A stretch of DNA of 64,000 nucleotides from Wenzhouxiangellaceae bacterium (GTDB lineage Bacteria; Pseudomonadota; Gammaproteobacteria; Xanthomonadales; Wenzhouxiangellaceae). Position 1 is the stretch's first letter. Each line of letters opens with the position of its first letter. A program made the position numbers and the translations under genes. The notes beneath the pieces were generated by a model. It worked only from the letters and a program-made list of their open reading frames with translations. It did not search any database and had not been told where the DNA came from. Where the stretch lies: assembly GCA_007695005.1 (NCBI GenBank), contig REEQ01000066.1, positions 1 to 64,000 of the forward strand. Direction: 5' to 3'. Shown here piece after piece: positions 1-64,000 of the stretch.

Positions 1-1973
1 TTGATTTGTACACCACAACAACCGATGCCAGCGGCGCCTACCAGTTGACGGTGCCCATGGGCGGCCTCGCTGAAGTCCAGATTGTGCTTGAAGCCGCCGG
101 CCCTGACCATGCCCCGACTCGCTTCGGGGGTGCACCGGAAGTCTTGTGCTACTTCGCCTGTGGCGCCGGCGACGGGTTCTTCACCCTGGAGCCGGGCGAT
201 GTGCTGGTCGATCACGACCTCGAACTCGAACCCGGCGGCCGCCTTGCCGGCACGGTGACGGCCGCAGATACTTCGGACGGTCTGCAGGGTGCCGGCGTGA
301 TTGTTTATTCCGGCACTGAGGGTCTGGAGTTTTCTCAGCTATGGTTCGCCGCCCTGACCGATGCAGATGGCCACTGGGAGCTGCCGCTGGCCCTGCCGGC
401 CGGGGACTATCACCTGATCGCCAACGCTTTTTCCAGCGGCAATTACGTCGCCCGGGCCTGGAACAGCCTCGACTGCCAGACCGGGACCTGCCCGATCCTG
501 GGTACCGACACCGTTGCCGTGACGGCCGGTAATGTGACCACTGGCATCGACTTCACACTACGGCCGGGTGCGTCGATTTCGGGCACGCTGTTGCCCGATG
601 ACGACCTGCGCGTCGTGCGCGTGGTTGATGGCTCCGGCCTCATCCTCGAAACCATTCCCCTCCTGCCTGGCCAGTCCGAATGGGCGCTGGACCAGCTCGG
701 CGGCGGCAGCTATTACCTGGAGCTTGGTCCCTCAATGGCAGGCAGCGGATCGCTGGTCAGGCGACTGCACAATGGCTTGCCCTGTCCGTTTGCCGGCTGC
801 GAGCGTGCCAGCGGCCCGCCCATCTCCGTGCCCCAGGGCGGCAGCCTGAGTGGCGTGGACATCACCTTGACCGAAGGCGGGCAGCTCCAGGGCGAGCTGA
901 TCGATGCGGCGACCGGCCTGCCGCCTGAATTCGACATGAGCACCAATCCCGGCGTGACGACAATGAACATCATCAATGCCGATGGCACGGTGGTTGGTGG
1001 TGGCTCCATCGAGATTGTCGATGGCCAGGTCATCATCCCGCCGACCGCGGCAGTACCGCCGGGCGAGTATTATCTTCGCACCTACATGAGCTGGTTTGGC
1101 GAGGGGCTAGGGTACAACAGCCTACCTACTGATCTGGCTACCTTGCCGGGCTACGCTGATGCCGCGTTTCCCGATGTCGCCTGCGCCGGCCAGGGCTGCG
1201 ACCTGGGCGCTGCACAGACGGTCAGCTTTTCGGCTGGAGAGATCACGAGCGTCACCATCTCGATCGAGCGTGGCTCGAACGTTTCCGGCATCGTGCTCGA
1301 CGATGACTCCGGCGAGCCGATCGTCGCCGCTCATGTCAATCTGATCGACGCGGCTGGTCAGCGACTGGCCGTCACCCGCACCAATGCCGACGGCGAATTC
1401 TTCTTCGGCGCCTTCCCGGCCGGCAGCTATTTTCTGCGCACCAGCATGTCGTCGCGATCCGGGCCCGGCGTCAGTCCCCGTCAGTTCCCTTACTTTGATC
1501 GTATCCACGGCAGCAGCGAAAACTGCTCGGAGCTGCTTTGTGATCCCGGCGATGCCACGCCCCTGGTCCTGGACGGGGACACTGATCTTGAGGGAATCGA
1601 GTTTCGGGTCACCGAAGGTCCGGTGATCAGCGGCCGTATCTTCGATCAATTTACCGGCGCCCCCATCAATCGCGGCCAGGTTGCCGTCTTCAACGAGACC
1701 GGTGTGCTGGTCGGTCGCTATGCGCTGGATTTCTTCACCGGCGCCTACCAGACCACCGCACTTGCCCCCGGCACCTACTCGATCGAACCCCTGGTGTCAC
1801 CGGCCTTCTTCGCTATCCCGGGCAGTGCGGGTGCAGCGAACGCTGCAGGTCATCTGCGCTCGTCAGGCAGCCTGACGGTCGTTGTCGAAGAAGTCGATGT
1901 TGAAGCCAATGTCAGCGTGATCGACCAGGCCATCGACCGGATCTTCCGCAGCCGGTTCATCGAGGCGGAATAG
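1..1973 (+). CDS. Secreted Cys-pair repeat protein, carboxypeptidase-regulatory-like domains (5' truncated)
   Basis: The reading frame is open through the window edge, and the first start-like codon (TTG at 6) sits inside a domain, so the gene probably begins upstream. The protein is a string of beta-sandwich modules of the carboxypeptidase-regulatory/SdrD-B-like kind, each with a core like ISGTL or VSGIVLDD followed by a DG(E/H) turn. About five modules share a preceding segment with two close cysteines (CYFAC, CQTGTC, CPFAGC, CAGQGC, CSELLC), then a beta-rich stretch. The paired cysteines suggest disulfides and therefore an extracytoplasmic location. The C-terminus is IDRIFRSRFIEAE, a variant of a tail also found on the proteins at 22885 and 42056. 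The signal peptide, if any, lies outside the window. Function is unknown; an adhesive or surface role is only a guess. Confidence 0.75.
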   Translation, partial: DLYTTTTDASGAYQLTVPMGGLAEVQIVLEAAGPDHAPTRFGGAPEVLCYFACGAGDGFFTLEPGDVLVDHDLELEPGGRLAGTVTAADTSDGLQGAGVIVYSGTEGLEFSQLWFAALTDADGHWELPLALPAGDYHLIANAFSSGNYVARAWNSLDCQTGTCPILGTDTVAVTAGNVTTGIDFTLRPGASISGTLLPDDDLRVVRVVDGSGLILETIPLLPGQSEWALDQLGGGSYYLELGPSMAGSGSLVRRLHNGLPCPFAGCERASGPPISVPQGGSLSGVDITLTEGGQLQGELIDAATGLPPEFDMSTNPGVTTMNIINADGTVVGGGSIEIVDGQVIIPPTAAVPPGEYYLRTYMSWFGEGLGYNSLPTDLATLPGYADAAFPDVACAGQGCDLGAAQTVSFSAGEITSVTISIERGSNVSGIVLDDDSGEPIVAAHVNLIDAAGQRLAVTRTNADGEFFFGAFPAGSYFLRTSMSSRSGPGVSPRQFPYFDRIHGSSENCSELLCDPGDATPLVLDGDTDLEGIEFRVTEGPVISGRIFDQFTGAPINRGQVAVFNETGVLVGRYALDFFTGAYQTTALAPGTYSIEPLVSPAFFAIPGSAGAANAAGHLRSSGSLTVVVEEVDVEANVSVIDQAIDRIFRSRFIEAE

Positions 1974-1993
1974 GCTCTTGCCAAGGAAAGGGT

Positions 1994-2005
1994 CGCGCCG
2001 GCGCG
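1994..2005. other. 12-bp perfect palindrome between secreted-protein genes
   Basis: CGCGCCGGCGCG is self-complementary and lies 20 bases after the stop codon of the upstream gene. No T-run follows, so it is a weak terminator candidate at best. The remainder of the 1974-2117 spacer shows nothing I can name. Confidence 0.25.
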
Positions 2006-2117
2006 TTAGCTCTTGATGTCGCCGAAGTGCACTGACTACGTTTTTTCTGTTGAAGAGGCGGCAATTGCTGCCAGCGTCGATTAACGAATTCCAGAAGTGC
2101 TTGTGAGGAGACCCAGG

Positions 2118-3044
2118 ATGACTATTGCGACCCGAGTGTTTCTTGCCCTACTGTTGGGCGGTATCTCGATTGCTCAAAGTAGCGCCCATTCAACGACTAC
2201 CAGTCCGGACGCGACATCGGACAAACCCCTGATGCTGGCCAGCCAGGCGCGCACCCCGACCAGCCCGCCGCAGGCTGACCCGGCCAGCGTTCAGATGACC
2301 ACGGATGTCACCCGCATCCCGCAGGGTGCCTTTATCGAGGGTTCGCGCTTGAACGCGCGCCAGCTTAGAGCCTTGCGCGGTGCCGGCATTTCAACGGCCC
2401 GCGATTTGCTCGAGGCCGAGCCCGTGGCACTTGGGCGCCTGCTGGACATTCAACCTCGCCAGGCCAGCATGGCCCAGGATCGACTGCGCGGGTACGTCAT
2501 GCAGCGTTCTCCGGCATCTCGCCCGGCATCCCCCGAGGCAGCCCCGACGGGCCGGTTCGGGATGAACAGCTCGGTACGCGAAATACCCAGCGGCTCCTTT
2601 ATCGATAGCGGCCGGCTCCGCAACACGCAGATCAGCGCACTGGAAGGCGCGGGCATCAACACGGTGCGGGATTTGCTCGATGCCGAGCCGGTTGCCCTGG
2701 GGCGCCTGTTGGGCATTCAGCCCCGCCAGGCCAGCATGGCCCAGCAACGGCTGCAGACCCATTTGCAGGAGAATCGCACACCGGCGTCCCGTCCGGCAGC
2801 GTCGACTGGCAGGTTTGGATTGAACAGCTCGGTACGCGAAATACCCGGCGACTCCTTTGTTGACGGCGGCCGACTCCGTAACACGCAGATCAGCGCCCTG
2901 GAAGGCGCCGGTATCAACACGGTGCGGGACCTGCTTGGCGCGGAGCCTGTGGCGCTGGGGCGCCTGTTGGGTATCCAGCCCCGCCAGGCCAGCATGGCCC
3001 AGCAGCGGCTGCAGACCTACATGCGCGAAAACCGATCACCGTGA
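2118..3044 (+). CDS. Exported protein with three helix-hairpin-helix-like repeats
   Basis: The start at 2118 (MTIATRVFLALLL) is chosen over the track start at 2097 because AGGAG lies 7 bases before it and a good signal peptide follows, ending near SSAHS. The mature protein of about 285 residues contains three repeats of 86-89 residues. Each has a leader like VREIPSGSFIDSGRL, a helical core like ALEGAGINTVRDLL, and the invariant block QPRQASMAQ. The core resembles the helix-hairpin-helix/DUF4332-type fold (L..aGI.T...LL), which normally binds DNA or mediates protein contacts. An exported version is unusual. Linkers are rich in Pro, Ala, Ser and Arg. It lies 75 bases before the S74-domain protein and may share its transcript. 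No specific function can be assigned. Confidence 0.8.
   Translation: MTIATRVFLALLLGGISIAQSSAHSTTTSPDATSDKPLMLASQARTPTSPPQADPASVQMTTDVTRIPQGAFIEGSRLNARQLRALRGAGISTARDLLEAEPVALGRLLDIQPRQASMAQDRLRGYVMQRSPASRPASPEAAPTGRFGMNSSVREIPSGSFIDSGRLRNTQISALEGAGINTVRDLLDAEPVALGRLLGIQPRQASMAQQRLQTHLQENRTPASRPAASTGRFGLNSSVREIPGDSFVDGGRLRNTQISALEGAGINTVRDLLGAEPVALGRLLGIQPRQASMAQQRLQTYMRENRSP
2307..3041 (+). repeat. Three in-gene tandem repeats, period about 258-267 bp
   Basis: Units begin near 2307, 2574 and 2832. Units two and three are close to identical over long stretches even at synonymous positions, for example AACACGCAGATCAGCGC in both. Unit one is more diverged. This suggests a recent duplication of one unit. 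Confidence 0.85.
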
Positions 3045-3119
3045 TCCGTTCCGGATGGATTTCAGTTCAGCACCAGACCGACACGGATTGCATAGTCACC
3101 TGACCGGGAGACACAGACC

Positions 3120-4871
3120 ATGCCAAAGTTATTGATTCTGCTGCCACTGCTGTGGTTGGCCACCGCTGCAATGGCAGCACCCATTACCTACCAGGGCCAG
3201 CTTCAGGACCAATCCGGCCCCTACACCGGAACGATCGACATGACCTTTCGGCTGTTCGATAGCGCATCCGGAGGAGGCCAGATCGGCAATACGGTGAGCA
3301 TCGCCGCAGTTTCGGTTGAGAGTGGACTTTTTCAGGTCGAGCTTGATTTCGGCAGCGAGGTTTTCTCGCAGGGGCCGCGCTATCTTGAGGTTGAAGTCGG
3401 AGAGTCGGTGCTCAATCTGCGCCAACCCATAACGCCAGCGCCAATGGCCTTGAATGTCATCAATCTGCCGGATACCGGAGACACCCTGGCTGAACTTTCT
3501 TGCCTTACCGGAGAGGTTCCGAAATGGGATGGCAGCGCCTGGGTATGTGCCGAGGACGAGGACACACAGTTCATTGCCGGTGAAGGCCTGCAACTCTCCG
3601 GTACCAGCTTAAGTCTCGATGCCGGGTTTACCGATGGGCGCTACTGGAAACTGGGCGGCAATTCCGGGATCGACTCGACGGAAAAGGTGTTGGGTACGAC
3701 CGATTTCAGCGCCGTGGAGATACATGTTGACGGCCTCCGCGCATTCAGGGTCGAGCCGTCAAGTTCCTCAAGTCAGGAGCCGAACCTGATCGGCGGCCAC
3801 GAAAGCAATGCGGTGCTCGGTGGGGCCACTCGCGGAGCAACCATCGCAGGCGGTGGCGGGCTGGACAACGATAACGCCAACGTGGTTTCTGGGAGCTGGG
3901 GATTCATTGGTGGGGGGCTTAACAATTTTGTCCAGGGTATTCACGGCGTTGTCAGCGGAGGCGCTTCCAACAAGGCTCTTGGTCTGGCTTCGACTGTGGG
4001 TGGTGGAACTTCCAACGAGGCTTCAGGAATGCGTTCGGTTGTTTCCGGCGGCTTTGGCAACGAAGCGCAGAATCAATCGGCAACGGTTCCAGGAGGAAGC
4101 TTCAATCGAGCTGAAGGTGAATACAGCTTCGCCGCGGGACTTCGAGCGCGCGCACTTCACAGAAGCACCTTTGTATGGGCGGGCCTGGATTCCACCGACG
4201 ATGTTTCCTCTACTGGCAGTCACCAGTTCCTGATCGCAGCCAGCGGCGGAGTCGGGATCAATACCCAGGAGCCACAGTTTGAGTTGGACGTGGACGGGAC
4301 GATCCGGGGCGGAACAGTGAGATCGACCGGTCAGGTCTTGGCCGGGGGAACCTTGTTCGTGCAAACGCTCGGCTCGGTCAATGGCACGCAGGAACTATGC
4401 CGGGTGCCGCCAACGGGGCTGATCACGACCTGTTCTTCCAGCAGCCTGCGCTACAAGCATGAGGTCGAAGACTTTGATCTTTCCTGGGAGCAGGTTCTGG
4501 CCCTGCGTCCGGTCAGCTATCGCTTTATCGAAGACGATCAGCCCGACATCGGATTGATCGCCGAGGAGTTGGCCGAGGTCGATGAGCGGCTGGTGGTCTT
4601 CGACGAGCAGGGTCGCCCCGACAGTATTCGCTACGGCCGCCTGTCGGTACTGCTATTGGCGGCACTGCAAGAGCGCGAGAACGCCCGTAGGGACGCACTT
4701 GAGGCCCAGGCGGCGCAGAATGCAAATATGCAGGCGCGTATGAGTCAGCTGGAAGCCGAAAACGCCAAGCTGCGTCAACTGGCCGAGCGCAACACCGAGC
4801 TGGAAGATCGCCTGGCGCGCCTTGAGGGCTTGCTTGTTGACGATGGCCAGTTCGCCTGGACGGTGCAATAA
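3120..4871 (+). CDS. Secreted YadA-head/S74 intramolecular-chaperone protein
   Basis: 583 residues starting at ATG 3120. MPKLLILLPLLWLATAAMA is a clear signal peptide. Residues about 20-110 form a beta domain beginning ITYQGQLQD, common in surface proteins of environmental bacteria. Residues about 224-345 are repeats like VVSGGASNKALG and VVSGGFGNEAQN, the left-handed YadA-like head fold of trimeric adhesins. Residues about 440-520 (SLRYKHEVEDF, then IGLIAEELAEVDERLV) match the peptidase S74 intramolecular chaperone domain of phage tail spikes. The end is a coiled coil, as expected for a trimer. No phage genes lie nearby, and export by signal peptide argues for a host-encoded trimeric surface protein. 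In phage homologues the S74 domain cuts itself off; a catalytic Ser/Lys pair cannot be confirmed by eye. Confidence 0.85.
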   Translation: MPKLLILLPLLWLATAAMAAPITYQGQLQDQSGPYTGTIDMTFRLFDSASGGGQIGNTVSIAAVSVESGLFQVELDFGSEVFSQGPRYLEVEVGESVLNLRQPITPAPMALNVINLPDTGDTLAELSCLTGEVPKWDGSAWVCAEDEDTQFIAGEGLQLSGTSLSLDAGFTDGRYWKLGGNSGIDSTEKVLGTTDFSAVEIHVDGLRAFRVEPSSSSSQEPNLIGGHESNAVLGGATRGATIAGGGGLDNDNANVVSGSWGFIGGGLNNFVQGIHGVVSGGASNKALGLASTVGGGTSNEASGMRSVVSGGFGNEAQNQSATVPGGSFNRAEGEYSFAAGLRARALHRSTFVWAGLDSTDDVSSTGSHQFLIAASGGVGINTQEPQFELDVDGTIRGGTVRSTGQVLAGGTLFVQTLGSVNGTQELCRVPPTGLITTCSSSSLRYKHEVEDFDLSWEQVLALRPVSYRFIEDDQPDIGLIAEELAEVDERLVVFDEQGRPDSIRYGRLSVLLLAALQERENARRDALEAQAAQNANMQARMSQLEAENAKLRQLAERNTELEDRLARLEGLLVDDGQFAWTVQ

Positions 4872-4944
4872 GAAGTCGACTCCGACTGCTGATGGCATGG
4901 GCCGGAGCAGCCGTTCGGATCGAGTGTGTGGCCGAGCGGATGCG

Positions 4945-5523
4945 TCAGCCCGATGCGTTGTCCTGCAGCTCGAAACGCAGCCAGGCATTGGCGCGTTTGA
5001 GCTGGCGCTGGACGGTGCGCCGGGAGACCCCCAGGATGTCGGCAATGTCGTCCGTGCTCAGGCCTGCGTAGAAGCGGGCGGCGACCAGTTCGGCGAGATC
5101 CTCGTCCGTCTGCCCAAGACGTTCGATGGCTTGTTCTACGTCGAGGATGCGTCCGGCATCAATGCAGGCGTCAGCGACCTGTTGTTCATCCAGTTCGACA
5201 TGGATGGCATCGCCGCCACGCTTGTCGGCAAGACGACGGCGGGCGTGGTCGACGATGATCTGGCGCATGGCCAGCGACATCACCCGCATCAGGTGGCTGC
5301 GGTCGTGGATGGCAGCGTCATCGTGACGAAAGACCTTGAGGAAGGCCTCGTGGACCAGGGCGGTGGTTCGCAGGGTTTCGCCGCCCTTGAATCCCTGACG
5401 CTGGTGCCGGGCAAGGCGGTGGATATCGTCATAGACCAGTCGCGCCAGCCGGTCCAGCGCATCCGGCGACTCGCCGAGATGCTCAAGCAGCTGGGTCACC
5501 TGTTGTTGTTCATCGATACTCAC
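4945..5523 (-). CDS. ECF-type RNA polymerase sigma factor (sigma-70 family, TIGR02999-like)
   Basis: 192 residues, GTG start at 5523. The region-2 pattern TTALVHEAFLKVF followed by RQIIVDHARRRLADKRGG is typical of the ECF subfamily that includes the second sigma factor at 42769. Region 4 is a helix-turn-helix (YAGLSTDDIADILGVSRRTVQRQLKRA). It lies 17 bases downstream of proS on the same strand, so it is probably co-transcribed with a housekeeping gene. There is no adjacent anti-sigma factor or protein kinase, although members of this subfamily often sit beside Ser/Thr kinases. The spacer to the convergent S74 gene (4872-4944) shows no strong terminator. Confidence 0.88.
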   Translation of the reverse strand: MSIDEQQQVTQLLEHLGESPDALDRLARLVYDDIHRLARHQRQGFKGGETLRTTALVHEAFLKVFRHDDAAIHDRSHLMRVMSLAMRQIIVDHARRRLADKRGGDAIHVELDEQQVADACIDAGRILDVEQAIERLGQTDEDLAELVAARFYAGLSTDDIADILGVSRRTVQRQLKRANAWLRFELQDNASG

Positions 5524-5540
5524 CGCTGCAGCTTAACCCG

Positions 5541-7259
5541 TCAGGCCCGCGCGGCCTTCACCTGCTCGAACCAGCCGATGATTTCCTCGACCGGAATTTC
5601 CCGACCCTCGCCGCCGCGCCGACGGTATTCGACCACGCCGGTGTCGAGGCCGCGATCACCAATGATCAGGTGATGGGGTATGCCGATCAGCTCGGCGTCG
5701 GCAAACATCACCCCGGGGCGCAGCGGACGATCATCCAGCAGCACGTCCAGCCCGGCGGACTTGAGCTGCCCATAAAGCTGATCTGCCAGCTCGCGCACCC
5801 GGTGCGACTTCTTCGCATTCATCGGTAGCACAACGACGTCAAACGGTGCCATCGGCTCAGGCCAGATGATGCCCTTGTCATCGTGGTTCTGCTCGATGGC
5901 GGCGGCAACAATGCGTGATACACCAATCCCGTAGCAGCCCATGGCCGGATGAATGCCGCGGCCGCTCTCATCCATGACGACGGCGTTCATGGCCTCGGAG
6001 TACTTGCTTCCGAGCTGAAAGATATGGCCTACCTCGATGCCGCGAATCAGTTCCAGCGTGCCGGAGCCATCGGCGGCGGGGTCGCCGCTGACGACATTGC
6101 GCAGGTCACAGACCTCCGGCAGGGGCAGGTCGCGCTCCCAGTTGATGCCGAAATAGTGCTTGCCGTCGATGTTGGCGCCGGCCGAGAAGTCACTCATCAG
6201 GGCGACCTGGCGGTCGACGACGCAGGGGATGGGCAGCTTGATCGGGCCCAGGCTGCCGGGTCCGGCACCAATCGCCTTGCGGATTTCTTCTTCGCTGGCC
6301 ATGCGCAGCGGAGCGGCGACCGCGGGCAGCTTTTCAGCCTTGATCGCATTGAGCTCGTGGTCACCGCGCACCAGCAGGGCGATGAAGTCAGTGTCGGCTT
6401 CATCACTGGCTGCGACCACCAGTGTCTTGACCGTCTTCTCGATCGGCTGCTGGAACTGTTCGACCAGGTCGGCAATGCTGCGCGCGTTCGGGGTGTCGAC
6501 CAGGCGCAGCGCTTCGGTGGCTGCGGCCCGCTCGCCCTGAGCTACTGCCTCGGCCTGTTCGACGTTGGCGGCATAGCTGCTCTCGGGGACGTGGGCAATC
6601 AGGTCCTCGCCGGAGTCTGCCAGCACATGAAACTCGTGGCTGACGGCGCCGCCGATGGCGCCGGAGTCGGCGGTGACCGCCTTGAAGTGCAGCTGCAGGC
6701 GTTCGAAGATGCGGCTGTAGGTGGTGTACATGAGCTGGTAGAACCGGCCCAGGCAGTCGTCATCGAGATGGAAGGAGTAGCCGTCCTTCATCAGGAACTC
6801 GCGCGCCCGCATGACGCCGAAGCGCGGCCGGATTTCATCGCGAAACTTGGTCTGGATCTGGTAAAAGCAGATCGGCAGTTGCTTGTATGAGCGCACCTCG
6901 CCGCGGGCAAAGTCGGTGATCACTTCCTCGTGAGTCGGACCGAAGGCGAACTCCCGTCCGGCGCGGTCAGCCATTTTCAACAACAGCGGGCCGAAATCTT
7001 CCCAGCGCCCCGTCTCCTGCCACAGCTCGGCAGGCTGGACCGATGGCATCAGCATTTCCAGGCAGCCGGCGGCATCCATTTCTTCGCGTACCACTTGCTC
7101 GACCTTGCGCAGCACCCGCAGGCCCAGCGGCGTCCATGTGTAGACACCCGAGGTCAGCTTGCGGATCATGCCGGCGCGCAGCATCAGCTGATGGGAGACG
7201 ATTTCAGCATCAGCGGGCACTTCCCGCTGAGTAACTAGATGAAAAGCAGAGGTCTTCAT
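5541..7259 (-). CDS. proS: Prolyl-tRNA synthetase (bacterial type with editing insert)
   Basis: 572 residues from ATG 7259 ([13 protein letters not shown]). The track start at 7265 is a TTG two codons upstream. This class II synthetase charges tRNA-Pro. The motif 2 region reads [15 protein letters not shown] followed by [20 protein letters not shown]. The segment around residues 230-400 is the editing (INS/YbaK-like) domain, which hydrolyses mischarged Ala-tRNA-Pro. Motif 3 lies in [18 protein letters not shown], and a C-terminal anticodon-binding domain follows. Length and order match E. coli-type ProS. The ECF sigma factor gene follows closely. Confidence 0.97.
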
Positions 7260-7392
7260 GGTCAAGTGTGGACTGGCGCGAGTAAACCTCGCATTCTAGC
7301 CCGCATGCCTGCCAATTACATGCGCTCGAGCGACCCTGAGCCAGGCCCTTGCATTTACTTCTTCCGGCCGGCCAGCAGACAGCTGAGTTCCA

Positions 7393-7839
7393 TCAGCACC
7401 ACTCGTCGATGAAATCCTGAGTTTCGGCGATCATGCGCTGGCGATCCTCTTCGTCCAGCATTCTTTCTTCACCGCTCTCGGACTGCAGCAGAATACGGGT
7501 GCGCTGGGTCAGCCACATCATGTTCTGGCGCGCCTGCTCGCAGCGCTCGGCGATCAATTCCGGGTCAGGCTGCCGCTCGCTCAGCACAGGCAGTTCAGGC
7601 GGTTGCATCACGGGTGCCGCTTCGGCCTGTTCAGCCGGCGTTTCGGTCGCTCGGCTGGTCGGCCCGGCGCCGCGCGCGCCGGTGGCGATGCGCTCGTAGT
7701 CAACACCCTCCGGTGGATGGGCCGAGTAGTGCGTGACCCCGTATTCGTCGACCCACTTGTAAATGGCGTCGCCGGCCATGGCGGGCGACGAGTTCAAAGC
7801 CAGGAAGATGAAGGATGCGAGCAGGACCAGGCGAATCAT
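7393..7839 (-). CDS. DUF4124 domain-containing exported protein
   Basis: 148 residues. MIRLVLLASFIFLALNSSPAMA is a signal peptide, followed directly by the DUF4124 signature AIYKWVDEYGVTHYSAHPPEG. The remainder is a low-complexity Pro/Ala/Glu linker and a C-terminal helix with Met, Arg and Glu. DUF4124 proteins are common periplasmic proteins of Gammaproteobacteria with no fixed function. It is divergent from pssA across a 131-bp spacer that must hold both promoters. Confidence 0.88.
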   Translation of the reverse strand: MIRLVLLASFIFLALNSSPAMAGDAIYKWVDEYGVTHYSAHPPEGVDYERIATGARGAGPTSRATETPAEQAEAAPVMQPPELPVLSERQPDPELIAERCEQARQNMMWLTQRTRILLQSESGEERMLDEEDRQRMIAETQDFIDEWC

Positions 7840-7970
7840 GGTGCGATGACCTCCGGGGCGATAAAGAGAAAACCTGATCTGTGACTGTGCCTCAAACTGG
7901 CGCGCGGAGCAAGTGGTCCGGTTCCGATGCTATTCTTTCCTACCGAATACTTCAGTCGCCAGGCACAACC

Positions 7971-8756
7971 ATGTCCGACAACTCCAATCAGCGGCGACCG
8001 GCGCGGGGCGCATATTTGCTGCCCAATGCCTTGACCACGCTGGCCTTGATGGCCGGTTTCTACGCAATCGTGGCAGCGATCGGCGGGCAACCGGTGGCGG
8101 CCTGTATCGCCATTCTGGTCGCCGGGCTGCTGGACGGCGTCGATGGGCGGGTAGCCCGGCTGACCAATACCCAGTCCGACTTCGGGGTCCAGTACGACAG
8201 CCTCTCTGACATGGTGTCGTTCGGAATCGCACCGGCAGTGCTGGTCTATTCCTGGTCACTGCACACCCTCGGCAACCAGGAAAACGTGGCCGAGGCCCTG
8301 AGCTGGCTGGCGGCGTTCTTTTTTTCCGCCTGCGCTGCGCTGCGCCTGGCCCGCTTCAATACCCAGGCCGGTGTCGCCGACAAGGCCTACTTCCAGGGCC
8401 TTGCCAGTCCGGCTGCCGCCGGCACTATCCTGGCTACCGTCTGGTTCAGTGTCAGTCGCGATATCGAGCCCGAGCAGGTTGCCTGGCCCTTGCTGGTGCT
8501 GACGCTGGTACTGGGAACGCTGATGGTGTCGCGCGTTCGCTATTTCAGCTTCAAGGCCTGGCCGGTCAGCGATCGGGTTCCCTTCGCCTGGATCTTTCTG
8601 CTGCTGGTCATCCTGGTGCTGCTGGCTGTGGACCCGCCGGCGGTCCTGTTCACCATCGGCCTGGTCTATGTCCTGTCGGGCATATTGATGACCGCTCGCG
8701 GACGCTACCAGCAGCGTCTGCGACGGCGCCGGGAGCGACGCGATGACGCGCCTTGA
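7971..8756 (+). CDS. pssA: CDP-diacylglycerol--serine O-phosphatidyltransferase
   Basis: 261 residues from ATG 7971 (MSDNSNQRRPARGAYLLPN). The track start at 7881 adds 30 unlikely residues. The enzyme makes phosphatidylserine, the precursor of phosphatidylethanolamine, in the inner membrane. The CDP-alcohol phosphotransferase signature D-G-x2-A-R-x8-G-x3-D-x3-D is present as LDGVDGRVARL then FGVQYDSLSDMVSFG. Several hydrophobic helices follow, including a C-terminal run around FLLLVILVLLAV. A basic tail (RQRRRRERR-like) closes the protein. The next gene starts 14 bases inside this one, so the two are translationally coupled. Confidence 0.95.
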   Translation: MSDNSNQRRPARGAYLLPNALTTLALMAGFYAIVAAIGGQPVAACIAILVAGLLDGVDGRVARLTNTQSDFGVQYDSLSDMVSFGIAPAVLVYSWSLHTLGNQENVAEALSWLAAFFFSACAALRLARFNTQAGVADKAYFQGLASPAAAGTILATVWFSVSRDIEPEQVAWPLLVLTLVLGTLMVSRVRYFSFKAWPVSDRVPFAWIFLLLVILVLLAVDPPAVLFTIGLVYVLSGILMTARGRYQQRLRRRRERRDDAP

Positions 8757-9204
8757 CCCGGCCGCCCGCTCGCGACTGGCGGCGATGGGTATCTCGATCT
8801 GGGAGCGTCGGGTCGATGCTGCCAAGGCAGCAGCGGCCGCCAGCGCCGCAGGCAGTCGTGCAGAGCCGGCAGCGCGCGTCCGGCTGGCCTCGGGGGAAGG
8901 TGACTGGCTGCTGGTCCAGCGCCAGCCCTGGCGCGGTGATGCCGACGGCATCGTTAATGACCTGCGGGCCTGGATCGGGCCAGCGCGCTGCCGCTTTGGC
9001 CAGTGGGTGATCGACTCTCAGTCCGGTGAAGATGGTCCTGAGTTGAGCGATCGAGGCGTGCGCCATATCTTGTCGTTCGGGCCGGCGCCCGGTACTGATT
9101 GGCCGGGTCTCATCGAAACCTCGGCACTGGCAGAGCTGGCAGCTGACTGGCGCGCTCGACGGGCACTGTGGCAGCTGTTGGCGCCGGTGCTGGCCCGGTC
9201 CTGA
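8743..9204 (+). CDS. Probable DNA polymerase III psi subunit (HolD-like)
   Basis: 153 residues. The N-terminus (SRLAAMGISIWERR) resembles the start of E. coli HolD, where a LGIxxW motif binds the chi subunit. The C-terminal pattern, Leu-rich then AxRRALWQLL, resembles the end of HolD. The middle has the WLLVQRQPW strand and a DLRAW segment at matching positions. HolD is poorly conserved and often missed. The position immediately upstream of rimI is the same as in E. coli (holD-rimI), which strengthens the call. It overlaps pssA by 14 bases and ends 2 bases before rimI. An Ala-rich insert near residue 30 is longer than in E. coli. If correct, it links clamp loader to SSB through chi. Confidence 0.65.
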   Translation: MTRLDPAARSRLAAMGISIWERRVDAAKAAAAASAAGSRAEPAARVRLASGEGDWLLVQRQPWRGDADGIVNDLRAWIGPARCRFGQWVIDSQSGEDGPELSDRGVRHILSFGPAPGTDWPGLIETSALAELAADWRARRALWQLLAPVLARS

Positions 9205-9206
9205 GC

Positions 9207-9683
9207 ATGGTTGCCGTTCTCTCGCCCAAGATCCGCATCCGGGCCATGCAGCGCTCCGACCTGGACGCTGTATGTGCGATCGAGTCCGACAGTTATCCGT
9301 TCCCATGGAGCCGAGGCATTTTCTCCGACTGTCTGCGCGTCGGCTATCGCTGTCTGGTGCTGGACCGTGACTTTGATGTGGCGGGTTACGCGGTGGCATC
9401 GCTGGCCCTGGACGAGGGCCACCTGCTCAATCTTTGCATCGACAGCTCGCACCGTCGCCAGGGGCTGGCAGGCTTGCTGCTGCACCAGGTCATGATGGAT
9501 GCCCGGGTGGCCGGCATGGCGCGCGTATTTCTTGAGGTCCGGCCATCCAACCCCGGCGCGATTGCCCTGTACCAGGCCAGCGGGTTCCGACAGATCGGTC
9601 GCAGGCCCGGTTATTACCCGGCTTATGAAGGGCGCGAGGACGCGCTGGTCATGGTCTGCCATGTCGAGGATTACCGTTCGTGA
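9207..9683 (+). CDS. rimI: Ribosomal protein bS18-alanine N-acetyltransferase
   Basis: 158 residues from ATG 9207, two bases after the upstream stop; the longer track start overlaps the previous gene. This GNAT-fold enzyme acetylates the N-terminal alanine of ribosomal protein S18. The start of the fold (IRIRAMQRSDLDAVCAIE) and the S18-binding YPFPWSRGIFSD stretch are typical. The acetyl-CoA loop reads SSHRRQGLAGLLL, close to the canonical RxxGxG/A. NPGAIALYQASGF and the terminal YYPAYEGREDALVM match RimI. Its stop overlaps the nitrilase start by 4 bases. Confidence 0.95.
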   Translation: MVAVLSPKIRIRAMQRSDLDAVCAIESDSYPFPWSRGIFSDCLRVGYRCLVLDRDFDVAGYAVASLALDEGHLLNLCIDSSHRRQGLAGLLLHQVMMDARVAGMARVFLEVRPSNPGAIALYQASGFRQIGRRPGYYPAYEGREDALVMVCHVEDYRS

Positions 9684-10633
9684 GCACGACGTTGCGAGTG
9701 GCTGCGGCCCAGATCGCGCCGGTCTGGCTGGATCGCAAAGCAAGTCTTGAACGGGTTGTCGAGCAGGTCGAGCAGGCGGCGGTATCCGGGGTGGAGCTGG
9801 TGGCTTTTGGCGAAACCCTGGTGCCTGGTTATCCGTTCTGGGTTGAACGCACCGATGGCGCCCGCTTCAACTCACCCCTGCAAAAGGATCTCTACGCTCA
9901 TTACGTGGACCAGGCCGTGTCGATCGAGCGCGGTGATCTTGACGTCCTCTGCGAGGCGGCTCGTCGCAACGCCATTGCTGTGGTGCTTGGCGCGCTCGAG
10001 CGCCCCGTCGAGCGCGGCGAGAGCGTCTATGCAAGCGCGATCAGCATCGGCCCGGACGGGACCATTGCCGCCTGTCAGCGCAAGCTCATGCCCACCCACG
10101 AAGAGCGCCTGGTCTGGGCCACAGGTGATGGCCATGGCCTGCGCACGCATCGCGTCGGCCCGTTCACGGTCGGCTGCCTGAACTGCTGGGAGAACTGGAT
10201 GCCGCTGGCCAGAGCCAGCCTCTATGGACAGGGAGAGAACCTCCATGTCGCGATCTGGCCGGGCAGCGATCGCCTGACCCGCGACATTACCCGCTTCATC
10301 GCCCAGGAAGGTCGCTGCTTCGTTCTGTCGGCCAGCGGTCTGATGCGGCGCGAGGATTTGCCGAACGATCTCCCGCACCGGGCGCGCCTGCAGCAGGCGG
10401 TCGATGACATGCCCTGGGCCAATGGCGGCTCCTGCCTGGCCGGCCCGGATGGCCGCTGGCTGATCGAGCCTGCCGTCAATCAGCAGGGCCTGCTGATTGC
10501 CGACATCGATCTGCGCGAGGTGCGTCGTGCCCGGCACAATTTCGACCCGGCCGGTCACTATGCCCGCCCGGATGTCCTGACCTTGACGGTCAACCGTCGT
10601 CGCCAGCAAACCACCCATCTGGAAGATCCGTAG
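9680..10633 (+). CDS. Nitrilase / carbon-nitrogen hydrolase family protein
   Basis: 317 residues from GTG 9680, overlapping rimI by 4 bases. The three catalytic residues of the nitrilase superfamily are visible: Glu in VAFGETLVPGYPFW (about residue 45), Lys in CQRKLMPTHEERLVW (about 134) and Cys in VGCLNCWENWMPL (about 165). The CWENWMPL block is characteristic of true nitrilases (nitrile to carboxylic acid and ammonia, EC 3.5.5.1) rather than amidases. Length fits. It is the last gene of a pssA-holD-rimI-nit string, an odd companion for housekeeping genes. Substrate unknown. The spacer 10634-10778 to the convergent permease shows only a loose inverted pair, TCGGGGCA and TGCCCCGA, 58 bases apart. 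Confidence 0.9.
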   Translation: MSTTLRVAAAQIAPVWLDRKASLERVVEQVEQAAVSGVELVAFGETLVPGYPFWVERTDGARFNSPLQKDLYAHYVDQAVSIERGDLDVLCEAARRNAIAVVLGALERPVERGESVYASAISIGPDGTIAACQRKLMPTHEERLVWATGDGHGLRTHRVGPFTVGCLNCWENWMPLARASLYGQGENLHVAIWPGSDRLTRDITRFIAQEGRCFVLSASGLMRREDLPNDLPHRARLQQAVDDMPWANGGSCLAGPDGRWLIEPAVNQQGLLIADIDLREVRRARHNFDPAGHYARPDVLTLTVNRRRQQTTHLEDP

Positions 10634-10778
10634 CTCGTCGGGGCAGTGTGGCTCGGGGGACGGGCGGGAAGCTGGAAGCCGTCTTCGGGGAAGCGACGAG
10701 CGCGTGCCCCGATGCTCCATGTTCGCCCTGTCGGATGACTGGGAACGCGCGTCCAGAGTCAATCCCGGAACCGAGCCG

Positions 10779-12092
10779 CTACAGCCCGATCATGAACAGG
10801 CCCAGGCAGAGAACAAGTCCGGCCAGCGGCACGATCACGGTTAGCGCGCCCATGGGTGCGTAGGCAGCGGCATGGGTTTCCTTGCAAATGGCGCGGATGG
10901 TGGTGACCACGTAGCCATTGTGCGGCAGTGAATCGAGCGCGCCGGAAGAGATGGCGACGACACGGTGCAGCTGATCGGGGTCGACACCCTGATCCAGATA
11001 GTGCGGCCCCAGGATCGGCAGGGCAATAGCCTGTCCGCCGGAGGCGGAGCCGGTCATGGCGGCGATGGCTGATACCGCTACGGCCGCAGAAACCAGCCCC
11101 GAGCCCGGCAGTGCCGTCACCCAGACCACCGCCGCGTCGAACGCCGGCGACACCCTTGCAACCGTGCCGAAGCCAACCACCGCCGCCGTATTGCCAATGG
11201 CGATCAGCGCTCCGGTGCCGCCTTCGGTCATGGCCTCGCCCGGCTGATGCAGATGACGGATGTTGATCAGGGCGGCACCAAAGCAGCCCGCGAGCAGGGC
11301 AATGATCAGGGCCGAGGTGCCGAGCTGGTCATGGGTGGTGAAGGAGATGCCCAGCACCAGGCCAAGCGGAATCAGGGCCAGTGCCGGATGCGGCAGGTCT
11401 TCGCGCTGACCTTCGGGATCATCGGCTCGGGCGTGGAACATCTCGCCCCGGGCCACTGCCCGGCGCAGCATCCAGCGCAGCCACAGGTACCCGCTGACGG
11501 CCATGAAGATGGCCACCACCAGGCTGGCTTCCCAGGCTGCCAGCGGGCTGGTGCCCAGGTGCTCGACCGGAATCCAGTTCTGGATTTCCGGCGAGCCCGC
11601 CGAGGTCATGGTGAAGGTAACCGAGCCGAAAGCCAGCGTTGCCGGTATGAAGCGGCGCGGCAGATTGGCACCGCGAAACAGGGCCAGGGCCATGGGGTAG
11701 ACCGAAAAGGCGACCACGAACAGGCTGACGCCGCCATAGGTCAGGACGGCGCAGGCCAGAACCACGGCCAGGGCGGCGCGATCGGTGCCAAGCCGGGTGA
11801 TGATCCAGCGCGAAACGCTGTCGGCGCCGCCGGAGGACTCCATCAGCTTGCCGAACAGGGAGCCGAACAGGAAGACGAAAAACCAGGAGGCGATGAAGCC
11901 GGTAAAGCCATTCATGTACTGGGTGACGAGGTTGACTCCGTCCTCGCCGGCCAGTGGCGGCAGCAGCGGTACACCGGCGGTCAGGGCCACGATCAGCGCA
12001 CACAGCGGGGTCGCCACGAACAGGCTCATGCCGCGCATGGTCAGGTAGATAAGCAGGGCCAGGGCCCCGAGCAGGCCGAATAGGCTGAGCAT
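10779..12092 (-). CDS. GntP family permease (gluconate/organic acid:H+ symporter type)
   Basis: 437 residues from ATG 12092 (MLSLFGLLGALALLIYL); the track start at 12260 would add a non-homologous N-terminus and cross the divergent promoter region. About 12 membrane segments. GntP hallmarks are the repeated helices, a GSLFGKLMESSGGADSVSRWI segment and ISSGALDSLPHNGYVVTTI near the C-terminus. Family members import gluconate, hydroxy acids or, in some, amino acids; the substrate here cannot be read from sequence. It is transcribed away from a TonB-dependent receptor, suggesting outer-membrane and inner-membrane steps for a related nutrient. Confidence 0.9.
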   Translation of the reverse strand: MLSLFGLLGALALLIYLTMRGMSLFVATPLCALIVALTAGVPLLPPLAGEDGVNLVTQYMNGFTGFIASWFFVFLFGSLFGKLMESSGGADSVSRWIITRLGTDRAALAVVLACAVLTYGGVSLFVVAFSVYPMALALFRGANLPRRFIPATLAFGSVTFTMTSAGSPEIQNWIPVEHLGTSPLAAWEASLVVAIFMAVSGYLWLRWMLRRAVARGEMFHARADDPEGQREDLPHPALALIPLGLVLGISFTTHDQLGTSALIIALLAGCFGAALINIRHLHQPGEAMTEGGTGALIAIGNTAAVVGFGTVARVSPAFDAAVVWVTALPGSGLVSAAVAVSAIAAMTGSASGGQAIALPILGPHYLDQGVDPDQLHRVVAISSGALDSLPHNGYVVTTIRAICKETHAAAYAPMGALTVIVPLAGLVLCLGLFMIGL

Positions 12093-12156
12093 GATGTTGC
12101 CCGCGTGTTCCTTAAAAAACCGGGCTCCATGGTCGCCGCGCGCGACCGTGACCGGG

Positions 12157-12177
12157 AACTGTACCAAGGTACAAGTT
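12157..12177. promoter_or_regulatory. Inverted repeat, candidate operator between GntP and TonB receptor genes
   Basis: TGTACC-AA-GGTACA is a perfect 6-2-6 inverted repeat. It extends outward to AACT and AAGTT arms with one unpaired base. It lies in the 168-bp divergent spacer, 84 bases before the receptor start and 65 bases before the permease start, where one dimeric repressor could control both genes. No regulator gene is adjacent. Confidence 0.5.
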
Positions 12178-12260
12178 ACAGCGCGCCGGCATTCAGTCAC
12201 TCTGGCCGTCGAGAGGGACGCCCCCGCAGCCACAACAAATATCAAGATCACGGAGCGCAT

Positions 12261-14636
12261 ATGGATACTGCACGATTTTCCGCACTGAGCCTGGCCATCG
12301 CCATGGCCTTGAGCACCGGCCTGGCTGCCCAGACCGACCGGCCCGAAGATGACCGCGACGACCGCGACCTGTCGAACGTGCCGGTCGATGTGATCCAGGT
12401 AACCGCCCGTCGGCGCGAAGAGTCGGAGCTGGATGTGCCGATTTCAATGACCGCCCTGTCCGGCCAGGACCTGGCAGACGTGGGCGCCCAGGACATTACC
12501 TTTCTCAAGCAGGTGGTGCCGAATACCACCCTGGAAGTCTCGCGCGGTACCAGTAACACCTTGACCGCATTCATCCGCGGCGTCGGTCAGCAGGATCCGG
12601 TGGCCGGCTTTGAGGCTGGTGTCGGCATTTACATCGATGATGTCTTTCTCAACCGTCCCCAGGGTGCCGTGCTCGATATCTTCGATGTCGAGCGGATCGA
12701 GGTGCTGCGTGGCCCGCAGGGCACCCTGTATGGACGAAACACCATTGGCGGGGCGGTCAAGTTCGTTACCCGACGGCTGGGGCGCGAGCCGGCCGCCCGC
12801 ATCCGCGGCAACCTTGGCAGCTATTCGCAGCGCGACCTGATTGTCTCCGGCGAACTGCCGATGGGTGAAACCGCTGCCGTCGGCGCGGCCATTGCCAGCT
12901 TCAATCGGGATGGTTTCGGCAGTAACCTGACCACCGGCAAGGACAATTACGACAAGGACGTGCTGGCCGCCCGCGCCAGTGTCGAGTGGACGCCCACGGA
13001 CAACAGCTTTATTCGTCTCGGCGGCGACTACTTCAAGGATGACTCCAACCCGATTGGTGGCCATCGCCTGATCCCGGGGCTCTTCTCCGGCGCGCCGGTG
13101 CTGGACAATGTCTATGACTCGCGCGGCGGACAGACCGGCAAGAATTTCACCGAAGCCTGGGGGGTAAGCCTGCTGGCCGAGGTCGATTTCGCCCCCGGCT
13201 GGCAGTTCAAGAGCATCACGGCCTACCGGGAAAACGAGAACATCCAGCAGATTGATTTCGATGCGCTGCCGGCGGTGGATCTCGACGTCGCCACGATTTA
13301 CGACAGCGATCAGTTCAGCCAGGAATTCCAGGTCAACTTCACCACCGACCGGGCCGCCGGTGTCGCCGGCTTCTACTACCTGAACGCCAACGCTTTCGGA
13401 CCCTTCGACGTGCGCCTGTTCGAAACCGGCAACCTGATCGGGGCGCCCGGGCTCAACGCCTTCACCAAGGGGGATGTGGACACCAATACCTGGTCGCTGT
13501 TTGCCGATGTCAGCTTTGACCTGGCGGCCTGGTTCGATCTGAATACCGGCCTGGAACTGTCGGTCGGCGGCCGCTACACCAGCGACAAGCGATCTTCCCG
13601 CGTGCTCCGGCAGAACCTGCTTGGCGCTTCGGAGTTTTTTGGCGGTGACCCGATTGTCCTGGCCACGACGTCGGACTTTGACGGTTCGGACACCTTCACC
13701 CAGTTCACCCCGCGGGTCAGCCTGGCCTGGAAGCCCACGCCGGACCAGAACCTCTATGTTTCCTACTCCCAGGGCTTCAAGGGCGGCGGTTTCGATCCGC
13801 GTGGTCTGACTACCCTGGCACCGGGTCGCGACGGCAACCCGCCGACCGAGGAAGACATCTTCGAGTTCATGCGCTTCGGACCGGAAACCGTGGACTCCTA
13901 CGAAATCGGCCTCAAGTCGCGTTGGCTCAACGGCAGGATCAATACCAGCCTGGCCTTCTTCTACAGCGACTACACCGATATCCAGGTGCCGGGATCGATC
14001 GGCGCCGACACGACCGGCGACGGCATTGCCGATACCTTTGCGGGTGTGACAACCAATGCCGGGGCCGCCACGGTCAAGGGCTTCGAGTTCGAAATGAGCG
14101 CGATTCTGGCCCAAAGCATGCTCGCTTCCGGCGATGCGCTGACCCTGGCCACCGCCATTGGTTATGTCGATGCCGGCTACGATGAATTCATTACTGCCGT
14201 TGCCAACCCGGCCACGGGCGAAACCGCGCTGGAGGATGTGTCGGATCAGCGTGTCATCCAGAACACGCCGAAGTGGACGGCTCATGCCAACCTGCGCTAT
14301 GACTGGCCGGTGGAATGGTTCGGTCAGGATGGCAATGTCTCGATCATCGGTGCCTGGTCGTATCGATCCAAGACCAACCAGTTTGAAATCCCATCGGCCT
14401 TTCTCGACCAGCCCTCCTACTCACTGTATGACCTGAGCCTGGTCTGGCGGCGTGCCGACAACCGCTACGAGATCGGTCTGCATGGTCGCAATCTCAGCGA
14501 TCGGCAATACAAGGTCTCCGGCTACGTGTTCGCCACCCCGGACGGCTCAGCTTCGACCCTGGGTCTGGAGGGTGTGATGAATGCTTTCTACGGTCCGCCG
14601 CGGACAATCACCCTGACCGGCCAGATCAACTTCTGA
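12261..14636 (+). CDS. TonB-dependent outer membrane receptor
   Basis: 791 residues from ATG 12261; MDTARFSALSLAIAMALSTGLAAQ is the signal peptide. The plug domain starts with a TonB-box-like VDVIQVTARRRE, and includes FIRGVGQQDP, VGIYIDDVFLNRPQ and the signature IEVLRGPQGTLYGRNTIGGAV. A 22-strand barrel follows and the protein ends in the terminal aromatic pattern ITLTGQINF needed for outer-membrane insertion. It belongs to the iron-complex/FecA-like group abundant in xanthomonads and sphingomonads, which often carries carbohydrates or other nutrients rather than iron. Divergent orientation with the GntP permease suggests joint uptake; ligand unknown. A rho-independent terminator follows. 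Confidence 0.93.
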   Translation: MDTARFSALSLAIAMALSTGLAAQTDRPEDDRDDRDLSNVPVDVIQVTARRREESELDVPISMTALSGQDLADVGAQDITFLKQVVPNTTLEVSRGTSNTLTAFIRGVGQQDPVAGFEAGVGIYIDDVFLNRPQGAVLDIFDVERIEVLRGPQGTLYGRNTIGGAVKFVTRRLGREPAARIRGNLGSYSQRDLIVSGELPMGETAAVGAAIASFNRDGFGSNLTTGKDNYDKDVLAARASVEWTPTDNSFIRLGGDYFKDDSNPIGGHRLIPGLFSGAPVLDNVYDSRGGQTGKNFTEAWGVSLLAEVDFAPGWQFKSITAYRENENIQQIDFDALPAVDLDVATIYDSDQFSQEFQVNFTTDRAAGVAGFYYLNANAFGPFDVRLFETGNLIGAPGLNAFTKGDVDTNTWSLFADVSFDLAAWFDLNTGLELSVGGRYTSDKRSSRVLRQNLLGASEFFGGDPIVLATTSDFDGSDTFTQFTPRVSLAWKPTPDQNLYVSYSQGFKGGGFDPRGLTTLAPGRDGNPPTEEDIFEFMRFGPETVDSYEIGLKSRWLNGRINTSLAFFYSDYTDIQVPGSIGADTTGDGIADTFAGVTTNAGAATVKGFEFEMSAILAQSMLASGDALTLATAIGYVDAGYDEFITAVANPATGETALEDVSDQRVIQNTPKWTAHANLRYDWPVEWFGQDGNVSIIGAWSYRSKTNQFEIPSAFLDQPSYSLYDLSLVWRRADNRYEIGLHGRNLSDRQYKVSGYVFATPDGSASTLGLEGVMNAFYGPPRTITLTGQINF

Positions 14637-14665
14637 TTCCTTGCCGTTCGTTCGGCTCTCCATCG

Positions 14666-14702
14666 CCGGGCTCGAGTCCAGTACTCAAGCCCGGTTTTCT
14701 TT
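14666..14702 (+). terminator. Rho-independent terminator after the TonB receptor
   Basis: CCGGGCTCGAGT and ACTCAAGCCCGG form a 12-bp stem with one mismatch around a 5-base loop, followed by TTTTCTTT. It begins 30 bases after the receptor stop codon and 20 bases before the GTG of the next gene. Confidence 0.85.
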
Positions 14703-14721
14703 GGCGTAGTACCATGCGCCG

Positions 14722-17700
14722 GTGCTGAGCTTGTCTACTGCAACCATCCTCCTGGCCGGGCTGGCGTGGCTGGGCCTGCTGTTTGCAGTGGCAGTCTATG
14801 GCGAGCGTGGCCGGACGCTGACTGGCCGTCTCTGGCCGCTGATTTATTCGCTGTCCCTGGCGGTCTATTGCACGGCCTGGACCTTCTACGGAACGACCAC
14901 CCAGGCGGCCCGCTTCGGCTGGCCGATACCGCCCACTTTCATCGGCACCATCGCCTTGTTTCTGCTCGGCTTTCCGTTTCTGCTCAGGCTGGTTCGCCTG
15001 AGCAAGGCCGAGAATTCGACCAGCATCGCCGACTTCATTGCCACCCGCTTCGGCAAATCGTCCGTTCTGGCCGCCACGGTTACGGCTGTGGCGATGCTGG
15101 GCATTGTTCCCTACATCGCCCTGCAGCTGAAGGCTGTGGCGATGAGCTTCAGCGCGCTGACTGCAGTTGATGCTGCCCAGGCGGAGCTGACCACCTGGCT
15201 GGACCTGGCCTTTTACGTGGCCCTGTTCATGGCCGTGTTCGCGATGCTGTTCGGGACCCGGCGTGCATCGGCCCGGGAGCATAATCGTGGCCTGGTGCTG
15301 GCCATGGCCTTCGAGTCCCTGCTCAAATTGACCGCGATGCTCGCCCTCGGCGCCTTTGTCCTGTTCGGCCTGTTCGGCGGGCCGATGGAATTGGTCGCGG
15401 CTACCGAGCGACCGGCTTTTGGCAATGTCGACAGTTTCATAACCCTGGCGCTGCTCGGTGCGTTGGCCATGTTCACCCTGCCGCACCAGTTTCATATCGG
15501 CGTGGTCGAGTGCCGGGCCGAGGCGCATTTGCGTGCCGCGCGCTGGCTGTTCCCCCTGTTTCTGGTGCTGATCAGCCTGCCGATCGTGCCCCTGGCCCTG
15601 GCCGGCAATGCCCTGCTCGCCGATCAGGGGACAGCGCCCGATCTCTACGTGCTGATGCTGCCGCTGGCCGAAGGGCGCGATTCCCTGGCCTTGTTCGCCT
15701 TTCTTGGCGGCCTGAGCGCGGCCACGGGCATGGTCATCCTGGCCTCGCTGACCCTGTCGATCATGATTGGCAATCACTGGCTGACGCCGGCCCTGGTCAA
15801 TCAGGGCTGGTCACGGGTCAGTCAGCGCGGCATTCCCGTTCGCCTGCAGCGCCGGATCGGCATCGGCGTGGTCATGCTGCTGGCCTACATCTACGGCCGA
15901 CTGGTCGGTACCGCCGAAGCTCTTGCCGATATCGGTGCGCTGAGCTTCTCCGGCCTGGCTCAGCTTGGCCCGGCGGTGGTGTTGGCAGTTTATCGTCCCG
16001 GGCTGCCTGCCCGGGCCGTGCTTGCCGGCTTGCTTGCCGGCGTCGGGGTCTGGGGCTATGTGCTGTTCTTGCCCTTGTTGACGGGTGCAGGCTGGGTCAG
16101 CGAAGGGCCGTTTGGCTGGTCCATGTTGGCACCCGCGCAGTTGTTCGGTCTTGGCGGTCTGGATCAGCTCAGTCGCGCCGTGCTGGTCAGCCTGCTGGTC
16201 AATGTCATGGTTACCCTGCTGCTGGCCCGCTATCTGCCGCGGGTGCGGCCAGCCGGCCCGGCAACGCGCATCGATCCGGCTATCCTGAGCCAGCTTGCCG
16301 CCCGCTTTCTGCCGGAGCAGCGGGTTGGCATGCTGTTCGACGGCGCGGCTGATTCGCAGAGCCTGGAGTCGCGCCTGGAACTGGAGCTGGCCGCGGTGGT
16401 GGGGTCGGCCTCTGCACGCCTGCTGCTGGATGCGGCGCGCGCCCGCACGCCGGCACCGCTGGAGACCGTGGCCGACCTGGTGGGCGAAGCGGCAGCGCGG
16501 GCCAGGTTTTCGCAGGAGGTGTTGTCGGGGGCACTGGAGAACATGAGCCAGGGCGTTTGCGTGGTCGATCGCGACATGCGCCTGGTGGCGTGGAACAGCG
16601 CCTATCTGGCCCTGTTCGACTATCCCGACGAGTTGATCCGGGTCGGCCGGCCAGTGGCTGATCTGTTGCGTCACAACGCCCTGCGCGGGCTGATGGGTAA
16701 GGGCGATATCGAGTCGAAGATCCGGCGACGCCTGGACCACAAGAAGGCCGGCTCGCGGCACCGGGTGGAACGACGCTGGTTCGACGGGCGGATCATTGAG
16801 ATCCGCGGCAACCCGATGCCGGGCGGCGGATTCGTTGCCACCTTTACCGATGTCACGGCCTTTCGGCAAACGGCCGAGGAGCTGCGCCAGATCAACGAGA
16901 CCCTGGAGCAGCGGGTGGCGCTGCGGACCGGGGAGTTGGAGCAGGCGAAGCTGCATGCCGAGCGGGCGTCTGAGGCCAAGACCCGGTTCCTGGCCGCGGT
17001 CAGCCACGATCTGGTACAGCCGCTGAACGCCGCGCAACTGCTCACCCACTCGCTGTCCGGCCGGGTGGCGGAGAGACCAGAGGCCGAAGCGCTGCGTCAG
17101 ATCTCGGGAGCACTGTCAGCAACCGAGAACCTGCTCGAGGGCTTGCTGGATATTTCGCGCCTGGATGCCGGCGGGCTGGAGCCGCGGATCAGTCGCTTCC
17201 CGCTCGGTGAGCTGTTCGACCAGCTGCATGGCGAGTTTCGCCTGATGGCCGAAGAGCGCGGATTGAGCCTGCGCCGGGTTGGCACCTCGGTTTGGGTGCA
17301 GACGGACCCGCAGCTGCTGCGCCGGATCCTGCAGAACTTCTTGTCCAACGCCGTGCGCTATACCGACAGTGGTCGCATTCTGATCGGCTGCCGGCGACGA
17401 GGCAGCGATGTCCTGGTCGGTGTCTGGGACACCGGGCCGGGCATCGCGACTGCCGACCAGGCCAGCATCTTCGAAGAGTTCCGCCGCCTCGACAAGAACC
17501 GGCACGCGCCGGGCCTGGGTCTGGGCCTGGCCATCGCCGACCGCATGGCCAGTCTGCTGGATCACCCGCTCAGCCTGGTCAGCCGTCCCGGTCACGGGAC
17601 CTTTTTTGGCGTCACCGTGCCGGCCAGCGCGGCCGGTCGAGTTCGCAGCGCGCCTGATCAGTCGGACGCCGCCAGCCCGGCCGGGCGCGCACTGGTGGTG

Positions 17701-18039
17701 GACAATGACCCCTCGATGCTGACCTCGCTGGTCTCCCTGCTTGGCGGCTGGGGCTACACGGTCAGTGCTGCAGCCAGTGCTGACGAGGCGCGCCGGCATT
17801 GGCAGCGAACCGGCGCTGACCTGTTGCTGGTCGACTACCACCTCGATCATGATCAGACCGGTCTTGATGTGGTTGAGCTGCTGCGCAGCGCAGGCTGTCG
17901 CGCGCCGACCATCATGATCAGCGCTGACCATGCGGCAGAGGTTCGGCAGGCGGCACGAGCGGCCGGCTGCGAATTCCTCCACAAGCCGTTGCGGCCGCTG
18001 GCCTTGAAGTCTCTGCTGCGACGGCTGGTTCGACCTTAG
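14722..18039 (+). CDS. Hybrid sensor histidine kinase with sodium:solute symporter N-terminus
   Basis: 1105 residues, GTG start at 14722. Residues 1 to about 510 are a 12-13 helix Na+/solute symporter domain (AWTFYGTTTQAARFGWP; STSIADFIATRFGKSS). Residues about 600-720 are a PAS domain (NMSQGVCVVDRDMRLVAWN). A short coiled coil leads to the H-box AAVSHDLVQPLNAAQLL (His near 761), then N-box QNFLSNAVRYTDSG, G1 DTGPGIA, F-box EEFRRLDKN and G2 GLGLGLAIADRMA. The C-terminus is a receiver domain with phospho-acceptor Asp in LLLVDYHL (about 1036) and HKPLRP. The layout matches the CbrA/ErcS'/NahK-like PAS-kinase group. The symporter part may sense or carry a solute. No cognate regulator is adjacent. 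Confidence 0.92.
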   Translation: MLSLSTATILLAGLAWLGLLFAVAVYGERGRTLTGRLWPLIYSLSLAVYCTAWTFYGTTTQAARFGWPIPPTFIGTIALFLLGFPFLLRLVRLSKAENSTSIADFIATRFGKSSVLAATVTAVAMLGIVPYIALQLKAVAMSFSALTAVDAAQAELTTWLDLAFYVALFMAVFAMLFGTRRASAREHNRGLVLAMAFESLLKLTAMLALGAFVLFGLFGGPMELVAATERPAFGNVDSFITLALLGALAMFTLPHQFHIGVVECRAEAHLRAARWLFPLFLVLISLPIVPLALAGNALLADQGTAPDLYVLMLPLAEGRDSLALFAFLGGLSAATGMVILASLTLSIMIGNHWLTPALVNQGWSRVSQRGIPVRLQRRIGIGVVMLLAYIYGRLVGTAEALADIGALSFSGLAQLGPAVVLAVYRPGLPARAVLAGLLAGVGVWGYVLFLPLLTGAGWVSEGPFGWSMLAPAQLFGLGGLDQLSRAVLVSLLVNVMVTLLLARYLPRVRPAGPATRIDPAILSQLAARFLPEQRVGMLFDGAADSQSLESRLELELAAVVGSASARLLLDAARARTPAPLETVADLVGEAAARARFSQEVLSGALENMSQGVCVVDRDMRLVAWNSAYLALFDYPDELIRVGRPVADLLRHNALRGLMGKGDIESKIRRRLDHKKAGSRHRVERRWFDGRIIEIRGNPMPGGGFVATFTDVTAFRQTAEELRQINETLEQRVALRTGELEQAKLHAERASEAKTRFLAAVSHDLVQPLNAAQLLTHSLSGRVAERPEAEALRQISGALSATENLLEGLLDISRLDAGGLEPRISRFPLGELFDQLHGEFRLMAEERGLSLRRVGTSVWVQTDPQLLRRILQNFLSNAVRYTDSGRILIGCRRRGSDVLVGVWDTGPGIATADQASIFEEFRRLDKNRHAPGLGLGLAIADRMASLLDHPLSLVSRPGHGTFFGVTVPASAAGRVRSAPDQSDAASPAGRALVVDNDPSMLTSLVSLLGGWGYTVSAAASADEARRHWQRTGADLLLVDYHLDHDQTGLDVVELLRSAGCRAPTIMISADHAAEVRQAARAAGCEFLHKPLRPLALKSLLRRLVRP

Positions 18040-18057
18040 CCCCAGCCCGAGCGGCCG

Positions 18058-19395
18058 TCACTGAGCCGACGGTTCGACCTGCGGCCCGGTCTGAAAACGC
18101 AGCGTTGGCACGTGACGCAGGACCTCGTCGTAGTGCGCTTCGACCTTTGCCATCCGTACCCTTCCGAGAAACCCGGAGTAGGCCAGGTAGCTGACCAGAA
18201 AGCGGCGATCGGACGCCCAGCCGGGAAGAAAGCGCGGTGCATCCAGCAACCCCATGTCGGCCAGTTCGGCCAGTACCGGCACATCCTCAAGATCCAGCTT
18301 GCCGCAGAACAACAGCATCAGGATATCGGCCCGCCCGGCGGCGACGACCGAACGCAGGAAGTCATGCACCCGCAGCAGGCCGTCGAGATAGACCAGGTCC
18401 TTGGTGAAGGGCGCTCCGCCCTTAATGGGGCCGCCGCGAAACACGCGCCGGGTCTGCTCGAATGCCGCCTTGCGCTGGACCAGTGCGGTTTCCTTGTCGG
18501 CATCGCCATCGCGCTCGCGGATGCGGTCGAGGAAGTGATGGTAGACCTGAAGAAAGTCGGCGCCATCGCTGGCCATCTGGATACCCAGTACGCGGTCGGC
18601 CAGGCGGCTGAGCCGGTCCAGGTCCATGCAGCCGGTAATGAACTCGGCAAACACCGCCAGCCCTTCCTGGGTGCGGGTGGTCCCGGGATGGCTGGCGGCC
18701 AGGATGGGCAAAGCCTGCTGGGCGCGTCCGTTCAGGCTGGTGGTGACATGAATGCCGGCTTCGTGATGAACCAGCTGTTCGATGTCCCGATCAGTGAAGC
18801 GGGCGGTTGAGCGAATCCGGATGCGCTCTGGCCCGGCCGTAGCGTTGGCCGACAGGTTGTCGACCAGCTCCACCGATGGAGCCTGGTCGCCGAAAAAGCG
18901 CGCCGCCGCCTGGCGCATGCGCGCAGCCACCTCCTCGGCGCCAACCTGCGGCAGATCCGGCGCACCCAGGTCGACATGGCTAAGCTGGTCGATGATCCGT
19001 CGCAGTCGCCGGGCCAGCTCCAGCGGCGTGCGGTCGGAGTCGGCCAGTCTTTCCGACGGTGCGCCGTAGAGCTGGCGCGAGCAGTGATGAAATCCAGGCT
19101 CCCCGATCTGGCGAACCATGCGGCTGGCCAGGTCGATGCGCTCGGCGATTCGTTCGAACCAGGGCTGCGCGGGACCGGCCCGGGCAATCAGCGGTCGCGC
19201 CTGGGCCAGGGCCAGGTCAACTCCGCTGGTATCGGCACTCGGATAGCTGACCTGGGGCAGCTCACGGTCGCCCTGGGCCAGGAAGCGATCACGCACCGAC
19301 AAGGGCCAGGCCAGCAGGCCGAGGATGCGCAGCGGCTGTTCGGCTGCGCGCAGCGCTCTTGCTGCAGCTGTAATTGAGGCATGGCTATCGGTCAC
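18058..19395 (-). CDS. DUF1704 / QEGLA-motif protein (flavohemoglobin expression-modulating type)
   Basis: 445 residues, GTG start at 19395. The metallopeptidase-like motif LVHHEAGIHVTTSLNG and the diagnostic TRTQEGLAVFAEFITG identify the DUF1704 family, annotated as flavohemoglobin expression-modulating QEGLA motif proteins. HExxxH plus a downstream Glu suggests a zincin-like metal site, resembling tyrosine carboxypeptidase-type families. No flavohemoglobin gene is present here. It is divergent from oleA across a 150-bp spacer. Enzymatic function has not been settled for the family as far as I know. Confidence 0.85.
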   Translation of the reverse strand: MTDSHASITAAARALRAAEQPLRILGLLAWPLSVRDRFLAQGDRELPQVSYPSADTSGVDLALAQARPLIARAGPAQPWFERIAERIDLASRMVRQIGEPGFHHCSRQLYGAPSERLADSDRTPLELARRLRRIIDQLSHVDLGAPDLPQVGAEEVAARMRQAAARFFGDQAPSVELVDNLSANATAGPERIRIRSTARFTDRDIEQLVHHEAGIHVTTSLNGRAQQALPILAASHPGTTRTQEGLAVFAEFITGCMDLDRLSRLADRVLGIQMASDGADFLQVYHHFLDRIRERDGDADKETALVQRKAAFEQTRRVFRGGPIKGGAPFTKDLVYLDGLLRVHDFLRSVVAAGRADILMLLFCGKLDLEDVPVLAELADMGLLDAPRFLPGWASDRRFLVSYLAYSGFLGRVRMAKVEAHYDEVLRHVPTLRFQTGPQVEPSAQ

Positions 19396-19494
19396 GGCTG
19401 GTTTTCTCCTCGCGCGGCGGCTGGTAGCAGAGCGCCGACCGAGCCCGGCAGCAAGGGCCGGCCGCCTGCCAAAACAGCATGGGTTCCAAAAGCG

Positions 19495-19500
19495 TATAAT
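19495..19500 (+). promoter_or_regulatory. Candidate -10 element for oleA
   Basis: A perfect TATAAT lies 45 bases before the oleA start in an otherwise GC-rich spacer. No convincing -35 box is seen 16-18 bases upstream, so an activator or a weak promoter is likely. Confidence 0.45.
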
Positions 19501-19545
19501 AGAGCGTTATTTTTGCCGAATACTTAACGCGAGCTTCAACGCCCT

Positions 19546-20562
19546 ATGCTTTTCAACAACGTCGTCATCAAATCCGTTGCTCACATCGAGCCCCCGCATC
19601 GCATCACCAGCGAGGAGGTCGCCGAGCGGCTTGCACCGACGCTGAAAAAGCTGCATGTGCCGGGTAACCCCCTGATTGACCTGGCCGGAATCATGGAACG
19701 ACGTTTCTGGGATGAAGGCATGATGCCGTCCGACGGCGCTACCCTGGCTGCGCGCGAAGCCCTGGCCCAGGCCGATATCGATCCAAAGCAGATCGGCATT
19801 CTGATCAACACCTCGGTCTCGCGTGACTTCCTTGAGCCCTCGACCGCCTGCATGGTGCACGGCAACCTGAAGCTGACCGACACCTGCGAAAGCTTCGATG
19901 TCGGCAACGCCTGCCTGGCCTTCATCAATGGCATGAATATCGCCGGCCAGATGCTCGAGCGCGGACAAATTGACTATGCCTTGATCGTCAACGGCGAAAA
20001 CAGCCGTGAAATCAACGATATCACCATCGACCGCCTGCTCCAGCCCGGGGTTACCCGCAAGCAGTTCAAGGCCGAGTTCGCCAGCCTGACCCTCGGCTCC
20101 GGTTCGGCGGCCATGGTCATGTCGCGTGCCGACCTCGAACCGGATGGCCACCAGTACAAGGGCGGTGTCGCCCGCGCTGCGACCCAGTTCAACAATCTTT
20201 GTCGCGGCTGGAATCATCAGATGTGGACTGATACCAAGAGTCTGCTGCGTGAGGGCATGAAGCTGGCCAGCATGACCTTTATCGCCGCCCGAACTGTCAT
20301 GGGCTGGGTCGTGCAGGAGCTTGATCATGTCGTCATTCACCAGGTTTCCAAGGCCCACACGGATTCTTTCGTGCGCGCATTCGGCGCTGATCCGGCCAAG
20401 GTTTACCGCATCTTCCCGTTTCTGGGCAACATCGGGCCGGCGTCCATTCCCACCGTGATGTCGCGTCTGATCCAGGAAGGCCGGACCCAGCGTGGCGATC
20501 GCATGGCCCTGATGGGGATTGGATCGGGCCTCAATTGCGCCATGGCCGAGGTGGTCTGGTAA
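19546..20562 (+). CDS. oleA: OleA, 3-oxoacyl-ACP synthase III-like head-to-head acyl condensing thiolase
   Basis: 338 residues, the length I recall for Xanthomonas OleA. OleA condenses two fatty acyl-CoAs head to head to a 2-alkyl-3-ketoacid, the first step to long-chain olefins. The active-site Cys lies in FDVGNACLAFINGMN. The catalytic His is in VVIHQVSKAH and the Asn in FLGNIGPASIPTVM. LINTSVSRDFLEPSTA and the C-terminal GIGSGLNCAMAEVVW match OleA as I remember it and separate it from FabH. oleB follows after a 92-base spacer holding a strong hairpin. No oleC or oleD is found in this window. Confidence 0.93.
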   Translation: MLFNNVVIKSVAHIEPPHRITSEEVAERLAPTLKKLHVPGNPLIDLAGIMERRFWDEGMMPSDGATLAAREALAQADIDPKQIGILINTSVSRDFLEPSTACMVHGNLKLTDTCESFDVGNACLAFINGMNIAGQMLERGQIDYALIVNGENSREINDITIDRLLQPGVTRKQFKAEFASLTLGSGSAAMVMSRADLEPDGHQYKGGVARAATQFNNLCRGWNHQMWTDTKSLLREGMKLASMTFIAARTVMGWVVQELDHVVIHQVSKAHTDSFVRAFGADPAKVYRIFPFLGNIGPASIPTVMSRLIQEGRTQRGDRMALMGIGSGLNCAMAEVVW

Positions 20563-20578
20563 CGACAGGAAAGGGCTC

Positions 20579-20617
20579 GGTTCTCAGGGTTCAGGACGAT
20601 TTCCTGACCCTGGAACC
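20579..20617 (+). other. Long hairpin in the oleA-oleB spacer
   Basis: The spacer folds as GGTTC-t-CAGGGT-t-CAGGA against TCCTGACCCTGGAACC: a 16-bp stem with two single-base bulges and a 5-base loop. No T-run follows, so it is not a classical terminator. It could limit read-through, protect mRNA or mask the oleB ribosome site. It is followed by repeated CCTTG words up to 20649. Confidence 0.6.
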
Positions 20618-20654
20618 TTGGTCCTTGATCCATGCACCTTGAGCCTTCCTTACC

Positions 20655-21536
20655 GTGTTTTCTTCCGACCTCTACCCCTTCGCCAGCCACTTCCACGAGC
20701 AGGCTGACGGTCATCGGCTGCATTACCTCGATGAAGGTGATGCTGCGGCCCCGCCCGTGGTCATGGTCCACGGCAACCCGACCTGGTCCTTTTACTACCG
20801 TGAGGTGATCAAGGGTCTGGCCGACAGCCACCGCTGCCTGGTGCCCGACCATATCGGCATGGGGCTTTCGGATCGCCCCGGCGACGATGAATACCGCTAT
20901 ACCCTTGCCAGCCGGCTAGACGACCTGGGCCACTGGCTGGACACAGTCGAACCGACTCGGCCGGTGGACCTGGTGGTGCATGACTGGGGTGGGGCAATTG
21001 GCCTGTCCTGGGCGGTGCGCAATATTGAGCGCGTGCGGCGCGTGGTCCTGCTCAATACCTGGGCGTTCAATATCCCGACGCATGAAAGCTTGCCGGCTTC
21101 GTTGCGATTTGCTCGCACTGGCCTGGGCGGCTTTTTGATCAACCGGTTCAACGCCTTCTCCGGTCTGGCCGTGCGCATGGCCACCGAGCGCCGCCTGGCC
21201 AGGGAGGTCGCCAGCGGCCTGGTCGCACCTTACCTGGGCAGTCCGAAGCAGCGCCTGGCCACGCTGCGCTTTGTCCAGGATATCCCGCTAAGTGAAAAAG
21301 ACCCGGCCTGGTCCGTGCTGGCTGAAACCGAACGGCGTCTGGGCCAGCTGGCTGCCAGACCGGTGCTCATCGCCTGGGGGGCAAAGGATTTCGTGTTCAA
21401 CGACAAGGTCCTCTCTATCTGGCGCGAACGCCTCCCCGAAGCCCGGCTCGAATACCTGGAAGACGCCGGCCACTACGTCCTTGAAGACGCCGCCGACCGC
21501 ATCGTCCCCTGGATCCGCAGCTTCCTGGCAGACTGA
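20655..21536 (+). CDS. oleB: OleB-type alpha/beta hydrolase (haloalkane dehalogenase-like, beta-lactone decarboxylase)
   Basis: 293 residues from GTG 20655. Alpha/beta hydrolase fold with the haloalkane-dehalogenase layout: oxyanion HGNPTWSFYYR, nucleophile Asp in VVHDWGGAIGLSW, an acidic residue in AWGAKDFVFND, and His in EDAGHYVLEDA. In olefin biosynthesis OleB decarboxylates the cis-beta-lactone made by OleC to the alkene; fusions and neighbouring genes tie it to OleA and OleC. Placement directly after oleA supports the OleB call over a true dehalogenase. The following gene is on the other strand, so oleC and oleD must lie elsewhere if present. Confidence 0.85.
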   Translation: MFSSDLYPFASHFHEQADGHRLHYLDEGDAAAPPVVMVHGNPTWSFYYREVIKGLADSHRCLVPDHIGMGLSDRPGDDEYRYTLASRLDDLGHWLDTVEPTRPVDLVVHDWGGAIGLSWAVRNIERVRRVVLLNTWAFNIPTHESLPASLRFARTGLGGFLINRFNAFSGLAVRMATERRLAREVASGLVAPYLGSPKQRLATLRFVQDIPLSEKDPAWSVLAETERRLGQLAARPVLIAWGAKDFVFNDKVLSIWRERLPEARLEYLEDAGHYVLEDAADRIVPWIRSFLAD

Positions 21537-21547
21537 TTGGTCTGCGC

Positions 21548-22753
21548 TCAAGCGCCCACCGCTTTCCCTTTTCCCCTCTCCCTTTTCCCGCCCTTCAATA
21601 CCATCGGTATCGTCAGCATGGTGCTGGCCGCCGCCATCAGCAACAGGGCGGTGAAAATCTCGGCGCTGATCACCTCGCGGTCGAGCAGGATGTTGGCGAA
21701 GATGATCATGATCAGGGCCTTGGTCTGCAGCAGCCAGCCGACCACGCGCGCCTCACCGGGCGGCCAGCCCAGTATTCTGCCAGCGATGGCCACACCGCCA
21801 AGCTTGCCGATCACTGCCGCGGCCAGCAATGCCGCAGCGATCACCAACACCGCTATCCCGCCCATTTCCCACTCGGTGCGAAGGCCGGTTGAGAGGAAGA
21901 ACACCGGCATCATGATCAGCAGCAGGATATGACGCAAGCGGTCGAGCTGCTCCTGGCCCAGCCACTTGCTTTCGATCACGGCACCGGCCAGAAAAGCGCC
22001 AACCATGTAGTGCAGACCAGCCCAGTCGGCGGCCAGGGCGCACAGGGCCAGCCAGACCAGGGCGACAAACCAGCGATCCGCCATTGGCAGGCGCGGCAGG
22101 CCGCGGCGCATCGCCAGGGTGGCAACGACAAAACCACTGATAAAGGTGGCCTGCTTGCCCAGACGCTCGTAGTCGAGCAGGATCAGGGCCAGCACGCCCC
22201 AGATCGCAATGTCGTCGAGGCTGGCATAGCGCAGCACCCGCTGGCCCAGCGGCCGGCGCAGAATATCGAGCTTTTCCATCAGCAGGATCAGTATCGGCAG
22301 CGCGGTGACCGAGCAGGCCATACCAATACCGGCCACGAATTGCCATGGCTGGGCCGCCGGTCCCATCCAGTCGACGTTGTGCATGAGCAGGAAAATGCCG
22401 ACGGCGGCGCCCATGACAATGGGCAACAGCAGGGCGAAGCCGGCCGTGACCAGGCTGTCGCGGCGATTTACCCAGGCCTGCGGCAGATCCAGTTCCAGCC
22501 CGGCTAACCAGACAAACAGGATTACACCCCAGGTGGCGATGCCGCCCAGCATGAGGATGACTTCGGCGGTGAATACCGACTGGTAGGCCTGGGGAAAGAC
22601 GGCGCCCAGCAGCCCGGGCCCGAGCGCGATCCCGGTCAGGATCTGGACAACCACCAGCGGTGCCCAGCGTTCAGTCCGACCCAGCCGCCAGATCAGGTAG
22701 GGAACCGCGAGAACGATTGCCAGCGCCAGCAGCAGACTTTCGGTGGTGGTCAT
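21548..22753 (-). CDS. Cation:proton antiporter (CPA2 / KefB-NhaP-like)
   Basis: 401 residues from ATG 22753. About 12 hydrophobic helices, with LTGIALGPGLLGAVFP as the first family signature and a conserved acidic stretch around YASLDDIAIWGVLALILLDYE. It probably exchanges Na+ or K+ for H+ in the inner membrane. It lacks the C-terminal TrkA-N domain of KefB/C. Its last codons (KGGKRERGKGKAVGA) are encoded by a purine-rich tract similar to tracts found just after stop codons elsewhere in this window, so the reading frame may have been extended by such an element. It converges on oleB with 11 bases between. Confidence 0.88.
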   Translation of the reverse strand: MTTTESLLLALAIVLAVPYLIWRLGRTERWAPLVVVQILTGIALGPGLLGAVFPQAYQSVFTAEVILMLGGIATWGVILFVWLAGLELDLPQAWVNRRDSLVTAGFALLLPIVMGAAVGIFLLMHNVDWMGPAAQPWQFVAGIGMACSVTALPILILLMEKLDILRRPLGQRVLRYASLDDIAIWGVLALILLDYERLGKQATFISGFVVATLAMRRGLPRLPMADRWFVALVWLALCALAADWAGLHYMVGAFLAGAVIESKWLGQEQLDRLRHILLLIMMPVFFLSTGLRTEWEMGGIAVLVIAAALLAAAVIGKLGGVAIAGRILGWPPGEARVVGWLLQTKALIMIIFANILLDREVISAEIFTALLLMAAASTMLTIPMVLKGGKRERGKGKAVGA

Positions 22754-22884
22754 GGTGCCGGTATCTTGTCAGAGCCGCGCATGATAGTCGACCGGTGGCA
22801 GTGGGTTGGCAGAAAATCGGCCCGAATCACGATTGTGGGATGACAGCGCGATGTGCGCGCGCCATAGTGACGGGAGACGGTTGA

Positions 22885-24246
22885 ATGAAGAATCGGCTGG
22901 TATGGATCCTTGCCGCGTGCGGCCTGCTGAGCGGGGCGCTGATCGCGCCGGCAATGGCCCAGAAGGTCTGGACAGGCAGCATGGACGAGGACTGGCAGCT
23001 TGCTGGCAACTGGAACCCCAGCGGCGTTCCTGCGGCCAGCGATCCGGTCGTGATCGACGGACCTGAGGGTACTACCTGGCCCCGTTTGGAGCAGGCGACC
23101 GGGCTGGCGCAGAGCCTGGTCCTGGGGCAGGCCCAGCGTGGCCGGTTGACCCTGGGCCAGACTGCAGTGCTGACGGCTCAATCCCTGTTGCTGGCCGAGC
23201 AGGCCGGCAGTGATGCCGAGCTGGTCATCGAAGGCGTGGTTGGTGGCCAGCTCGACCTGCCTGCCGTGATCGGTGGCAGTGGCGATGCGCGGCTGGTGTT
23301 TCGGCACAACCAGTCAAACTACGAATTCCGGCGGCCATCCGGAACGCCGGTCGATACCAGCGGCAGCCTGATGCTGGTGCAGGACCAGTTTTTCGCGACC
23401 CGCCTGCTGGGCCAGCACAGCCACACCGGCGGGACCCGGGTAAGACGCGGTGATCTAGACCTGTTCGGCGGGCAGCTGATCCATCCTGCGGTTGCCCTGG
23501 AGGTAGCTCCGGAGGCGTTTGATATCGGTGCTCTTTTTATCCGCAACGGCGCGCAGGCCGATGTCGGTCCTACGCTTGTTGCCGGCGCATCGGGCAGCTT
23601 TGCCAATCTTCAGGTTGGCCCGAACACAACGCTGGATATCAATGGTCTGCTGGCGGCCGGGGTCTCGGGCACGGCCTTTGTTGATGCCACCGGAGGCGTA
23701 CTGACTGCGCAAGCGGTCAGCCTGGGCAGCAATCTGCCCGAGTCCGGGCAGGCGCAACTGAACGTGCTGGGCGCCTCCGGCCGGGTCTTCGTCAGCGGAG
23801 ATGTCGATCTGGGCGGTCCAGCCGGTCTTGCCCGATATGCCATATCCAGCGGCGGTCAGTCAGAAATCGGCGGTGATCTGCGCGTAGGAGTTGGCGCTGG
23901 CGGCAGGGCCGAGCTGGCGCTGGGCGTAGTGGCCAGCCTGACCGTTGACGGTCAGCTTGGCCTGGACAACCTGGCGACATTGCATTTGGAGATCGATACC
24001 TTCAGCCACCCCGTGATCCAGGTCGCCAGCGTGTTGATCGCGCCCGGAGCCGCTCTGCAAGTGCCCGATCCGACCGATCCACCCGATCCGGGCAGCAGTT
24101 TCGTCGTGCTGGAGGCGCCTGGCGGGATCAGCGGCACATTCGGCACCGTCAGCCTGCCGGTTGGCTGGTCCCTGATACAGGAGTCCACCCGCCTGCTGGT
24201 GGCGCTTGCCCTCGCCGACGAGATCTTCGCTGACCGATTCGAGTAG
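22885..24246 (+). CDS. Secreted autotransporter-passenger-like protein with IFADRFE tail
   Basis: 453 residues from ATG 22885 with GGGAGA upstream. MKNRLVWILAACGLLSGALIAPAMAQ is a signal peptide. The N-terminus VWTGSMDEDWQLAGNWNPSGVP is the motif that opens many beta-helix/autotransporter-associated repeat proteins. HSHTGGTRVRRGDLDLFGG resembles an autotransporter-associated beta-strand repeat. Gly/Ala/Val-rich beta repeats continue to residue about 400. There is no C-terminal barrel; instead the protein ends ALADEIFADRFE, the tail shared with the proteins at 1 and 42056. Probably a secreted or surface beta-helix; function unknown. The spacer to the divergent antiporter gene (131 bp) should hold both promoters. 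Confidence 0.8.
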   Translation: MKNRLVWILAACGLLSGALIAPAMAQKVWTGSMDEDWQLAGNWNPSGVPAASDPVVIDGPEGTTWPRLEQATGLAQSLVLGQAQRGRLTLGQTAVLTAQSLLLAEQAGSDAELVIEGVVGGQLDLPAVIGGSGDARLVFRHNQSNYEFRRPSGTPVDTSGSLMLVQDQFFATRLLGQHSHTGGTRVRRGDLDLFGGQLIHPAVALEVAPEAFDIGALFIRNGAQADVGPTLVAGASGSFANLQVGPNTTLDINGLLAAGVSGTAFVDATGGVLTAQAVSLGSNLPESGQAQLNVLGASGRVFVSGDVDLGGPAGLARYAISSGGQSEIGGDLRVGVGAGGRAELALGVVASLTVDGQLGLDNLATLHLEIDTFSHPVIQVASVLIAPGAALQVPDPTDPPDPGSSFVVLEAPGGISGTFGTVSLPVGWSLIQESTRLLVALALADEIFADRFE

Positions 24247-24333
24247 CGCCGAGCTGGCTGCCTGTCAGGCTGTCGCGTACCTGGCAGAGGCGACTGTCGG
24301 AACGTGGAAATGTTGAAATCAAGAGCGTTCCTG

Positions 24334-25812
24334 TTACGCCCGGTGTCGGTTTGCCCGCAGGTGCCCCGACAGCGGAATCAGGAACGAGGCCAGGGCCAGC
24401 AGAATCAGGATCAAGGTCAGCGGCCGGGTAAAGAACACACTGAAGCCATCCATCATGATGGCGCGGCGGAAGTTGGTCTCGGCAATACTGCCCAAAACCA
24501 GTCCCAGAATCACCGGCGCCAGGGGATAACCGTAGCGACGCAGGATCCAGCCCAGCAGACCGAAGCCCAAGCAGGCAAAGACATCGAACAGCGAGTTTCT
24601 GACCGCATAGGAACCGATCAGCGCCATCATCGTGATCAGCACATACAGCAACTCTTTCGGAATATGGGCGACCATCACCCACAGCCGGCCGCCGGCCATG
24701 CCCACGATCAGCAGCACGAACTGGGCAATCAGCATGGCTGCGAAAATGGCGTAGATCATGTCGGGATTGCGGATGAACAGCTGCGGACCTGGGGTCAGGT
24801 CGTGGATCATCATCGCCCCGATCAGCACCGCCGTTGTGGCGCTGCCAGGAATCCCCAAGGCCAGCAGCGGCACCATTGCCCCGCCGACCGAGCCTGAATC
24901 TGCCGCCTCCGAGGCCGTCACCCCCTCGGGGCTGCCCTGGCCGAACTGCTCGGGCTCGCGGCTGAAGCGCTTGGCCAGACCATAGCTGATGAACGAGCCG
25001 ATGGTCGCGCCGGCGCCCGGAAAGACGCCGACCAGGGTGCCGATGGCGCCTGAGCGCAGGGTCACCCACTTCAGCTTCCAGTAGTGGGCAAATCGCGGCC
25101 AGCGATCGGTGACCTTGCCCAGCTTTTCCAGCCGCATCTCGCCTTTCTCGATACCGCGAAACACCTCGCTCAGGGCAAAGATGCCGATCAGCGCCGGGAT
25201 CAACATGAAGCCGTCAGACAGCGCCGTCTTGTCGAAAGTGAAGCGCTCGGCCCCCGAGATCGGATCGGTGCCGACGGTGGCAATCAGCAGGCCGACCATC
25301 ATCGCGATAAAGGCCTTGCCCCAGTTGTCGCCGGCCAGGGTGGCGATGGTGGCCATACCGAACAGGGCAAAGGCGAAGTATTCGGAAGGGTGGAAGCGCA
25401 CCGCGGCGGCGGCCAGCGGCACCGAGAACAGGATCAGGATCAGGGTGCCGAACATGCCGCCCACCGATGAGGCGACGATGGAGGTGCCCAGGGCGGTGGC
25501 CGGTTTGCCCTGGCGGGTCAGGGCAAAGCCGTCGATCGCCGTGACCACCGCCGAGGGTGTGCCGGGCGCGTTGACCATGATGCCGGTGATCGAGCCGCCG
25601 TAGCTGGAACCGATATAGATGCCGACCAGCAGGATCAGGGCCAGGGTCGGAGACATCCCGTAGGTGAACGGTACCATCAGGGCTACGCCCATGGACGGCG
25701 ACAGGCCGGGCATGGCGCCAATCAGAATACCCAGGACAATGCCGGCAACAATGGTCAGCAGCGGCACCAGCGCGACGACCGTGCCCAGTCCCCCGAACAA
25801 GGATTCAATCAT
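24334..25812 (-). CDS. Tripartite tricarboxylate transporter large permease (TctA family)
   Basis: 492 residues from ATG 25812. The TctA family has about 12 helices. Signatures seen are IGAMPGLSPSMGVALMVPFTYGM, IYIGSSYGGSITGIMVNAPGTPSAVVTAIDG and GVFPGAGATIGSFISYG with a second set of Gly/Pro repeats. It forms the main channel of a binding-protein-dependent secondary transporter for carboxylates such as citrate. The gene starts 3 bases after the fused TctC-TctB gene. The substrate is not determinable by eye. The spacer 24247-24333 holds nothing recognisable. Confidence 0.93.
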   Translation of the reverse strand: MIESLFGGLGTVVALVPLLTIVAGIVLGILIGAMPGLSPSMGVALMVPFTYGMSPTLALILLVGIYIGSSYGGSITGIMVNAPGTPSAVVTAIDGFALTRQGKPATALGTSIVASSVGGMFGTLILILFSVPLAAAAVRFHPSEYFAFALFGMATIATLAGDNWGKAFIAMMVGLLIATVGTDPISGAERFTFDKTALSDGFMLIPALIGIFALSEVFRGIEKGEMRLEKLGKVTDRWPRFAHYWKLKWVTLRSGAIGTLVGVFPGAGATIGSFISYGLAKRFSREPEQFGQGSPEGVTASEAADSGSVGGAMVPLLALGIPGSATTAVLIGAMMIHDLTPGPQLFIRNPDMIYAIFAAMLIAQFVLLIVGMAGGRLWVMVAHIPKELLYVLITMMALIGSYAVRNSLFDVFACLGFGLLGWILRRYGYPLAPVILGLVLGSIAETNFRRAIMMDGFSVFFTRPLTLILILLALASFLIPLSGHLRANRHRA

Positions 25813-25815
25813 CGC

Positions 25816-27378
25816 CTACCAGAACCCGCGCGGCAGATCGACGTGCAGCAGGCGCTGGAACACGAACTCCGAAAACAGCAGCCAGGAAACGGTGAGTCCG
25901 GCGATCACCACCAGCCGGCGGTAGCCCAGGTACCAGATCAGGGTAGGCATGTAGATCAGGGAGGCCAGCAGGTAACCCAGTGCCGGGATCAGCAGCAGGT
26001 AAGCCAGGAACAGGCCGACGGTAGCCAGCATGCGGCCGGTATGCAGGCTCTGATCCGGCTCCGGATTGTTGCGCAGGCAGGCCCAGACCTGCCAGGCCGC
26101 CAGCGGCAGCAGCACCGCAATCCACAGTCGCGGCACACCGCCAGGCCCGATCGGGTCGACCGGGTTGGCCGACGGCAAGGCCAGGCTCATCAGCAGCAGG
26201 ATCAGGCCGGCGGCAGACAAGGCGCTCAGCAGCGCCAGCTCGCCGGCCCGCATGCGACCGGTGCGACGGGGCAGCACCAGGGCGATGCCGGCGACCAGGG
26301 CTGCGGCCGTGCCGATGGCACCGAACAAGCCGTTGCCCTGGCTGAGGCGGCGCAGTCCCGCAGCCGATTCGGCTTCCTCGGGCAGCAGCTGCAGCTCGGC
26401 CAGGTAGCGCCGGAACTCCTCGCGATCACGCTGGACCACGCGCTGGAAATCAGCATGCGAGCGGTAGCGCAGGTTGACGGCCTCGTGCTGCCAGGAACTG
26501 ACCCAGCGTGGATCATGCAGTACCTGCCGGATCAAGGCGCTGTACCAGGCATGAATCTCGTCCGACACGCCCTTGCGGAACGCAAAGCCGCGCCAGATCA
26601 GCTCGTCCTCCAGGCCTTCGATGCCCAGCTCGGCAAAGGTCGGCGCATCAGGGAATTCGCGCAGGCGATTGTCGGCAGCGACCACGACTACCCGCAGCCG
26701 GTCGGAGGTCAGCGCGTCGCGTGGATTGCCCAGATAGGCCGTGCCCAGGCCGCCGAGCAGCGCGGCAACGGCTTCGCCACCGCTGCCATAGGGAATCCAG
26801 CGCATGTCGATGCCAGCCCGTTCGGCCATCTTGACTCCGGAAATATGCTTCACACCACCAATGTCCACCCCCAGCCAGCGCTGGTCACGCTGGCCGTTTG
26901 CGACAAGCAGTTCCTGCCAGTTGCGCGGACCTTCTTCCTTGTTGGTGATCAGCACATGGGCGTTGTCCATGATGTAGGAATGCCAGTGGATGCGATCGAT
27001 CAGATCCTCGCGTCCGCTGGCCACCATCTTGGAAATATTGGATCGGGTGACGGCCAGGAAGCGGTGCCCGTCAGCCGGCTCGCGCAGGGCTTCCTCGAAG
27101 GCGACGATGCCGCCACCGCCGGGGCGATTGATGACTGCAAATGGGTGGTCTGCTACTTCCTGGGCGATGCGTGCAAAGCGCCGTGCGGTGACATCGATCA
27201 GGCCACCCGGACTGGTGTAGACGATCAGTCGAATCGGTTGACTGGGGAAGCCGTCCAACTCGGGCAGTGTCGACGGCGGCCAGTCTTCGGCCAGCACAGC
27301 CGTATTCAGAACGGCCCCGAGGGCTAGAGCCGCCAGGAGACGCAGGGCGAGCCCTGATATAGAGAAAGCGCGAGGCAT
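25816..27378 (-). CDS. TctC-TctB fusion: TTT-family substrate-binding protein with small permease subunit
   Basis: 520 residues from ATG 27378 (MPRAFSISGLALRLLAAL...); a GTG at 27417 is the longer alternative and neither has a good Shine-Dalgarno. After a signal peptide/anchor, residues about 40-325 are a TctC (Bug-type) binding domain (QPIRLIVYTSPGGLIDVTAR; INRPGGGG; WIPYGSGGEAVAALLGG; FADAPTFAELG-like). Residues about 345-520 contain five or so helices with the TctB-like GPGGVPRLWIAVLL motif and end in FVFQRLLHVDLPRGFW. In most bacteria these are two separate proteins, one periplasmic and one membrane-bound. Here the binding domain is tethered to the permease. The frame is continuous with no sign of a frameshift. 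Confidence 0.85.
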   Translation of the reverse strand: MPRAFSISGLALRLLAALALGAVLNTAVLAEDWPPSTLPELDGFPSQPIRLIVYTSPGGLIDVTARRFARIAQEVADHPFAVINRPGGGGIVAFEEALREPADGHRFLAVTRSNISKMVASGREDLIDRIHWHSYIMDNAHVLITNKEEGPRNWQELLVANGQRDQRWLGVDIGGVKHISGVKMAERAGIDMRWIPYGSGGEAVAALLGGLGTAYLGNPRDALTSDRLRVVVVAADNRLREFPDAPTFAELGIEGLEDELIWRGFAFRKGVSDEIHAWYSALIRQVLHDPRWVSSWQHEAVNLRYRSHADFQRVVQRDREEFRRYLAELQLLPEEAESAAGLRRLSQGNGLFGAIGTAAALVAGIALVLPRRTGRMRAGELALLSALSAAGLILLLMSLALPSANPVDPIGPGGVPRLWIAVLLPLAAWQVWACLRNNPEPDQSLHTGRMLATVGLFLAYLLLIPALGYLLASLIYMPTLIWYLGYRRLVVIAGLTVSWLLFSEFVFQRLLHVDLPRGFW

Positions 27379-27417
27379 AGAATTCGGGCGCTGGCGAGCC
27401 TTGAGCGAGCCAATCAC

Positions 27418-27670
27418 GCAACTTATCAGGCAAATGTTACCGATTTATTGCAGTGGCCGCTGGCGGCGCATTGACCGAGCGCGAGGTCGCAACCCAAGCC
27501 ACCTGCAAACAGGCTCCAATGCCTCTCAGCGCTGCGGTCTGGCGCCGAAACAGCCTCAGGAAGCACCGATGGCACCGAAGGTAACGAAATGCTCGCTTCC
27601 CCACTTTGGGGTCTCCGGGTTAATGAGCTGGCAGGTATGTGAATCGTATTCAGCCGCAGCGTGCCCTGGG
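27418..27670. other. 253-bp spacer without a gene
   Basis: Between the fused TctC-TctB gene and the minus-strand secreted-protein gene. The long plus-strand track ORF across it is a shadow of the flanking genes. I see no tRNA, clear promoter or terminator. Confidence 0.5.
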
Positions 27671-28711
27671 TTACTGCCAGGGGTTGCAGTCGTAGCCTGC
27701 GATTCGGAACTCGCCGCGGTTGCCTTCGAGCACCCCCATGCCCAGGCCGATCGGAGCAAAGTCGTAGCCAAGCAGGATGTTGTTGCAGTCCAGCGGCTCG
27801 ATGATGATGCTGCCCACTTCCTCGACGCTGATGTCGGATGGATTGAACACGCCTGGCCCCAGGCCGAAGAACTCGCCGCCGGTGATGCGCAGCAGGCCCA
27901 TTTCCACGCCCGGGAATCCGGGCGGCTCGCCGCCGGTGTTGGCAACCAGCCAGGTCGGCTCGCCATTGAGGTAGGTGAAGAAAATGGCAAAAATGAAGTT
28001 GGTATCGTCGACCAGTTCGCCGACGATCAGCTGCAGTCCGGTGGACGGAATGCCGTCGAAGGTAAATTGCCCGGACATCCGCCCGTGCAGACGGGGTATG
28101 TCCTGGGGCGGGTCGAGTTGCATAGAGTAAGGCTCGACATCGATGATGGTCCAGGCATTGTCGATGTGCGGGGAGAACGCGGTCCAGCTCAGCTCCAGAG
28201 TGAACAGGCCGTTATAGTCTTCCGGCGCAAACAGGCCGCTGCCGTCGGCAGACAGCGCATCGACACCCAGAATGAAGGTTTCACCGGCCGTGGTCACCAC
28301 ATCACCGGTGGCGCCAACGTTGCCGGAGGCAGGTAGGCGCTGCAGCTGGGCCTGATGCTCCGGAAATTCCACTGTGCCGGCCTCGGCCCAGACCTGGGGC
28401 ACCAGCACCGGAAACTGACCGCTGACTTTTTGCAGCCGTACCAGCACCACCGACATGCCGGGATCAAAGCAGCCGCTGCGCCAGACCGTGACCCGGATTC
28501 GCGCATCCTTGTTCAAGCTGCCGATGCTGGGTACCGAAATGACTTCGTTGAACAACTGGTTGTCCGAGCTCGACGGTGCGGTCGGCAGGCTCCTGGCCAG
28601 ACAGCCCGGCGGGTAGGGGGTATGCAGGATGTCGGTCAGGACATTGATTTCGCCGCTCGCGGCGGCGCGGCCGGAGGCCAGAACAAGCAGGAGCAACATC
28701 ACACGGCGCAT
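27671..28711 (-). CDS. Secreted protein with xanthomonad-type beta domain, function unknown
   Basis: 346 residues from ATG 28711 (MRRVMLLLLVLASGRAAASGE, a signal peptide); the track start at 28816 adds an unlikely N-terminus. Cysteines at CLARS, GCFDPG, CNNILLGYD and the terminal CNPWQ suggest disulfides. The segment LIVGELVDDTNFIFAIFFTYLNGEPTWLVANTG resembles a domain often seen in secreted proteins of Xanthomonadales, where a GLxLxVG...FxxWFTYD..GxPxWLVG pattern recurs. It lacks the DxIFxxRFE tail. Function is unknown. Upstream, across a 156-bp spacer, lies divergent yebC. Confidence 0.75.
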   Translation of the reverse strand: MRRVMLLLLVLASGRAAASGEINVLTDILHTPYPPGCLARSLPTAPSSSDNQLFNEVISVPSIGSLNKDARIRVTVWRSGCFDPGMSVVLVRLQKVSGQFPVLVPQVWAEAGTVEFPEHQAQLQRLPASGNVGATGDVVTTAGETFILGVDALSADGSGLFAPEDYNGLFTLELSWTAFSPHIDNAWTIIDVEPYSMQLDPPQDIPRLHGRMSGQFTFDGIPSTGLQLIVGELVDDTNFIFAIFFTYLNGEPTWLVANTGGEPPGFPGVEMGLLRITGGEFFGLGPGVFNPSDISVEEVGSIIIEPLDCNNILLGYDFAPIGLGMGVLEGNRGEFRIAGYDCNPWQ

Positions 28712-28829
28712 GGCAAACAGTCTCGCGAGGATTTCCCGGCATTTTAGCCGCCCTTGCTGACCGGGACCTGAATCAACGGAAAGGCGGCAGCCGGTGCAGG
28801 GCCAGTCTGCCGGCAATCAGTCCATCGGA

Positions 28830-28835
28830 TACAAT
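28830..28835 (+). promoter_or_regulatory. Candidate -10 box for yebC-ruvCAB
   Basis: TACAAT lies 32 bases before the yebC start codon. The matching -35 region is poor. This is the only AT-rich hexamer in this part of the spacer. Confidence 0.35.
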
Positions 28836-28867
28836 GGCGCGTTTGACTCACCGGAGTAATCTCAGGT

Positions 28868-29608
28868 ATGGCCGGTCATAGCAAATGGGCCAATATCCAG
28901 CATCGCAAGAAGGCGCAGGACGCCAAGCGCGGCAAGATTTTCACCCGCCTGATTCGCGAGATCAGCGTCGCCGCCCGTGAGGGGGGCGGTGATCCCGATG
29001 CCAATCCACGCCTGCGACTGGCGATGGACCGGGCCAACGCGGCCAACGTGCCCAAGGACAATATCGAACGGGCGATCAAGAAAGCCATCGGCGAACTCGA
29101 TGGTGCCAGCTACGAGGAAATCCGCTATGAAGGCTATGCCCCGGGCGGCGTTGCGGTAATGGTCGACTGCCTGACCGACAACCGCAACCGCACGGTCGCG
29201 GCCGTGCGCCATGCCTTCACCAAGCACGGTGGCAATCTGGGCACCGATGGCTCGGTCGGCTACCTGTTCGAGAAAAAAGGGGTGATCACCTTTGCGCCGG
29301 GGACTGACGAAGACCAGGTCATGGAAATCGCCCTGGAAGCCGGTGCCGAGGATATCGTCGCCGATGAGGACGGCAGCATCGAGGTGCTGACCGCAGCGGA
29401 GGATTTCGAGGCCGTGCGCGATGCGCTGCGCGCTGCCGGCCTGCAGGCCGAGCAGGGTGAGATCACCCAGCGTGCCAGTACCTTGATCGAGGTCGATGTC
29501 GAGACCGGGCAGAAACTGCTTAAATTCCTCGACATGCTCGAAGACCTGGATGATACCCAAGACGTGTGGTCGAACGCCGAGATACCGTCCGAGGCTTACG
29601 CGGATTGA
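28868..29608 (+). CDS. yebC: YebC/PmpR family regulator / translation factor
   Basis: 246 residues. The opening [25 protein letters not shown] is diagnostic of the YebC/TACO1 family, with [24 protein letters not shown] and [23 protein letters not shown]. Family members have been described as transcriptional regulators and more recently as factors helping ribosomes through proline stretches. It sits immediately upstream of ruvC, the standard gammaproteobacterial order, and its stop overlaps the ruvC start (TGATG). Confidence 0.97.
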
Positions 29609-30096
29609 TGCGTATCCTCGGCCTGGATCCGGGCTCGCGGGTGACCGGTGTCGGTATCATCGACGGTGAGCGCCTGATTCATGCCGAGGATCTCAAGCTC
29701 GGCGATGGGCCCTTGCCGGAGCGCCTGGGGCTGATTTTTTCGCGGCTGAAGGTGATCATCGCCGACTACCAGCCGCAGGTGGCGGCAGTGGAGACAGTGT
29801 TCATGAGCCGCAACGCCCAATCGGCAATCAAGCTGGGCCAGGCGCGCGGCGCTGCCATCTGCGCTGCCGTGGCCGCTGGCCTCGAAGTTCACGAATATGC
29901 ACCACGGGCGATCAAGCAGGCCCTGGTCGGCCGCGGCGGGGCGGCCAAGGAGCAGGTTCAGCACATGACCCGGATTCTTCTGAAAATTGATCAGCGCCTG
30001 GGTGCGGATGCCTCCGATGCCCTGGCCGTCGCTCTCTGCCACCACCATACCGCCCAGACCAATCGACGTCTGCCGGCAGGAATCGTGCTGCGATGA
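29608..30096 (+). CDS. ruvC: Holliday junction endodeoxyribonuclease RuvC
   Basis: 162 residues from ATG 29608, sharing one base with the yebC stop; the track start at 29566 overlaps yebC further. RuvC resolves Holliday junctions by paired nicks. Acidic catalytic residues are visible in [13 protein letters not shown] (Asp7 region), AVETVFM (Glu), and [12 protein letters not shown] (Asp pair). It overlaps ruvA by 4 bases. Confidence 0.97.
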
Positions 30097-30674
30097 TTGT
30101 CCAGCTGAAAGGCACCCTGATCAGCAAGCGCCCGCCGCTGCTGGCGGTGGACGTCCACGGTGTCGGCTACGAGGTCGAGGCCCCGTTGAGCGTCTTTGAC
30201 CAGCTCCCAGCTGTCGGCGAGCCAGTGACCCTGCTGACCCAGATGATCGTGCGTGAGGACTCGCAGACGCTCTACGGTTTCAGTCGTGAGTCCGACCGCG
30301 CCCTGTTCCGTGAACTGCTCAAGATATCCGGTGTCGGCCCGCGCCTGGCCCTGGCGATACTCTCAGGCGTCAGCGGCAATGACTTCGCCCTGATGGTAGA
30401 GGCCGGCGATGCCCAGGCGCTGACCCGTCTGCCCGGCATTGGCAAGAAAACCGCCGAACGCCTGATCCTGGAGATGCGCGGGCGGCTGCCGGAGCAGGAG
30501 GGCGGTAGCGCGGTCACGGGAGCGGGTGATGCCGCGGCCGAAGCGCGCGCGGCCCTGGCCGCGCTGGGATACTCGGCGGCGGAAGCTTTGAAAATGGTCC
30601 GAGCGGTGGCCAACCAGGACCAGTCTGCCGAGGCCCTGATACGTGCCGCCCTGAAGCAGAAGATGAGTGGGTAG
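30093..30674 (+). CDS. ruvA: Holliday junction branch migration complex subunit RuvA
   Basis: 193 residues. The OB fold starts [28 protein letters not shown]. Two helix-hairpin-helix motifs ([16 protein letters not shown] and [19 protein letters not shown]) contact the junction. The C-terminal domain ([17 protein letters not shown]) binds RuvB. ruvB follows after 6 bases. Confidence 0.97.
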
Positions 30675-30680
30675 GGACGC

Positions 30681-31709
30681 ATGGAAGAACGCCTGATCAC
30701 CGCCGCTACCCAGCCGGAAGAGGCGCGCATCGAGGCCACTCTGCGGCCCGGGCGGCTGGCTGAGTACATCGGCCAGCCGGTGATGAAGGAGCGGCTGGAA
30801 ATTTACCTCGAGTCCGCCCGGCGTCGCCACGAGGCCCTGGATCATGTCCTGATCTTTGGCCCGCCGGGCCTGGGCAAAACCACCCTGGCCCACGTGATTG
30901 CCGCCGAGATGGGCAGTCAGTTACGCCAGACATCCGGTCCGGTACTGGAGCGGGCCGGTGATCTGGCCGCGCTGCTGACCAACCTGGAGCCCGGTGATGT
31001 CTTGTTCGTTGACGAGATCCACCGCCTGAGCCCCGTGGTCGAGGAAGTGCTGTACCCGGCCATGGAGGATTACCGCATTGACATCATCATCGGCGAAGGT
31101 CCGGCGGCGCGCTCCATCCAGCTCGACCTGCCGCGTTTTACCCTGGTAGGCGCTACCACCCGCGCCGGCCTGCTGACCTCACCGCTGCGCGATCGCTTCG
31201 GCATCGTCGAGCGCCTGGAATTCTATGCCCCCGATGATCTGGCCCGAATCGTCAGCCGTTCGGCCGGCATTCTCGGTATCGAGTGCGAGCGAGAGGGCGC
31301 GGCCGAGATTGCCCGCCGTGCCCGCGGCACGCCGCGCATTGCCAATCGACTGCTGCGGCGCGTGCGTGACTTCGCCCAGGTCAGGGCCGAGGGTCGAATT
31401 GCCGAAGACGTCGCCCGCCAGGCCCTGGAGATGATGCAGGTCGACAAGCGCGGTTTCGATACCATGGACAGGCGATTGCTCCAGGTGCTGATCGAACACT
31501 TCAGTGGGGGTCCGGTCGGCGTCGAAAGCCTGGCTGCGTCCCTGTCCGAGGAGCGCGGCACGATCGAGGATGTGATCGAGCCCTACCTGATCCAGGAAGG
31601 CTATCTGGTTCGCACTGCCCGCGGCCGCATGGCCACCCCCAAGGCCTGGCAGCATCTGGGCTTGAAGCCGCCGGATGGGACGGGGATAGGGGACCTGTTC
31701 TCAGGGTAA
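30681..31709 (+). CDS. ruvB: Holliday junction branch migration ATPase RuvB
   Basis: 342 residues. AAA+ motor of branch migration. The N-terminal [12 protein letters not shown], Walker [16 protein letters not shown], Walker [14 protein letters not shown], sensor 1 [20 protein letters not shown] and arginine finger region are present. The C-terminal winged helix ends in [21 protein letters not shown]. Standard position after ruvA. Confidence 0.98.
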
Positions 31710-31743
31710 AGCCGGGACGATGTGAGCGGGGAGACGGAAGAGG

Positions 31744-32199
31744 ATGGTTGATATCGAGCCGCATTCACCACCAACAGAAGAAATCACCATGAAATACCGG
31801 GTTTACTGGGAAGATACCGACGCCGGCGGAGTGGTTTACCACGCCCGCTACCTGGCCTTTTTCGAACGGGCACGCTCCGACTGGCTGCTGGCGCTGGGCT
31901 ATCCCCAGGTTGAACTGAAGAACAGGCTCAACCGCCTGTTCGCGGTCAGCCGGATGGATACCCACTTCATCAGCCCGGCACGCCTGGAAGATGAACTTGA
32001 GGTCTCGGTCGTCGTCGAACAGGTTCGGCCAGCCTCGGTTTATTTCAGTCAGACTATTCACCGTGTTGCCGACGGCGAACTGCTGGCCCGGGCCGATGTC
32101 CGGGCGGTTTGCCTGGCAGCCGATACTTTTCGGCCGGCGCGGGCGCCGGCCGTATTGTTCGAAGCCATCCGACATTTACAACGGGAAACGATTTCATGA
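31744..32199 (+). CDS. ybgC: Tol-Pal system acyl-CoA thioesterase YbgC
   Basis: 151 residues from ATG 31744 (GGAG 10 bases upstream); ATG 31789 (MKYRVYWEDTDAGG) is a plausible shorter start. Hot-dog fold thioesterase of the 4-hydroxybenzoyl-CoA family, with the catalytic Asp in EDTDAGGVVYHARYLAFFERARSDWL. It acts on acyl-CoA/ACP in the cytoplasm and is nearly always the first gene of the tol-pal operon. Its stop overlaps the tolQ start by 4 bases. Confidence 0.95.
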   Translation: MVDIEPHSPPTEEITMKYRVYWEDTDAGGVVYHARYLAFFERARSDWLLALGYPQVELKNRLNRLFAVSRMDTHFISPARLEDELEVSVVVEQVRPASVYFSQTIHRVADGELLARADVRAVCLAADTFRPARAPAVLFEAIRHLQRETIS

Positions 32200-32888
32200 A
32201 TTCATCGCAAATGGGCATCTGGGAGCTGATCCTGGAGGCCAGTCTGCTGGTGCAGGGCGTCATGGCCCTGCTGGTGCTGGCCTCGCTGGCCTCGTGGATG
32301 GTGATATTCCGCAAGCGCCAGCAGCTGGGCCGGGCCGAGAAGCGCGCGCGTGACTTCGAAGAGAAGTTCTGGTCAGGTGCCGACCTGAACCAGCTTTATG
32401 ACAAGGTCGCCGGCAACGCTGCCGGGCGCGAGGGTATCGAATCGATTTTCGAGGCGGGCTTCCGCGAGTTCTCGCGCCTGCGCGAAGAGCGCCACCTGCA
32501 CCCCGACACCCTGACCAACGGCGCCCAGCGCGCCATGCGGGTGACCCTGACCCGGGAGATGGAGCGCCTGGAACATCATCTGAGTTTTCTGGCTACGGTC
32601 GGCTCGGTCAGCCCCTACGTTGGTCTGTTCGGTACCGTCTGGGGGATCATGAACTCCTTCCGCGGCCTGGCTGGCGCTCACCAGGCGACCATCGCCATGG
32701 TAGCCCCGGGCATTGCCGAGGCTCTCATCGCCACCGCCATGGGCCTGTTCGCAGCCATCCCGGCAGTGGTCGCCTTCAACAAGTATTCATCCCAGGTCGA
32801 GCGCCTGGAAATGCGCTACGACAATTTCAAGGAAGAGTTCGCCGCCATTCTGCACCGCCAGGCCCGTCGCCTGAGCGAAAAGGCCTGA
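32196..32888 (+). CDS. tolQ: Tol-Pal motor subunit TolQ
   Basis: 230 residues from ATG 32196 (MNSSQMGIWELILEASLLVQGVM). TolQ is the MotA/ExbB-family stator of the proton-driven Tol motor that helps outer-membrane constriction at division. Three membrane helices; the second and third (FLATVGSVSPYVGLFGTVWGIM; AEALIATAMGLFAAIPAVVAFN) line the proton path. The track start at 32109 lies in ybgC and is rejected. Confidence 0.97.
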   Translation: MNSSQMGIWELILEASLLVQGVMALLVLASLASWMVIFRKRQQLGRAEKRARDFEEKFWSGADLNQLYDKVAGNAAGREGIESIFEAGFREFSRLREERHLHPDTLTNGAQRAMRVTLTREMERLEHHLSFLATVGSVSPYVGLFGTVWGIMNSFRGLAGAHQATIAMVAPGIAEALIATAMGLFAAIPAVVAFNKYSSQVERLEMRYDNFKEEFAAILHRQARRLSEKA

Positions 32889-32894
32889 TTCGTC

Positions 32895-33320
32895 ATGTCC
32901 GAGCATTACATCAGGCGCCGGCGCAAGCGCATGTCGGAAATGAACGTCGTGCCCTATATCGACGTCATGCTGGTGCTGCTGGTCATCTTCATGATCACCG
33001 CGCCGCTGATGAACCTGGGCGTGGAAATCGACCTGCCGCAGGCCACCGCAGAGCCGCTCAGCGACCAGGGTGATCCGCTGATGGTTACCGTGACCCGCAA
33101 CGGCGATTTCTTTCTCGATACCGGCGATCAGCCGCAGCTCGTGGATGGTGAGACACTGGTCAGCACGATCGCTGCCATTGCCGCCCGCAACCCGGATCTG
33201 CAAGTGCTGGTCGGCGGTGATCGCGACGCAGCCTACCAGCACATCTACGCCGCCATGGTCTACCTGCAGCGCGCCGGTGTGCCGTCGGTCGGGCTGATCG
33301 GTGATCCGGACGAAGACTGA
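32895..33320 (+). CDS. tolR: Tol-Pal motor subunit TolR
   Basis: 141 residues. One N-terminal membrane helix carries the essential proton-binding Asp in MNVVPYIDVMLVLLVIFMITAPLM, followed by a periplasmic domain. Partner of TolQ and TolA, ExbD family. It starts 6 bases after tolQ. Confidence 0.97.
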   Translation: MSEHYIRRRRKRMSEMNVVPYIDVMLVLLVIFMITAPLMNLGVEIDLPQATAEPLSDQGDPLMVTVTRNGDFFLDTGDQPQLVDGETLVSTIAAIAARNPDLQVLVGGDRDAAYQHIYAAMVYLQRAGVPSVGLIGDPDED

Positions 33321-33336
33321 CCAACCGCCGACCGGC

Positions 33337-34302
33337 ATGGCCGACATGATCTCCCCCCAGCGCAAACAGGCATTGAAGGATGGCCTGCAGGCTTTCGGCC
33401 TGGCCGTGGCCGTGCACCTGGCCTTTGGCTTGCTGCTGTTCATCGGTGCCTGGGACTGGCCGCGCTTTGATCCACCCGATCCGCCGGTGCGGGTAACCCT
33501 GGTTGATATGGGGCCGATGGTTGAGCAGCGGCGCGCTGATGAGGCTGAGCGCCAGGCCGAACAGGAGCGTCAGCGCCAGGCCGAGCAGGAACGCCAGCGC
33601 CAGGTTGAGCAGGAGCGTCAGGCCGAACAGGCTCGCCGCGAGGAAGAGCAGCGTCGCCAGGAGGCCGAACGCCAGCGCGAGGCTGAACGTCAGCGTGAGA
33701 TCGAACGTCGCGAGCGTGAGCTGGCCGAGCGCCGCGCCGAGCAGGAGCGCCGCCAGGCCGAACTGGAGCGCCAGCGCAGGGCCGACGAGGAGCGTCGCCA
33801 GGCCGAGGAAGAACGCCGTCGCCAGGAAGAGGCCCGCCAGCGTGAGTTGGAAGAATTGCGCCGCCAGCGCGAGGAAGCGCAGCGTCGCCGCGAGGAAGAA
33901 GAGCGTCGCATGGCCGAGCTTGCCGAGCGTCGCGCTGCTGACGATGCCGAGCGCCAGGCTCGGGAGGAAGCAGAGCGCTTGCGCCTGGCCGCCGAGCAGG
34001 CGGCCGAAGAGGGGCGCCGCGCGACCCTTCGAGAGGAATACATCAGCACGATCCGCGAGTTGGTCCGGCGCAACTGGAACCGACCGCCGACCACTCGCCC
34101 AGGCGTACTGTGCCGGGTGCGCGTGGTCCAGATTCCCGGCGGGGAAATAATTGCCGCCGAAATTGTCCGACCCTGCAACGCTGACGAAGCGACCCGCCGA
34201 TCCATAGTCGCTGCGGTCATGCGGGTCGGCGAACTTCCCTACCGAGGTTATGAGAGTGTATTTGCCAGAGAAATTGATTTCGACTTCCGCTTCGACGGTT
34301 GA
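33337..34302 (+). CDS. tolA: Tol-Pal protein TolA
   Basis: 321 residues from ATG 33337; the track start GTG 33301 overlaps tolR by 20 bases and is an alternative. One membrane helix (AFGLAVAVHLAFGLLLFIGAW). Residues about 60-235 are a very long Glu/Arg/Gln/Ala-rich helix that spans the periplasm. The C-terminal domain (IRELVRRNWNRPPTTRPGVLCRVRVV, then EIVRPCNADEATRRSIVAAV) contains the paired cysteines usual for TolA and binds TolB/Pal. The coding DNA of the helix is repetitive. The end overlaps tolB by 53 bases. Confidence 0.94.
   Translation: MADMISPQRKQALKDGLQAFGLAVAVHLAFGLLLFIGAWDWPRFDPPDPPVRVTLVDMGPMVEQRRADEAERQAEQERQRQAEQERQRQVEQERQAEQARREEEQRRQEAERQREAERQREIERRERELAERRAEQERRQAELERQRRADEERRQAEEERRRQEEARQRELEELRRQREEAQRRREEEERRMAELAERRAADDAERQAREEAERLRLAAEQAAEEGRRATLREEYISTIRELVRRNWNRPPTTRPGVLCRVRVVQIPGGEIIAAEIVRPCNADEATRRSIVAAVMRVGELPYRGYESVFAREIDFDFRFDG
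33538..34020 (+). repeat. Degenerate GAG/CGC-rich repeat encoding the TolA periplasmic helix
   Basis: About 480 bp of short imperfect repeats such as GAGCGTCGCCAGGC encode RQAEQER-like heptads. Such tracts change length by slippage between strains. Confidence 0.7.
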
Positions 34303-35611
34303 ACGGGCTCGGCGCCTGGTCCTGCTGGTCCTGCTGCTGGCCTTGCTGCCTGCATCGGTCTGGGCACAGCTTCGCATCGAGATTGTCGACGGCGTTGAAG
34401 GCGCCATGCCGATTGCGGTGGTGCCGTTTGCCTGGGACTCCAGCGAGCCGGCGCCGGCCACCGGTGTGGCCGAGATCATCAGTGCCAACCTGCGCCGCTC
34501 GGGTCTGTTCGATCCAATGGCCGAGCGTGACATGATTGATCGGCCGACCCGGCCGCCGGAAGTCAGGTTCGGAAGCTGGCGCCTGCTGCGGGTTGACCAC
34601 GTGGTGGTCGGTCGGGTGACTGACGGACCGGATGGCTGGGGCCAGGAGATCGAATACCACTTGCTCGATGTGCATACCGGCCGAATTCTGTTGTCGCAGG
34701 CGATGCCGGTAGCGCCGGGCGATCTGCGTTTCGGCGCCCACCGCGTCAGCGACGCTGTCTATGAAGCCCTGATCGGTATCCCCGGTGCCTTTGCTACCCG
34801 CATCGCCTACGTGGTCGTGACTGGGCTGGGCAGCGGCGACGAGGTCTTCGAACTGGTCGTGGCCGACGCCGATGGTCACAATCCGCAGACCATCGTCCGC
34901 AACACCCAGCCGATCCTGTCGCCGGCCTGGTCGCCGGATGGTCGTCGCCTGGCCTATGTCTCATTCGCAACCGGTCGCTCCAACATCATTGTCCAGGACC
35001 TGTTTACCGGGCAAATGCGCACGGTAAGCTCCGAGCGAGGCATCAACGGCGCACCGGCCTGGTCGCCGGACGGGCGCGAGCTGGCGGTCAGCCTGTCTCG
35101 CGGCGGCAGCCCGGATATCTGGGTGATCAACGTCGATGGCGAATCCCGACCGCGTCAGCTCACCCATCATTGGTCAATCAACACCGAGGCTGCCTGGTCG
35201 CACGATGGACGCCACATCTATTTCACATCCGACCGGGCCGGAAGGCCGCAGGTGTTCCGGATGGATCGCAACGGCGACAATGTAAGCCGAGTCACCAACG
35301 AGGGTCGCTACAACGCCCGCCCCAGCCTGGCCAACCGGGACCGGCTAATGGCCGTGGTGTACAGCGATGGCGATAATGATTTCCGCATTGCCATCCATGA
35401 TCGCGAAACGGAGCGTTTGCGTGTATTATCTGACGGCCGGCTGGACGAGTCGCCAAGTTTCGCGCCGAACGGCAGCATGGTTTTGTACGCTGCGCGCCAG
35501 GATGGTCGCGGCGTGCTTGCTGCTGTCTCGGCCGATGGCAGGGTAAGACAGCGACTCGTGGTGAGTGAAGGCGATGTACGGGAGCCGGCCTGGTCGCCAA
35601 TAATTCGATAA
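34250..35611 (+). CDS. tolB: Tol-Pal system beta-propeller TolB
   Basis: 453 residues from ATG 34250, which lies 53 bases inside tolA; later in-frame GTG/TTG codons are possible starts. The signal sequence is RLVLLVLLLALLPASVWAQ. Domain 1 (VPFAWDSSEPAPATGVAEIISANLRRSGLF) and a six-bladed propeller with repeated SPAWSPDGRRLAYVS, APAWSPDGRELAVSLS, EAAWSHDGRHIYFTSDR, PSFAPNGSMVLYAA and EPAWSP blades. Periplasmic partner of Pal and TolA. Confidence 0.96.
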   Translation: MRVYLPEKLISTSASTVERARRLVLLVLLLALLPASVWAQLRIEIVDGVEGAMPIAVVPFAWDSSEPAPATGVAEIISANLRRSGLFDPMAERDMIDRPTRPPEVRFGSWRLLRVDHVVVGRVTDGPDGWGQEIEYHLLDVHTGRILLSQAMPVAPGDLRFGAHRVSDAVYEALIGIPGAFATRIAYVVVTGLGSGDEVFELVVADADGHNPQTIVRNTQPILSPAWSPDGRRLAYVSFATGRSNIIVQDLFTGQMRTVSSERGINGAPAWSPDGRELAVSLSRGGSPDIWVINVDGESRPRQLTHHWSINTEAAWSHDGRHIYFTSDRAGRPQVFRMDRNGDNVSRVTNEGRYNARPSLANRDRLMAVVYSDGDNDFRIAIHDRETERLRVLSDGRLDESPSFAPNGSMVLYAARQDGRGVLAAVSADGRVRQRLVVSEGDVREPAWSPIIR

Positions 35612-35649
35612 ATGCCCCCAATCAACACCTGTGAAATCGTGGAGGTTTC

Positions 35650-36180
35650 ATGAACACTGTAATGCGTTTTGCTGCCCTTGTGATGATGGCTGCGCTGATT
35701 GCCGCCTGCGCCAGGGAAGTGACCCCGGAGCCGGCGCCGCCCGAGCCGACTCCGCCGCGCCCGGCTGAGCGCCCGGTCGAGACCGAACGTCTCGATCCGC
35801 GTGACTTCACCGACGCCCGCAACCTGGACAACCCGGACAGCCTGCTGAGCCAGCGTGTCATTTACTTTGAATTTGACCGCTCGAATGTACGCGCCCAGTA
35901 CCGTCCGATCGTTGACGCCCACGCCGCCTATCTGCGGGCCAATCCCTCGGCTCGTGTCATTCTCGAAGGCCACACTGACGAGCGCGGTTCGCGCGAGTAC
36001 AACTTGGGCTTGGGCGAGCGTCGTGGTAACTCCGTGTACGAAATCCTGCGTGCCTCCAACGTGCCGTCTCGCCAGATCGAAGTGGTGAGCTACGGTGAGG
36101 AGCGTCCGGTCTGCCGCCAGAGCAATGAAGATTGCTGGCAGCGCAACCGGCGCACGGAGATCGTCTACACCGCACGCTGA
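35650..36180 (+). CDS. pal: Peptidoglycan-associated lipoprotein Pal
   Basis: 176 residues with a strong GGAGG before ATG 35650. The lipobox is ALIAAC, so Cys21 or so is lipidated. A Pro/Glu-rich linker leads to the OmpA-like domain: VIYFEFDRSNV, then ILEGHTDERGSREYNLGLGERR, which binds meso-diaminopimelate. The Asp after Cys+1 that would signal inner-membrane retention is absent (C-A-R), fitting outer-membrane sorting. Confidence 0.97.
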   Translation: MNTVMRFAALVMMAALIAACAREVTPEPAPPEPTPPRPAERPVETERLDPRDFTDARNLDNPDSLLSQRVIYFEFDRSNVRAQYRPIVDAHAAYLRANPSARVILEGHTDERGSREYNLGLGERRGNSVYEILRASNVPSRQIEVVSYGEERPVCRQSNEDCWQRNRRTEIVYTAR

Positions 36181-36181
36181 C

Positions 36182-37024
36182 ATGGCTGGTCTGGCAAACC
36201 ATCGCATGTTTCTGCCCGGCATGGCGGCCTTGATATTGGCCGCCATGCCGCTTTCCGTTCCGGCCCAGGATGGCGGTGACGCCATGCTGGTGGTGCGGGT
36301 GCAGGAGCTGCTGGAAGAGATTCGTGAGCTGCGTGGCATGGTTGAAAGCCAGGCTCGTGAAATCGAGAACCTGCGCCGTCGTCAGCGCGACCAGTATCTG
36401 GATCTTGACCAGCGACTGCAGCAGCTGGGGCGTGACGGCACTGCTGTCATCGGCCTGCCTGATGCGCAGCCGGAGGCCCGGGAGATGGTCGACAGCGTAC
36501 GTCCGATCGCGCCCGTGGCCGAGATGCCGCGAGCCGATGTCCCGGAGGTGCGCGCTCCGATCGAGGCCGATTTCGAGGTCACCACATTGCCGGCACCGGC
36601 CGGGAGCGGGCCACGCGACCTCGGGACGCCTTCGGCCGAGGAGCAGGCTGCCTATGATCGGGCCTTCCGGGCGCTGCGTGAAACCCGTTACGCTGATGCC
36701 GCTGAGCTCTTTGCCAGCTTTCTCGACCAGTTTCCGGATTCAGTCTATGCACCCAACGCGCAATACTGGCTGGCCGAGACCTACTACGTCACCCGCGATT
36801 TCAATACCGCGCTGGGACTGTTCAATCAGCTGCTCGATCGCTATCCCGGCAGCAACAAGGAAGGCGATGCACTGTTGAAGATCGGTTTCAGCCACTTCGA
36901 GCTTCGCCAATGGAGCGAGGCGAGAGCGGCGCTTGAGCAGGTCCGCGCGCAGCATCCGAATACGACCCTGGCCCGTCTGGCCGAGGGGCGTTTGCGGGAT
37001 ATGCGACTGGCAGGGCACTTTTGA
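36182..37024 (+). CDS. cpoB: Cell division coordinator CpoB (YbgF)
   Basis: 280 residues from ATG 36182. Signal peptide ends near LSVPAQ. Residues about 40-90 are a trimeric coiled coil (LLEEIRELRGMVESQAREIENLRRR). The C-terminal part has TPR motifs (AYDRAFRALRETRYADAAELFASFLDQFPDS; AQYWLAETYYVTRDFNTALGLFNQLL). CpoB links PBP1B with the Tol machine in E. coli. It starts 1 base after the pal stop. A 7-bp hairpin (GAAGCGC/GCGCTTC) overlaps the stop codon. Confidence 0.95.
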   Translation: MAGLANHRMFLPGMAALILAAMPLSVPAQDGGDAMLVVRVQELLEEIRELRGMVESQAREIENLRRRQRDQYLDLDQRLQQLGRDGTAVIGLPDAQPEAREMVDSVRPIAPVAEMPRADVPEVRAPIEADFEVTTLPAPAGSGPRDLGTPSAEEQAAYDRAFRALRETRYADAAELFASFLDQFPDSVYAPNAQYWLAETYYVTRDFNTALGLFNQLLDRYPGSNKEGDALLKIGFSHFELRQWSEARAALEQVRAQHPNTTLARLAEGRLRDMRLAGHF

Positions 37025-37102
37025 AGCGCTGACGCGCTTCGGCAAGCGGGTAGAGGGAAGAAGGAAGAGGGCGGTTCGTCGCTTTCTCTCAGGTAAGCGT
37101 GC
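37023..37102 (+). other. Spacer with hairpin and purine-rich tract after cpoB
   Basis: A perfect 7-bp stem with a 4-base loop lies over the cpoB stop (37023-37040). It is followed by GAGGGAAGAAGGAAGAGGG, a purine tract like those after the antiporter, cysD and the second PH-domain gene. No T-run, so probably not an intrinsic terminator. Confidence 0.45.
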
Positions 37103-37747
37103 ATGTCTGACGACCGTCTGAAAATCACCGAGATTTTTGCCTCCATTCAGGGGGAGTCGGACCTGGTGGGGTGGCCTACGGTGTTTGTGCGGCTGACCGG
37201 TTGTCCGCTACGATGCCGCTGGTGTGATACGCCGTATTCCTTCCATGGCGGGCAGTGGTTCGAGTTCGATGCGATCGTCGATGAAGTTCGGCGGCTGGGG
37301 CCAAAGCGTGTCTGTGTAACGGGCGGAGAGCCGCTGGCGCAGAAGCGTTGTCTGGCATTGCTGACACGCCTCTGCGACGAGGGTTTCACCGTATCACTGG
37401 AAACCAGCGGTGCGATTTCCGTTGCCGAGGTCGACCCTCGGGTCATCAAGGTCGTTGATTTCAAGGCGCCCGGGTCGGCCGAGATGGATCGCAACCTGTG
37501 GGCCAATATCGACCATCTTCAGCCGCATGACCAGATCAAGATCGTGATTGCCGATCGCGCGGATTTCGACTGGGCCATGGCCGAGTCGAGAACGCGCAAG
37601 CTGGATCGCTGGCAACTGTTGTTTTCACCGGTCTGGAATGAGTTGCAGCCAGGCGAGCTGGCCGCCTGGATTCTCGAGACGCGCGCGCCGGTGCGTCTGC
37701 AGGTGCAATTGCACAAGTATCTTTGGGGTGAAGAGCCCGGTCGTTGA
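37103..37747 (+). CDS. queE: 7-carboxy-7-deazaguanine synthase
   Basis: 214 residues. Radical SAM enzyme that contracts 6-carboxy-tetrahydropterin to CDG in queuosine synthesis. The cluster motif is C-P-L-R-C-R-W-C, followed by DTPYSFHGG. The usual start (ITEIFASIQGESDLVGWPTVFVRLTG) and GGEPLAQKRCLALL are present. In many Gammaproteobacteria queC follows queE at the end of the tol operon; here it does not, and cysQ comes next after 123 bases. Confidence 0.95.
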   Translation: MSDDRLKITEIFASIQGESDLVGWPTVFVRLTGCPLRCRWCDTPYSFHGGQWFEFDAIVDEVRRLGPKRVCVTGGEPLAQKRCLALLTRLCDEGFTVSLETSGAISVAEVDPRVIKVVDFKAPGSAEMDRNLWANIDHLQPHDQIKIVIADRADFDWAMAESRTRKLDRWQLLFSPVWNELQPGELAAWILETRAPVRLQVQLHKYLWGEEPGR

Positions 37748-37870
37748 GCTCGGTGGGCTCTGCAGGAAACGGCTCTCGCCCGAGCCCAGGGCCACCAGGC
37801 CGATTCGTGTGAACAACCGGGGCGCGATAGAATCAAACGAGATCAAAATCTGGATGGAGTCACGAACAAC

Positions 37871-38674
37871 ATGGATTTGAGCCGCACACTTGACCAGGTA
37901 CGCAAGGCGGTTGCCGAGGCCGGCGCCAAGATCCTCGAGATCTACGCCGACCCGCGCCGGTTTGATACCGAAACAAAGGATGATGACAGCCCGCTGACAG
38001 CCGCTGACGTGGCCGCCAACAAGATGCTGGTGGCACGCTTGCGCGAAATCGCGCCGGACATTCCGATCCTGTCCGAAGAGTCAAAGCAGGCGCCCTGGCA
38101 TGAACGCAGGCACTGGCAGCAATGCTGGGTGGTCGATCCGCTGGACGGGACCAAGGAGTTTCTCAAGCGCAACGACGAATTCACCGTCAACGTCGCCCTG
38201 GTTCGCGATCACAAGCCGGTGCTGGGGGTGGTCTATGCGCCGGCTCTGCAACGCTGGTACTTCGCTGCGCGCCATGAAGGCGCCTGGCGACAGCACGGTG
38301 GCAAGGTCATCGAGCGCATCCACGTTGCCGAGAAGGTGCATGATCGACCATGGCGCGTGGTTGGCAGCCGTTCCCACAATACGGCTGCAGTGGACGCCTT
38401 TGTCGAAGCTCTGGGCGATGCCGAAATGCTGGCCATGGGCTCGTCCCTCAAACTTTGCCTGGTTGCTGATGGCAGCGCCGATGTCTATCCCCGTCTGGGG
38501 CCGACCAGCGAGTGGGATACGGCTGCGGCACAGGCCGTGGTTGAGGAGGCGGGCGGGCAGGTCTTGAATGCCGAGACCGGAGAGCCACTGACCTACAATG
38601 CGCGCGAGTCCATTCTCAACCCGCACTTCATTGTTTGTGCCAAGGCTGCTGACCCGGCCTGGTTCGGGCGCTGA
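37871..38674 (+). CDS. cysQ: 3'(2'),5'-bisphosphate nucleotidase CysQ
   Basis: 267 residues. Inositol-monophosphatase-fold enzyme that removes the 3' phosphate from PAP/PAPS. Metal-binding signatures are ILSEESK, WVVDPLDGTKEFLKRNDEFTVNVAL and GPTSEWDTAAAQAVVEEAGG. Position next to the sulfate-activation genes fits its role in clearing PAP. After the stop a hairpin GCCGCCG-GCT-CGGCGGC (38679-38695) occurs without T-run. Confidence 0.95.
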   Translation: MDLSRTLDQVRKAVAEAGAKILEIYADPRRFDTETKDDDSPLTAADVAANKMLVARLREIAPDIPILSEESKQAPWHERRHWQQCWVVDPLDGTKEFLKRNDEFTVNVALVRDHKPVLGVVYAPALQRWYFAARHEGAWRQHGGKVIERIHVAEKVHDRPWRVVGSRSHNTAAVDAFVEALGDAEMLAMGSSLKLCLVADGSADVYPRLGPTSEWDTAAAQAVVEEAGGQVLNAETGEPLTYNARESILNPHFIVCAKAADPAWFGR

Positions 38675-38832
38675 GTCTGCCGCCGGCTCGGCGGCCATCG
38701 GCTGGGGAGCATGAGTGGATGCCATAGATCAGGAAGCTTGGGCGATCTGCCAGATTGCTCTGATGTGATCTACATGCCTCCGGGTCAATAACTGCTAGAG
38801 TATTTTTGTCTTTGCGTGCGGGGAACCCCGGT

Positions 38833-39759
38833 ATGTCTGTTGCCAGCCAAGGCGCGGCTACGCGCATGAGCCACCTGGCCATGCTTGAAGCCGAAGCCAT
38901 CCACATCATTCGCGAGGTGGCTGCCGAGTTCACTCGGCCGGTCATGCTGTATTCGGTCGGCAAGGACTCCGGCGTCATGCTGCATCTGGCTCGCAAGGCC
39001 TTTTATCCTGCGCCGCCGCCGTTTCCGTTGCTGCACGTCGACACGACCTGGAAGTTTCGGGCGATGTACGAGTTCCGCGACCGCATTGCCGCCGAAGTCG
39101 GCATGGAGTTGCTGGTCCATATCAATCAGGATGGGGTAGCCCAGGGCGTTGGCCCCTTCAGCCACGGCTCCAGGGTCCATACCGACATCATGAAGACCCA
39201 GTCGCTGAAGCAGGCGCTGGACAAGTACGGCTTCGATGCCGCTTTTGGCGGAGCGCGCCGTGACGAGGAGCGCTCCCGGGCCAAGGAACGGGTGTTCTCG
39301 TTCCGCGACCGCCAGCATGCCTGGGACCCGAAAAACCAGCGCCCCGAGCTGTGGAACCTGTACAACGGCCGGGTTCAGAAGGGCGAATCGATCCGGGTGT
39401 TCCCGCTGTCGAACTGGACCGAGCTGGACATCTGGCAGTACATCTACCAGGAAGACATCCCCATGGTGCCGCTGTATTTTGCCGCTGAGCGCCCCGTGGT
39501 CGAGCGCGACGGCATGCTGCTGATGGTCGATGATGGCCGCATTCCCTTGCAGCCGGGCGAGCGTCCCAGGCCGCGCATGGTCCGCTTCCGCACCCTGGGC
39601 TGCTGGCCGCTGACCGGCGCGGTCGAATCCACCGCGACCACCTTGCTGGATGTGATCGAAGAAACCATTCAGGTCAAGCACTCCGAGCGCCAGGGGCGGG
39701 CCATCGATCAGGACGTCGGTGCCTCGATGGAAGAGAAGAAACGTCAAGGGTATTTTTGA
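38833..39759 (+). CDS. cysD: Sulfate adenylyltransferase subunit 2
   Basis: 308 residues from ATG 38833; the track start at 38806 is a TTG and ATG 38866 ([14 protein letters not shown]) is another possible start. Catalytic subunit of ATP sulfurylase. [40 protein letters not shown] contains the PP-loop (SVGKDSGVM). [16 protein letters not shown] and [22 protein letters not shown] are family hallmarks. The upstream spacer (38675-38832) is AT-richer than its surroundings near TAGAGTATTTTTG and may carry a CysB-controlled promoter; this is a guess. A purine-rich tract follows the stop. Confidence 0.95.
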
Positions 39760-39867
39760 AAGAGCGGGGAGTGGGAGAAGGGAAAAGGGCAAAGACGAGC
39801 GTTCCTCCCGACCATCCAGAAGCCGCCAGCCGCATTCCGCAAACCTTAAACCGCAAAGCTTTTCCTT

Positions 39868-41757
39868 ATGTCGATAGAGACCCTGCTTCAGGAACATGCC
39901 GAGAAAGACCTGCTCCGCTTCATTACCTGCGGTTCCGTGGATGATGGCAAGTCGACGCTGATCGGGCGTTTGCTGTTTGATTCGCGCCAGGTCTACGAAG
40001 ACCAGCTGTCGGCGGTCGAGCGTGATTCGCGCAAGTGGGGCACCCAGGGCGAAGCCACCGATCTGGCCTTGCTGGTCGATGGTTTGCAATCCGAGCGCGA
40101 GCAAGGCATCACGATCGATGTCGCCTATCGCTATTTTTCGACTCCGACTCGCAAGTTCATCATTGCCGATACGCCTGGCCATGAGCAGTACACCCGCAAC
40201 ATGGCGACCGGCGCATCAACGGCCGATGCCGCCGTGATTCTGGTCGATGCGCGAAGAGGCTTGCAGACTCAGACCCGACGTCACAGCTTCATCGTTTCCC
40301 TGCTGGGCATCGAGCAAGTGGTGGTCGCGATCAACAAGATGGACCTGGTCGACTACGATCAGGCACGCTTCGAGAACATCTGCGCAGACTACCAGGCCTT
40401 TGCCGACAAGCTGGATTTCGCCGCCATTCACTGTTTGCCGGTGGTTGCCCTGCATGGCGACAACATGCTTGAGCAGTCAGATCGCATGCCCTGGTACCAG
40501 GGCCCACCGCTGCTTGGCTTGCTGGAGAGCCTGCCGACCCGGCAGCAGCGCAGCGACGGCCAGTTCCGCTTTCCTGTTCAGTACGTCAATCGCCACAGCT
40601 CGGACTTTCGCGGCTTTGCCGGTACCGTTGCCAGCGGGCAGATTGAATTAGGCGAGCGCGTCATGGTCGTGCCTTCCGGGCGCCAGACCGAAGTGGCGGG
40701 GATTGTCTGTTTCGACGGCAACCGCGAGCGGGCCACGGCTGGTGAAGCAGTGACCCTGACCCTGACCGATGAAATCGACATCAGCCGCGGCGATATGCTG
40801 GTGCGCCCCGATGCCCGTCCGCGGGTGGCCGAGGCATTGGATGCCCGGGTCGTCTGGATGGTTGATCAGCCGCTGCTGACCGGTCGCCAGTACGACATCA
40901 AGCTCGGCACCCGCACCATGTCGGCCACGCCCGAACTGATCCACCACCGGATCGATGTCAACACCCTCGAGCATCAGCATGTCGAGCAGCTTGATCTGAA
41001 TGAAATCGCACTGGTCCGCTGGCGGCTGAGCGCGCCTGCCGCCTTCGACAGCTATCGCACCTGCCCGGCAACCGGTGCCTTTGTCATCATCGACCGGATC
41101 AGCAACCTGACCGTAGGTGCCGGCATGGTCGTGCGGCCGGTGACCGACAGCCTTGCGGACAAGTCGCAGAACGTGGTCTGGCACGAGCATCGCATTGCCA
41201 AGAGCCAGCGCGCCGGTCAGAAGTCCCAGCGCCCGGCCGTGCTCTGGTTTACCGGCCTGTCCGGGGCGGGCAAGTCCTCGGTGGCCAATGCCCTGGAAAT
41301 GGCCTTGTTCCAGCGCGGGTATCACTCCTACCTGCTCGATGGCGACAACGTCCGTCACGGACTCAACCGCGACCTGGGTTTCACTGATGAAGACCGGGTC
41401 GAGAATATTCGCCGCATCGGCGAAGTGGCCAGGTTGATGGCTGATGCCGGGCTGGTGGTCTTGAGCGCCTTCATTTCCCCGTTCCGCGCGGACAGGGCGA
41501 TGGTCCGGGAATTGATGGAGCCAGGCGAATTCGTCGAAATCCATGTCCAGGCCAGCCTTGAGACCTGCGAAAGCCGCGACCCCAAGGGTTTGTACGCTCG
41601 CGCCCGCGCCGGCGCCATCCGCAACTTCACCGGCATCGACTCCCCCTACGAAGCCCCGGAGAAGCCCGAGGTCATCCTGGATACCGAAACCCTGTCCATC
41701 GAGGAATGCGTGGATGTCCTCCTCGACTACCTGAAGAGCCGCCGCATCCTGGTTTAG
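39868..41757 (+). CDS. cysNC: Bifunctional sulfate adenylyltransferase subunit 1 / adenylylsulfate kinase
   Basis: 629 residues. N-terminal CysN GTPase (residues 1 to about 430): [45 protein letters not shown]-terminal CysC kinase (about 450-629): [44 protein letters not shown]. Together with CysD it makes APS at the cost of GTP, then phosphorylates it to PAPS. The fusion is common in Xanthomonas and Pseudomonas. Confidence 0.97.
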
Positions 41758-42055
41758 TGATCGCTCAAGCCTTGCATGAACCCCGATCCGGACAGACTGC
41801 CATAGGGTGCTTCGCCGCCGGCACAGTGGCTCCCGAAGGGCCGCCGCACAAGCGCCGTGGGCAGGGCAGGCGAAGCCGCATGGCGGTATTCGCGAAGCGA
41901 ATGAAGCCTTGCGAGCGTAGCCGTTGCCCGTGTTGCACTCGCTTGAATTGGCGACGGCCAGTCCTGCGCTCGCGCGCCTTGCCCACAACGCTTGTGCGAC
42001 GGCTGAGCGTTACCGTGTTGCCGCGTGGACCACTAGGGTGGCGAATAAGGCAGGT
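41758..42055. other. 298-bp GC-rich spacer with no recognisable gene
   Basis: Lies between cysNC (plus) and a minus-strand secreted-protein gene. Both strands carry open frames (73 and 117 codons) but neither looks like a protein. Short self-similar words around GCGAAGC occur (TTCGCGAAGCGAATGAAGCC). No T-run terminator found. It may be a decayed intergenic repeat or a gene remnant. Confidence 0.4.
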
Positions 42056-42649
42056 TTAGAGAAACTGGCCGAGAACGGGTTCGACTTCGAAGCGCTGGCG
42101 GAACAGTTCATCTGGATCGATGACCTGGATCAGGACCGGCAATATCAGCTCCAGCGGATCGTCCAGGCCGCTCAGCGTCAGGCTGATCTGATGCAGAAAA
42201 GCCGTGTTGAACTCGCTGTCGGCATCGGCGCTGAGGATGATCTTGATCCGCTTGGCGGAGCCCGTCGCAATCTCCCCATGCTCCGACTCCAGCGCGATCT
42301 GGCTGCCATCGGCGCGAGTCTGGCGCGCCGTCAGGCTGACCGCTGCATCGCCATTGTTCTCAATCAGCAGCCAGGCATGGGCGCGACGACCCGGCGGCAG
42401 GTCGGCGGTAATGACTGCTTCACCGGCGGTGGAACAGTTGACTTGTTCGCCCAGCTCGGCACCGCGGCCGACGCTGACCACGACCGGCAGCTGGCTGGAG
42501 GCGGCCAGCACACAGCTTGCCGGCGATGGCGGTGACGGCGGGTCTGGTGCCGGTCGGCCTGAACCGCGCTGCTGGGCACCGGGGCTGGCAGAAGCCAGCA
42601 GCATGCATCCAGCAAGGGCAATCGGTCCGAACGAAAACAGTGCGCGCAT
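42056..42649 (-). CDS. Exported protein with DELFRQRFE tail motif, function unknown
   Basis: 197 residues from ATG 42649 (MRALFSFGPIALAGCMLLASASPGAQQ, signal peptide; the GCMLLAS stretch could instead be read as a lipobox-like region). Then a Pro/Ser-rich linker, and a single beta-sandwich-like domain with phrases such as HAWLLIENNGDAAVSLTARQTRADGSQ. Near the C-terminus DPDELFRQRFE matches the tail of two other secreted proteins in the window, but 9 further residues follow (VEPVLGQFL). Two cysteines in the mature part. It is divergent from an ECF sigma gene. Confidence 0.7.
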   Translation of the reverse strand: MRALFSFGPIALAGCMLLASASPGAQQRGSGRPAPDPPSPPSPASCVLAASSQLPVVVSVGRGAELGEQVNCSTAGEAVITADLPPGRRAHAWLLIENNGDAAVSLTARQTRADGSQIALESEHGEIATGSAKRIKIILSADADSEFNTAFLHQISLTLSGLDDPLELILPVLIQVIDPDELFRQRFEVEPVLGQFL

Positions 42650-42768
42650 GGAGTAGGTGGTAAGGGGTCTTCGATTCAGCAACTAGTGTAGTGCCTTGCG
42701 CGATCAATGTGAAACGCAAGCCTGATGTACCATCCACCCTCAAGTATTCTGGATCAGGCGCCGACCCC

Positions 42769-43338
42769 ATGGCCGATGAAAAGCTGAATCAGGTCAATGA
42801 GCTGCTGAAGCGCTTTTCCGAGGGTGATGAGACCGGGCTGTATGATCTGTTGCCCATGGTTTACCAGGAACTTCGGGCAATGGCCGGTCGCCAACTGGCC
42901 GCGCAGGGGCGCGATCATACCCTGCAGGCCACGGCGCTGATCAACGAGGCCTATCTGCGCCTGGCCCATCAGGAGTATCACAGCTGGGAAGACAGGCGGC
43001 AGTTTCTGCTGGTGGCTGCGACGGTGATGCGTCGGGTGTTGGTCGATTACGCGCGCGGGCGGAATGCGGCCAAGCGCCCGCAGTCCAACCTGCGCATCGA
43101 TATCGAGACCGATGATCTGGGCGGGGATTTCGGGCCTGACCTGCTTGCTCTCGACCAGGTGCTCGAACAGCTGGCCGAGGTCGACGAGCGTCAGGCGCGG
43201 ATTGTCGAGCTGCGCTACTTTGCCGGCTTGAGCATCCACGAAACGGCCGAAGCGCTGGAGGTGTCCGACCGCACGGTCGTGCGTGAATGGCGAATGGCCC
43301 TGGCCTGGCTCAAGCGTCGTTTGAGTACCGGCGAATAA
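42769..43338 (+). CDS. ECF-type RNA polymerase sigma factor, paired with a Ser/Thr kinase
   Basis: 189 residues from ATG 42769 (MADEKLNQVNELLKRFSEGDE). Same subfamily as the sigma factor at 4945: LQATALINEAYLRLA, VMRRVLVDYARGRNAAKRP and region 4 RYFAGLSIHETAEALEVSDRTVVREW. It converges on a large Ser/Thr protein kinase gene with 15 bases between. Sigma factors of this group are known to occur beside such kinases, which may control them by phosphorylation in place of an anti-sigma factor. Confidence 0.9.
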   Translation: MADEKLNQVNELLKRFSEGDETGLYDLLPMVYQELRAMAGRQLAAQGRDHTLQATALINEAYLRLAHQEYHSWEDRRQFLLVAATVMRRVLVDYARGRNAAKRPQSNLRIDIETDDLGGDFGPDLLALDQVLEQLAEVDERQARIVELRYFAGLSIHETAEALEVSDRTVVREWRMALAWLKRRLSTGE

Positions 43339-43353
43339 TGGGCACTGGGGCGA

Positions 43354-45813
43354 TCAGGGCGACCCCAGCGCTCTCTCAACCTCGGCCAGGCGGCCACCAA
43401 TGACGGCTTCCAGGTCCGGGCGCTGCAGCTCGCTGCCGGACTGCAGCAAGACCAGGGCGCGCCGGTAGCTTTCAGCGGCCTGATCCAGCTGCCCCTGCAG
43501 TACCAGAGAGCTGCCAAGGATATCCAGGCCCGAGACCAGGTAGACCACCTCGACACCACCGATCCGGTCCGCCCGCGCTTCCAGGTCGGGAAGAATGTCG
43601 CTGATCAATGCTTCCGCGCTGGCCGGTTCGCCCTGGCGCAGGTGCAAGGCGGCAAGATTCGCGATCGACAGGCGGTACAGGTAGTGGTCGCGTCCGGCGA
43701 CGTCCTCGATCATCCGAGCCGAGGCACTGAACGCGGCCATGCTGTCATCATTGCGGCCGACGCGGGACAGGGCAACGCCGAGATTGCCGATGGTGTTGGC
43801 AAGGCGTTGGCTGGGGCCAATCAGGCGTTCGTGATCGCTGATCAAGTCCTGGTAAAGCTCGACCGCCCGTTCCGCATCGCTGGGTAGCAGGGCAGTGGCG
43901 TAGACGTAGCGGCCACGCAGCCGGCGCGGATCACCACTTTCATAGATTGATTCAGCCAGTGTCTGCGCGCGCCGGGCCGTCGCCAGCGCCTGGTCGCTGT
44001 CTCCCTGGAAAACCAGGGCCCCGACCAGGGCAGCGAGCGCTTCGAACAAGAGCTCCCGGCTGACGGCGTCCGGTCGGCGCTCAAGATCTTCGACGATCGA
44101 CTCCAGTCCCGCAATGCTCGTGGCCAGCGGCTGCTCGAGGATATTGGCCTGGTTGCGCAGCAGTCGAATCCGGGTCCGCAAGGCCTCCTGTTCATGGTTC
44201 AGTGCCGCCTGTTCAAACAGGGTCATCGCCTGGCGATCGGCGGCGATCGCCTCGGATGCGCGGCCGGCCGAATCCAGCGCTGCACCAATTTCGGCCTGAA
44301 TCAGCGCCAGCTCGCGCAGGCTGCCGGCAGTTGCGGGGCGGGACTGTGCCTCCTCCAACAGCGGCAGCGCTTGTTCGCCCAGGCCAAGCGCATTGTAGGC
44401 CCGCCCCAGGGTCAGATACATCGAGCTCATCACGGCCGGGTTCTCGCCGGCTGCGCTGACCAGCTTGCTGGTGCCCAGGTCGAGAATTTCGCGCACCGTT
44501 ACCTCGTTGCCGCGCGAGGGCAGCGAATCGGCACCGGCCAGCAGTTCGCTCATGAACTCGGTCACGGCTTCGGCCCGGTCGCGCTCCCACGCAATGCGTT
44601 GCAGCTGGGATTCGCGGTCAAGCATGAAGACAACAAGCACGGTGGCAGCAAGCAGGGCGGCGACCACCGACCAGCGGTGGCGCCAGCTCAGTCGCCTGAC
44701 CCGATACAGGGCCTGGCCGCGACGGGCCTGAACCGGCAGCTGCTTGAGAAAGCGCTGCAAGTCTTCGGCCAGTTCGCGCACCGAACCATAGCGCTGCTCG
44801 GCATCGCGGCGCAGCGCCTTGAGGACGATGGCATCGAGGTCGGTCGACACCGAAGGTTGGCCACGTTCGCGCGCAGCGCGCGACGGCGGCTTGATTTCGC
44901 CGGCGAGGATTGCCGAGGGCATCAGGTGCGGGCTGCCGATCTCGTCGAACGGGCGTGCGCCGCTGAGCAGTTCATACAGCACCACGCCCAATGAATACAC
45001 ATCGGTGGCGGTGGTCAGGTCACCGTTTTCGATCTGTTCGGGACTGGCATAGGCCAGGGTCAGCGCCGTATCGCGAGTTCGGGTCAGGGTCTCCAGGTCC
45101 TGATCCGGCACCAGCAGGCGGGCGATGCCGAAGTCCAGCAGCCTGGGTTCGCCTTCATCCGTGACCAGGATATTGCTGGGCTTGAGATCGCGGTGGATCA
45201 CCATGTGGCGATGCGCGTAGTCGACCGCCTCGCAGACCTTCAAAAACAACTCGATTCTGCCGCGGACGTCAACCTGCCGGGTCTGGCACCATTCATCGAT
45301 GCGGATGCCGTCGATGTACTCGGTCGCGAGAAAGGGCCGGCCCTCCGCGGTCAGGCCGCCGTCGACCAGGCGGGCAATATTGGGGTGGTTCAGGCGCGAC
45401 AGGATCTGTCGCTCGGTCGCCAGGCGCCGGGCCAGGCTGGCATCATTGCTTTCAGTCACCTGGAGCAGCTTCAGCGCCACTTGCTGGCCGATATCGCTGC
45501 GCTCGGCGAGGTAAACCACGCTCATCCCGCCCTCGCCCAGCCGCCGCAGCAGACGGTAATCGCGCGGCAGCGGGACTTTCAGCGAGACTTCGCTCAACAC
45601 CTGCTGAGCGGTGGCCTGAAACTGTTCGGGCAGGTCATCGTCGCTGGCGTCCTCGGCAGCGCTGATCAGCCAGCGCACTTCTTCCATCAGCGCCGCATCG
45701 CCAGCGCAGGCCTTCGTCAGCCACTCATCACGACCAGACGGTGGCTGGTCCAGGGCTTCCATGGCCAGTGTCTTGGCTCGACGGTAGGTCTGGGTGGCGT
45801 CACTGGTGCTCAT
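43354..45813 (-). CDS. Membrane-anchored Ser/Thr protein kinase with TPR-like C-terminus
   Basis: 819 residues from ATG 45813. Hanks-type kinase in residues about 80-350: YRLLRRLGEGGMSVVYLAER (P-loop), VALKLL (Lys), MVIHRDLKPSNILV (catalytic loop), LLDFGIARLL (DFG) and YASPEQI (activation). A membrane helix follows (WSVVAALLAATVLVVFML, about 390-410). The remaining 400 residues are helical repeats of TPR type (LGRAYNALGLGEQALPLLEEA; LGVALSRVGRNDDSMAAF), probably outside the cytoplasm. Pairs with the adjacent ECF sigma factor. Confidence 0.93.
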   Translation of the reverse strand: MSTSDATQTYRRAKTLAMEALDQPPSGRDEWLTKACAGDAALMEEVRWLISAAEDASDDDLPEQFQATAQQVLSEVSLKVPLPRDYRLLRRLGEGGMSVVYLAERSDIGQQVALKLLQVTESNDASLARRLATERQILSRLNHPNIARLVDGGLTAEGRPFLATEYIDGIRIDEWCQTRQVDVRGRIELFLKVCEAVDYAHRHMVIHRDLKPSNILVTDEGEPRLLDFGIARLLVPDQDLETLTRTRDTALTLAYASPEQIENGDLTTATDVYSLGVVLYELLSGARPFDEIGSPHLMPSAILAGEIKPPSRAARERGQPSVSTDLDAIVLKALRRDAEQRYGSVRELAEDLQRFLKQLPVQARRGQALYRVRRLSWRHRWSVVAALLAATVLVVFMLDRESQLQRIAWERDRAEAVTEFMSELLAGADSLPSRGNEVTVREILDLGTSKLVSAAGENPAVMSSMYLTLGRAYNALGLGEQALPLLEEAQSRPATAGSLRELALIQAEIGAALDSAGRASEAIAADRQAMTLFEQAALNHEQEALRTRIRLLRNQANILEQPLATSIAGLESIVEDLERRPDAVSRELLFEALAALVGALVFQGDSDQALATARRAQTLAESIYESGDPRRLRGRYVYATALLPSDAERAVELYQDLISDHERLIGPSQRLANTIGNLGVALSRVGRNDDSMAAFSASARMIEDVAGRDHYLYRLSIANLAALHLRQGEPASAEALISDILPDLEARADRIGGVEVVYLVSGLDILGSSLVLQGQLDQAAESYRRALVLLQSGSELQRPDLEAVIGGRLAEVERALGSP

Positions 45814-45961
45814 GGGAGAAAGCTGTGTACATGAGGCCAGTCAGATTACGCTATTCTCACTGCCCGTGCAGCGCCAGGCGACAGCGCGAGCCGGAGCTGC
45901 GCGCGCTGTCTGCAGGCCTCGCCAGCGTGTCGTTTCGACCCAATGCCGAACAGGAGGTGAC

Positions 45962-47032
45962 GTGAGCAAGCAAGACCTTGTCGACCAGCCGCGCGCAACG
46001 CGCGAAGAAGATCAGTTTGACCTGGCGGCCGTGGATGCCTGGTTGAAGCGCCATGTCGAAGGGCTCGATGGATTGCCAGAGCTGGCCCAGTTCTCCAAGG
46101 GAGCGTCCAACCTGACCTACCGCCTGCGCTATCCCGGCCGTGATCTCATCCTGCGCCGTCCACCTCCGGGTACCAAGGCGAAATCGGCTCACAACATGGT
46201 CCGCGAGCATGACATCCAGCAAGCGCTGAAGGCCGTCTATCCCTACGTCCCCGAGATGCTGGCGCTGTGCACCGACGAGGCGATCATTGGCAGTGACTTC
46301 TACGTCATGGAGCGGATCGAGGGAATTATCCTGCGAGCCAATCTGCCGCCCGGCCTGAGCCTGGAGGTCGGGCAGGCCGGCGAGCTGTGCCGGTCGGCCA
46401 TTGATCGCTTGATCGAACTGCATTCCGTGGACGTCGAAAAAGCTGGCCTTGAGCGCCTGGGCAAGGGAGAAGGCTACAACCGTCGCCAGATCGAGGGCTG
46501 GTCGGGACGGTTTCGCAAGGCCAGAACCTGGAACGTGTTGTCAGGGCGCTATGTCATGGACTGGCTCGCCGAGCATATTCCCGACGAAGTTGCGATCCGC
46601 GTCATCCACGGCGACTTCCGCTTCGACAACCTGGTGCTCGATGCATCGGATCCGATGAAGATCATTGGCGTGCTGGACTGGGAGCTGGCCACCCTGGGAG
46701 ATCCGCTGATGGACCTGGGCAACTCTCTGGCCTACTGGGTGCAGGCTGATGATGATCGATTCTTTCGTGGTTTCCGGCGCCAGCCCACACATATACCCGG
46801 GATGATGAAGCGCGCCGAAGTTGTTGAATATTATTGTGATCGTATGAGCTTGCGGCCGGACAACTGGGCCTTTTACGAGGTCTACGGCCTGTTTCGCCTG
46901 GCCGTCATCGCCCAGCAGATCTATTACCGTTATCATCACCGCCAGACCAGAAACCCGGCCTTCCGCCACCTGTGGCTGGCGGTCAACTACCTGCTCTGGC
47001 GCTGCCGCCGCATCATCCGCAGCCAGGCTTGA
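45962..47032 (+). CDS. Aminoglycoside-phosphotransferase-fold kinase (ACAD10-like)
   Basis: 356 residues from GTG 45962, preceded by AGGAGGTGA at short spacing; the track start 45794 lacks such a site. APH family: nucleotide-binding region FSKGASNLTYRLRYPGRDLILRRPPPG, catalytic VIHGDFRFDNLVLD and metal-binding VLDWELATLGDPLMDLG. This branch resembles the phosphotransferase domain of ACAD10/11, which phosphorylates 4-hydroxyacyl-CoA for entry into beta-oxidation. Beta-oxidation genes lie 2.3 kb downstream. An antibiotic-resistance function is unlikely. Confidence 0.87.
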   Translation: MSKQDLVDQPRATREEDQFDLAAVDAWLKRHVEGLDGLPELAQFSKGASNLTYRLRYPGRDLILRRPPPGTKAKSAHNMVREHDIQQALKAVYPYVPEMLALCTDEAIIGSDFYVMERIEGIILRANLPPGLSLEVGQAGELCRSAIDRLIELHSVDVEKAGLERLGKGEGYNRRQIEGWSGRFRKARTWNVLSGRYVMDWLAEHIPDEVAIRVIHGDFRFDNLVLDASDPMKIIGVLDWELATLGDPLMDLGNSLAYWVQADDDRFFRGFRRQPTHIPGMMKRAEVVEYYCDRMSLRPDNWAFYEVYGLFRLAVIAQQIYYRYHHRQTRNPAFRHLWLAVNYLLWRCRRIIRSQA

Positions 47033-47202
47033 GGCTTTGCCGGATCAATGGCAAAGGGACAGGAGCCAAAAAGAACACAGCAAACACGGAAGCACTGATT
47101 GAGAATTTTCCTGGTTTCCATGGCTCCAGCAGTCTTTGCAACAGGCAGAAAACGTATCTGCAAGTTTCGGTTTTTTACAGGGTGTGAACGTGGAGAAGAT
47201 TC
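47033..47202. other. AT-richer spacer with hairpins
   Basis: CTTTGCC and GGCAAAG form a 7-bp hairpin (47035-47056) just after the stop. A second stem GCAGA/TCTGC is followed by CGGTTTTTT near 47176 and could end transcription from the upstream gene. Composition is clearly less GC-rich than its neighbours. Confidence 0.4.
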
Positions 47203-47790
47203 ATGATGAGTGGTGAGACGGTGTTTTCCAATCGGGGGGTGGATGCAACAGAGTTGCCGGATTACCGTGATGTGGCGCTGAAGCCGGTGGTGGCAGCTTA
47301 CCTGCCGCATGCGCTGCTGACCACCGGGGGGTTCTGGGCCGTGGTGGTGTTGATTGCTCTGGTCGCACCGCGGCTGCCTTTTGTTGAACTCGACCTTGGC
47401 TGGTGGCCGGCGCTGGCGCTGGTGCCGGCGGTCTGGTTCACCGTGCTGAGCTGGATGGATGCGCGGCGGCGCGGCTGGGCGCTGCGCGAGCATGATCTGA
47501 TCTATCGCTCAGGCGTGATCTGGCGCAAGACCGTGGTCGTGCCGTTTGCCCGCATCCAGCATGTAGAGACCGCCAGCGGACCGCTGGAGCGCTGGTTCGG
47601 GCTGATGCGGGTCAAGTGCTTTACCGCTGGCGGCATGATGGCAGACCTCACTGTCGAGGGGCTCGACGAGGCTCTGGCCCAGCAAGTGCGCCAGTACCTG
47701 CTCGAACAGATTCGCGATGACGTCGAGCCGGAATCGCCCCCGGCCGGGGCAGTGACCAACAGGACCGAGGACGACCCGGACCATGGCTGA
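47203..47790 (+). CDS. Bacterial PH (DUF304/YdbS-like) domain membrane protein
   Basis: 195 residues from ATG 47203 (an ATG at 47206 is alternative). Two membrane helices (LTTGGFWAVVVLIALVAPRL; WWPALALVPAVWFTVL), then a bPH2 domain: WALREHDLIYRSGVIWRKTVVVPFARIQHVETASGPLERWFGL. YdbS/YdbT pairs are common and a role in membrane or lipid homeostasis is suspected. It overlaps the next gene by 8 bases. Confidence 0.88.
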   Translation: MMSGETVFSNRGVDATELPDYRDVALKPVVAAYLPHALLTTGGFWAVVVLIALVAPRLPFVELDLGWWPALALVPAVWFTVLSWMDARRRGWALREHDLIYRSGVIWRKTVVVPFARIQHVETASGPLERWFGLMRVKCFTAGGMMADLTVEGLDEALAQQVRQYLLEQIRDDVEPESPPAGAVTNRTEDDPDHG

Positions 47791-49291
47791 AGCCGAGTGG
47801 CAGCGCCTGGCGCCGCTGGCGCTGGTGTTTCTGATTCTCAAGGGTTCGCAGAAGTTCGTTCGCGAGAACCTGTTTCTGTTCGTCGGAGCTGGAGCCGGCG
47901 CGGCCTTCCTGGACTGGATTGGTCCGCGCGAGCTGCTGCTTGGGCTGCTCGCCGTGCTGTTGATCATCCTCGCCAGCGCCATGATCTACCACCGCCGCTT
48001 TCGTTTTCGGCTGGAAGAAGATGCGGTCAGGGTCCGACGCGGTCTGCTGGTTCGCCGCGAGCTGAGAATCCGCTTTGGCCGGGTGCAGAACATTCAGCTT
48101 GGCCAGCCATTCTATTTCCGGCCCTTCGGCCTGGTGCGTTTCAGCCTGGAAACGCCGGGTGCCGCTGAGAAAGAGGTAGAGCTGCCGGGTATCCCGATGG
48201 CCCTGGCCGAGCAGATGCGTGACCGTATTGCCGGGGTGGCCGAACCGGCGCCTGACTGCGAGCACCTGGAAGCTGCTGCTGATGATGAGATCGTTTCGAT
48301 ACCAGCTGAAAGCGAGCAGCTGCTGTTCGCCGTTACCAGCTGGCGACTTTTCGTGCATGGCCTGAGCAGTAATCAGATCTGGTTGCTGGTCGGTGCTTTT
48401 GTCTATCTGTTTGGCACCTTCTCGGAGCGCGCATTGCGTCGCCTGTCCGATACGGAAATGTATGAGACTGTATCCGGCACCGCTGCCAGCGGTCCCTGGC
48501 TGTGGGTGGCCCTGGTCATCCTGATTGCTGCCGGCCTGTTCATCCTGTCTGGTCTGCTGGCGCTGGTGCGTTTTCACGGATTCCGCCTGCTTGATCGAAA
48601 GGGAAGGGTGGTCGGAAGCGGTGGCCTCCTCGACCGGCGCGAGCAAACCGTGCGCCGGACCAAGATCACCGGTCTGACCCTTCGCCAGACCGCGCTGGGC
48701 CGGCTCTGGGGAGCCTGGTACCTGATGGTGCGCCAGACCACCAGCGGCGCCAACGAGGTTGATTACACCCGTCAGGGTTTCGTCGTGCCCGGCTTGAGCA
48801 GGGAAGATATGGGCCTGGTCGGTGATCTGGTGACCGGCTGGCAGGTGCCCGAGTCTTTCTCCCCGATCAGCGCCCGCTATCGCCAGCGCTACTGGTTGTT
48901 CAACCTGCTGCTGTTCCTGCCGGCGCTGATTGCGCTGTCAACTTGGTTGGGCCAGGGTCACTTTGTTGTCGTGCTGGTGGGCCTGGCGCTGGCCCTGGCT
49001 ACACTGCTGACCCACTTGCGCTATCGGCGCTGGGGTTGGTCGCTGAATGGCTACCAGCTATGGGTGCGTCAGGGCCTGCTCGGTCACAGCCTGGAAGTAT
49101 TCGAAATCGACCGCGTCCAGCAGACCCAGATCACCCAAAGCCCTTACCAGCGTCGCCATGATCTGGCCAGTCTGAATCTGGTTTTGCCCCAGGGCAGTGT
49201 CAGTATTCCGTTCTTGCCGTTGGAAGAGGCGGCGGCTTTGGCCAACCAGGCGCTGTATGCGGCGGAAACGTCAATGATGCACAGGGTTTGA
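47783..49291 (+). CDS. Bacterial PH (YdbT-like) multi-domain membrane protein
   Basis: 502 residues. Three DUF304 bPH2 domains alternate with paired membrane helices: RFRLEEDAVRVRRGLLVRRELRIRFGRVQNIQ, FRLLDRKGRVVGSGGLLDRREQTVRRTKITGL and GYQLWVRQGLLGHSLEVFEIDRVQQTQITQSP. It is the large partner of the preceding YdbS-like protein. The stop is followed at once by a purine tract and a hairpin. Confidence 0.9.
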   Translation: MAEAEWQRLAPLALVFLILKGSQKFVRENLFLFVGAGAGAAFLDWIGPRELLLGLLAVLLIILASAMIYHRRFRFRLEEDAVRVRRGLLVRRELRIRFGRVQNIQLGQPFYFRPFGLVRFSLETPGAAEKEVELPGIPMALAEQMRDRIAGVAEPAPDCEHLEAAADDEIVSIPAESEQLLFAVTSWRLFVHGLSSNQIWLLVGAFVYLFGTFSERALRRLSDTEMYETVSGTAASGPWLWVALVILIAAGLFILSGLLALVRFHGFRLLDRKGRVVGSGGLLDRREQTVRRTKITGLTLRQTALGRLWGAWYLMVRQTTSGANEVDYTRQGFVVPGLSREDMGLVGDLVTGWQVPESFSPISARYRQRYWLFNLLLFLPALIALSTWLGQGHFVVVLVGLALALATLLTHLRYRRWGWSLNGYQLWVRQGLLGHSLEVFEIDRVQQTQITQSPYQRRHDLASLNLVLPQGSVSIPFLPLEEAAALANQALYAAETSMMHRV

Positions 49292-49307
49292 GGCGGGGAA
49301 GGGAAAA

Positions 49308-49334
49308 GGGAGAGGAAAAGTCCTCTCTCCTCTT
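49308..49334. terminator. Hairpin between convergent PH-domain gene and fadA
   Basis: GGGAGAGGA-aaag-TCCTCTCTCC forms a stem of about 9 bp including one G-T pair, then pyrimidine-rich TCTTCCTTCTT. Placed in the 57-bp gap between convergent genes, it could act in both directions. It is embedded in the purine-tract element. Confidence 0.5.
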
Positions 49335-49348
49335 CCTTCTTGCTGCCC

Positions 49349-50527
49349 TCAGACCCGTTCGAAAATGCCGGCGGCGCCCATGCCGGTGCCGATGCACATC
49401 GTCACCATGCCATAGCGCTGCTCGCGGCGCTGCAGGCCGTGAATCAGCTTGGCGGCGAGGATGGCGCCAGTGGCGCCCAGCGGGTGGCCCAGGGCGATCG
49501 CACCGCCCAGCGGGTTGACCTTGGCCGGGTCCAGTTCCACCGTGCGCATCACCGCAAGCGCTTGCGCCGCGAAGGCTTCATTAAGCTCGATCCAGTCCAG
49601 GTCGTCCTTGGCAATGCCGGTCTGCGTGCAGACCTTCGGAATGGCCTCGATCGGACCAATGCCCATGACTTCCGGACGCACGCCGGCGACGGAAAAGCCG
49701 CGGAATACGGCCAGCGGCTTCAGATTCAGTTCCTTGACCACGCGCTCCGAGACCAGGATCAGGGCGGCGGCGCCGTCGGACATCTGCGAGCTGGTGCCGG
49801 CGGTGACGCTGCCCTTGGCATCGAACACGGTTCTGAGCTTGCCCAGGGCTTCGGGCGTGGTGTCGCGGCGCGGGCCTTCGTCGGTGTCGACCACGAACTC
49901 ACGCACCTGGATGGTGCCGTCGGCGCCGGGCACCCGGCTGGTGACGGTGACCGGACGAATCTCGGTGAATTCGCCGCCGTCGATGGCGGCGATCGCCTTC
50001 TGGTGGCTCTGGTAAGCGAACTGGTCCTGGTCCTCGCGGCTGACTTTCCACTCGCTGGCCACCTTTTCGGCGGTAATGCCCATGCCATAGGCAATGGCGA
50101 CATTCTCGTCGGTAAAGGCCTTGGGGTTCATCGCCACCTTGTGGCCCATCATCGGCACCATGGTCATGGTTTCGGTGCCGGCGGCAATCATCACGTCGGC
50201 TTCGCCCAGGCGAATCCGGTCGGCGGCCATGGCAATGGTCTGCAGCCCGGAGGAGCAGAAGCGGTTGACCGTCACGCCCGGCACGTTGTCGGGCAGGCCG
50301 GCCAGCAGCACGCCAATGCGGGCCACGTTCATGCCTTGCTCGGCCTCGGGCATGGCACAGCCGACGATCACGTCTTCGACCCGGGCCGGGTCCAGTTCCG
50401 GTACCTCGGCCAGGGCCGATTTCAGGGCGTGGGCGAGCAGGTCGTCCGGGCGGAAATTGCGAAAGCCACCCTTGAACGCCCGGGCAACGGGGGTTCGGAC
50501 GGCGGCTACGATGTATGCGTCACTCAT
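49349..50527 (-). CDS. fadA: Acetyl-CoA C-acyltransferase (3-ketoacyl-CoA thiolase)
   Basis: 392 residues. Thiolase that cleaves 3-ketoacyl-CoA in the last step of beta-oxidation. The nucleophilic Cys is in TVNRFCSSGLQTIAMA (about residue 90), the His in GGAIALGHPLGATGAILAAKL and the second Cys in MVTMCIGTGMGAAGIFE. Downstream of the fadB-like gene with a 97-base spacer holding a hairpin. The symbol is by function and context; fadI-type cannot be excluded. Confidence 0.93.
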   Translation of the reverse strand: MSDAYIVAAVRTPVARAFKGGFRNFRPDDLLAHALKSALAEVPELDPARVEDVIVGCAMPEAEQGMNVARIGVLLAGLPDNVPGVTVNRFCSSGLQTIAMAADRIRLGEADVMIAAGTETMTMVPMMGHKVAMNPKAFTDENVAIAYGMGITAEKVASEWKVSREDQDQFAYQSHQKAIAAIDGGEFTEIRPVTVTSRVPGADGTIQVREFVVDTDEGPRRDTTPEALGKLRTVFDAKGSVTAGTSSQMSDGAAALILVSERVVKELNLKPLAVFRGFSVAGVRPEVMGIGPIEAIPKVCTQTGIAKDDLDWIELNEAFAAQALAVMRTVELDPAKVNPLGGAIALGHPLGATGAILAAKLIHGLQRREQRYGMVTMCIGTGMGAAGIFERV

Positions 50528-50581
50528 TTTTTCAGGATCCTCGAAAAGTTTGAATTCTTTCGGTTTACGGGTTCCGGCAGA

Positions 50582-50623
50582 CGGTTTCCGAAAAAACGGC
50601 CGGAAACCGGTAACCGGAAACCG
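50582..50623. repeat. CCGGAAACCG repeats and hairpin between fadB-like and fadA genes
   Basis: CGGTTTCCG and CGGAAACCG form a perfect 9-bp inverted repeat around AAAAAACGGC. A second direct copy of CCGGAAACCG follows (50614-50623), and a partial copy CGGTTTACGGGTTCCGG precedes. In the direction of transcription (minus) a hairpin lies upstream of fadA. It may set the ratio of the two products. Confidence 0.65.
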
Positions 50624-50624
50624 A

Positions 50625-52994
50625 TCAATTCCGCAACGGCTTGCCTGTCTTCAGCATATGCCCGATCCGCTCCTGCGTCTTCGGCATGGCACACAGTTCC
50701 AGGAAGTGCTCGCGCTCCAGGTGGTGCAGCCAGTCTTCGTTGACCGGGGTGCCGCGGTCGATTTCGCCGCCGCAGATCACGGTGGCGATGCGGCTGCCGA
50801 TTTCGAAGTCATGCTCGGAGATGAAGTGGCCTTCGAGCATGTTGACCAGCAACATCTTCAGCGTGGCCACGCCGACATCGCCGGCGGCCGGGATGGTGCG
50901 CCCGGCAAGATCCGGGCGGTAGCCGGCCGCGCTCAGGCCGCGGACCAGGCCGTGGGCCGCATGCAGCAGCTCGTGTTCGTGCATCACGACCAGGTCTTCC
51001 GGCCGCAGGTAACCCATCTCTTTCGCCTCCAGCGCTGAACTCGAGACCTGCCCCATGGCTACCTGCTTGTAACGCTTCTCCAGCAGCGGGAAGGTATCGC
51101 CGGCAGCCGTGTCGGCGTTGATCTGCATCGCCAGGGTGGCCAGGCCGCCGCCGCCGGGCAGCAGGCCGACGCCGGCTTCGACCAGGCCCATGTAGCTTTC
51201 CAGGTGGGCGACGCGACGGCTGGCGTGCATGGCCAGCTCCAGGCCACCGCCCAGGGCAAGACCGCGCACCGCGGCAACCGATGGTACGGCCGCGTAGCGC
51301 AGGCGCAGGTTGACGGCCTGGAAGCCGCTGACCAGGGCGCGAACGCTGTCGAAATCACCGCGCTGAATGGCTTCGGCTGCGGCTTTCAGGTTGGCACCGG
51401 CGGAGAAGGGGCCCTGCGGCTGCCAGATCACCAGGCCGTCGAAGCCGGCCTCGGCCTTGTCCAGGGCAGCGTTCAGGCCGTCGACGACGCCGTTGTCGAT
51501 CACGCCCATCTTGGTCTTCAGGCTGGCGATCAGGACATCATCGTGCAGGGTCCAGAGTCTGATGGCATCGGTCTCAAAGACGGTCTGGCCGTCATGGCTG
51601 GCCTCGCCGAACAGGCGCACCGGCTGGTACTGGCGCTGGTAGACGGCCAGGTCCGGGCGCGGGCTGACTTCGTTGGTGGCACCTGAATAGGAACCGCCCG
51701 GGCCGTGCACGCCCTCGACATCGCCGACCCATTTCGGCAGGACCACATCGACCTCGGCCTTGCCGGACTCGACATCGTCCTCGATCAGGCAGGCCACCTT
51801 GCGCCAGCCGGCGGCCTGCCACTGTTCGAACGGGCCCATCTTCCAGCCGTAGCCCCAGCGCATCGCCAGGTCGATCTCGCGGGCTGATTCGGCGATCGCC
51901 GCCAGGTGGTGGGCGCAATAGTGGAACAGGTCGCGGTGGATGGCCCACAGGAACTCGGTTTCCGGATACTCGCACTTGGCCAGCTCGGCCAGCTTTTCGC
52001 CCGGATCCTTGATTGCCAGCACCGCCTTGACCTCGTCGCGGACACTGTAGTCGGTGCTGCGGTAATCGCCGGTCTCGGGATCGAAAACCTTGATCTCACG
52101 CCCTTCCTTGCGGAATACGCCGGCCCCGGCCTTCTGGCCCAGGGCGCCGGCCTCAACCAGCTTCGCCAGCCACTCGGGTGCCTTGAACAGGTGGTGCCAG
52201 GGGTCGTCGGCGAGCTTGGCGTCCATGGTCTTGATGACGTTGGCCATGGTGTCCAGGCCGACCACGTCGGCCAAGCGGAAGGTCGCTGACTTCGGCCGCC
52301 CGATTGCAGGCCCGGTCAGGGCATCGACGGTATCGAAGCCCAGCCCCAGGCGCTGGGCATGGTGCATGGTCGACCACATCGTGAACACGCCCACCCGGTT
52401 GGCGATGAAGTTGGCCGTATCGCGGCAGCGGACCACGCCCTTGCCCAGGTTTTTGGTGAGGAAGTCTTCGAGCAGATCCATGACCGCGCCGTCGGTGCCC
52501 TCATGCGGGATCAGTTCGACCAAGTGCATGTAGCGCGGCGGATTGAAGAAGTGCACCCCGCAGAAGCGGGATTTCAGCGCATCGGGCACGACGCCGGCCA
52601 GCTCGTTGATCGACAGGCCGGAGGTGTTGGTGACGAAAAAGGCATCGGCATGGATGTGCGGGCCGATCTTTTCATACAGCGATTTCTTGATATCCATCCG
52701 CTCGACGATGGCTTCGATGATGAAGTCGCACTGGGCAAGCTGCTCCAGGTCATCATCGAAGTTGCGCGCGGTAATGAACTGGGCCAGGTCCTTGCCGGCC
52801 AGCGGCGCGGGCTTGAGCTTGAGCAGGTTCTGAATGCCGCCTGCGGCGATCTTGCTGCGCTGCTTGTCGTCGCTGGGCAGATCATAGAGATCAACGGGAA
52901 TGCCGGCGGCGGTCAGGTGGGCGGCAATCTGCGCCCCCATCACCCCGGAACCGAGCACAGCGGCACGGCGTACACGAAGTTTCTGGTCAGTCAT
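50625..52994 (-). CDS. 3-hydroxyacyl-CoA dehydrogenase / enoyl-CoA hydratase (FadB/FadN-like)
   Basis: 789 residues. Dehydrogenase first (VRRAAVLGSGVMGAQIAAHLTAAGIPV; NTSGLSINELA; GVHFFNPPRYMHLVELIPH), then a crotonase domain from about residue 480 (GPFSAGANLK, VRGLALGGGLELAMHA, MGLVEAGVGLLPGGGG), with both catalytic Glu positions apparently present. The order is opposite to E. coli FadB and like Bacillus FadN and related proteins. Catalyses two middle steps of beta-oxidation. Flanked by fadE and fadA in one operon. Confidence 0.93.
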   Translation of the reverse strand: MTDQKLRVRRAAVLGSGVMGAQIAAHLTAAGIPVDLYDLPSDDKQRSKIAAGGIQNLLKLKPAPLAGKDLAQFITARNFDDDLEQLAQCDFIIEAIVERMDIKKSLYEKIGPHIHADAFFVTNTSGLSINELAGVVPDALKSRFCGVHFFNPPRYMHLVELIPHEGTDGAVMDLLEDFLTKNLGKGVVRCRDTANFIANRVGVFTMWSTMHHAQRLGLGFDTVDALTGPAIGRPKSATFRLADVVGLDTMANVIKTMDAKLADDPWHHLFKAPEWLAKLVEAGALGQKAGAGVFRKEGREIKVFDPETGDYRSTDYSVRDEVKAVLAIKDPGEKLAELAKCEYPETEFLWAIHRDLFHYCAHHLAAIAESAREIDLAMRWGYGWKMGPFEQWQAAGWRKVACLIEDDVESGKAEVDVVLPKWVGDVEGVHGPGGSYSGATNEVSPRPDLAVYQRQYQPVRLFGEASHDGQTVFETDAIRLWTLHDDVLIASLKTKMGVIDNGVVDGLNAALDKAEAGFDGLVIWQPQGPFSAGANLKAAAEAIQRGDFDSVRALVSGFQAVNLRLRYAAVPSVAAVRGLALGGGLELAMHASRRVAHLESYMGLVEAGVGLLPGGGGLATLAMQINADTAAGDTFPLLEKRYKQVAMGQVSSSALEAKEMGYLRPEDLVVMHEHELLHAAHGLVRGLSAAGYRPDLAGRTIPAAGDVGVATLKMLLVNMLEGHFISEHDFEIGSRIATVICGGEIDRGTPVNEDWLHHLEREHFLELCAMPKTQERIGHMLKTGKPLRN

Positions 52995-53029
52995 GAATCA
53001 TCCTTGGTTTTCATCGGAATCGGTTAAAT

Positions 53030-53228
53030 GCTCTCTCGCGCAGAGGCGCCAAGAAAATCTTTTTGAATGAAGACTTTTCCTTCCGTTGCGCGTCTGCGTC
53101 TCTCATCAAGCAGATCAATCACGTATTGTTTTGAAAAAATCCCACCGCAAAGACGCCAGGTTCACGAAGAAAAAATACCTTCGCTTTCCTACCTTCGCGT
53201 TCTTCGCGTCTTCGCGGTTGGTTGTCTT
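53030..53228. repeat. Intergenic CGCGAAGACGCGAAG-type repeat between fadE and the fadB-like gene
   Basis: CCGCAAAGACGCC (53145-53157) and GCGTCTTCGCGG (53206-53217) form an inverted pair with one mismatch, separated by stretches such as TTCGCGTTCTTCGCGTC. A further related word, CGCGCAGAGGCGCCAAG, occurs near 53037. The phrase (cgcaaagacgc-caag) resembles a short intergenic repeat scattered through many bacterial genomes. The region is AT-richer than the genes. Confidence 0.7.
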
Positions 53229-55673
53229 TTAGCTAGCCTCGGCCAGGACCGGGCGCTGTGGTTCGCTGCTGTTGGCGAGTTCCTCGGGGGTAAACTCGTC
53301 GACGGCGATCACCCGGGCGCTCAGTTCCTGCGCGCGGATCAGGTCGGCGGCTTGCTCCTCGCTGATCACGCCGGCTTCGACCGCCTTGCGGGTCAGGGTG
53401 TTGACGTTGGTTGGGCTGGGTACGGCCTTGAGCGCATTGCGGATGGCATGTTCGGCCGGCTCGGCCTTGAGGACGGCATCGAAGGCCTTCAGTACGATGC
53501 CGGTGCCGTCTTCTTCCTGTGACATGAAGCAGCCGGCAATCAGGCGCTCGCGAGTTGGCGATTTTTCCAGCAGCAGGCGGGCAATCTTGTGCCCGGTGCG
53601 GTCGTCAGACTTGTTGTGCACGCGGCCCCAGGGGAAGCAGACAACGCGCAGTACACGGCCCAGGGCCCGGATCGGGAAGTTACGGTACACGCCGTGCAGG
53701 GCCTCTTCAACCTGGTGCAGGCTGTCCTCGACCGAGAACTTGACCAGCGGCAGGTCTGCGGCCGGCCGGCCGTCATCTTCCCAGCGGCGCAGGATGCTGG
53801 AGGCCATGTACAGGTGGGCCAGGGCATCGGCGAAACGCCCAGACAGCTTTTCGGCAAACTTGAACCTGCCACCCAGGATCAGCAGAGCGAGGTCGGCAGT
53901 CAGGGTGAAGGCCGAGCTCAAGCGGTTGACGCGACGGTAGTAGCGGGCGGTTGGGCCGGACACCGGGCTTGCGCTCAGGCCGCCGCCGGTCAGACCAAGC
54001 AGGGGGGTGCGCACAGTGTTGGAGATCAGGAAGCCGACATGGCCCCAGAGCGCGGCATCAAAGGCCTTCAGGTCATTGTCCTGCGCGGCCAGCATTTCCT
54101 TCAGCAGGTAGGGGTGGCAGCGGATCGCGCCCTGGCCGAACACGATCATCGAGCGGGTCAGGATGTTGGCACCTTCCACCGTAATCGACACTGGCAGGGC
54201 CTGGTAGCCCAGCGACAGATAGTTGCCCGGACCCTCGACCACGGCCTTGCCGCCATGCACGTCCATGGCGTCGTTGACTACCCGCCGGTTGGCTTCGGTC
54301 AAGTAGGCCTTGAGAATGGCTGACAGTACCACCGGCTTGTGGCCGGCATCGAGTGCGGCCAGGGTCAGCTTGTGGGCCGCTTCCATCCGGTAGGCTTCGG
54401 CGCCGATCCGGGCCAGCGGCTCTTCGATGCCTTCGAAATAGCCAATCGGCTGCTTGAACTGGTAGCGAATTCGCGCATAGGCGCCGGTCATCGCCGAGCA
54501 GGCCTTGCCGCCAGCCACACCCTGGGCGGGCAGGGAAATGGCCCGACCGGCAGCCAGGCAGTGCATCAGCATGCGCCAGCCCTGGCCAATGCGCTCCTTG
54601 CCACCGATTACCCAGTCCATGGGAATGAATACATCCTTGCCGCGGGTCGGGCCGTTCATGAACAGCGAGCCGCCGGGCAGGTGCCGGTTGCCGATTTCCA
54701 CGCCCGGCGTGGATGTCGGGATCAGGGCGCAGGTAATGCCCAGATGCTCCTTGTCGCCCAGCAGGCCCTCGGGATCGCGGGTCTTGAAGGCCAGTCCGAG
54801 TACGGTCGCCACCGGCGCCAGGGTGATATAGCGCTTGTCCCAGGTCACGCGCAGGCCGAGAACTTCCTTGCCATCGACGACTTTCTTGCAGACCACGCCT
54901 TCATCGGGCATGGAAGCAGCGTCGGAACCGGCCTGGGGTGAGGTCAGGGCAAAGCACGGAATCTCCTCGCCGCGAGCCAGTCGAGGCAGGTAGTGGTTTT
55001 TCTGATCGTCCGTGCCGAAGTGCATCAAAAGCTCGCCGGGGCCGAGCGAGTTCGGCACCATCACCGACACGGCCGCCGTCAGGCTGCGGGTGGAAATCTT
55101 GGTCACGGCGGCTGCATTGCCCTGGGCCGAAAATTCCAGCCCGCCGTACTGCTTCGGAATGATCATGCTCAAGAAGCGCTTGTCGCGGATGAACTGCCAG
55201 ACTTCCGGCGGCAGATCCTTCAGTTCGCGGTTGATCTTCCAGTCATCGAGCATCTTGCACAGCTCTTCAACCGGGCCATCAACAAAGGCCTGTTCTTCTG
55301 CGCTCAAGGCAGGCGCAGGCTGATCGAACAACACCTTCCAGTTCGGCTTGCCGCTGAACAGCTCGGCATCCCACCACACCGTGCCAGCATCCAGCGCTTC
55401 CTTTTCGGTGGCAGACATGGCCGGCAGCACGCCCTTGAACCAGTTGAACAGAGGTTTCGAGAGCACCGAGCGACGTAGCGGCGTGACGGTAAAGAACAGC
55501 AAAACGGCGGTGGCGGCCAGTAGTACCAGGTCAAGCTGCCACGCCGATGGCAGCCAGAACAAGGCAGCGCAGCTCAAGCCGGCGGACAGCAAGGTGGCCA
55601 GCCACAGGGGTGCCCTGAACCAGGCCAGAGTGAGCAGGCCGAGGACGAGAACGACAAGAACGGTGAGCGTCAT
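53229..55673 (-). CDS. fadE: Acyl-CoA dehydrogenase FadE
   Basis: 814 residues, the same length as E. coli FadE as I recall. First step of beta-oxidation: FAD-dependent oxidation of acyl-CoA to trans-2-enoyl-CoA. N-terminal membrane helices (LTVLVVLVLGLLTLAWF and LLSAGLSCAALFWLP) anchor it. The dehydrogenase core includes CFALTSPQAGSDAASMPDEG and MDVHGGKAVVEGPGNYLSLGYQALP, followed by a DUF1974-like C-terminal part. It overlaps the TetR gene by 4 bases (ATGA), so both share an operon. Confidence 0.96.
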   Translation of the reverse strand: MTLTVLVVLVLGLLTLAWFRAPLWLATLLSAGLSCAALFWLPSAWQLDLVLLAATAVLLFFTVTPLRRSVLSKPLFNWFKGVLPAMSATEKEALDAGTVWWDAELFSGKPNWKVLFDQPAPALSAEEQAFVDGPVEELCKMLDDWKINRELKDLPPEVWQFIRDKRFLSMIIPKQYGGLEFSAQGNAAAVTKISTRSLTAAVSVMVPNSLGPGELLMHFGTDDQKNHYLPRLARGEEIPCFALTSPQAGSDAASMPDEGVVCKKVVDGKEVLGLRVTWDKRYITLAPVATVLGLAFKTRDPEGLLGDKEHLGITCALIPTSTPGVEIGNRHLPGGSLFMNGPTRGKDVFIPMDWVIGGKERIGQGWRMLMHCLAAGRAISLPAQGVAGGKACSAMTGAYARIRYQFKQPIGYFEGIEEPLARIGAEAYRMEAAHKLTLAALDAGHKPVVLSAILKAYLTEANRRVVNDAMDVHGGKAVVEGPGNYLSLGYQALPVSITVEGANILTRSMIVFGQGAIRCHPYLLKEMLAAQDNDLKAFDAALWGHVGFLISNTVRTPLLGLTGGGLSASPVSGPTARYYRRVNRLSSAFTLTADLALLILGGRFKFAEKLSGRFADALAHLYMASSILRRWEDDGRPAADLPLVKFSVEDSLHQVEEALHGVYRNFPIRALGRVLRVVCFPWGRVHNKSDDRTGHKIARLLLEKSPTRERLIAGCFMSQEEDGTGIVLKAFDAVLKAEPAEHAIRNALKAVPSPTNVNTLTRKAVEAGVISEEQAADLIRAQELSARVIAVDEFTPEELANSSEPQRPVLAEAS

Positions 55674-56314
55674 GGGTGGATCTCCAGGGTGCGAACAGCA
55701 CCAGGCTTGGTGCGGGAAGAAATGGCCTTGCGCAGGCCGGCAGCGGCGAAACGGACCAGATCAGCAGCGATCTCGCGGCCGTCGCTGACTTCGCATTCGG
55801 CCATCGTGTAAGTCAATGCGCCAACAATGAAATCCAGCTGCCGGCGCAGGTCGCGCTCGTGCAGACCGGGCAGGGCTTCGGCGATGGCACGGGCGAAGCG
55901 CTGCATGACATGAGCGTACTCGGCGCTGAGCGCCCTGTGCAGCTGCTCATCCCGGTCAGCCAGCGCCCGCATCAAGATGCGCATGAAGCGATGGCCGGCA
56001 TCAGCGCTGCCGTGAGTAAAAGCCAATGCGGGTACTACGAAAGCCTCCAGCACCGCTTCCAGCTGCGGCGGCTTGCCTTGCGCCAGTGCCTGTTCCAGCT
56101 GGACCAGGCGGGCCCGGTTCAGGGCATCCAGTCGGCGCCGGAAGACCGCCAGTATCAGCGCCTGCTTGGAGCCAAAGTGATAGTTGACGGCCGCCAGGTT
56201 GACCTCGGCAGCCTGGGTAATCTGCCGCAACGAGGTCGCGTGGAAGCCCTCTTCAGCAAACAGCTGTTCAGCGCTGTCCAGAATGCGATCGCAGGTTGAA
56301 GTGGCCTGATTCAA
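55670..56314 (-). CDS. TetR family regulator, PsrA-like fatty-acid sensor
   Basis: 214 residues, TTG start at 56314; no in-frame ATG occurs upstream before a stop. The helix-turn-helix is ILDSAEQLFAEEGFHATSLRQITQAAEVNLAAVNYHFGSKQALILAVF, typical of the PsrA/FadR-like TetR branch. The effector domain resembles the long-chain acyl-binding group (C-terminal part FIVGALTYTMAECEV). It heads the fadE operon and a PsrA-type site lies just upstream, so it likely represses itself and the beta-oxidation genes until fatty acids appear. Confidence 0.88.
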   Translation of the reverse strand: MNQATSTCDRILDSAEQLFAEEGFHATSLRQITQAAEVNLAAVNYHFGSKQALILAVFRRRLDALNRARLVQLEQALAQGKPPQLEAVLEAFVVPALAFTHGSADAGHRFMRILMRALADRDEQLHRALSAEYAHVMQRFARAIAEALPGLHERDLRRQLDFIVGALTYTMAECEVSDGREIAADLVRFAAAGLRKAISSRTKPGAVRTLEIHP

Positions 56315-56329
56315 ATCAAACGTTCGATT

Positions 56330-56343
56330 GAAACGAGTGTTTG
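56330..56343. promoter_or_regulatory. PsrA-type operator upstream of the TetR-fadE operon
   Basis: GAAAC-GAGT-GTTTG fits the known PsrA consensus (G/C)AAAC-N2-4-GTTT(G/C). It lies 16 bases before the TetR start. A neighbouring TCAAAC/GTTTGA pairing (about 56311-56346) could give a second overlapping site. Confidence 0.65.
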
Positions 56344-56409
56344 AATGTTAGCACCATACGGTACCGAATGCAATCAGGTTCCCGCCTGCCGATGGGCATC
56401 AGCAGGCAC

Positions 56410-56928
56410 TCATGGCTGGCAGTCGAGGCCGACTTCCTCCCGGCTTACCCGCGGCCGCCCGGGATTGGAAACGATGACCGAGTTCGGCGTGCCGCGGCCG
56501 TTTTTACTGCAGACCCGGATGGTCAGATTGGTGCCGTAGGCGCCGCCCATCGGCTGGAAGCGAACCCGATAGCGCCCGCCGGAGTGCATCAACATGCGTG
56601 GATCGGGCTGCACCACGCGCAGCAGGTCAGATTCGCCGGCAGGTTGACCGCTGCGTTCGGCGTCGACAAATACAATGAAGCCCTGGTCCCAGCGATTGCC
56701 TGAGCAGCGCAGTCCATTGGGGCTGGGGCAGGCTGACACGAAGGTGGCGCGGGTCACTGCTTCATTGCGCGCATAGTTCAGATGGGTGACGAGCTGGTTC
56801 GATGCGTTGATGATTCTTTGCTGCTCGATGAAACCCTGCATGCCGGGCGCCGCAATGCTGCTCAATATCGCCAGTATCGACAGCCCGATGATCAGTTCGA
56901 TCAGACTCCAGCCGCTCTGTGCTTTCAT
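56410..56928 (-). CDS. GspH/FimT family type IV pseudopilin
   Basis: 172 residues from ATG 56928 with a strong GGAGGG upstream; the track start 57033 is too long. A prepilin leader SGWSLIELIIGLSILAILSSIAAPGM carries the cleavage Gly and the Glu at +5. The rest is a GspH-like domain (NQLVTHLNYARNEAVTRATFVSACPSPNG...WDQGFIVFVD) with cysteine pairs. It is a minor pilin or pseudopilin of a type IV pilus or type II secretion machine. No other pil or gsp gene is near. Confidence 0.9.
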   Translation of the reverse strand: MKAQSGWSLIELIIGLSILAILSSIAAPGMQGFIEQQRIINASNQLVTHLNYARNEAVTRATFVSACPSPNGLRCSGNRWDQGFIVFVDAERSGQPAGESDLLRVVQPDPRMLMHSGGRYRVRFQPMGGAYGTNLTIRVCSKNGRGTPNSVIVSNPGRPRVSREEVGLDCQP

Positions 56929-57116
56929 GAATTCCCTCCAGTTCGGACAAGTGACAGGTGCTGCCAGTATGGAAACCGGGGGCGGCGGCTTGCATCGGGC
57001 GGCTTGCCCGTCAGAGCGTGAGAAAATGACCATGGCAGCGCTGGGAAAAGAGTGGGTTCACGATCAGTTCACCGCGGCGGCATGTAATACTGAGCGCCGT
57101 TTCCATGGAGCTATGC

Positions 57117-58034
57117 ATGTCCGCCTCGCGCAGCTTGACCGCCTGGTTCAGGACTGATACCGAACTACCCGATGGCGCCGATGACAAGCGCGTCGACTGG
57201 CTCAGGATCCTGCCGTTCATCGGCTTGCATCTGGCTTGTCTTGCCGTCTTTCTGGTCGGCTGGTCATGGACCGCCCTGGTCGTGTTTGCGCTCAGCTATC
57301 TGGTGCGAATGTTCGCGATCACGGCCTTCTACCATCGCTACTTCGCCCATCGCAGCTTTCGGGTATCGCGGCCGGTGCAGTTTGTTTTTGCCGTGATCGG
57401 CGCCAGCGCCACCCAGCGCGGACCGCTATGGTGGGCAGCGCATCATCGCCATCACCACAAGGTTGCCGACCGCCCGGAAGACCCGCACGCCCCCCGGCAT
57501 GGTTTCCTCTGGTCGCACATGGGCTGGTTTCTCAGCCGCCGCCATTTCGCCACCGACCACAGCCAGATTCCTGACCTGCAGCGCTACCCGGAGCTGCGCT
57601 GGCTGGATCGCTTCGACCTGCTGGTGCCGGTTGTTTTTGCTGCGGCCCTGTACGGGCTTGGTGCGTTGCTTGAGCGGTTTGCACCGGGCTTGGGCACCAA
57701 TGGGTGGCAGCTCCTGGTCTGGGGCTATTTTCTTGCGACGGTGGTTTTGATCCACGTGACCCTGACGATCAACTCGCTGGCCCACGTCTGGGGGCGGCGG
57801 CGCTACGCCACCCGTGACGACAGCCGCAATAACTGGTTTCTCGCCTTGCTGACTCTGGGCGAAGGCTGGCACAACAACCATCATCATTTCCCCGGTTCAG
57901 CACGTCAGGGTTTCTACTGGTGGGAGATCGACATCAGCTTCTACGTGCTTAAATTGATGAGCTGGGTCGGGCTGGTCCATGATCTCAAGGCGGTGCCAGC
58001 GGCGATCCGCGACTCGCGCCGGATCTCGCGATGA
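57117..58034 (+). CDS. Fatty acid (acyl-CoA) desaturase
   Basis: 305 residues from ATG 57117, where GGAG sits 6 bases upstream; ATG 57105 is the longer choice. Membrane-bound di-iron desaturase with three His boxes: HRYFAHR, HRHHHKVADRPEDPH and HNNHHHF. About four membrane helices. It introduces a double bond, probably delta-9, in an acyl chain. First of six genes whose ends overlap by 4 bases each. Confidence 0.92.
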   Translation: MSASRSLTAWFRTDTELPDGADDKRVDWLRILPFIGLHLACLAVFLVGWSWTALVVFALSYLVRMFAITAFYHRYFAHRSFRVSRPVQFVFAVIGASATQRGPLWWAAHHRHHHKVADRPEDPHAPRHGFLWSHMGWFLSRRHFATDHSQIPDLQRYPELRWLDRFDLLVPVVFAAALYGLGALLERFAPGLGTNGWQLLVWGYFLATVVLIHVTLTINSLAHVWGRRRYATRDDSRNNWFLALLTLGEGWHNNHHHFPGSARQGFYWWEIDISFYVLKLMSWVGLVHDLKAVPAAIRDSRRISR

Positions 58035-59287
58035 AACTGGCCGTGGTTGGTGGCGGGGTGTCGGGCCTGTATGCGGCCTGGCACCTGTCGAAGCAGCATG
58101 AGGTCATTGTGCTTGAAGCCGATCGTCGACTGGGCGGTCATGCCGACACCCACCAGGTGCAGGAGCAAGGTCGCACTATCGCTGTCGACAGCGGCTTTAT
58201 TGTCTTCAACGAAGTGCATTACCCGCTGTTTGCGGCCTGGTTGCAGGCCCTGGGGATCAGTTGGCACGACTCGGACATGAGCTTCTCCGTCTCCGACAGC
58301 GCCAGCGGGCTCGAATACAACGCCACCAATCTCGACCGCTTGTTCTGCCAGCGACGAAACTTGCTGCGGCCCCGCTTCCTGGGCCTGGTTCGAGACATGG
58401 TCCGCTTCTACCGCCAGGCGCCGGACCTGCTGACTGCGGTCGACGAGCATCAGACCCTGGCGCAATGGTTGTCGGGCAGCGGTCTTGGCCGCAGTTTCGC
58501 CGAGTTGCACCTGCTGCCCATGGCGTCGGCCCTGTGGTCGGCGCCCATGGGCCAGGTCGGCGAGTTTCCCATGCGACATTTGCTGGCCTTCATGGACAAT
58601 CACGGCATGCTGACGCTGGGCAAGCGACCGCCCTGGCGCACGGTCAACGGCGGCAGTGCTCGCTATGTCGAAGCTGCGGCCAGGACAATTGGGCGCATCG
58701 AAACAGCAACGCCGGTTCGATCGATCCGGCGCCTGCCGGATCGTGTCGAGGTCGTCACAGACCAGGATGCGCTGGTGGTCGATGGCGTGATCCTGGCCTG
58801 TCACTCCGACCAGGCTTTGGCCCTGCTTGCCGACCCGAACCGTGCCGAGCGCGAAGTGCTGGGCGCGATTGCCTATCAGCCCAACGAGGTTGCCCTGCAC
58901 ACAGACACCCGCGTCTTGCCCCGCCATCCTCGGGCCTGGGCGGCCTGGAACGTGCGCCGTGACCGACATGACAGGGAGCGCTGCCGGGTGTCTTATTACA
59001 TGAACAGCCTGCAAAAACTTGACTGCGCCCGGGACTATATCGTCTCGCTGAACCAGACCGAGCTGATCGACCCGGCCCGGATCATAGCCACGCGCAGCTA
59101 CCAGCATCCTGTTTTTACCACCGCAGCAGTCCGGGCACAACAGCGTTGGGATGAGATCAACGGGCCCCAACGGACCTGGTATTGCGGTGCCTGGTGGGGC
59201 TGGGGTTTTCATGAAGACGGTGTCCGCAGCGCGCGTCGCGTGGTTGACGCCATCGAGGCGGCCGATCGACGGGCGCTGGCCGCGTGA
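58031..59287 (+). CDS. FAD-dependent oxidoreductase (COG2907-type, amine-oxidase fold)
   Basis: 418 residues. The dinucleotide-binding motif is MKLAVVGGGVSGLYAAWHLSKQHEVIVLEADRRLGGHADTH, then VDSGFIVFNEVHYPLFAAWL. Ends with TWYCGAWWGWGFHEDGV, typical of COG2907. The family is related to phytoene desaturase-like and amine oxidase proteins and commonly sits with DUF1365 and CFA-like genes. It probably oxidises or desaturates a membrane acyl chain; the reaction is unproven. Four-base overlaps on both sides. Confidence 0.9.
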   Translation: MKLAVVGGGVSGLYAAWHLSKQHEVIVLEADRRLGGHADTHQVQEQGRTIAVDSGFIVFNEVHYPLFAAWLQALGISWHDSDMSFSVSDSASGLEYNATNLDRLFCQRRNLLRPRFLGLVRDMVRFYRQAPDLLTAVDEHQTLAQWLSGSGLGRSFAELHLLPMASALWSAPMGQVGEFPMRHLLAFMDNHGMLTLGKRPPWRTVNGGSARYVEAAARTIGRIETATPVRSIRRLPDRVEVVTDQDALVVDGVILACHSDQALALLADPNRAEREVLGAIAYQPNEVALHTDTRVLPRHPRAWAAWNVRRDRHDRERCRVSYYMNSLQKLDCARDYIVSLNQTELIDPARIIATRSYQHPVFTTAAVRAQQRWDEINGPQRTWYCGAWWGWGFHEDGVRSARRVVDAIEAADRRALAA

Positions 59288-60060
59288 CCGGCGCTGCCTG
59301 GCTGGCCGGCGACGCGGCCTTCGCACGCGGCCAGGTCTGGCATCGTCGCTCCGGTCCGCGTCCGCATGCATTTCGCTATCGGCTGTATTTCAGTGTTCTC
59401 GACCTAGATCGGCTGGATCAGGTGTTCGCGCGCAGCCGCCTGTGGTCACTGGAGCGCAGTAATCTGGTCTGCTTTCGTCGCAATGACTTTCTGGGGCCGC
59501 AGCATCTCGGCGTGGCCGAGGCCGTTCGCGAACGAGTGGCATCGCTTGCCGGCCATCGGCCGCAGGGCCGGATTCTGCTGTTGACCCACCTCAGGCAGTG
59601 GGGCATGTGTTTCAATCCGGTCAGTTTTTATCTTTGCCTCGGTTCGGAAGGGCCGGAGTTTATTGTCGCCGAGATTCACAATACGCCCTGGAACGAGCGT
59701 CACGCCTATGTGCTCGACTGCAGGGAGCAGCGGGGGCCGGACTATCGCTTTCAGTTCTCCAAGCGTTTTCATGTTTCGCCCTTCCTGCCCATGGACATGG
59801 ACTATGACTGGCGTTTTCGCTTTGAGCCCGATGCGTTGCTTGTTCACATGGCGGTGACCGACCGCGGCTCAGAATCCTTTCGCGCTGGAATGAAACTGGC
59901 GTTGGAGCCCATGACCAGAGCCGCGATGCGGCGCATGCCGTTGATCTTTCCGCTGATGACACTGCGTGTAGTGACCGGCATTTACTGGCAGGCACTGCGC
60001 CTGTGGCTGAAGCGAACGCCGTTTTATACCCATCCGGACAAGGAGCCTGAAGTCTCGTGA
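59284..60060 (+). CDS. DUF1365 family protein
   Basis: 258 residues from GTG 59284. DUF1365 signatures: GQVWHRRSGPRPHAFRYRLYFSVLDLDRLDQ, MCFNPVSFYLCLG, EIHNTPWNERHAYVL, KRFHVSPFLPMDMDYDWRF. Partners with COG2907 oxidoreductases and CFA-like methyltransferases in many genomes. No catalytic residue is certain. Position suggests acyl-chain modification. Confidence 0.92.
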   Translation: MTGAAWLAGDAAFARGQVWHRRSGPRPHAFRYRLYFSVLDLDRLDQVFARSRLWSLERSNLVCFRRNDFLGPQHLGVAEAVRERVASLAGHRPQGRILLLTHLRQWGMCFNPVSFYLCLGSEGPEFIVAEIHNTPWNERHAYVLDCREQRGPDYRFQFSKRFHVSPFLPMDMDYDWRFRFEPDALLVHMAVTDRGSESFRAGMKLALEPMTRAAMRRMPLIFPLMTLRVVTGIYWQALRLWLKRTPFYTHPDKEPEVS

Positions 60061-61331
60061 ACACTGCAACCAAGCGCATCTCTGCTGACCCCAGCGCTGC
60101 CGGCAAGCGCATGGATCGCTGGCTGCGCGATCGTGTGCTGGCGCGGATGAGCGGCATCAGTGATGGGCGCCTGCTGATCCGCGATGCCTCGGGTGAGCAC
60201 AGCCTCGGGCCTGGCGGCGGACTCGAGGCTCAGGTTCAGGTCAATGATATGGGTTTCTGGCGCCTGCTCGCCACCGGCGGCAGTGTCGGTGCTGCCGAGG
60301 CGTACATGGCTGGTCTTTGGGACAGCCCTGATCTGGTTGCGGTCATCCGCGTTCTGGCCCGCAACCGCGACGCCCTGAACCAGGTGGACGAAGGCAGCGC
60401 GCGTCTGAGTGGGCTGCTGCTCAAGCCCTGGCATGCCTTCAATCGCAACAACCTGGTTGGCAGCCGACGCAACATCGCCGCCCATTACGATCTGGGCAAT
60501 GCCTTCTTCGCCAGCTGGCTGGATCAGCGCATGATGTACTCCAGTGCACTGTTCCAGACAGCAGATGAAAGTCTGGAGCAGGCGCAGCTCAACAAGCTCG
60601 ATCGCATCTGCCGCAAGCTCGCCCTCAAACCCGATGATCACCTGCTGGAAATCGGCACCGGCTGGGGCGGGCTGGCCATCCATGCTGCCGCGCACTACGG
60701 CTGCCGGGTGACCACAACCACCATTTCCCGCGAACAGTTCGACCATGCCGCCGCCGCCGTCGCCGAGGCCGACCTCGGCGATCGCGTCGAGCTGTTGCTG
60801 AAAGATTATCGGGATCTGCAAGGGCGGTATGACAAGCTCGTTTCGGTGGAGATGATCGAAGCGGTGGGACATCACTACCTCGACACCTACCTGGCGCGTA
60901 TCGAGCAGCTGCTCAAGCCTTCCGGTCTGGCCCTGCTGCAGGCGATCACGATCGAAGATTTCCGATTTGCCAATGCTTGCAAAAGCGTGGACTTCATCAA
61001 GCGCTACATATTTCCCGGCAGCTTCATCCCGTCGGTTAGCGTCATTACCGGCGCCATGGCCCGCGCGACCCGGCTGGGCTTGATCGAGCTGGCCGATTTC
61101 GGAGCAAGCTACGCCTTGACCCTGAAACATTGGCGCGAACGCTTCGAGGCTGCCTGGGAGGATATTCGGGCGATGGGCTTCGATGAGGTGTTCAGGCGTC
61201 GCTGGCGCTACTATCTGGCCTACTGCGAAGGCGGCTTCCATGAGCGCGCGATCAGCGATGTTCACCTGCTGCTGGCCGGGCCGGACTATCGACCGGCAGC
61301 CTCGACCGGCCTGACCGGGGGTGCGCTGTGA
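60057..61331 (+). CDS. CFA-like SAM-dependent methyltransferase (first paralogue)
   Basis: 424 residues from GTG 60057. The cyclopropane-fatty-acyl-phospholipid synthase fold includes HYDLGNAFFASWLDQRMMYSSALF, the SAM motif LLEIGTGWGGLAIHAAAHYG, and YIFPGSFIPSV. Compared with E. coli Cfa from memory, the active-site Cys in YSCAYW is Ser here (YSSALF), and the bicarbonate-binding His (LLHTIG) is Gln (LLQAIT), while the Glu in SVEMIE and the Tyr in FGASYALTL remain. This points to a related methylation rather than, or besides, cyclopropanation. Confidence 0.88.
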   Translation: MNTATKRISADPSAAGKRMDRWLRDRVLARMSGISDGRLLIRDASGEHSLGPGGGLEAQVQVNDMGFWRLLATGGSVGAAEAYMAGLWDSPDLVAVIRVLARNRDALNQVDEGSARLSGLLLKPWHAFNRNNLVGSRRNIAAHYDLGNAFFASWLDQRMMYSSALFQTADESLEQAQLNKLDRICRKLALKPDDHLLEIGTGWGGLAIHAAAHYGCRVTTTTISREQFDHAAAAVAEADLGDRVELLLKDYRDLQGRYDKLVSVEMIEAVGHHYLDTYLARIEQLLKPSGLALLQAITIEDFRFANACKSVDFIKRYIFPGSFIPSVSVITGAMARATRLGLIELADFGASYALTLKHWRERFEAAWEDIRAMGFDEVFRRRWRYYLAYCEGGFHERAISDVHLLLAGPDYRPAASTGLTGGAL

Positions 61332-61885
61332 ATCCCGCCTTTGTTGTCAACCAGGGGCTGTTCCAGCTCAGCTGGCCGGCCTGCGTGATCGGGGCGGCCT
61401 ACGGCTGGTTGTGGGGCGCGGTTGCCGTGGTCGGTGCGCTGGCGATCTGGCAGCTGCACCCGGCCAATCGCCATCCGCTGGACTTGTCGATGATCGGTAT
61501 CTGTCTCACCCTGGGCCTGGTCCTGGACAGCGCCTGGATCCAGCTGGGCCTGCTCAGCTTCGCCGTGCCCTGGCCCTGGCCCGGCGTTGCTCCGGCCTGG
61601 ATCATGCTGCTGTGGCTGGCGCTGGCCCTGGTGATCAATCACTCCATGGGCCTGTTCAGGCAGCGCCTGCTGCTGATCGGTGTCCTTGGCGGTATCGGCT
61701 CACCGATGTCCTACTACGCGGGATCGCGCTTCGGCGCAGTCGAGTGGCTCGCCCCGGCCTGGCAGGTGGTGCTGGCCACCGGGCTGAGCTGGGCGCTGGT
61801 ATTGCCGCTGCTGTTCTGGATTGCGCGTTCCCACGAGCATGCCCGGGCCGGCTCGGCATCTGTCCAAGGAGTACAGCAACCGTGA
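61328..61885 (+). CDS. DUF2878 domain membrane protein
   Basis: 185 residues from GTG 61328. Hydrophobic throughout, with about 5-6 helices (PACVIGAAYGWLWGAVAVVGAL; LCLTLGLVLDSAWIQLGLL-like; WIMLLWLALALVINHSMG). The C-terminal GGIGSPMSYYAGSRFGAVEW is characteristic of DUF2878. Function unknown; it is found with CFA-like genes. Overlaps both neighbours by 4 bases. Confidence 0.88.
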   Translation: MNPAFVVNQGLFQLSWPACVIGAAYGWLWGAVAVVGALAIWQLHPANRHPLDLSMIGICLTLGLVLDSAWIQLGLLSFAVPWPWPGVAPAWIMLLWLALALVINHSMGLFRQRLLLIGVLGGIGSPMSYYAGSRFGAVEWLAPAWQVVLATGLSWALVLPLLFWIARSHEHARAGSASVQGVQQP

Positions 61886-62907
61886 ATGCCATTGACCTGG
61901 CCGAACGCGGCCTGGCACCTGACTTCCTGATCCGCGCCGGGATCCGGCGTCTGCTGCGACGACGGCTGGCTGATGAAGCTGATCGAGACCCGGAGCGCCG
62001 CGCCCAGCGCACGCAGGCGCTGATGGACGAGCTGGCTCGTTCGGCCATTGCCATCGAGACTGACGCGGCCAATGAACAACACTACGAAGTGCCGGCCGAA
62101 TTTTACCGCCTGGCGCTGGGCGCTCATCTGAAGTATTCCAGCGCACTTTGGCGCGAAGATACCGCCAGCCTGGATCAGGCCGAAGCCGACATGCTGGCCG
62201 CCTCCTGCGAGCAGGCCGAACTGGCCAATGGTCAACGCATCCTGGAGCTGGGCTGTGGCTGGGGCTCGCTGAGCCTGTGGATGGCTGCCAACTACCCGGA
62301 CAGCCAGATCACCTCCGTCTCCAACTCGGCATCACAGCGGGCCTGGATTGAATCCCGCGCGCTGGACCTGGGCCTGCACAACCTGAGCGTGCTGACTTGT
62401 GACGTCAATCAGCTGCGGCTTGACGAGCGCTTCGACCGCGTTGTGTCGGTGGAGATGTTTGAACACGTTCGCAACTATCGGGAGCTGATGCGTCGCATCG
62501 CCGGTTGGTTGAAACCTGACGGCAAGCTGTTCGTGCACATCTTTTGTCACCGTTACCTGGCCTACCCCTTTGAGACCGAGGGTGCCGGCAACTGGATGGG
62601 TCGCTATTTCTTCACCGGCGGCTTGATGCCCGCGGCCGACACGCTGCTACACTTTCAGGATGACATGGCCCTGGAAAACCGCAAGCTCTATGCCGGTACG
62701 CACTATGCACGCACCGCCCGCGCATGGCTGGACAACATCGATCGGCGAGCGGGTCAGGCACGCCAGGTCATGGCTGACCTGCATGGCGACGAGGGCGATC
62801 GCTGGTTGCAGCGTTGGCGCATGTTCTTCATGGCTTGCGAAGAGCTGTTTGCCTTTGATGGCGGCAACGCCTGGCTGGTGGCGCACTATCGATTCCGACG
62901 GCGCTAA
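61882..62907 (+). CDS. CFA-like SAM-dependent methyltransferase (second paralogue, coclaurine-N-methyltransferase-like)
   Basis: 341 residues from GTG 61882; the 528-residue track ORF from 61321 runs through the DUF2878 gene in another frame. Motifs: HYEVPAEFYRLALGAHLKYSSALW, SAM site ILELGCGWGSLSLWMA, SVEMFEHVRNY, LFVHIFCHRYLAYPFE and MGRYFFTGGLMPAADTLLHFQDD. The latter two strongly recall the plant coclaurine N-methyltransferase branch of this superfamily. Bacterial members sit in the same clusters as here. The acceptor is likely a lipid but unproven. Confidence 0.88.
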   Translation: MNAIDLAERGLAPDFLIRAGIRRLLRRRLADEADRDPERRAQRTQALMDELARSAIAIETDAANEQHYEVPAEFYRLALGAHLKYSSALWREDTASLDQAEADMLAASCEQAELANGQRILELGCGWGSLSLWMAANYPDSQITSVSNSASQRAWIESRALDLGLHNLSVLTCDVNQLRLDERFDRVVSVEMFEHVRNYRELMRRIAGWLKPDGKLFVHIFCHRYLAYPFETEGAGNWMGRYFFTGGLMPAADTLLHFQDDMALENRKLYAGTHYARTARAWLDNIDRRAGQARQVMADLHGDEGDRWLQRWRMFFMACEELFAFDGGNAWLVAHYRFRRR

Positions 62908-62913
62908 CCGCGA

Positions 62914-64000
62914 ATGAGGTTTCGACGACGCCGATATCGGGATGGGCTGAACAGCAAGCTCATTCGGGTATTCGTTCTGCAGGTGCTGGCGATCTCGGTG
63001 GCCACCGTGCTGGGTGTCTATGGTGCTGCTCTGGTCGTTGAGCGGGTGCTGGTGCAGGAAGCGCTCAACGGCGAGGCCGAGCATTTCTGGGAGCGCTACC
63101 GCAAAGACAACAGCTTTCCGCTGCCCAACACCAACAACCTGCGTGGTTACATGGCCCAGCGCAGTGATTTTTCCGGCGTGCCGGAATGGTTGCGTGATGA
63201 GGCGCCGGGCTTTCGCCGGGTTCGTGAGGCGCCCCAGTCCGAGCCCGTGGTACATGTCTCAGACCGCGGCGGTGATCGCCTCTACCTTGTATTTGACGAG
63301 GTGCAGGTGTCGGCGCTGGCCTTTTATTTCGGTATCGCCCCGCTCACCGGCGTTTTGCTGCTGATCTACCTGCTGACCTGGCTGGGCTATCTGATGTCGC
63401 GCCGGGCCGTGTCCACGGTTATCCTGCTGGCCGAGCAGGTCCGCAATTACGACTTCCAGTCGGGTCAGTTCGAGCAGTTCACCCTGGATGATTTCGGTGA
63501 TCCGAACGACACCGAAGTCATTGCCCTGATCACCGCCTTCAACCAGTTCATCCAGCGGCTTGAATCGTTCATCCAGCGCGAGCGCAACTTTACCCGTAAT
63601 GCCAGTCATGAACTGCGCACGCCGCTGGCGGTGGTCAAGGCCAACCTGGAGCTTTTGTCGCGTTTCGACGAGCCGGAGCGCCGCCAGCGAGTCGTTGACC
63701 GCATGGCCCGTACTGTCCGCGACATGGAGTCGCTGGTCGAAACCCTGCTGATCCTCGCCCGCGAGTCGGAGTCGAAGCTGTCGCAGACATCGGTGGTCCT
63801 GAACGACCTGCTCGCCGAGCTGCTGGACCAGGTCAAGCGTGCCGTGCCGCGTGAGAATGTCACCACCAGTATCGAAGCCACCGGCCTGGTCGAAGTCGAG
63901 GCGCCGGAGCGGGTGCTGGCCATTGTGTTCACCAATCTGCTGCGCAATGCCATGACCTACACCGAGCAAGGCTCGGTCGATGTTCTGATCGACCGCAACG
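62914..64000 (+). CDS. Sensor histidine kinase (3' end beyond window)
   Basis: Begins at ATG 62914, 6 bases after the second methyltransferase, and stays open to the window end (362 codons); it is absent from the ORF track because no stop is reached. A first membrane helix lies about residues 15-37 and a second about 135-160 with a periplasmic sensor of about 95 residues between. A HAMP-like linker follows, then the H-box TRNASHELRTPLAVVKANLELL and N-box TNLLRNAMTYTEQG. Its place in the lipid operon suggests envelope or lipid sensing. A response regulator is not in the window. Confidence 0.88.
   Translation, partial: MRFRRRRYRDGLNSKLIRVFVLQVLAISVATVLGVYGAALVVERVLVQEALNGEAEHFWERYRKDNSFPLPNTNNLRGYMAQRSDFSGVPEWLRDEAPGFRRVREAPQSEPVVHVSDRGGDRLYLVFDEVQVSALAFYFGIAPLTGVLLLIYLLTWLGYLMSRRAVSTVILLAEQVRNYDFQSGQFEQFTLDDFGDPNDTEVIALITAFNQFIQRLESFIQRERNFTRNASHELRTPLAVVKANLELLSRFDEPERRQRVVDRMARTVRDMESLVETLLILARESESKLSQTSVVLNDLLAELLDQVKRAVPRENVTTSIEATGLVEVEAPERVLAIVFTNLLRNAMTYTEQGSVDVLIDRN

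Follow-up and report, generated by a model that had tools for sequence, protein, structure and literature searches.

What does it mean that three proteins of different architecture, encoded in one window of 64,000 nt (bases 1-64000 of contig 75 in a 3.31-Mb genome of 218 contigs), should end in nearly the same short peptide? The first-pass annotation of this DNA had noticed the shared tail and suggested that it might be a sorting or secretion signal. The features concerned are the following.

1935..1970, + strand: relaxed tail DRIFRSRFIEAE of a CarboxypepD_reg-repeat protein, the gene of which starts beyond the contig edge; stop codon at 1971-1973
22885..24246, + strand: gene for a 453-aa exported protein with a Sec signal peptide (22885-22962), a terminal tail and no Pfam match
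24217..24243, + strand: tail DEIFADRFE, the sole strict match of the window, with the stop codon immediately 3'
42056..42649, - strand: gene for a small exported protein (likely ATG start at 42649; a TTG at 42682 is also in frame) with a sub-threshold match to a HYDIN/VesB-type Ig domain
42059..42112, - strand: relaxed tail DELFRQRFE of the gene 42056..42649, followed by VEPVLGQFL and the stop codon

All three tails are present exactly where they had been placed, both by reading of the ORFs and by a six-frame scan; the + strand ORF that ends at 1973, for example, runs through DRIFRSRFIEAE directly to its stop codon. The pattern D.[ILVF]F...F, in which the residue before the last F is unconstrained, matches these tails and nothing else in six frames of the whole window, in each case 1, 4 or 10 residues before the stop of a long ORF, and a looser scan of the 345 ORF ends of the window returned the same three. 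The tails at 1973 and 42056 deviate from the strict pattern defined below, reading IFRSRFI and LFRQRFE, respectively. The carriers had been described as unrelated and secreted. Their Pfam results indeed differ for all three (CarboxypepD_reg repeats, no match, and the sub-threshold HYDIN/VesB-type Ig match), and a signal peptide is visible on the proteins encoded at 22885-24246 and 42649-42056; the N-terminus of the first protein lies beyond the contig start.

For the genome-wide searches, we used the strict DNA pattern [LIVFM]-F-x-D-[G/R]-F-E, with D at position 4 and E at position 7, and its reversal as the control. The source genome contains 34 strict matches compared to a single match for the reversed pattern, and the strict pattern was matched in 54 of the 61 genomes of the first set, with up to 78 matches per genome in the relatives. 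When 299 genomes from the order (Xanthomonadales/Lysobacterales) were scanned, the motif was found in most families and was missing from the others, and 318 gammaproteobacterial genomes outside the order remain at the control level, with a maximum of 5 matches. A scan of named taxa identified genuine tails in Dokdonella, Tahibacter, Chiayiivirga, Pseudofulvimonas, Marinicella and Lysobacterales drafts, the matches in other taxa being mostly due to chance and located in short out-of-frame ORFs; the IFRDGFE-type ends that the annotation mentioned for related bacteria are confirmed in the five named genera. The consensus that emerges is D-x-[ILV]-F-x-D-[G/R]-F-E, usually with 0-7 residues beyond it. 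The third codon positions of the motif vary freely and its reading frame is fixed, which indicates that selection acts on the peptide and rules out a signal at the DNA level; a chance origin is ruled out by the reversed-pattern control. That the tail is a genuine sorting tag specific to the order is near certain as far as its status as a tag is concerned. No earlier description emerged from literature searches on the motif or on sorting signals in these genera, and a scan of 13 tail regions per library (NCBIfam, Pfam) for a curated tail model produced neither a recurrent model nor a tail model. At the end of one ORF of the source genome (L325), the tandem motif pair LFGDRFELPPDQLFQDRFE occurs at a single C-terminus.

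The motif is concentrated at the ends of proteins without being confined to them. In five samples (the source genome, one match per relative, G041, G044 and five further genomes), 112 of the 126 matches are located within 30 residues of the stop codon (binomial P about 3e-95 against an assumed 10% by position), and the attempt to refute the annotation by finding the motif no more frequent at C-termini than elsewhere, with about 10% expected near the stop, failed. Immediate termination after FE is seen in 99 of 203 ORFs, a sample partly selected for this feature, and most of the others stop within 12 residues. As the annotation had maintained, no hydrophobic helix follows the tail in these ORFs, and neither the helix nor the basic end that is required of GlyGly-CTERM, MYXO-CTERM, PEP-CTERM and LPXTG tags is present. 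Moreover, CTERM and LPXTG tags occupy the extreme C-terminus only, whereas copies of the present motif are found immediately behind the signal peptide, where the mature chain begins (L181 in G041, L272 in G109, and L341:1-555 in the source genome), within a loop of a sugar-dehydrogenase-like protein (L047) and between domains (L015, L051, and L333). Of the proposed C-terminal signal, the C-terminal bias therefore stands and strict C-terminality does not, and the motif looks like a position-tolerant surface peptide. The N-terminal and internal copies argue against a membrane-anchor or sortase (cut-and-join) tag and against a beta-signal, neither of which would tolerate such placement, and they fit with recognition of folded cargo. 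In another protein of the source genome (L342:1904-3349), the motif separates a DUF5122 propeller from a C-terminal segment that begins with SDRRLKTGV, similar to the beginning of a self-cleaving S74 chaperone domain; Pfam gave no confirmation of this similarity.

With respect to export, a permissive predictor recognized a signal peptide on nearly all source-genome carriers with a visible start. A crude predictor scored 13 of 17 carriers in G044, where at least two of the remaining ones have a signal peptide by eye, and the figures in G041 are 8 of 16 carriers vs 18 of 135 other genes, the share of only half among the carriers reflecting the uncertainty of start codons in that genome. No lipoproteins were called among the scored carriers. 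The scoring in G044 and the source genome bears out the claim that the motif sits on Sec-exported proteins. The combination of a Sec signal peptide (by the crude predictor) with soluble, folded cargo is that of type II secretion system (T2SS) substrates; type I substrates, with an uncleaved C-terminal signal and no N-terminal signal peptide, do not correspond to these signal peptide-bearing carriers, and the C-terminal CTD domain of type IX (T9SS) cargo is missing. The carriers encompass S8 proteases, ExeM/NucH nuclease, beta-propellers, HYDIN/VesB-type Ig (choice-of-anchor D) proteins, and proteins with CarboxypepD_reg and Big repeats, among others, and further include M36-like and choice-of-anchor D/J domains; elsewhere, the M36-like, ExeM nuclease and choice-of-anchor families bear T2SS-linked GlyGly or MYXO tags. 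A search for a solved-structure relative of one carrier gave no match. Two large exported paralogues of the source genome (L327:1619-6031 and L336:394-4785) combine DUF4397, MBG_3 and Exo_endo_phos domains with a terminal tail, and the former strongly matches the ExeM/NucH nuclease model; two small exported proteins (L330:5743-6078 and L340:2328-2681) consist solely of a TIGQ...GGFW/SGFW domain and the tail.

The fifth position of the strict pattern has switched from G to R in concert across the source genus. In the 30 genomes of this genus, 673 of 696 strict matches have R; the position is also R in 38 of 40 in G035, is mixed in G030 (R in 9 of 43), and is R in only 9 of 558 matches elsewhere in the set (totals summed by hand). 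Dozens of unlinked genes changed this residue together, as would be expected if one trans-acting receptor reads all the tails, and the concerted change implies such a shared receptor.

Phylogenetic profiling for a co-occurring machine, which the annotation had suggested, yielded a correlation with a particular T2SS. The secretin GspD splits into two clades, A and B. The clade A operon is gspC-D-E-F, often with adjoining ftsEX, and its GspC bears a PDZ domain; clade B is Xps-like and occurs throughout the order, including motif-free relatives. The profile threshold for clade A was E<=1e-180, fragments at contig edges being counted too where they were seen, and the Xcs-like sister group (E about 1e-163) was left uncounted; tail-rich denotes at least 5 matches, a cut-off chosen after the counts were seen, and the tables were compiled by hand. 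So defined, clade A is present in 83 of 87 tail-rich vs 10 of 212 tail-poor genomes among the 299 (Fisher P about 6e-57), in 29 of 33 tail-rich vs 5 of 56 tail-poor genera (P about 4e-14), and, in families where both states occur, in 9 of 12 vs 5 of 56 genera (P about 7e-6). The sole tail-rich genomes of family f2 (G109 and G202) both possess clade A, as do all four tail-rich genera of family f12, and the first set contains two genomes without a T2SS (G054 and G037), both devoid of tails. All examined tail-rich genomes that are at least 90% complete encode a clade A or clade B GspD, in some cases as contig-edge fragments; no full secretin was found in three source-genus drafts that are 73-84% complete (G012, G014, and G028). 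The Xps-like clade B secretin, which provides an internal control, was ruled out as the tail partner because its presence is independent of the tails.

Discordant genomes exist in both directions. Representatives of three genera of family f8 (G088, G114, and G151) have real tails and only clade B, with clade A GspC and GspD absent, and a 90% complete draft (G079) resembles them by pattern count; conversely, G102 and G089 (same operon) and others have clade A and no tails. Furthermore, the GspD trees point to mostly vertical inheritance of clade A, so that common descent accounts for part of the agreement. A tie between the tail and a single T2SS clade is the most likely reading, at about even odds; the broader reading of the tail as a sorting or secretion signal is supported by the C-terminal enrichment, the Sec-exported carriers and the IFRDGFE ends of the relatives. 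At the tail loci in G041 and G044 and the named loci, the tail genes are unlinked to type II genes and no neighbor gene recurs, which rules out a conserved neighbor as the machine. A sequence search for GspC, GspD and GspE residues that track the G-to-R switch showed a general gain of acidic residues and no more. In the source genome (L211:22-7408, contig 22), ftsE-ftsX directly follow gspC-D-E-F, and several families of the order share this gene arrangement (L215, L313, L319, and L320).

In the account that we propose, the tail marks Sec-exported proteins as a short sorting tag without a transmembrane segment, and a common periplasmic receptor would recognize it once the protein has folded. 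The receptor would most likely be part of, or partner to, the clade A T2SS, with the PDZ domain of clade A GspC as the putative docking site, and the tagged protein would thereby be picked for passage through the outer membrane, probably for display on the cell surface. Taken as a whole, from the tag through to surface display, this account appears evenly poised between being right and wrong. The narrower proposition is that the tail acts as a portable T2SS signal, short and linear, which the PDZ domain of clade A GspC or some other component of clade A would read and which has co-evolved with its receptor, as reflected in the G-to-R change. This proposition is tentative, with somewhat less than an even chance of being correct. 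GspC PDZ domains bind substrates, such as the disordered PelI loop and the VesB Ig domain (PMC12369372), and T2SS signals can be flexible loops (PMC7949064); together, these precedents make it plausible that clade A GspC reads a hydrophobic end peptide. In Wenzhouxiangella AB-CW3, many exported proteases are expressed and no protease activity is found in the medium, and the authors inferred outer-membrane anchoring of the lytic proteases (PMC7691419). Along with the carrier families that elsewhere are GlyGly- or MYXO-tagged, these reportedly cell-bound proteases suggest surface display as the likely outcome.

Among known systems, the closest parallels would be GlyGly-CTERM/rhombosortase and MYXO-CTERM/myxosortase, which are likewise short C-terminal, T2SS-linked tags on many unrelated Sec-exported proteins (PMC11980579; PMC13393428). 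Their cargo overlaps the tail carriers in M36-like proteases and ExeM nucleases; unlike these tags, the present tail lacks a transmembrane helix or basic end and has N-terminal and internal copies. The interactions of PelI/Pel3 loop 3 with OutC and of the VesB Ig domain with EpsC similarly pair a PDZ-bearing GspC with an element of the folded substrate that is flexible or has an Ig fold (PMC12369372; PMC7949064), but those determinants are composite or structural and substrate-specific, whereas the tail is one short linear consensus on dozens of substrates. The C-terminal sorting domains of the T9SS in Bacteroidota also represent one element that serves many secreted proteins and one outer-membrane machine; however, these are domains of about 70 residues, compared to about 7 residues for the present gammaproteobacterial tail, and the T9SS model TIGR04183 weakly matches the first window protein (23.9 bits) in an internal repeat rather than in the tail. 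The outer-membrane beta-signal has C-terminal aromatic residues as well, but the domain content of the carriers is not that of beta-barrel proteins, and the last residue of the motif is E, after which up to about 10 more may come.

How the T2SS selects its folded substrates has yet to be settled, although the determinants are generally regarded as structural (PMC7949064). If the proposed account is correct, a seven-residue consensus with a genome-wide one-residue switch makes T2SS selection testable by deletion and grafting, the surface proteome becomes predictable for an entire bacterial order, and the destination of many hypothetical proteins is explained; the tail may be a short address label such as has long been sought for the type II machine.

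The main rival to export recognition is retention after export, and sequence alone does not separate the two. Under retention, any T2SS would export the carriers, and a separate outer-membrane or matrix receptor would hold the tail at the cell. We consider this unlikely, although it is a serious contender. The surface-anchoring tags of the carrier families elsewhere (GlyGly-CTERM, MYXO-CTERM, choice-of-anchor), the protease activity missing from the medium of AB-CW3 with the inferred anchoring (PMC7691419), and the persistence of tails in the three f8 genera with clade B only are all compatible with it; however, retention predicts no tie to one T2SS clade, and clade A tracks the tail strongly, and a candidate receptor gene was not found beside the tail genes. 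It is also conceivable, if improbable, that the tail and clade A are both ancestral in the order and were lost together for unrelated reasons, with the tail serving another order-specific machine. The mostly vertical inheritance of clade A and the discordance in both directions would accord with such a history, but the agreement extends across genera inside the two-state families (P about 7e-6), and no such agreement with the tail is seen for clade B, which occurs throughout the order.

A third alternative, in which the tail has no role as a secretion signal and instead docks onto a chaperone, a quality-control protease or an assembly factor of the periplasm, appears highly improbable. A short hydrophobic peptide containing aromatic residues at chain ends, with tolerance of position, is what such docking might involve, but the carriers resemble surface or extracellular proteins (S8 proteases, ExeM nuclease, propellers), the motif is missing from whole lineages that are obliged to keep general periplasmic factors, and the type II profile is not predicted. 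That the tail, whose DGFES we take to resemble the start of LamG-like domains, is merely a remnant first strand of such a domain (FxDGFExGxxxxW) with no sorting role is barely credible, given that the residues past FE are variable and usually absent, that the logo lacks an SGDxxxW continuation, and that active selection is required for the concerted switch from G to R. Within the source genus, two genomes of 1.8 and 2.1 Mb (G023 and G007) have kept clade A and contain only 1 and 4 strict tails, respectively.
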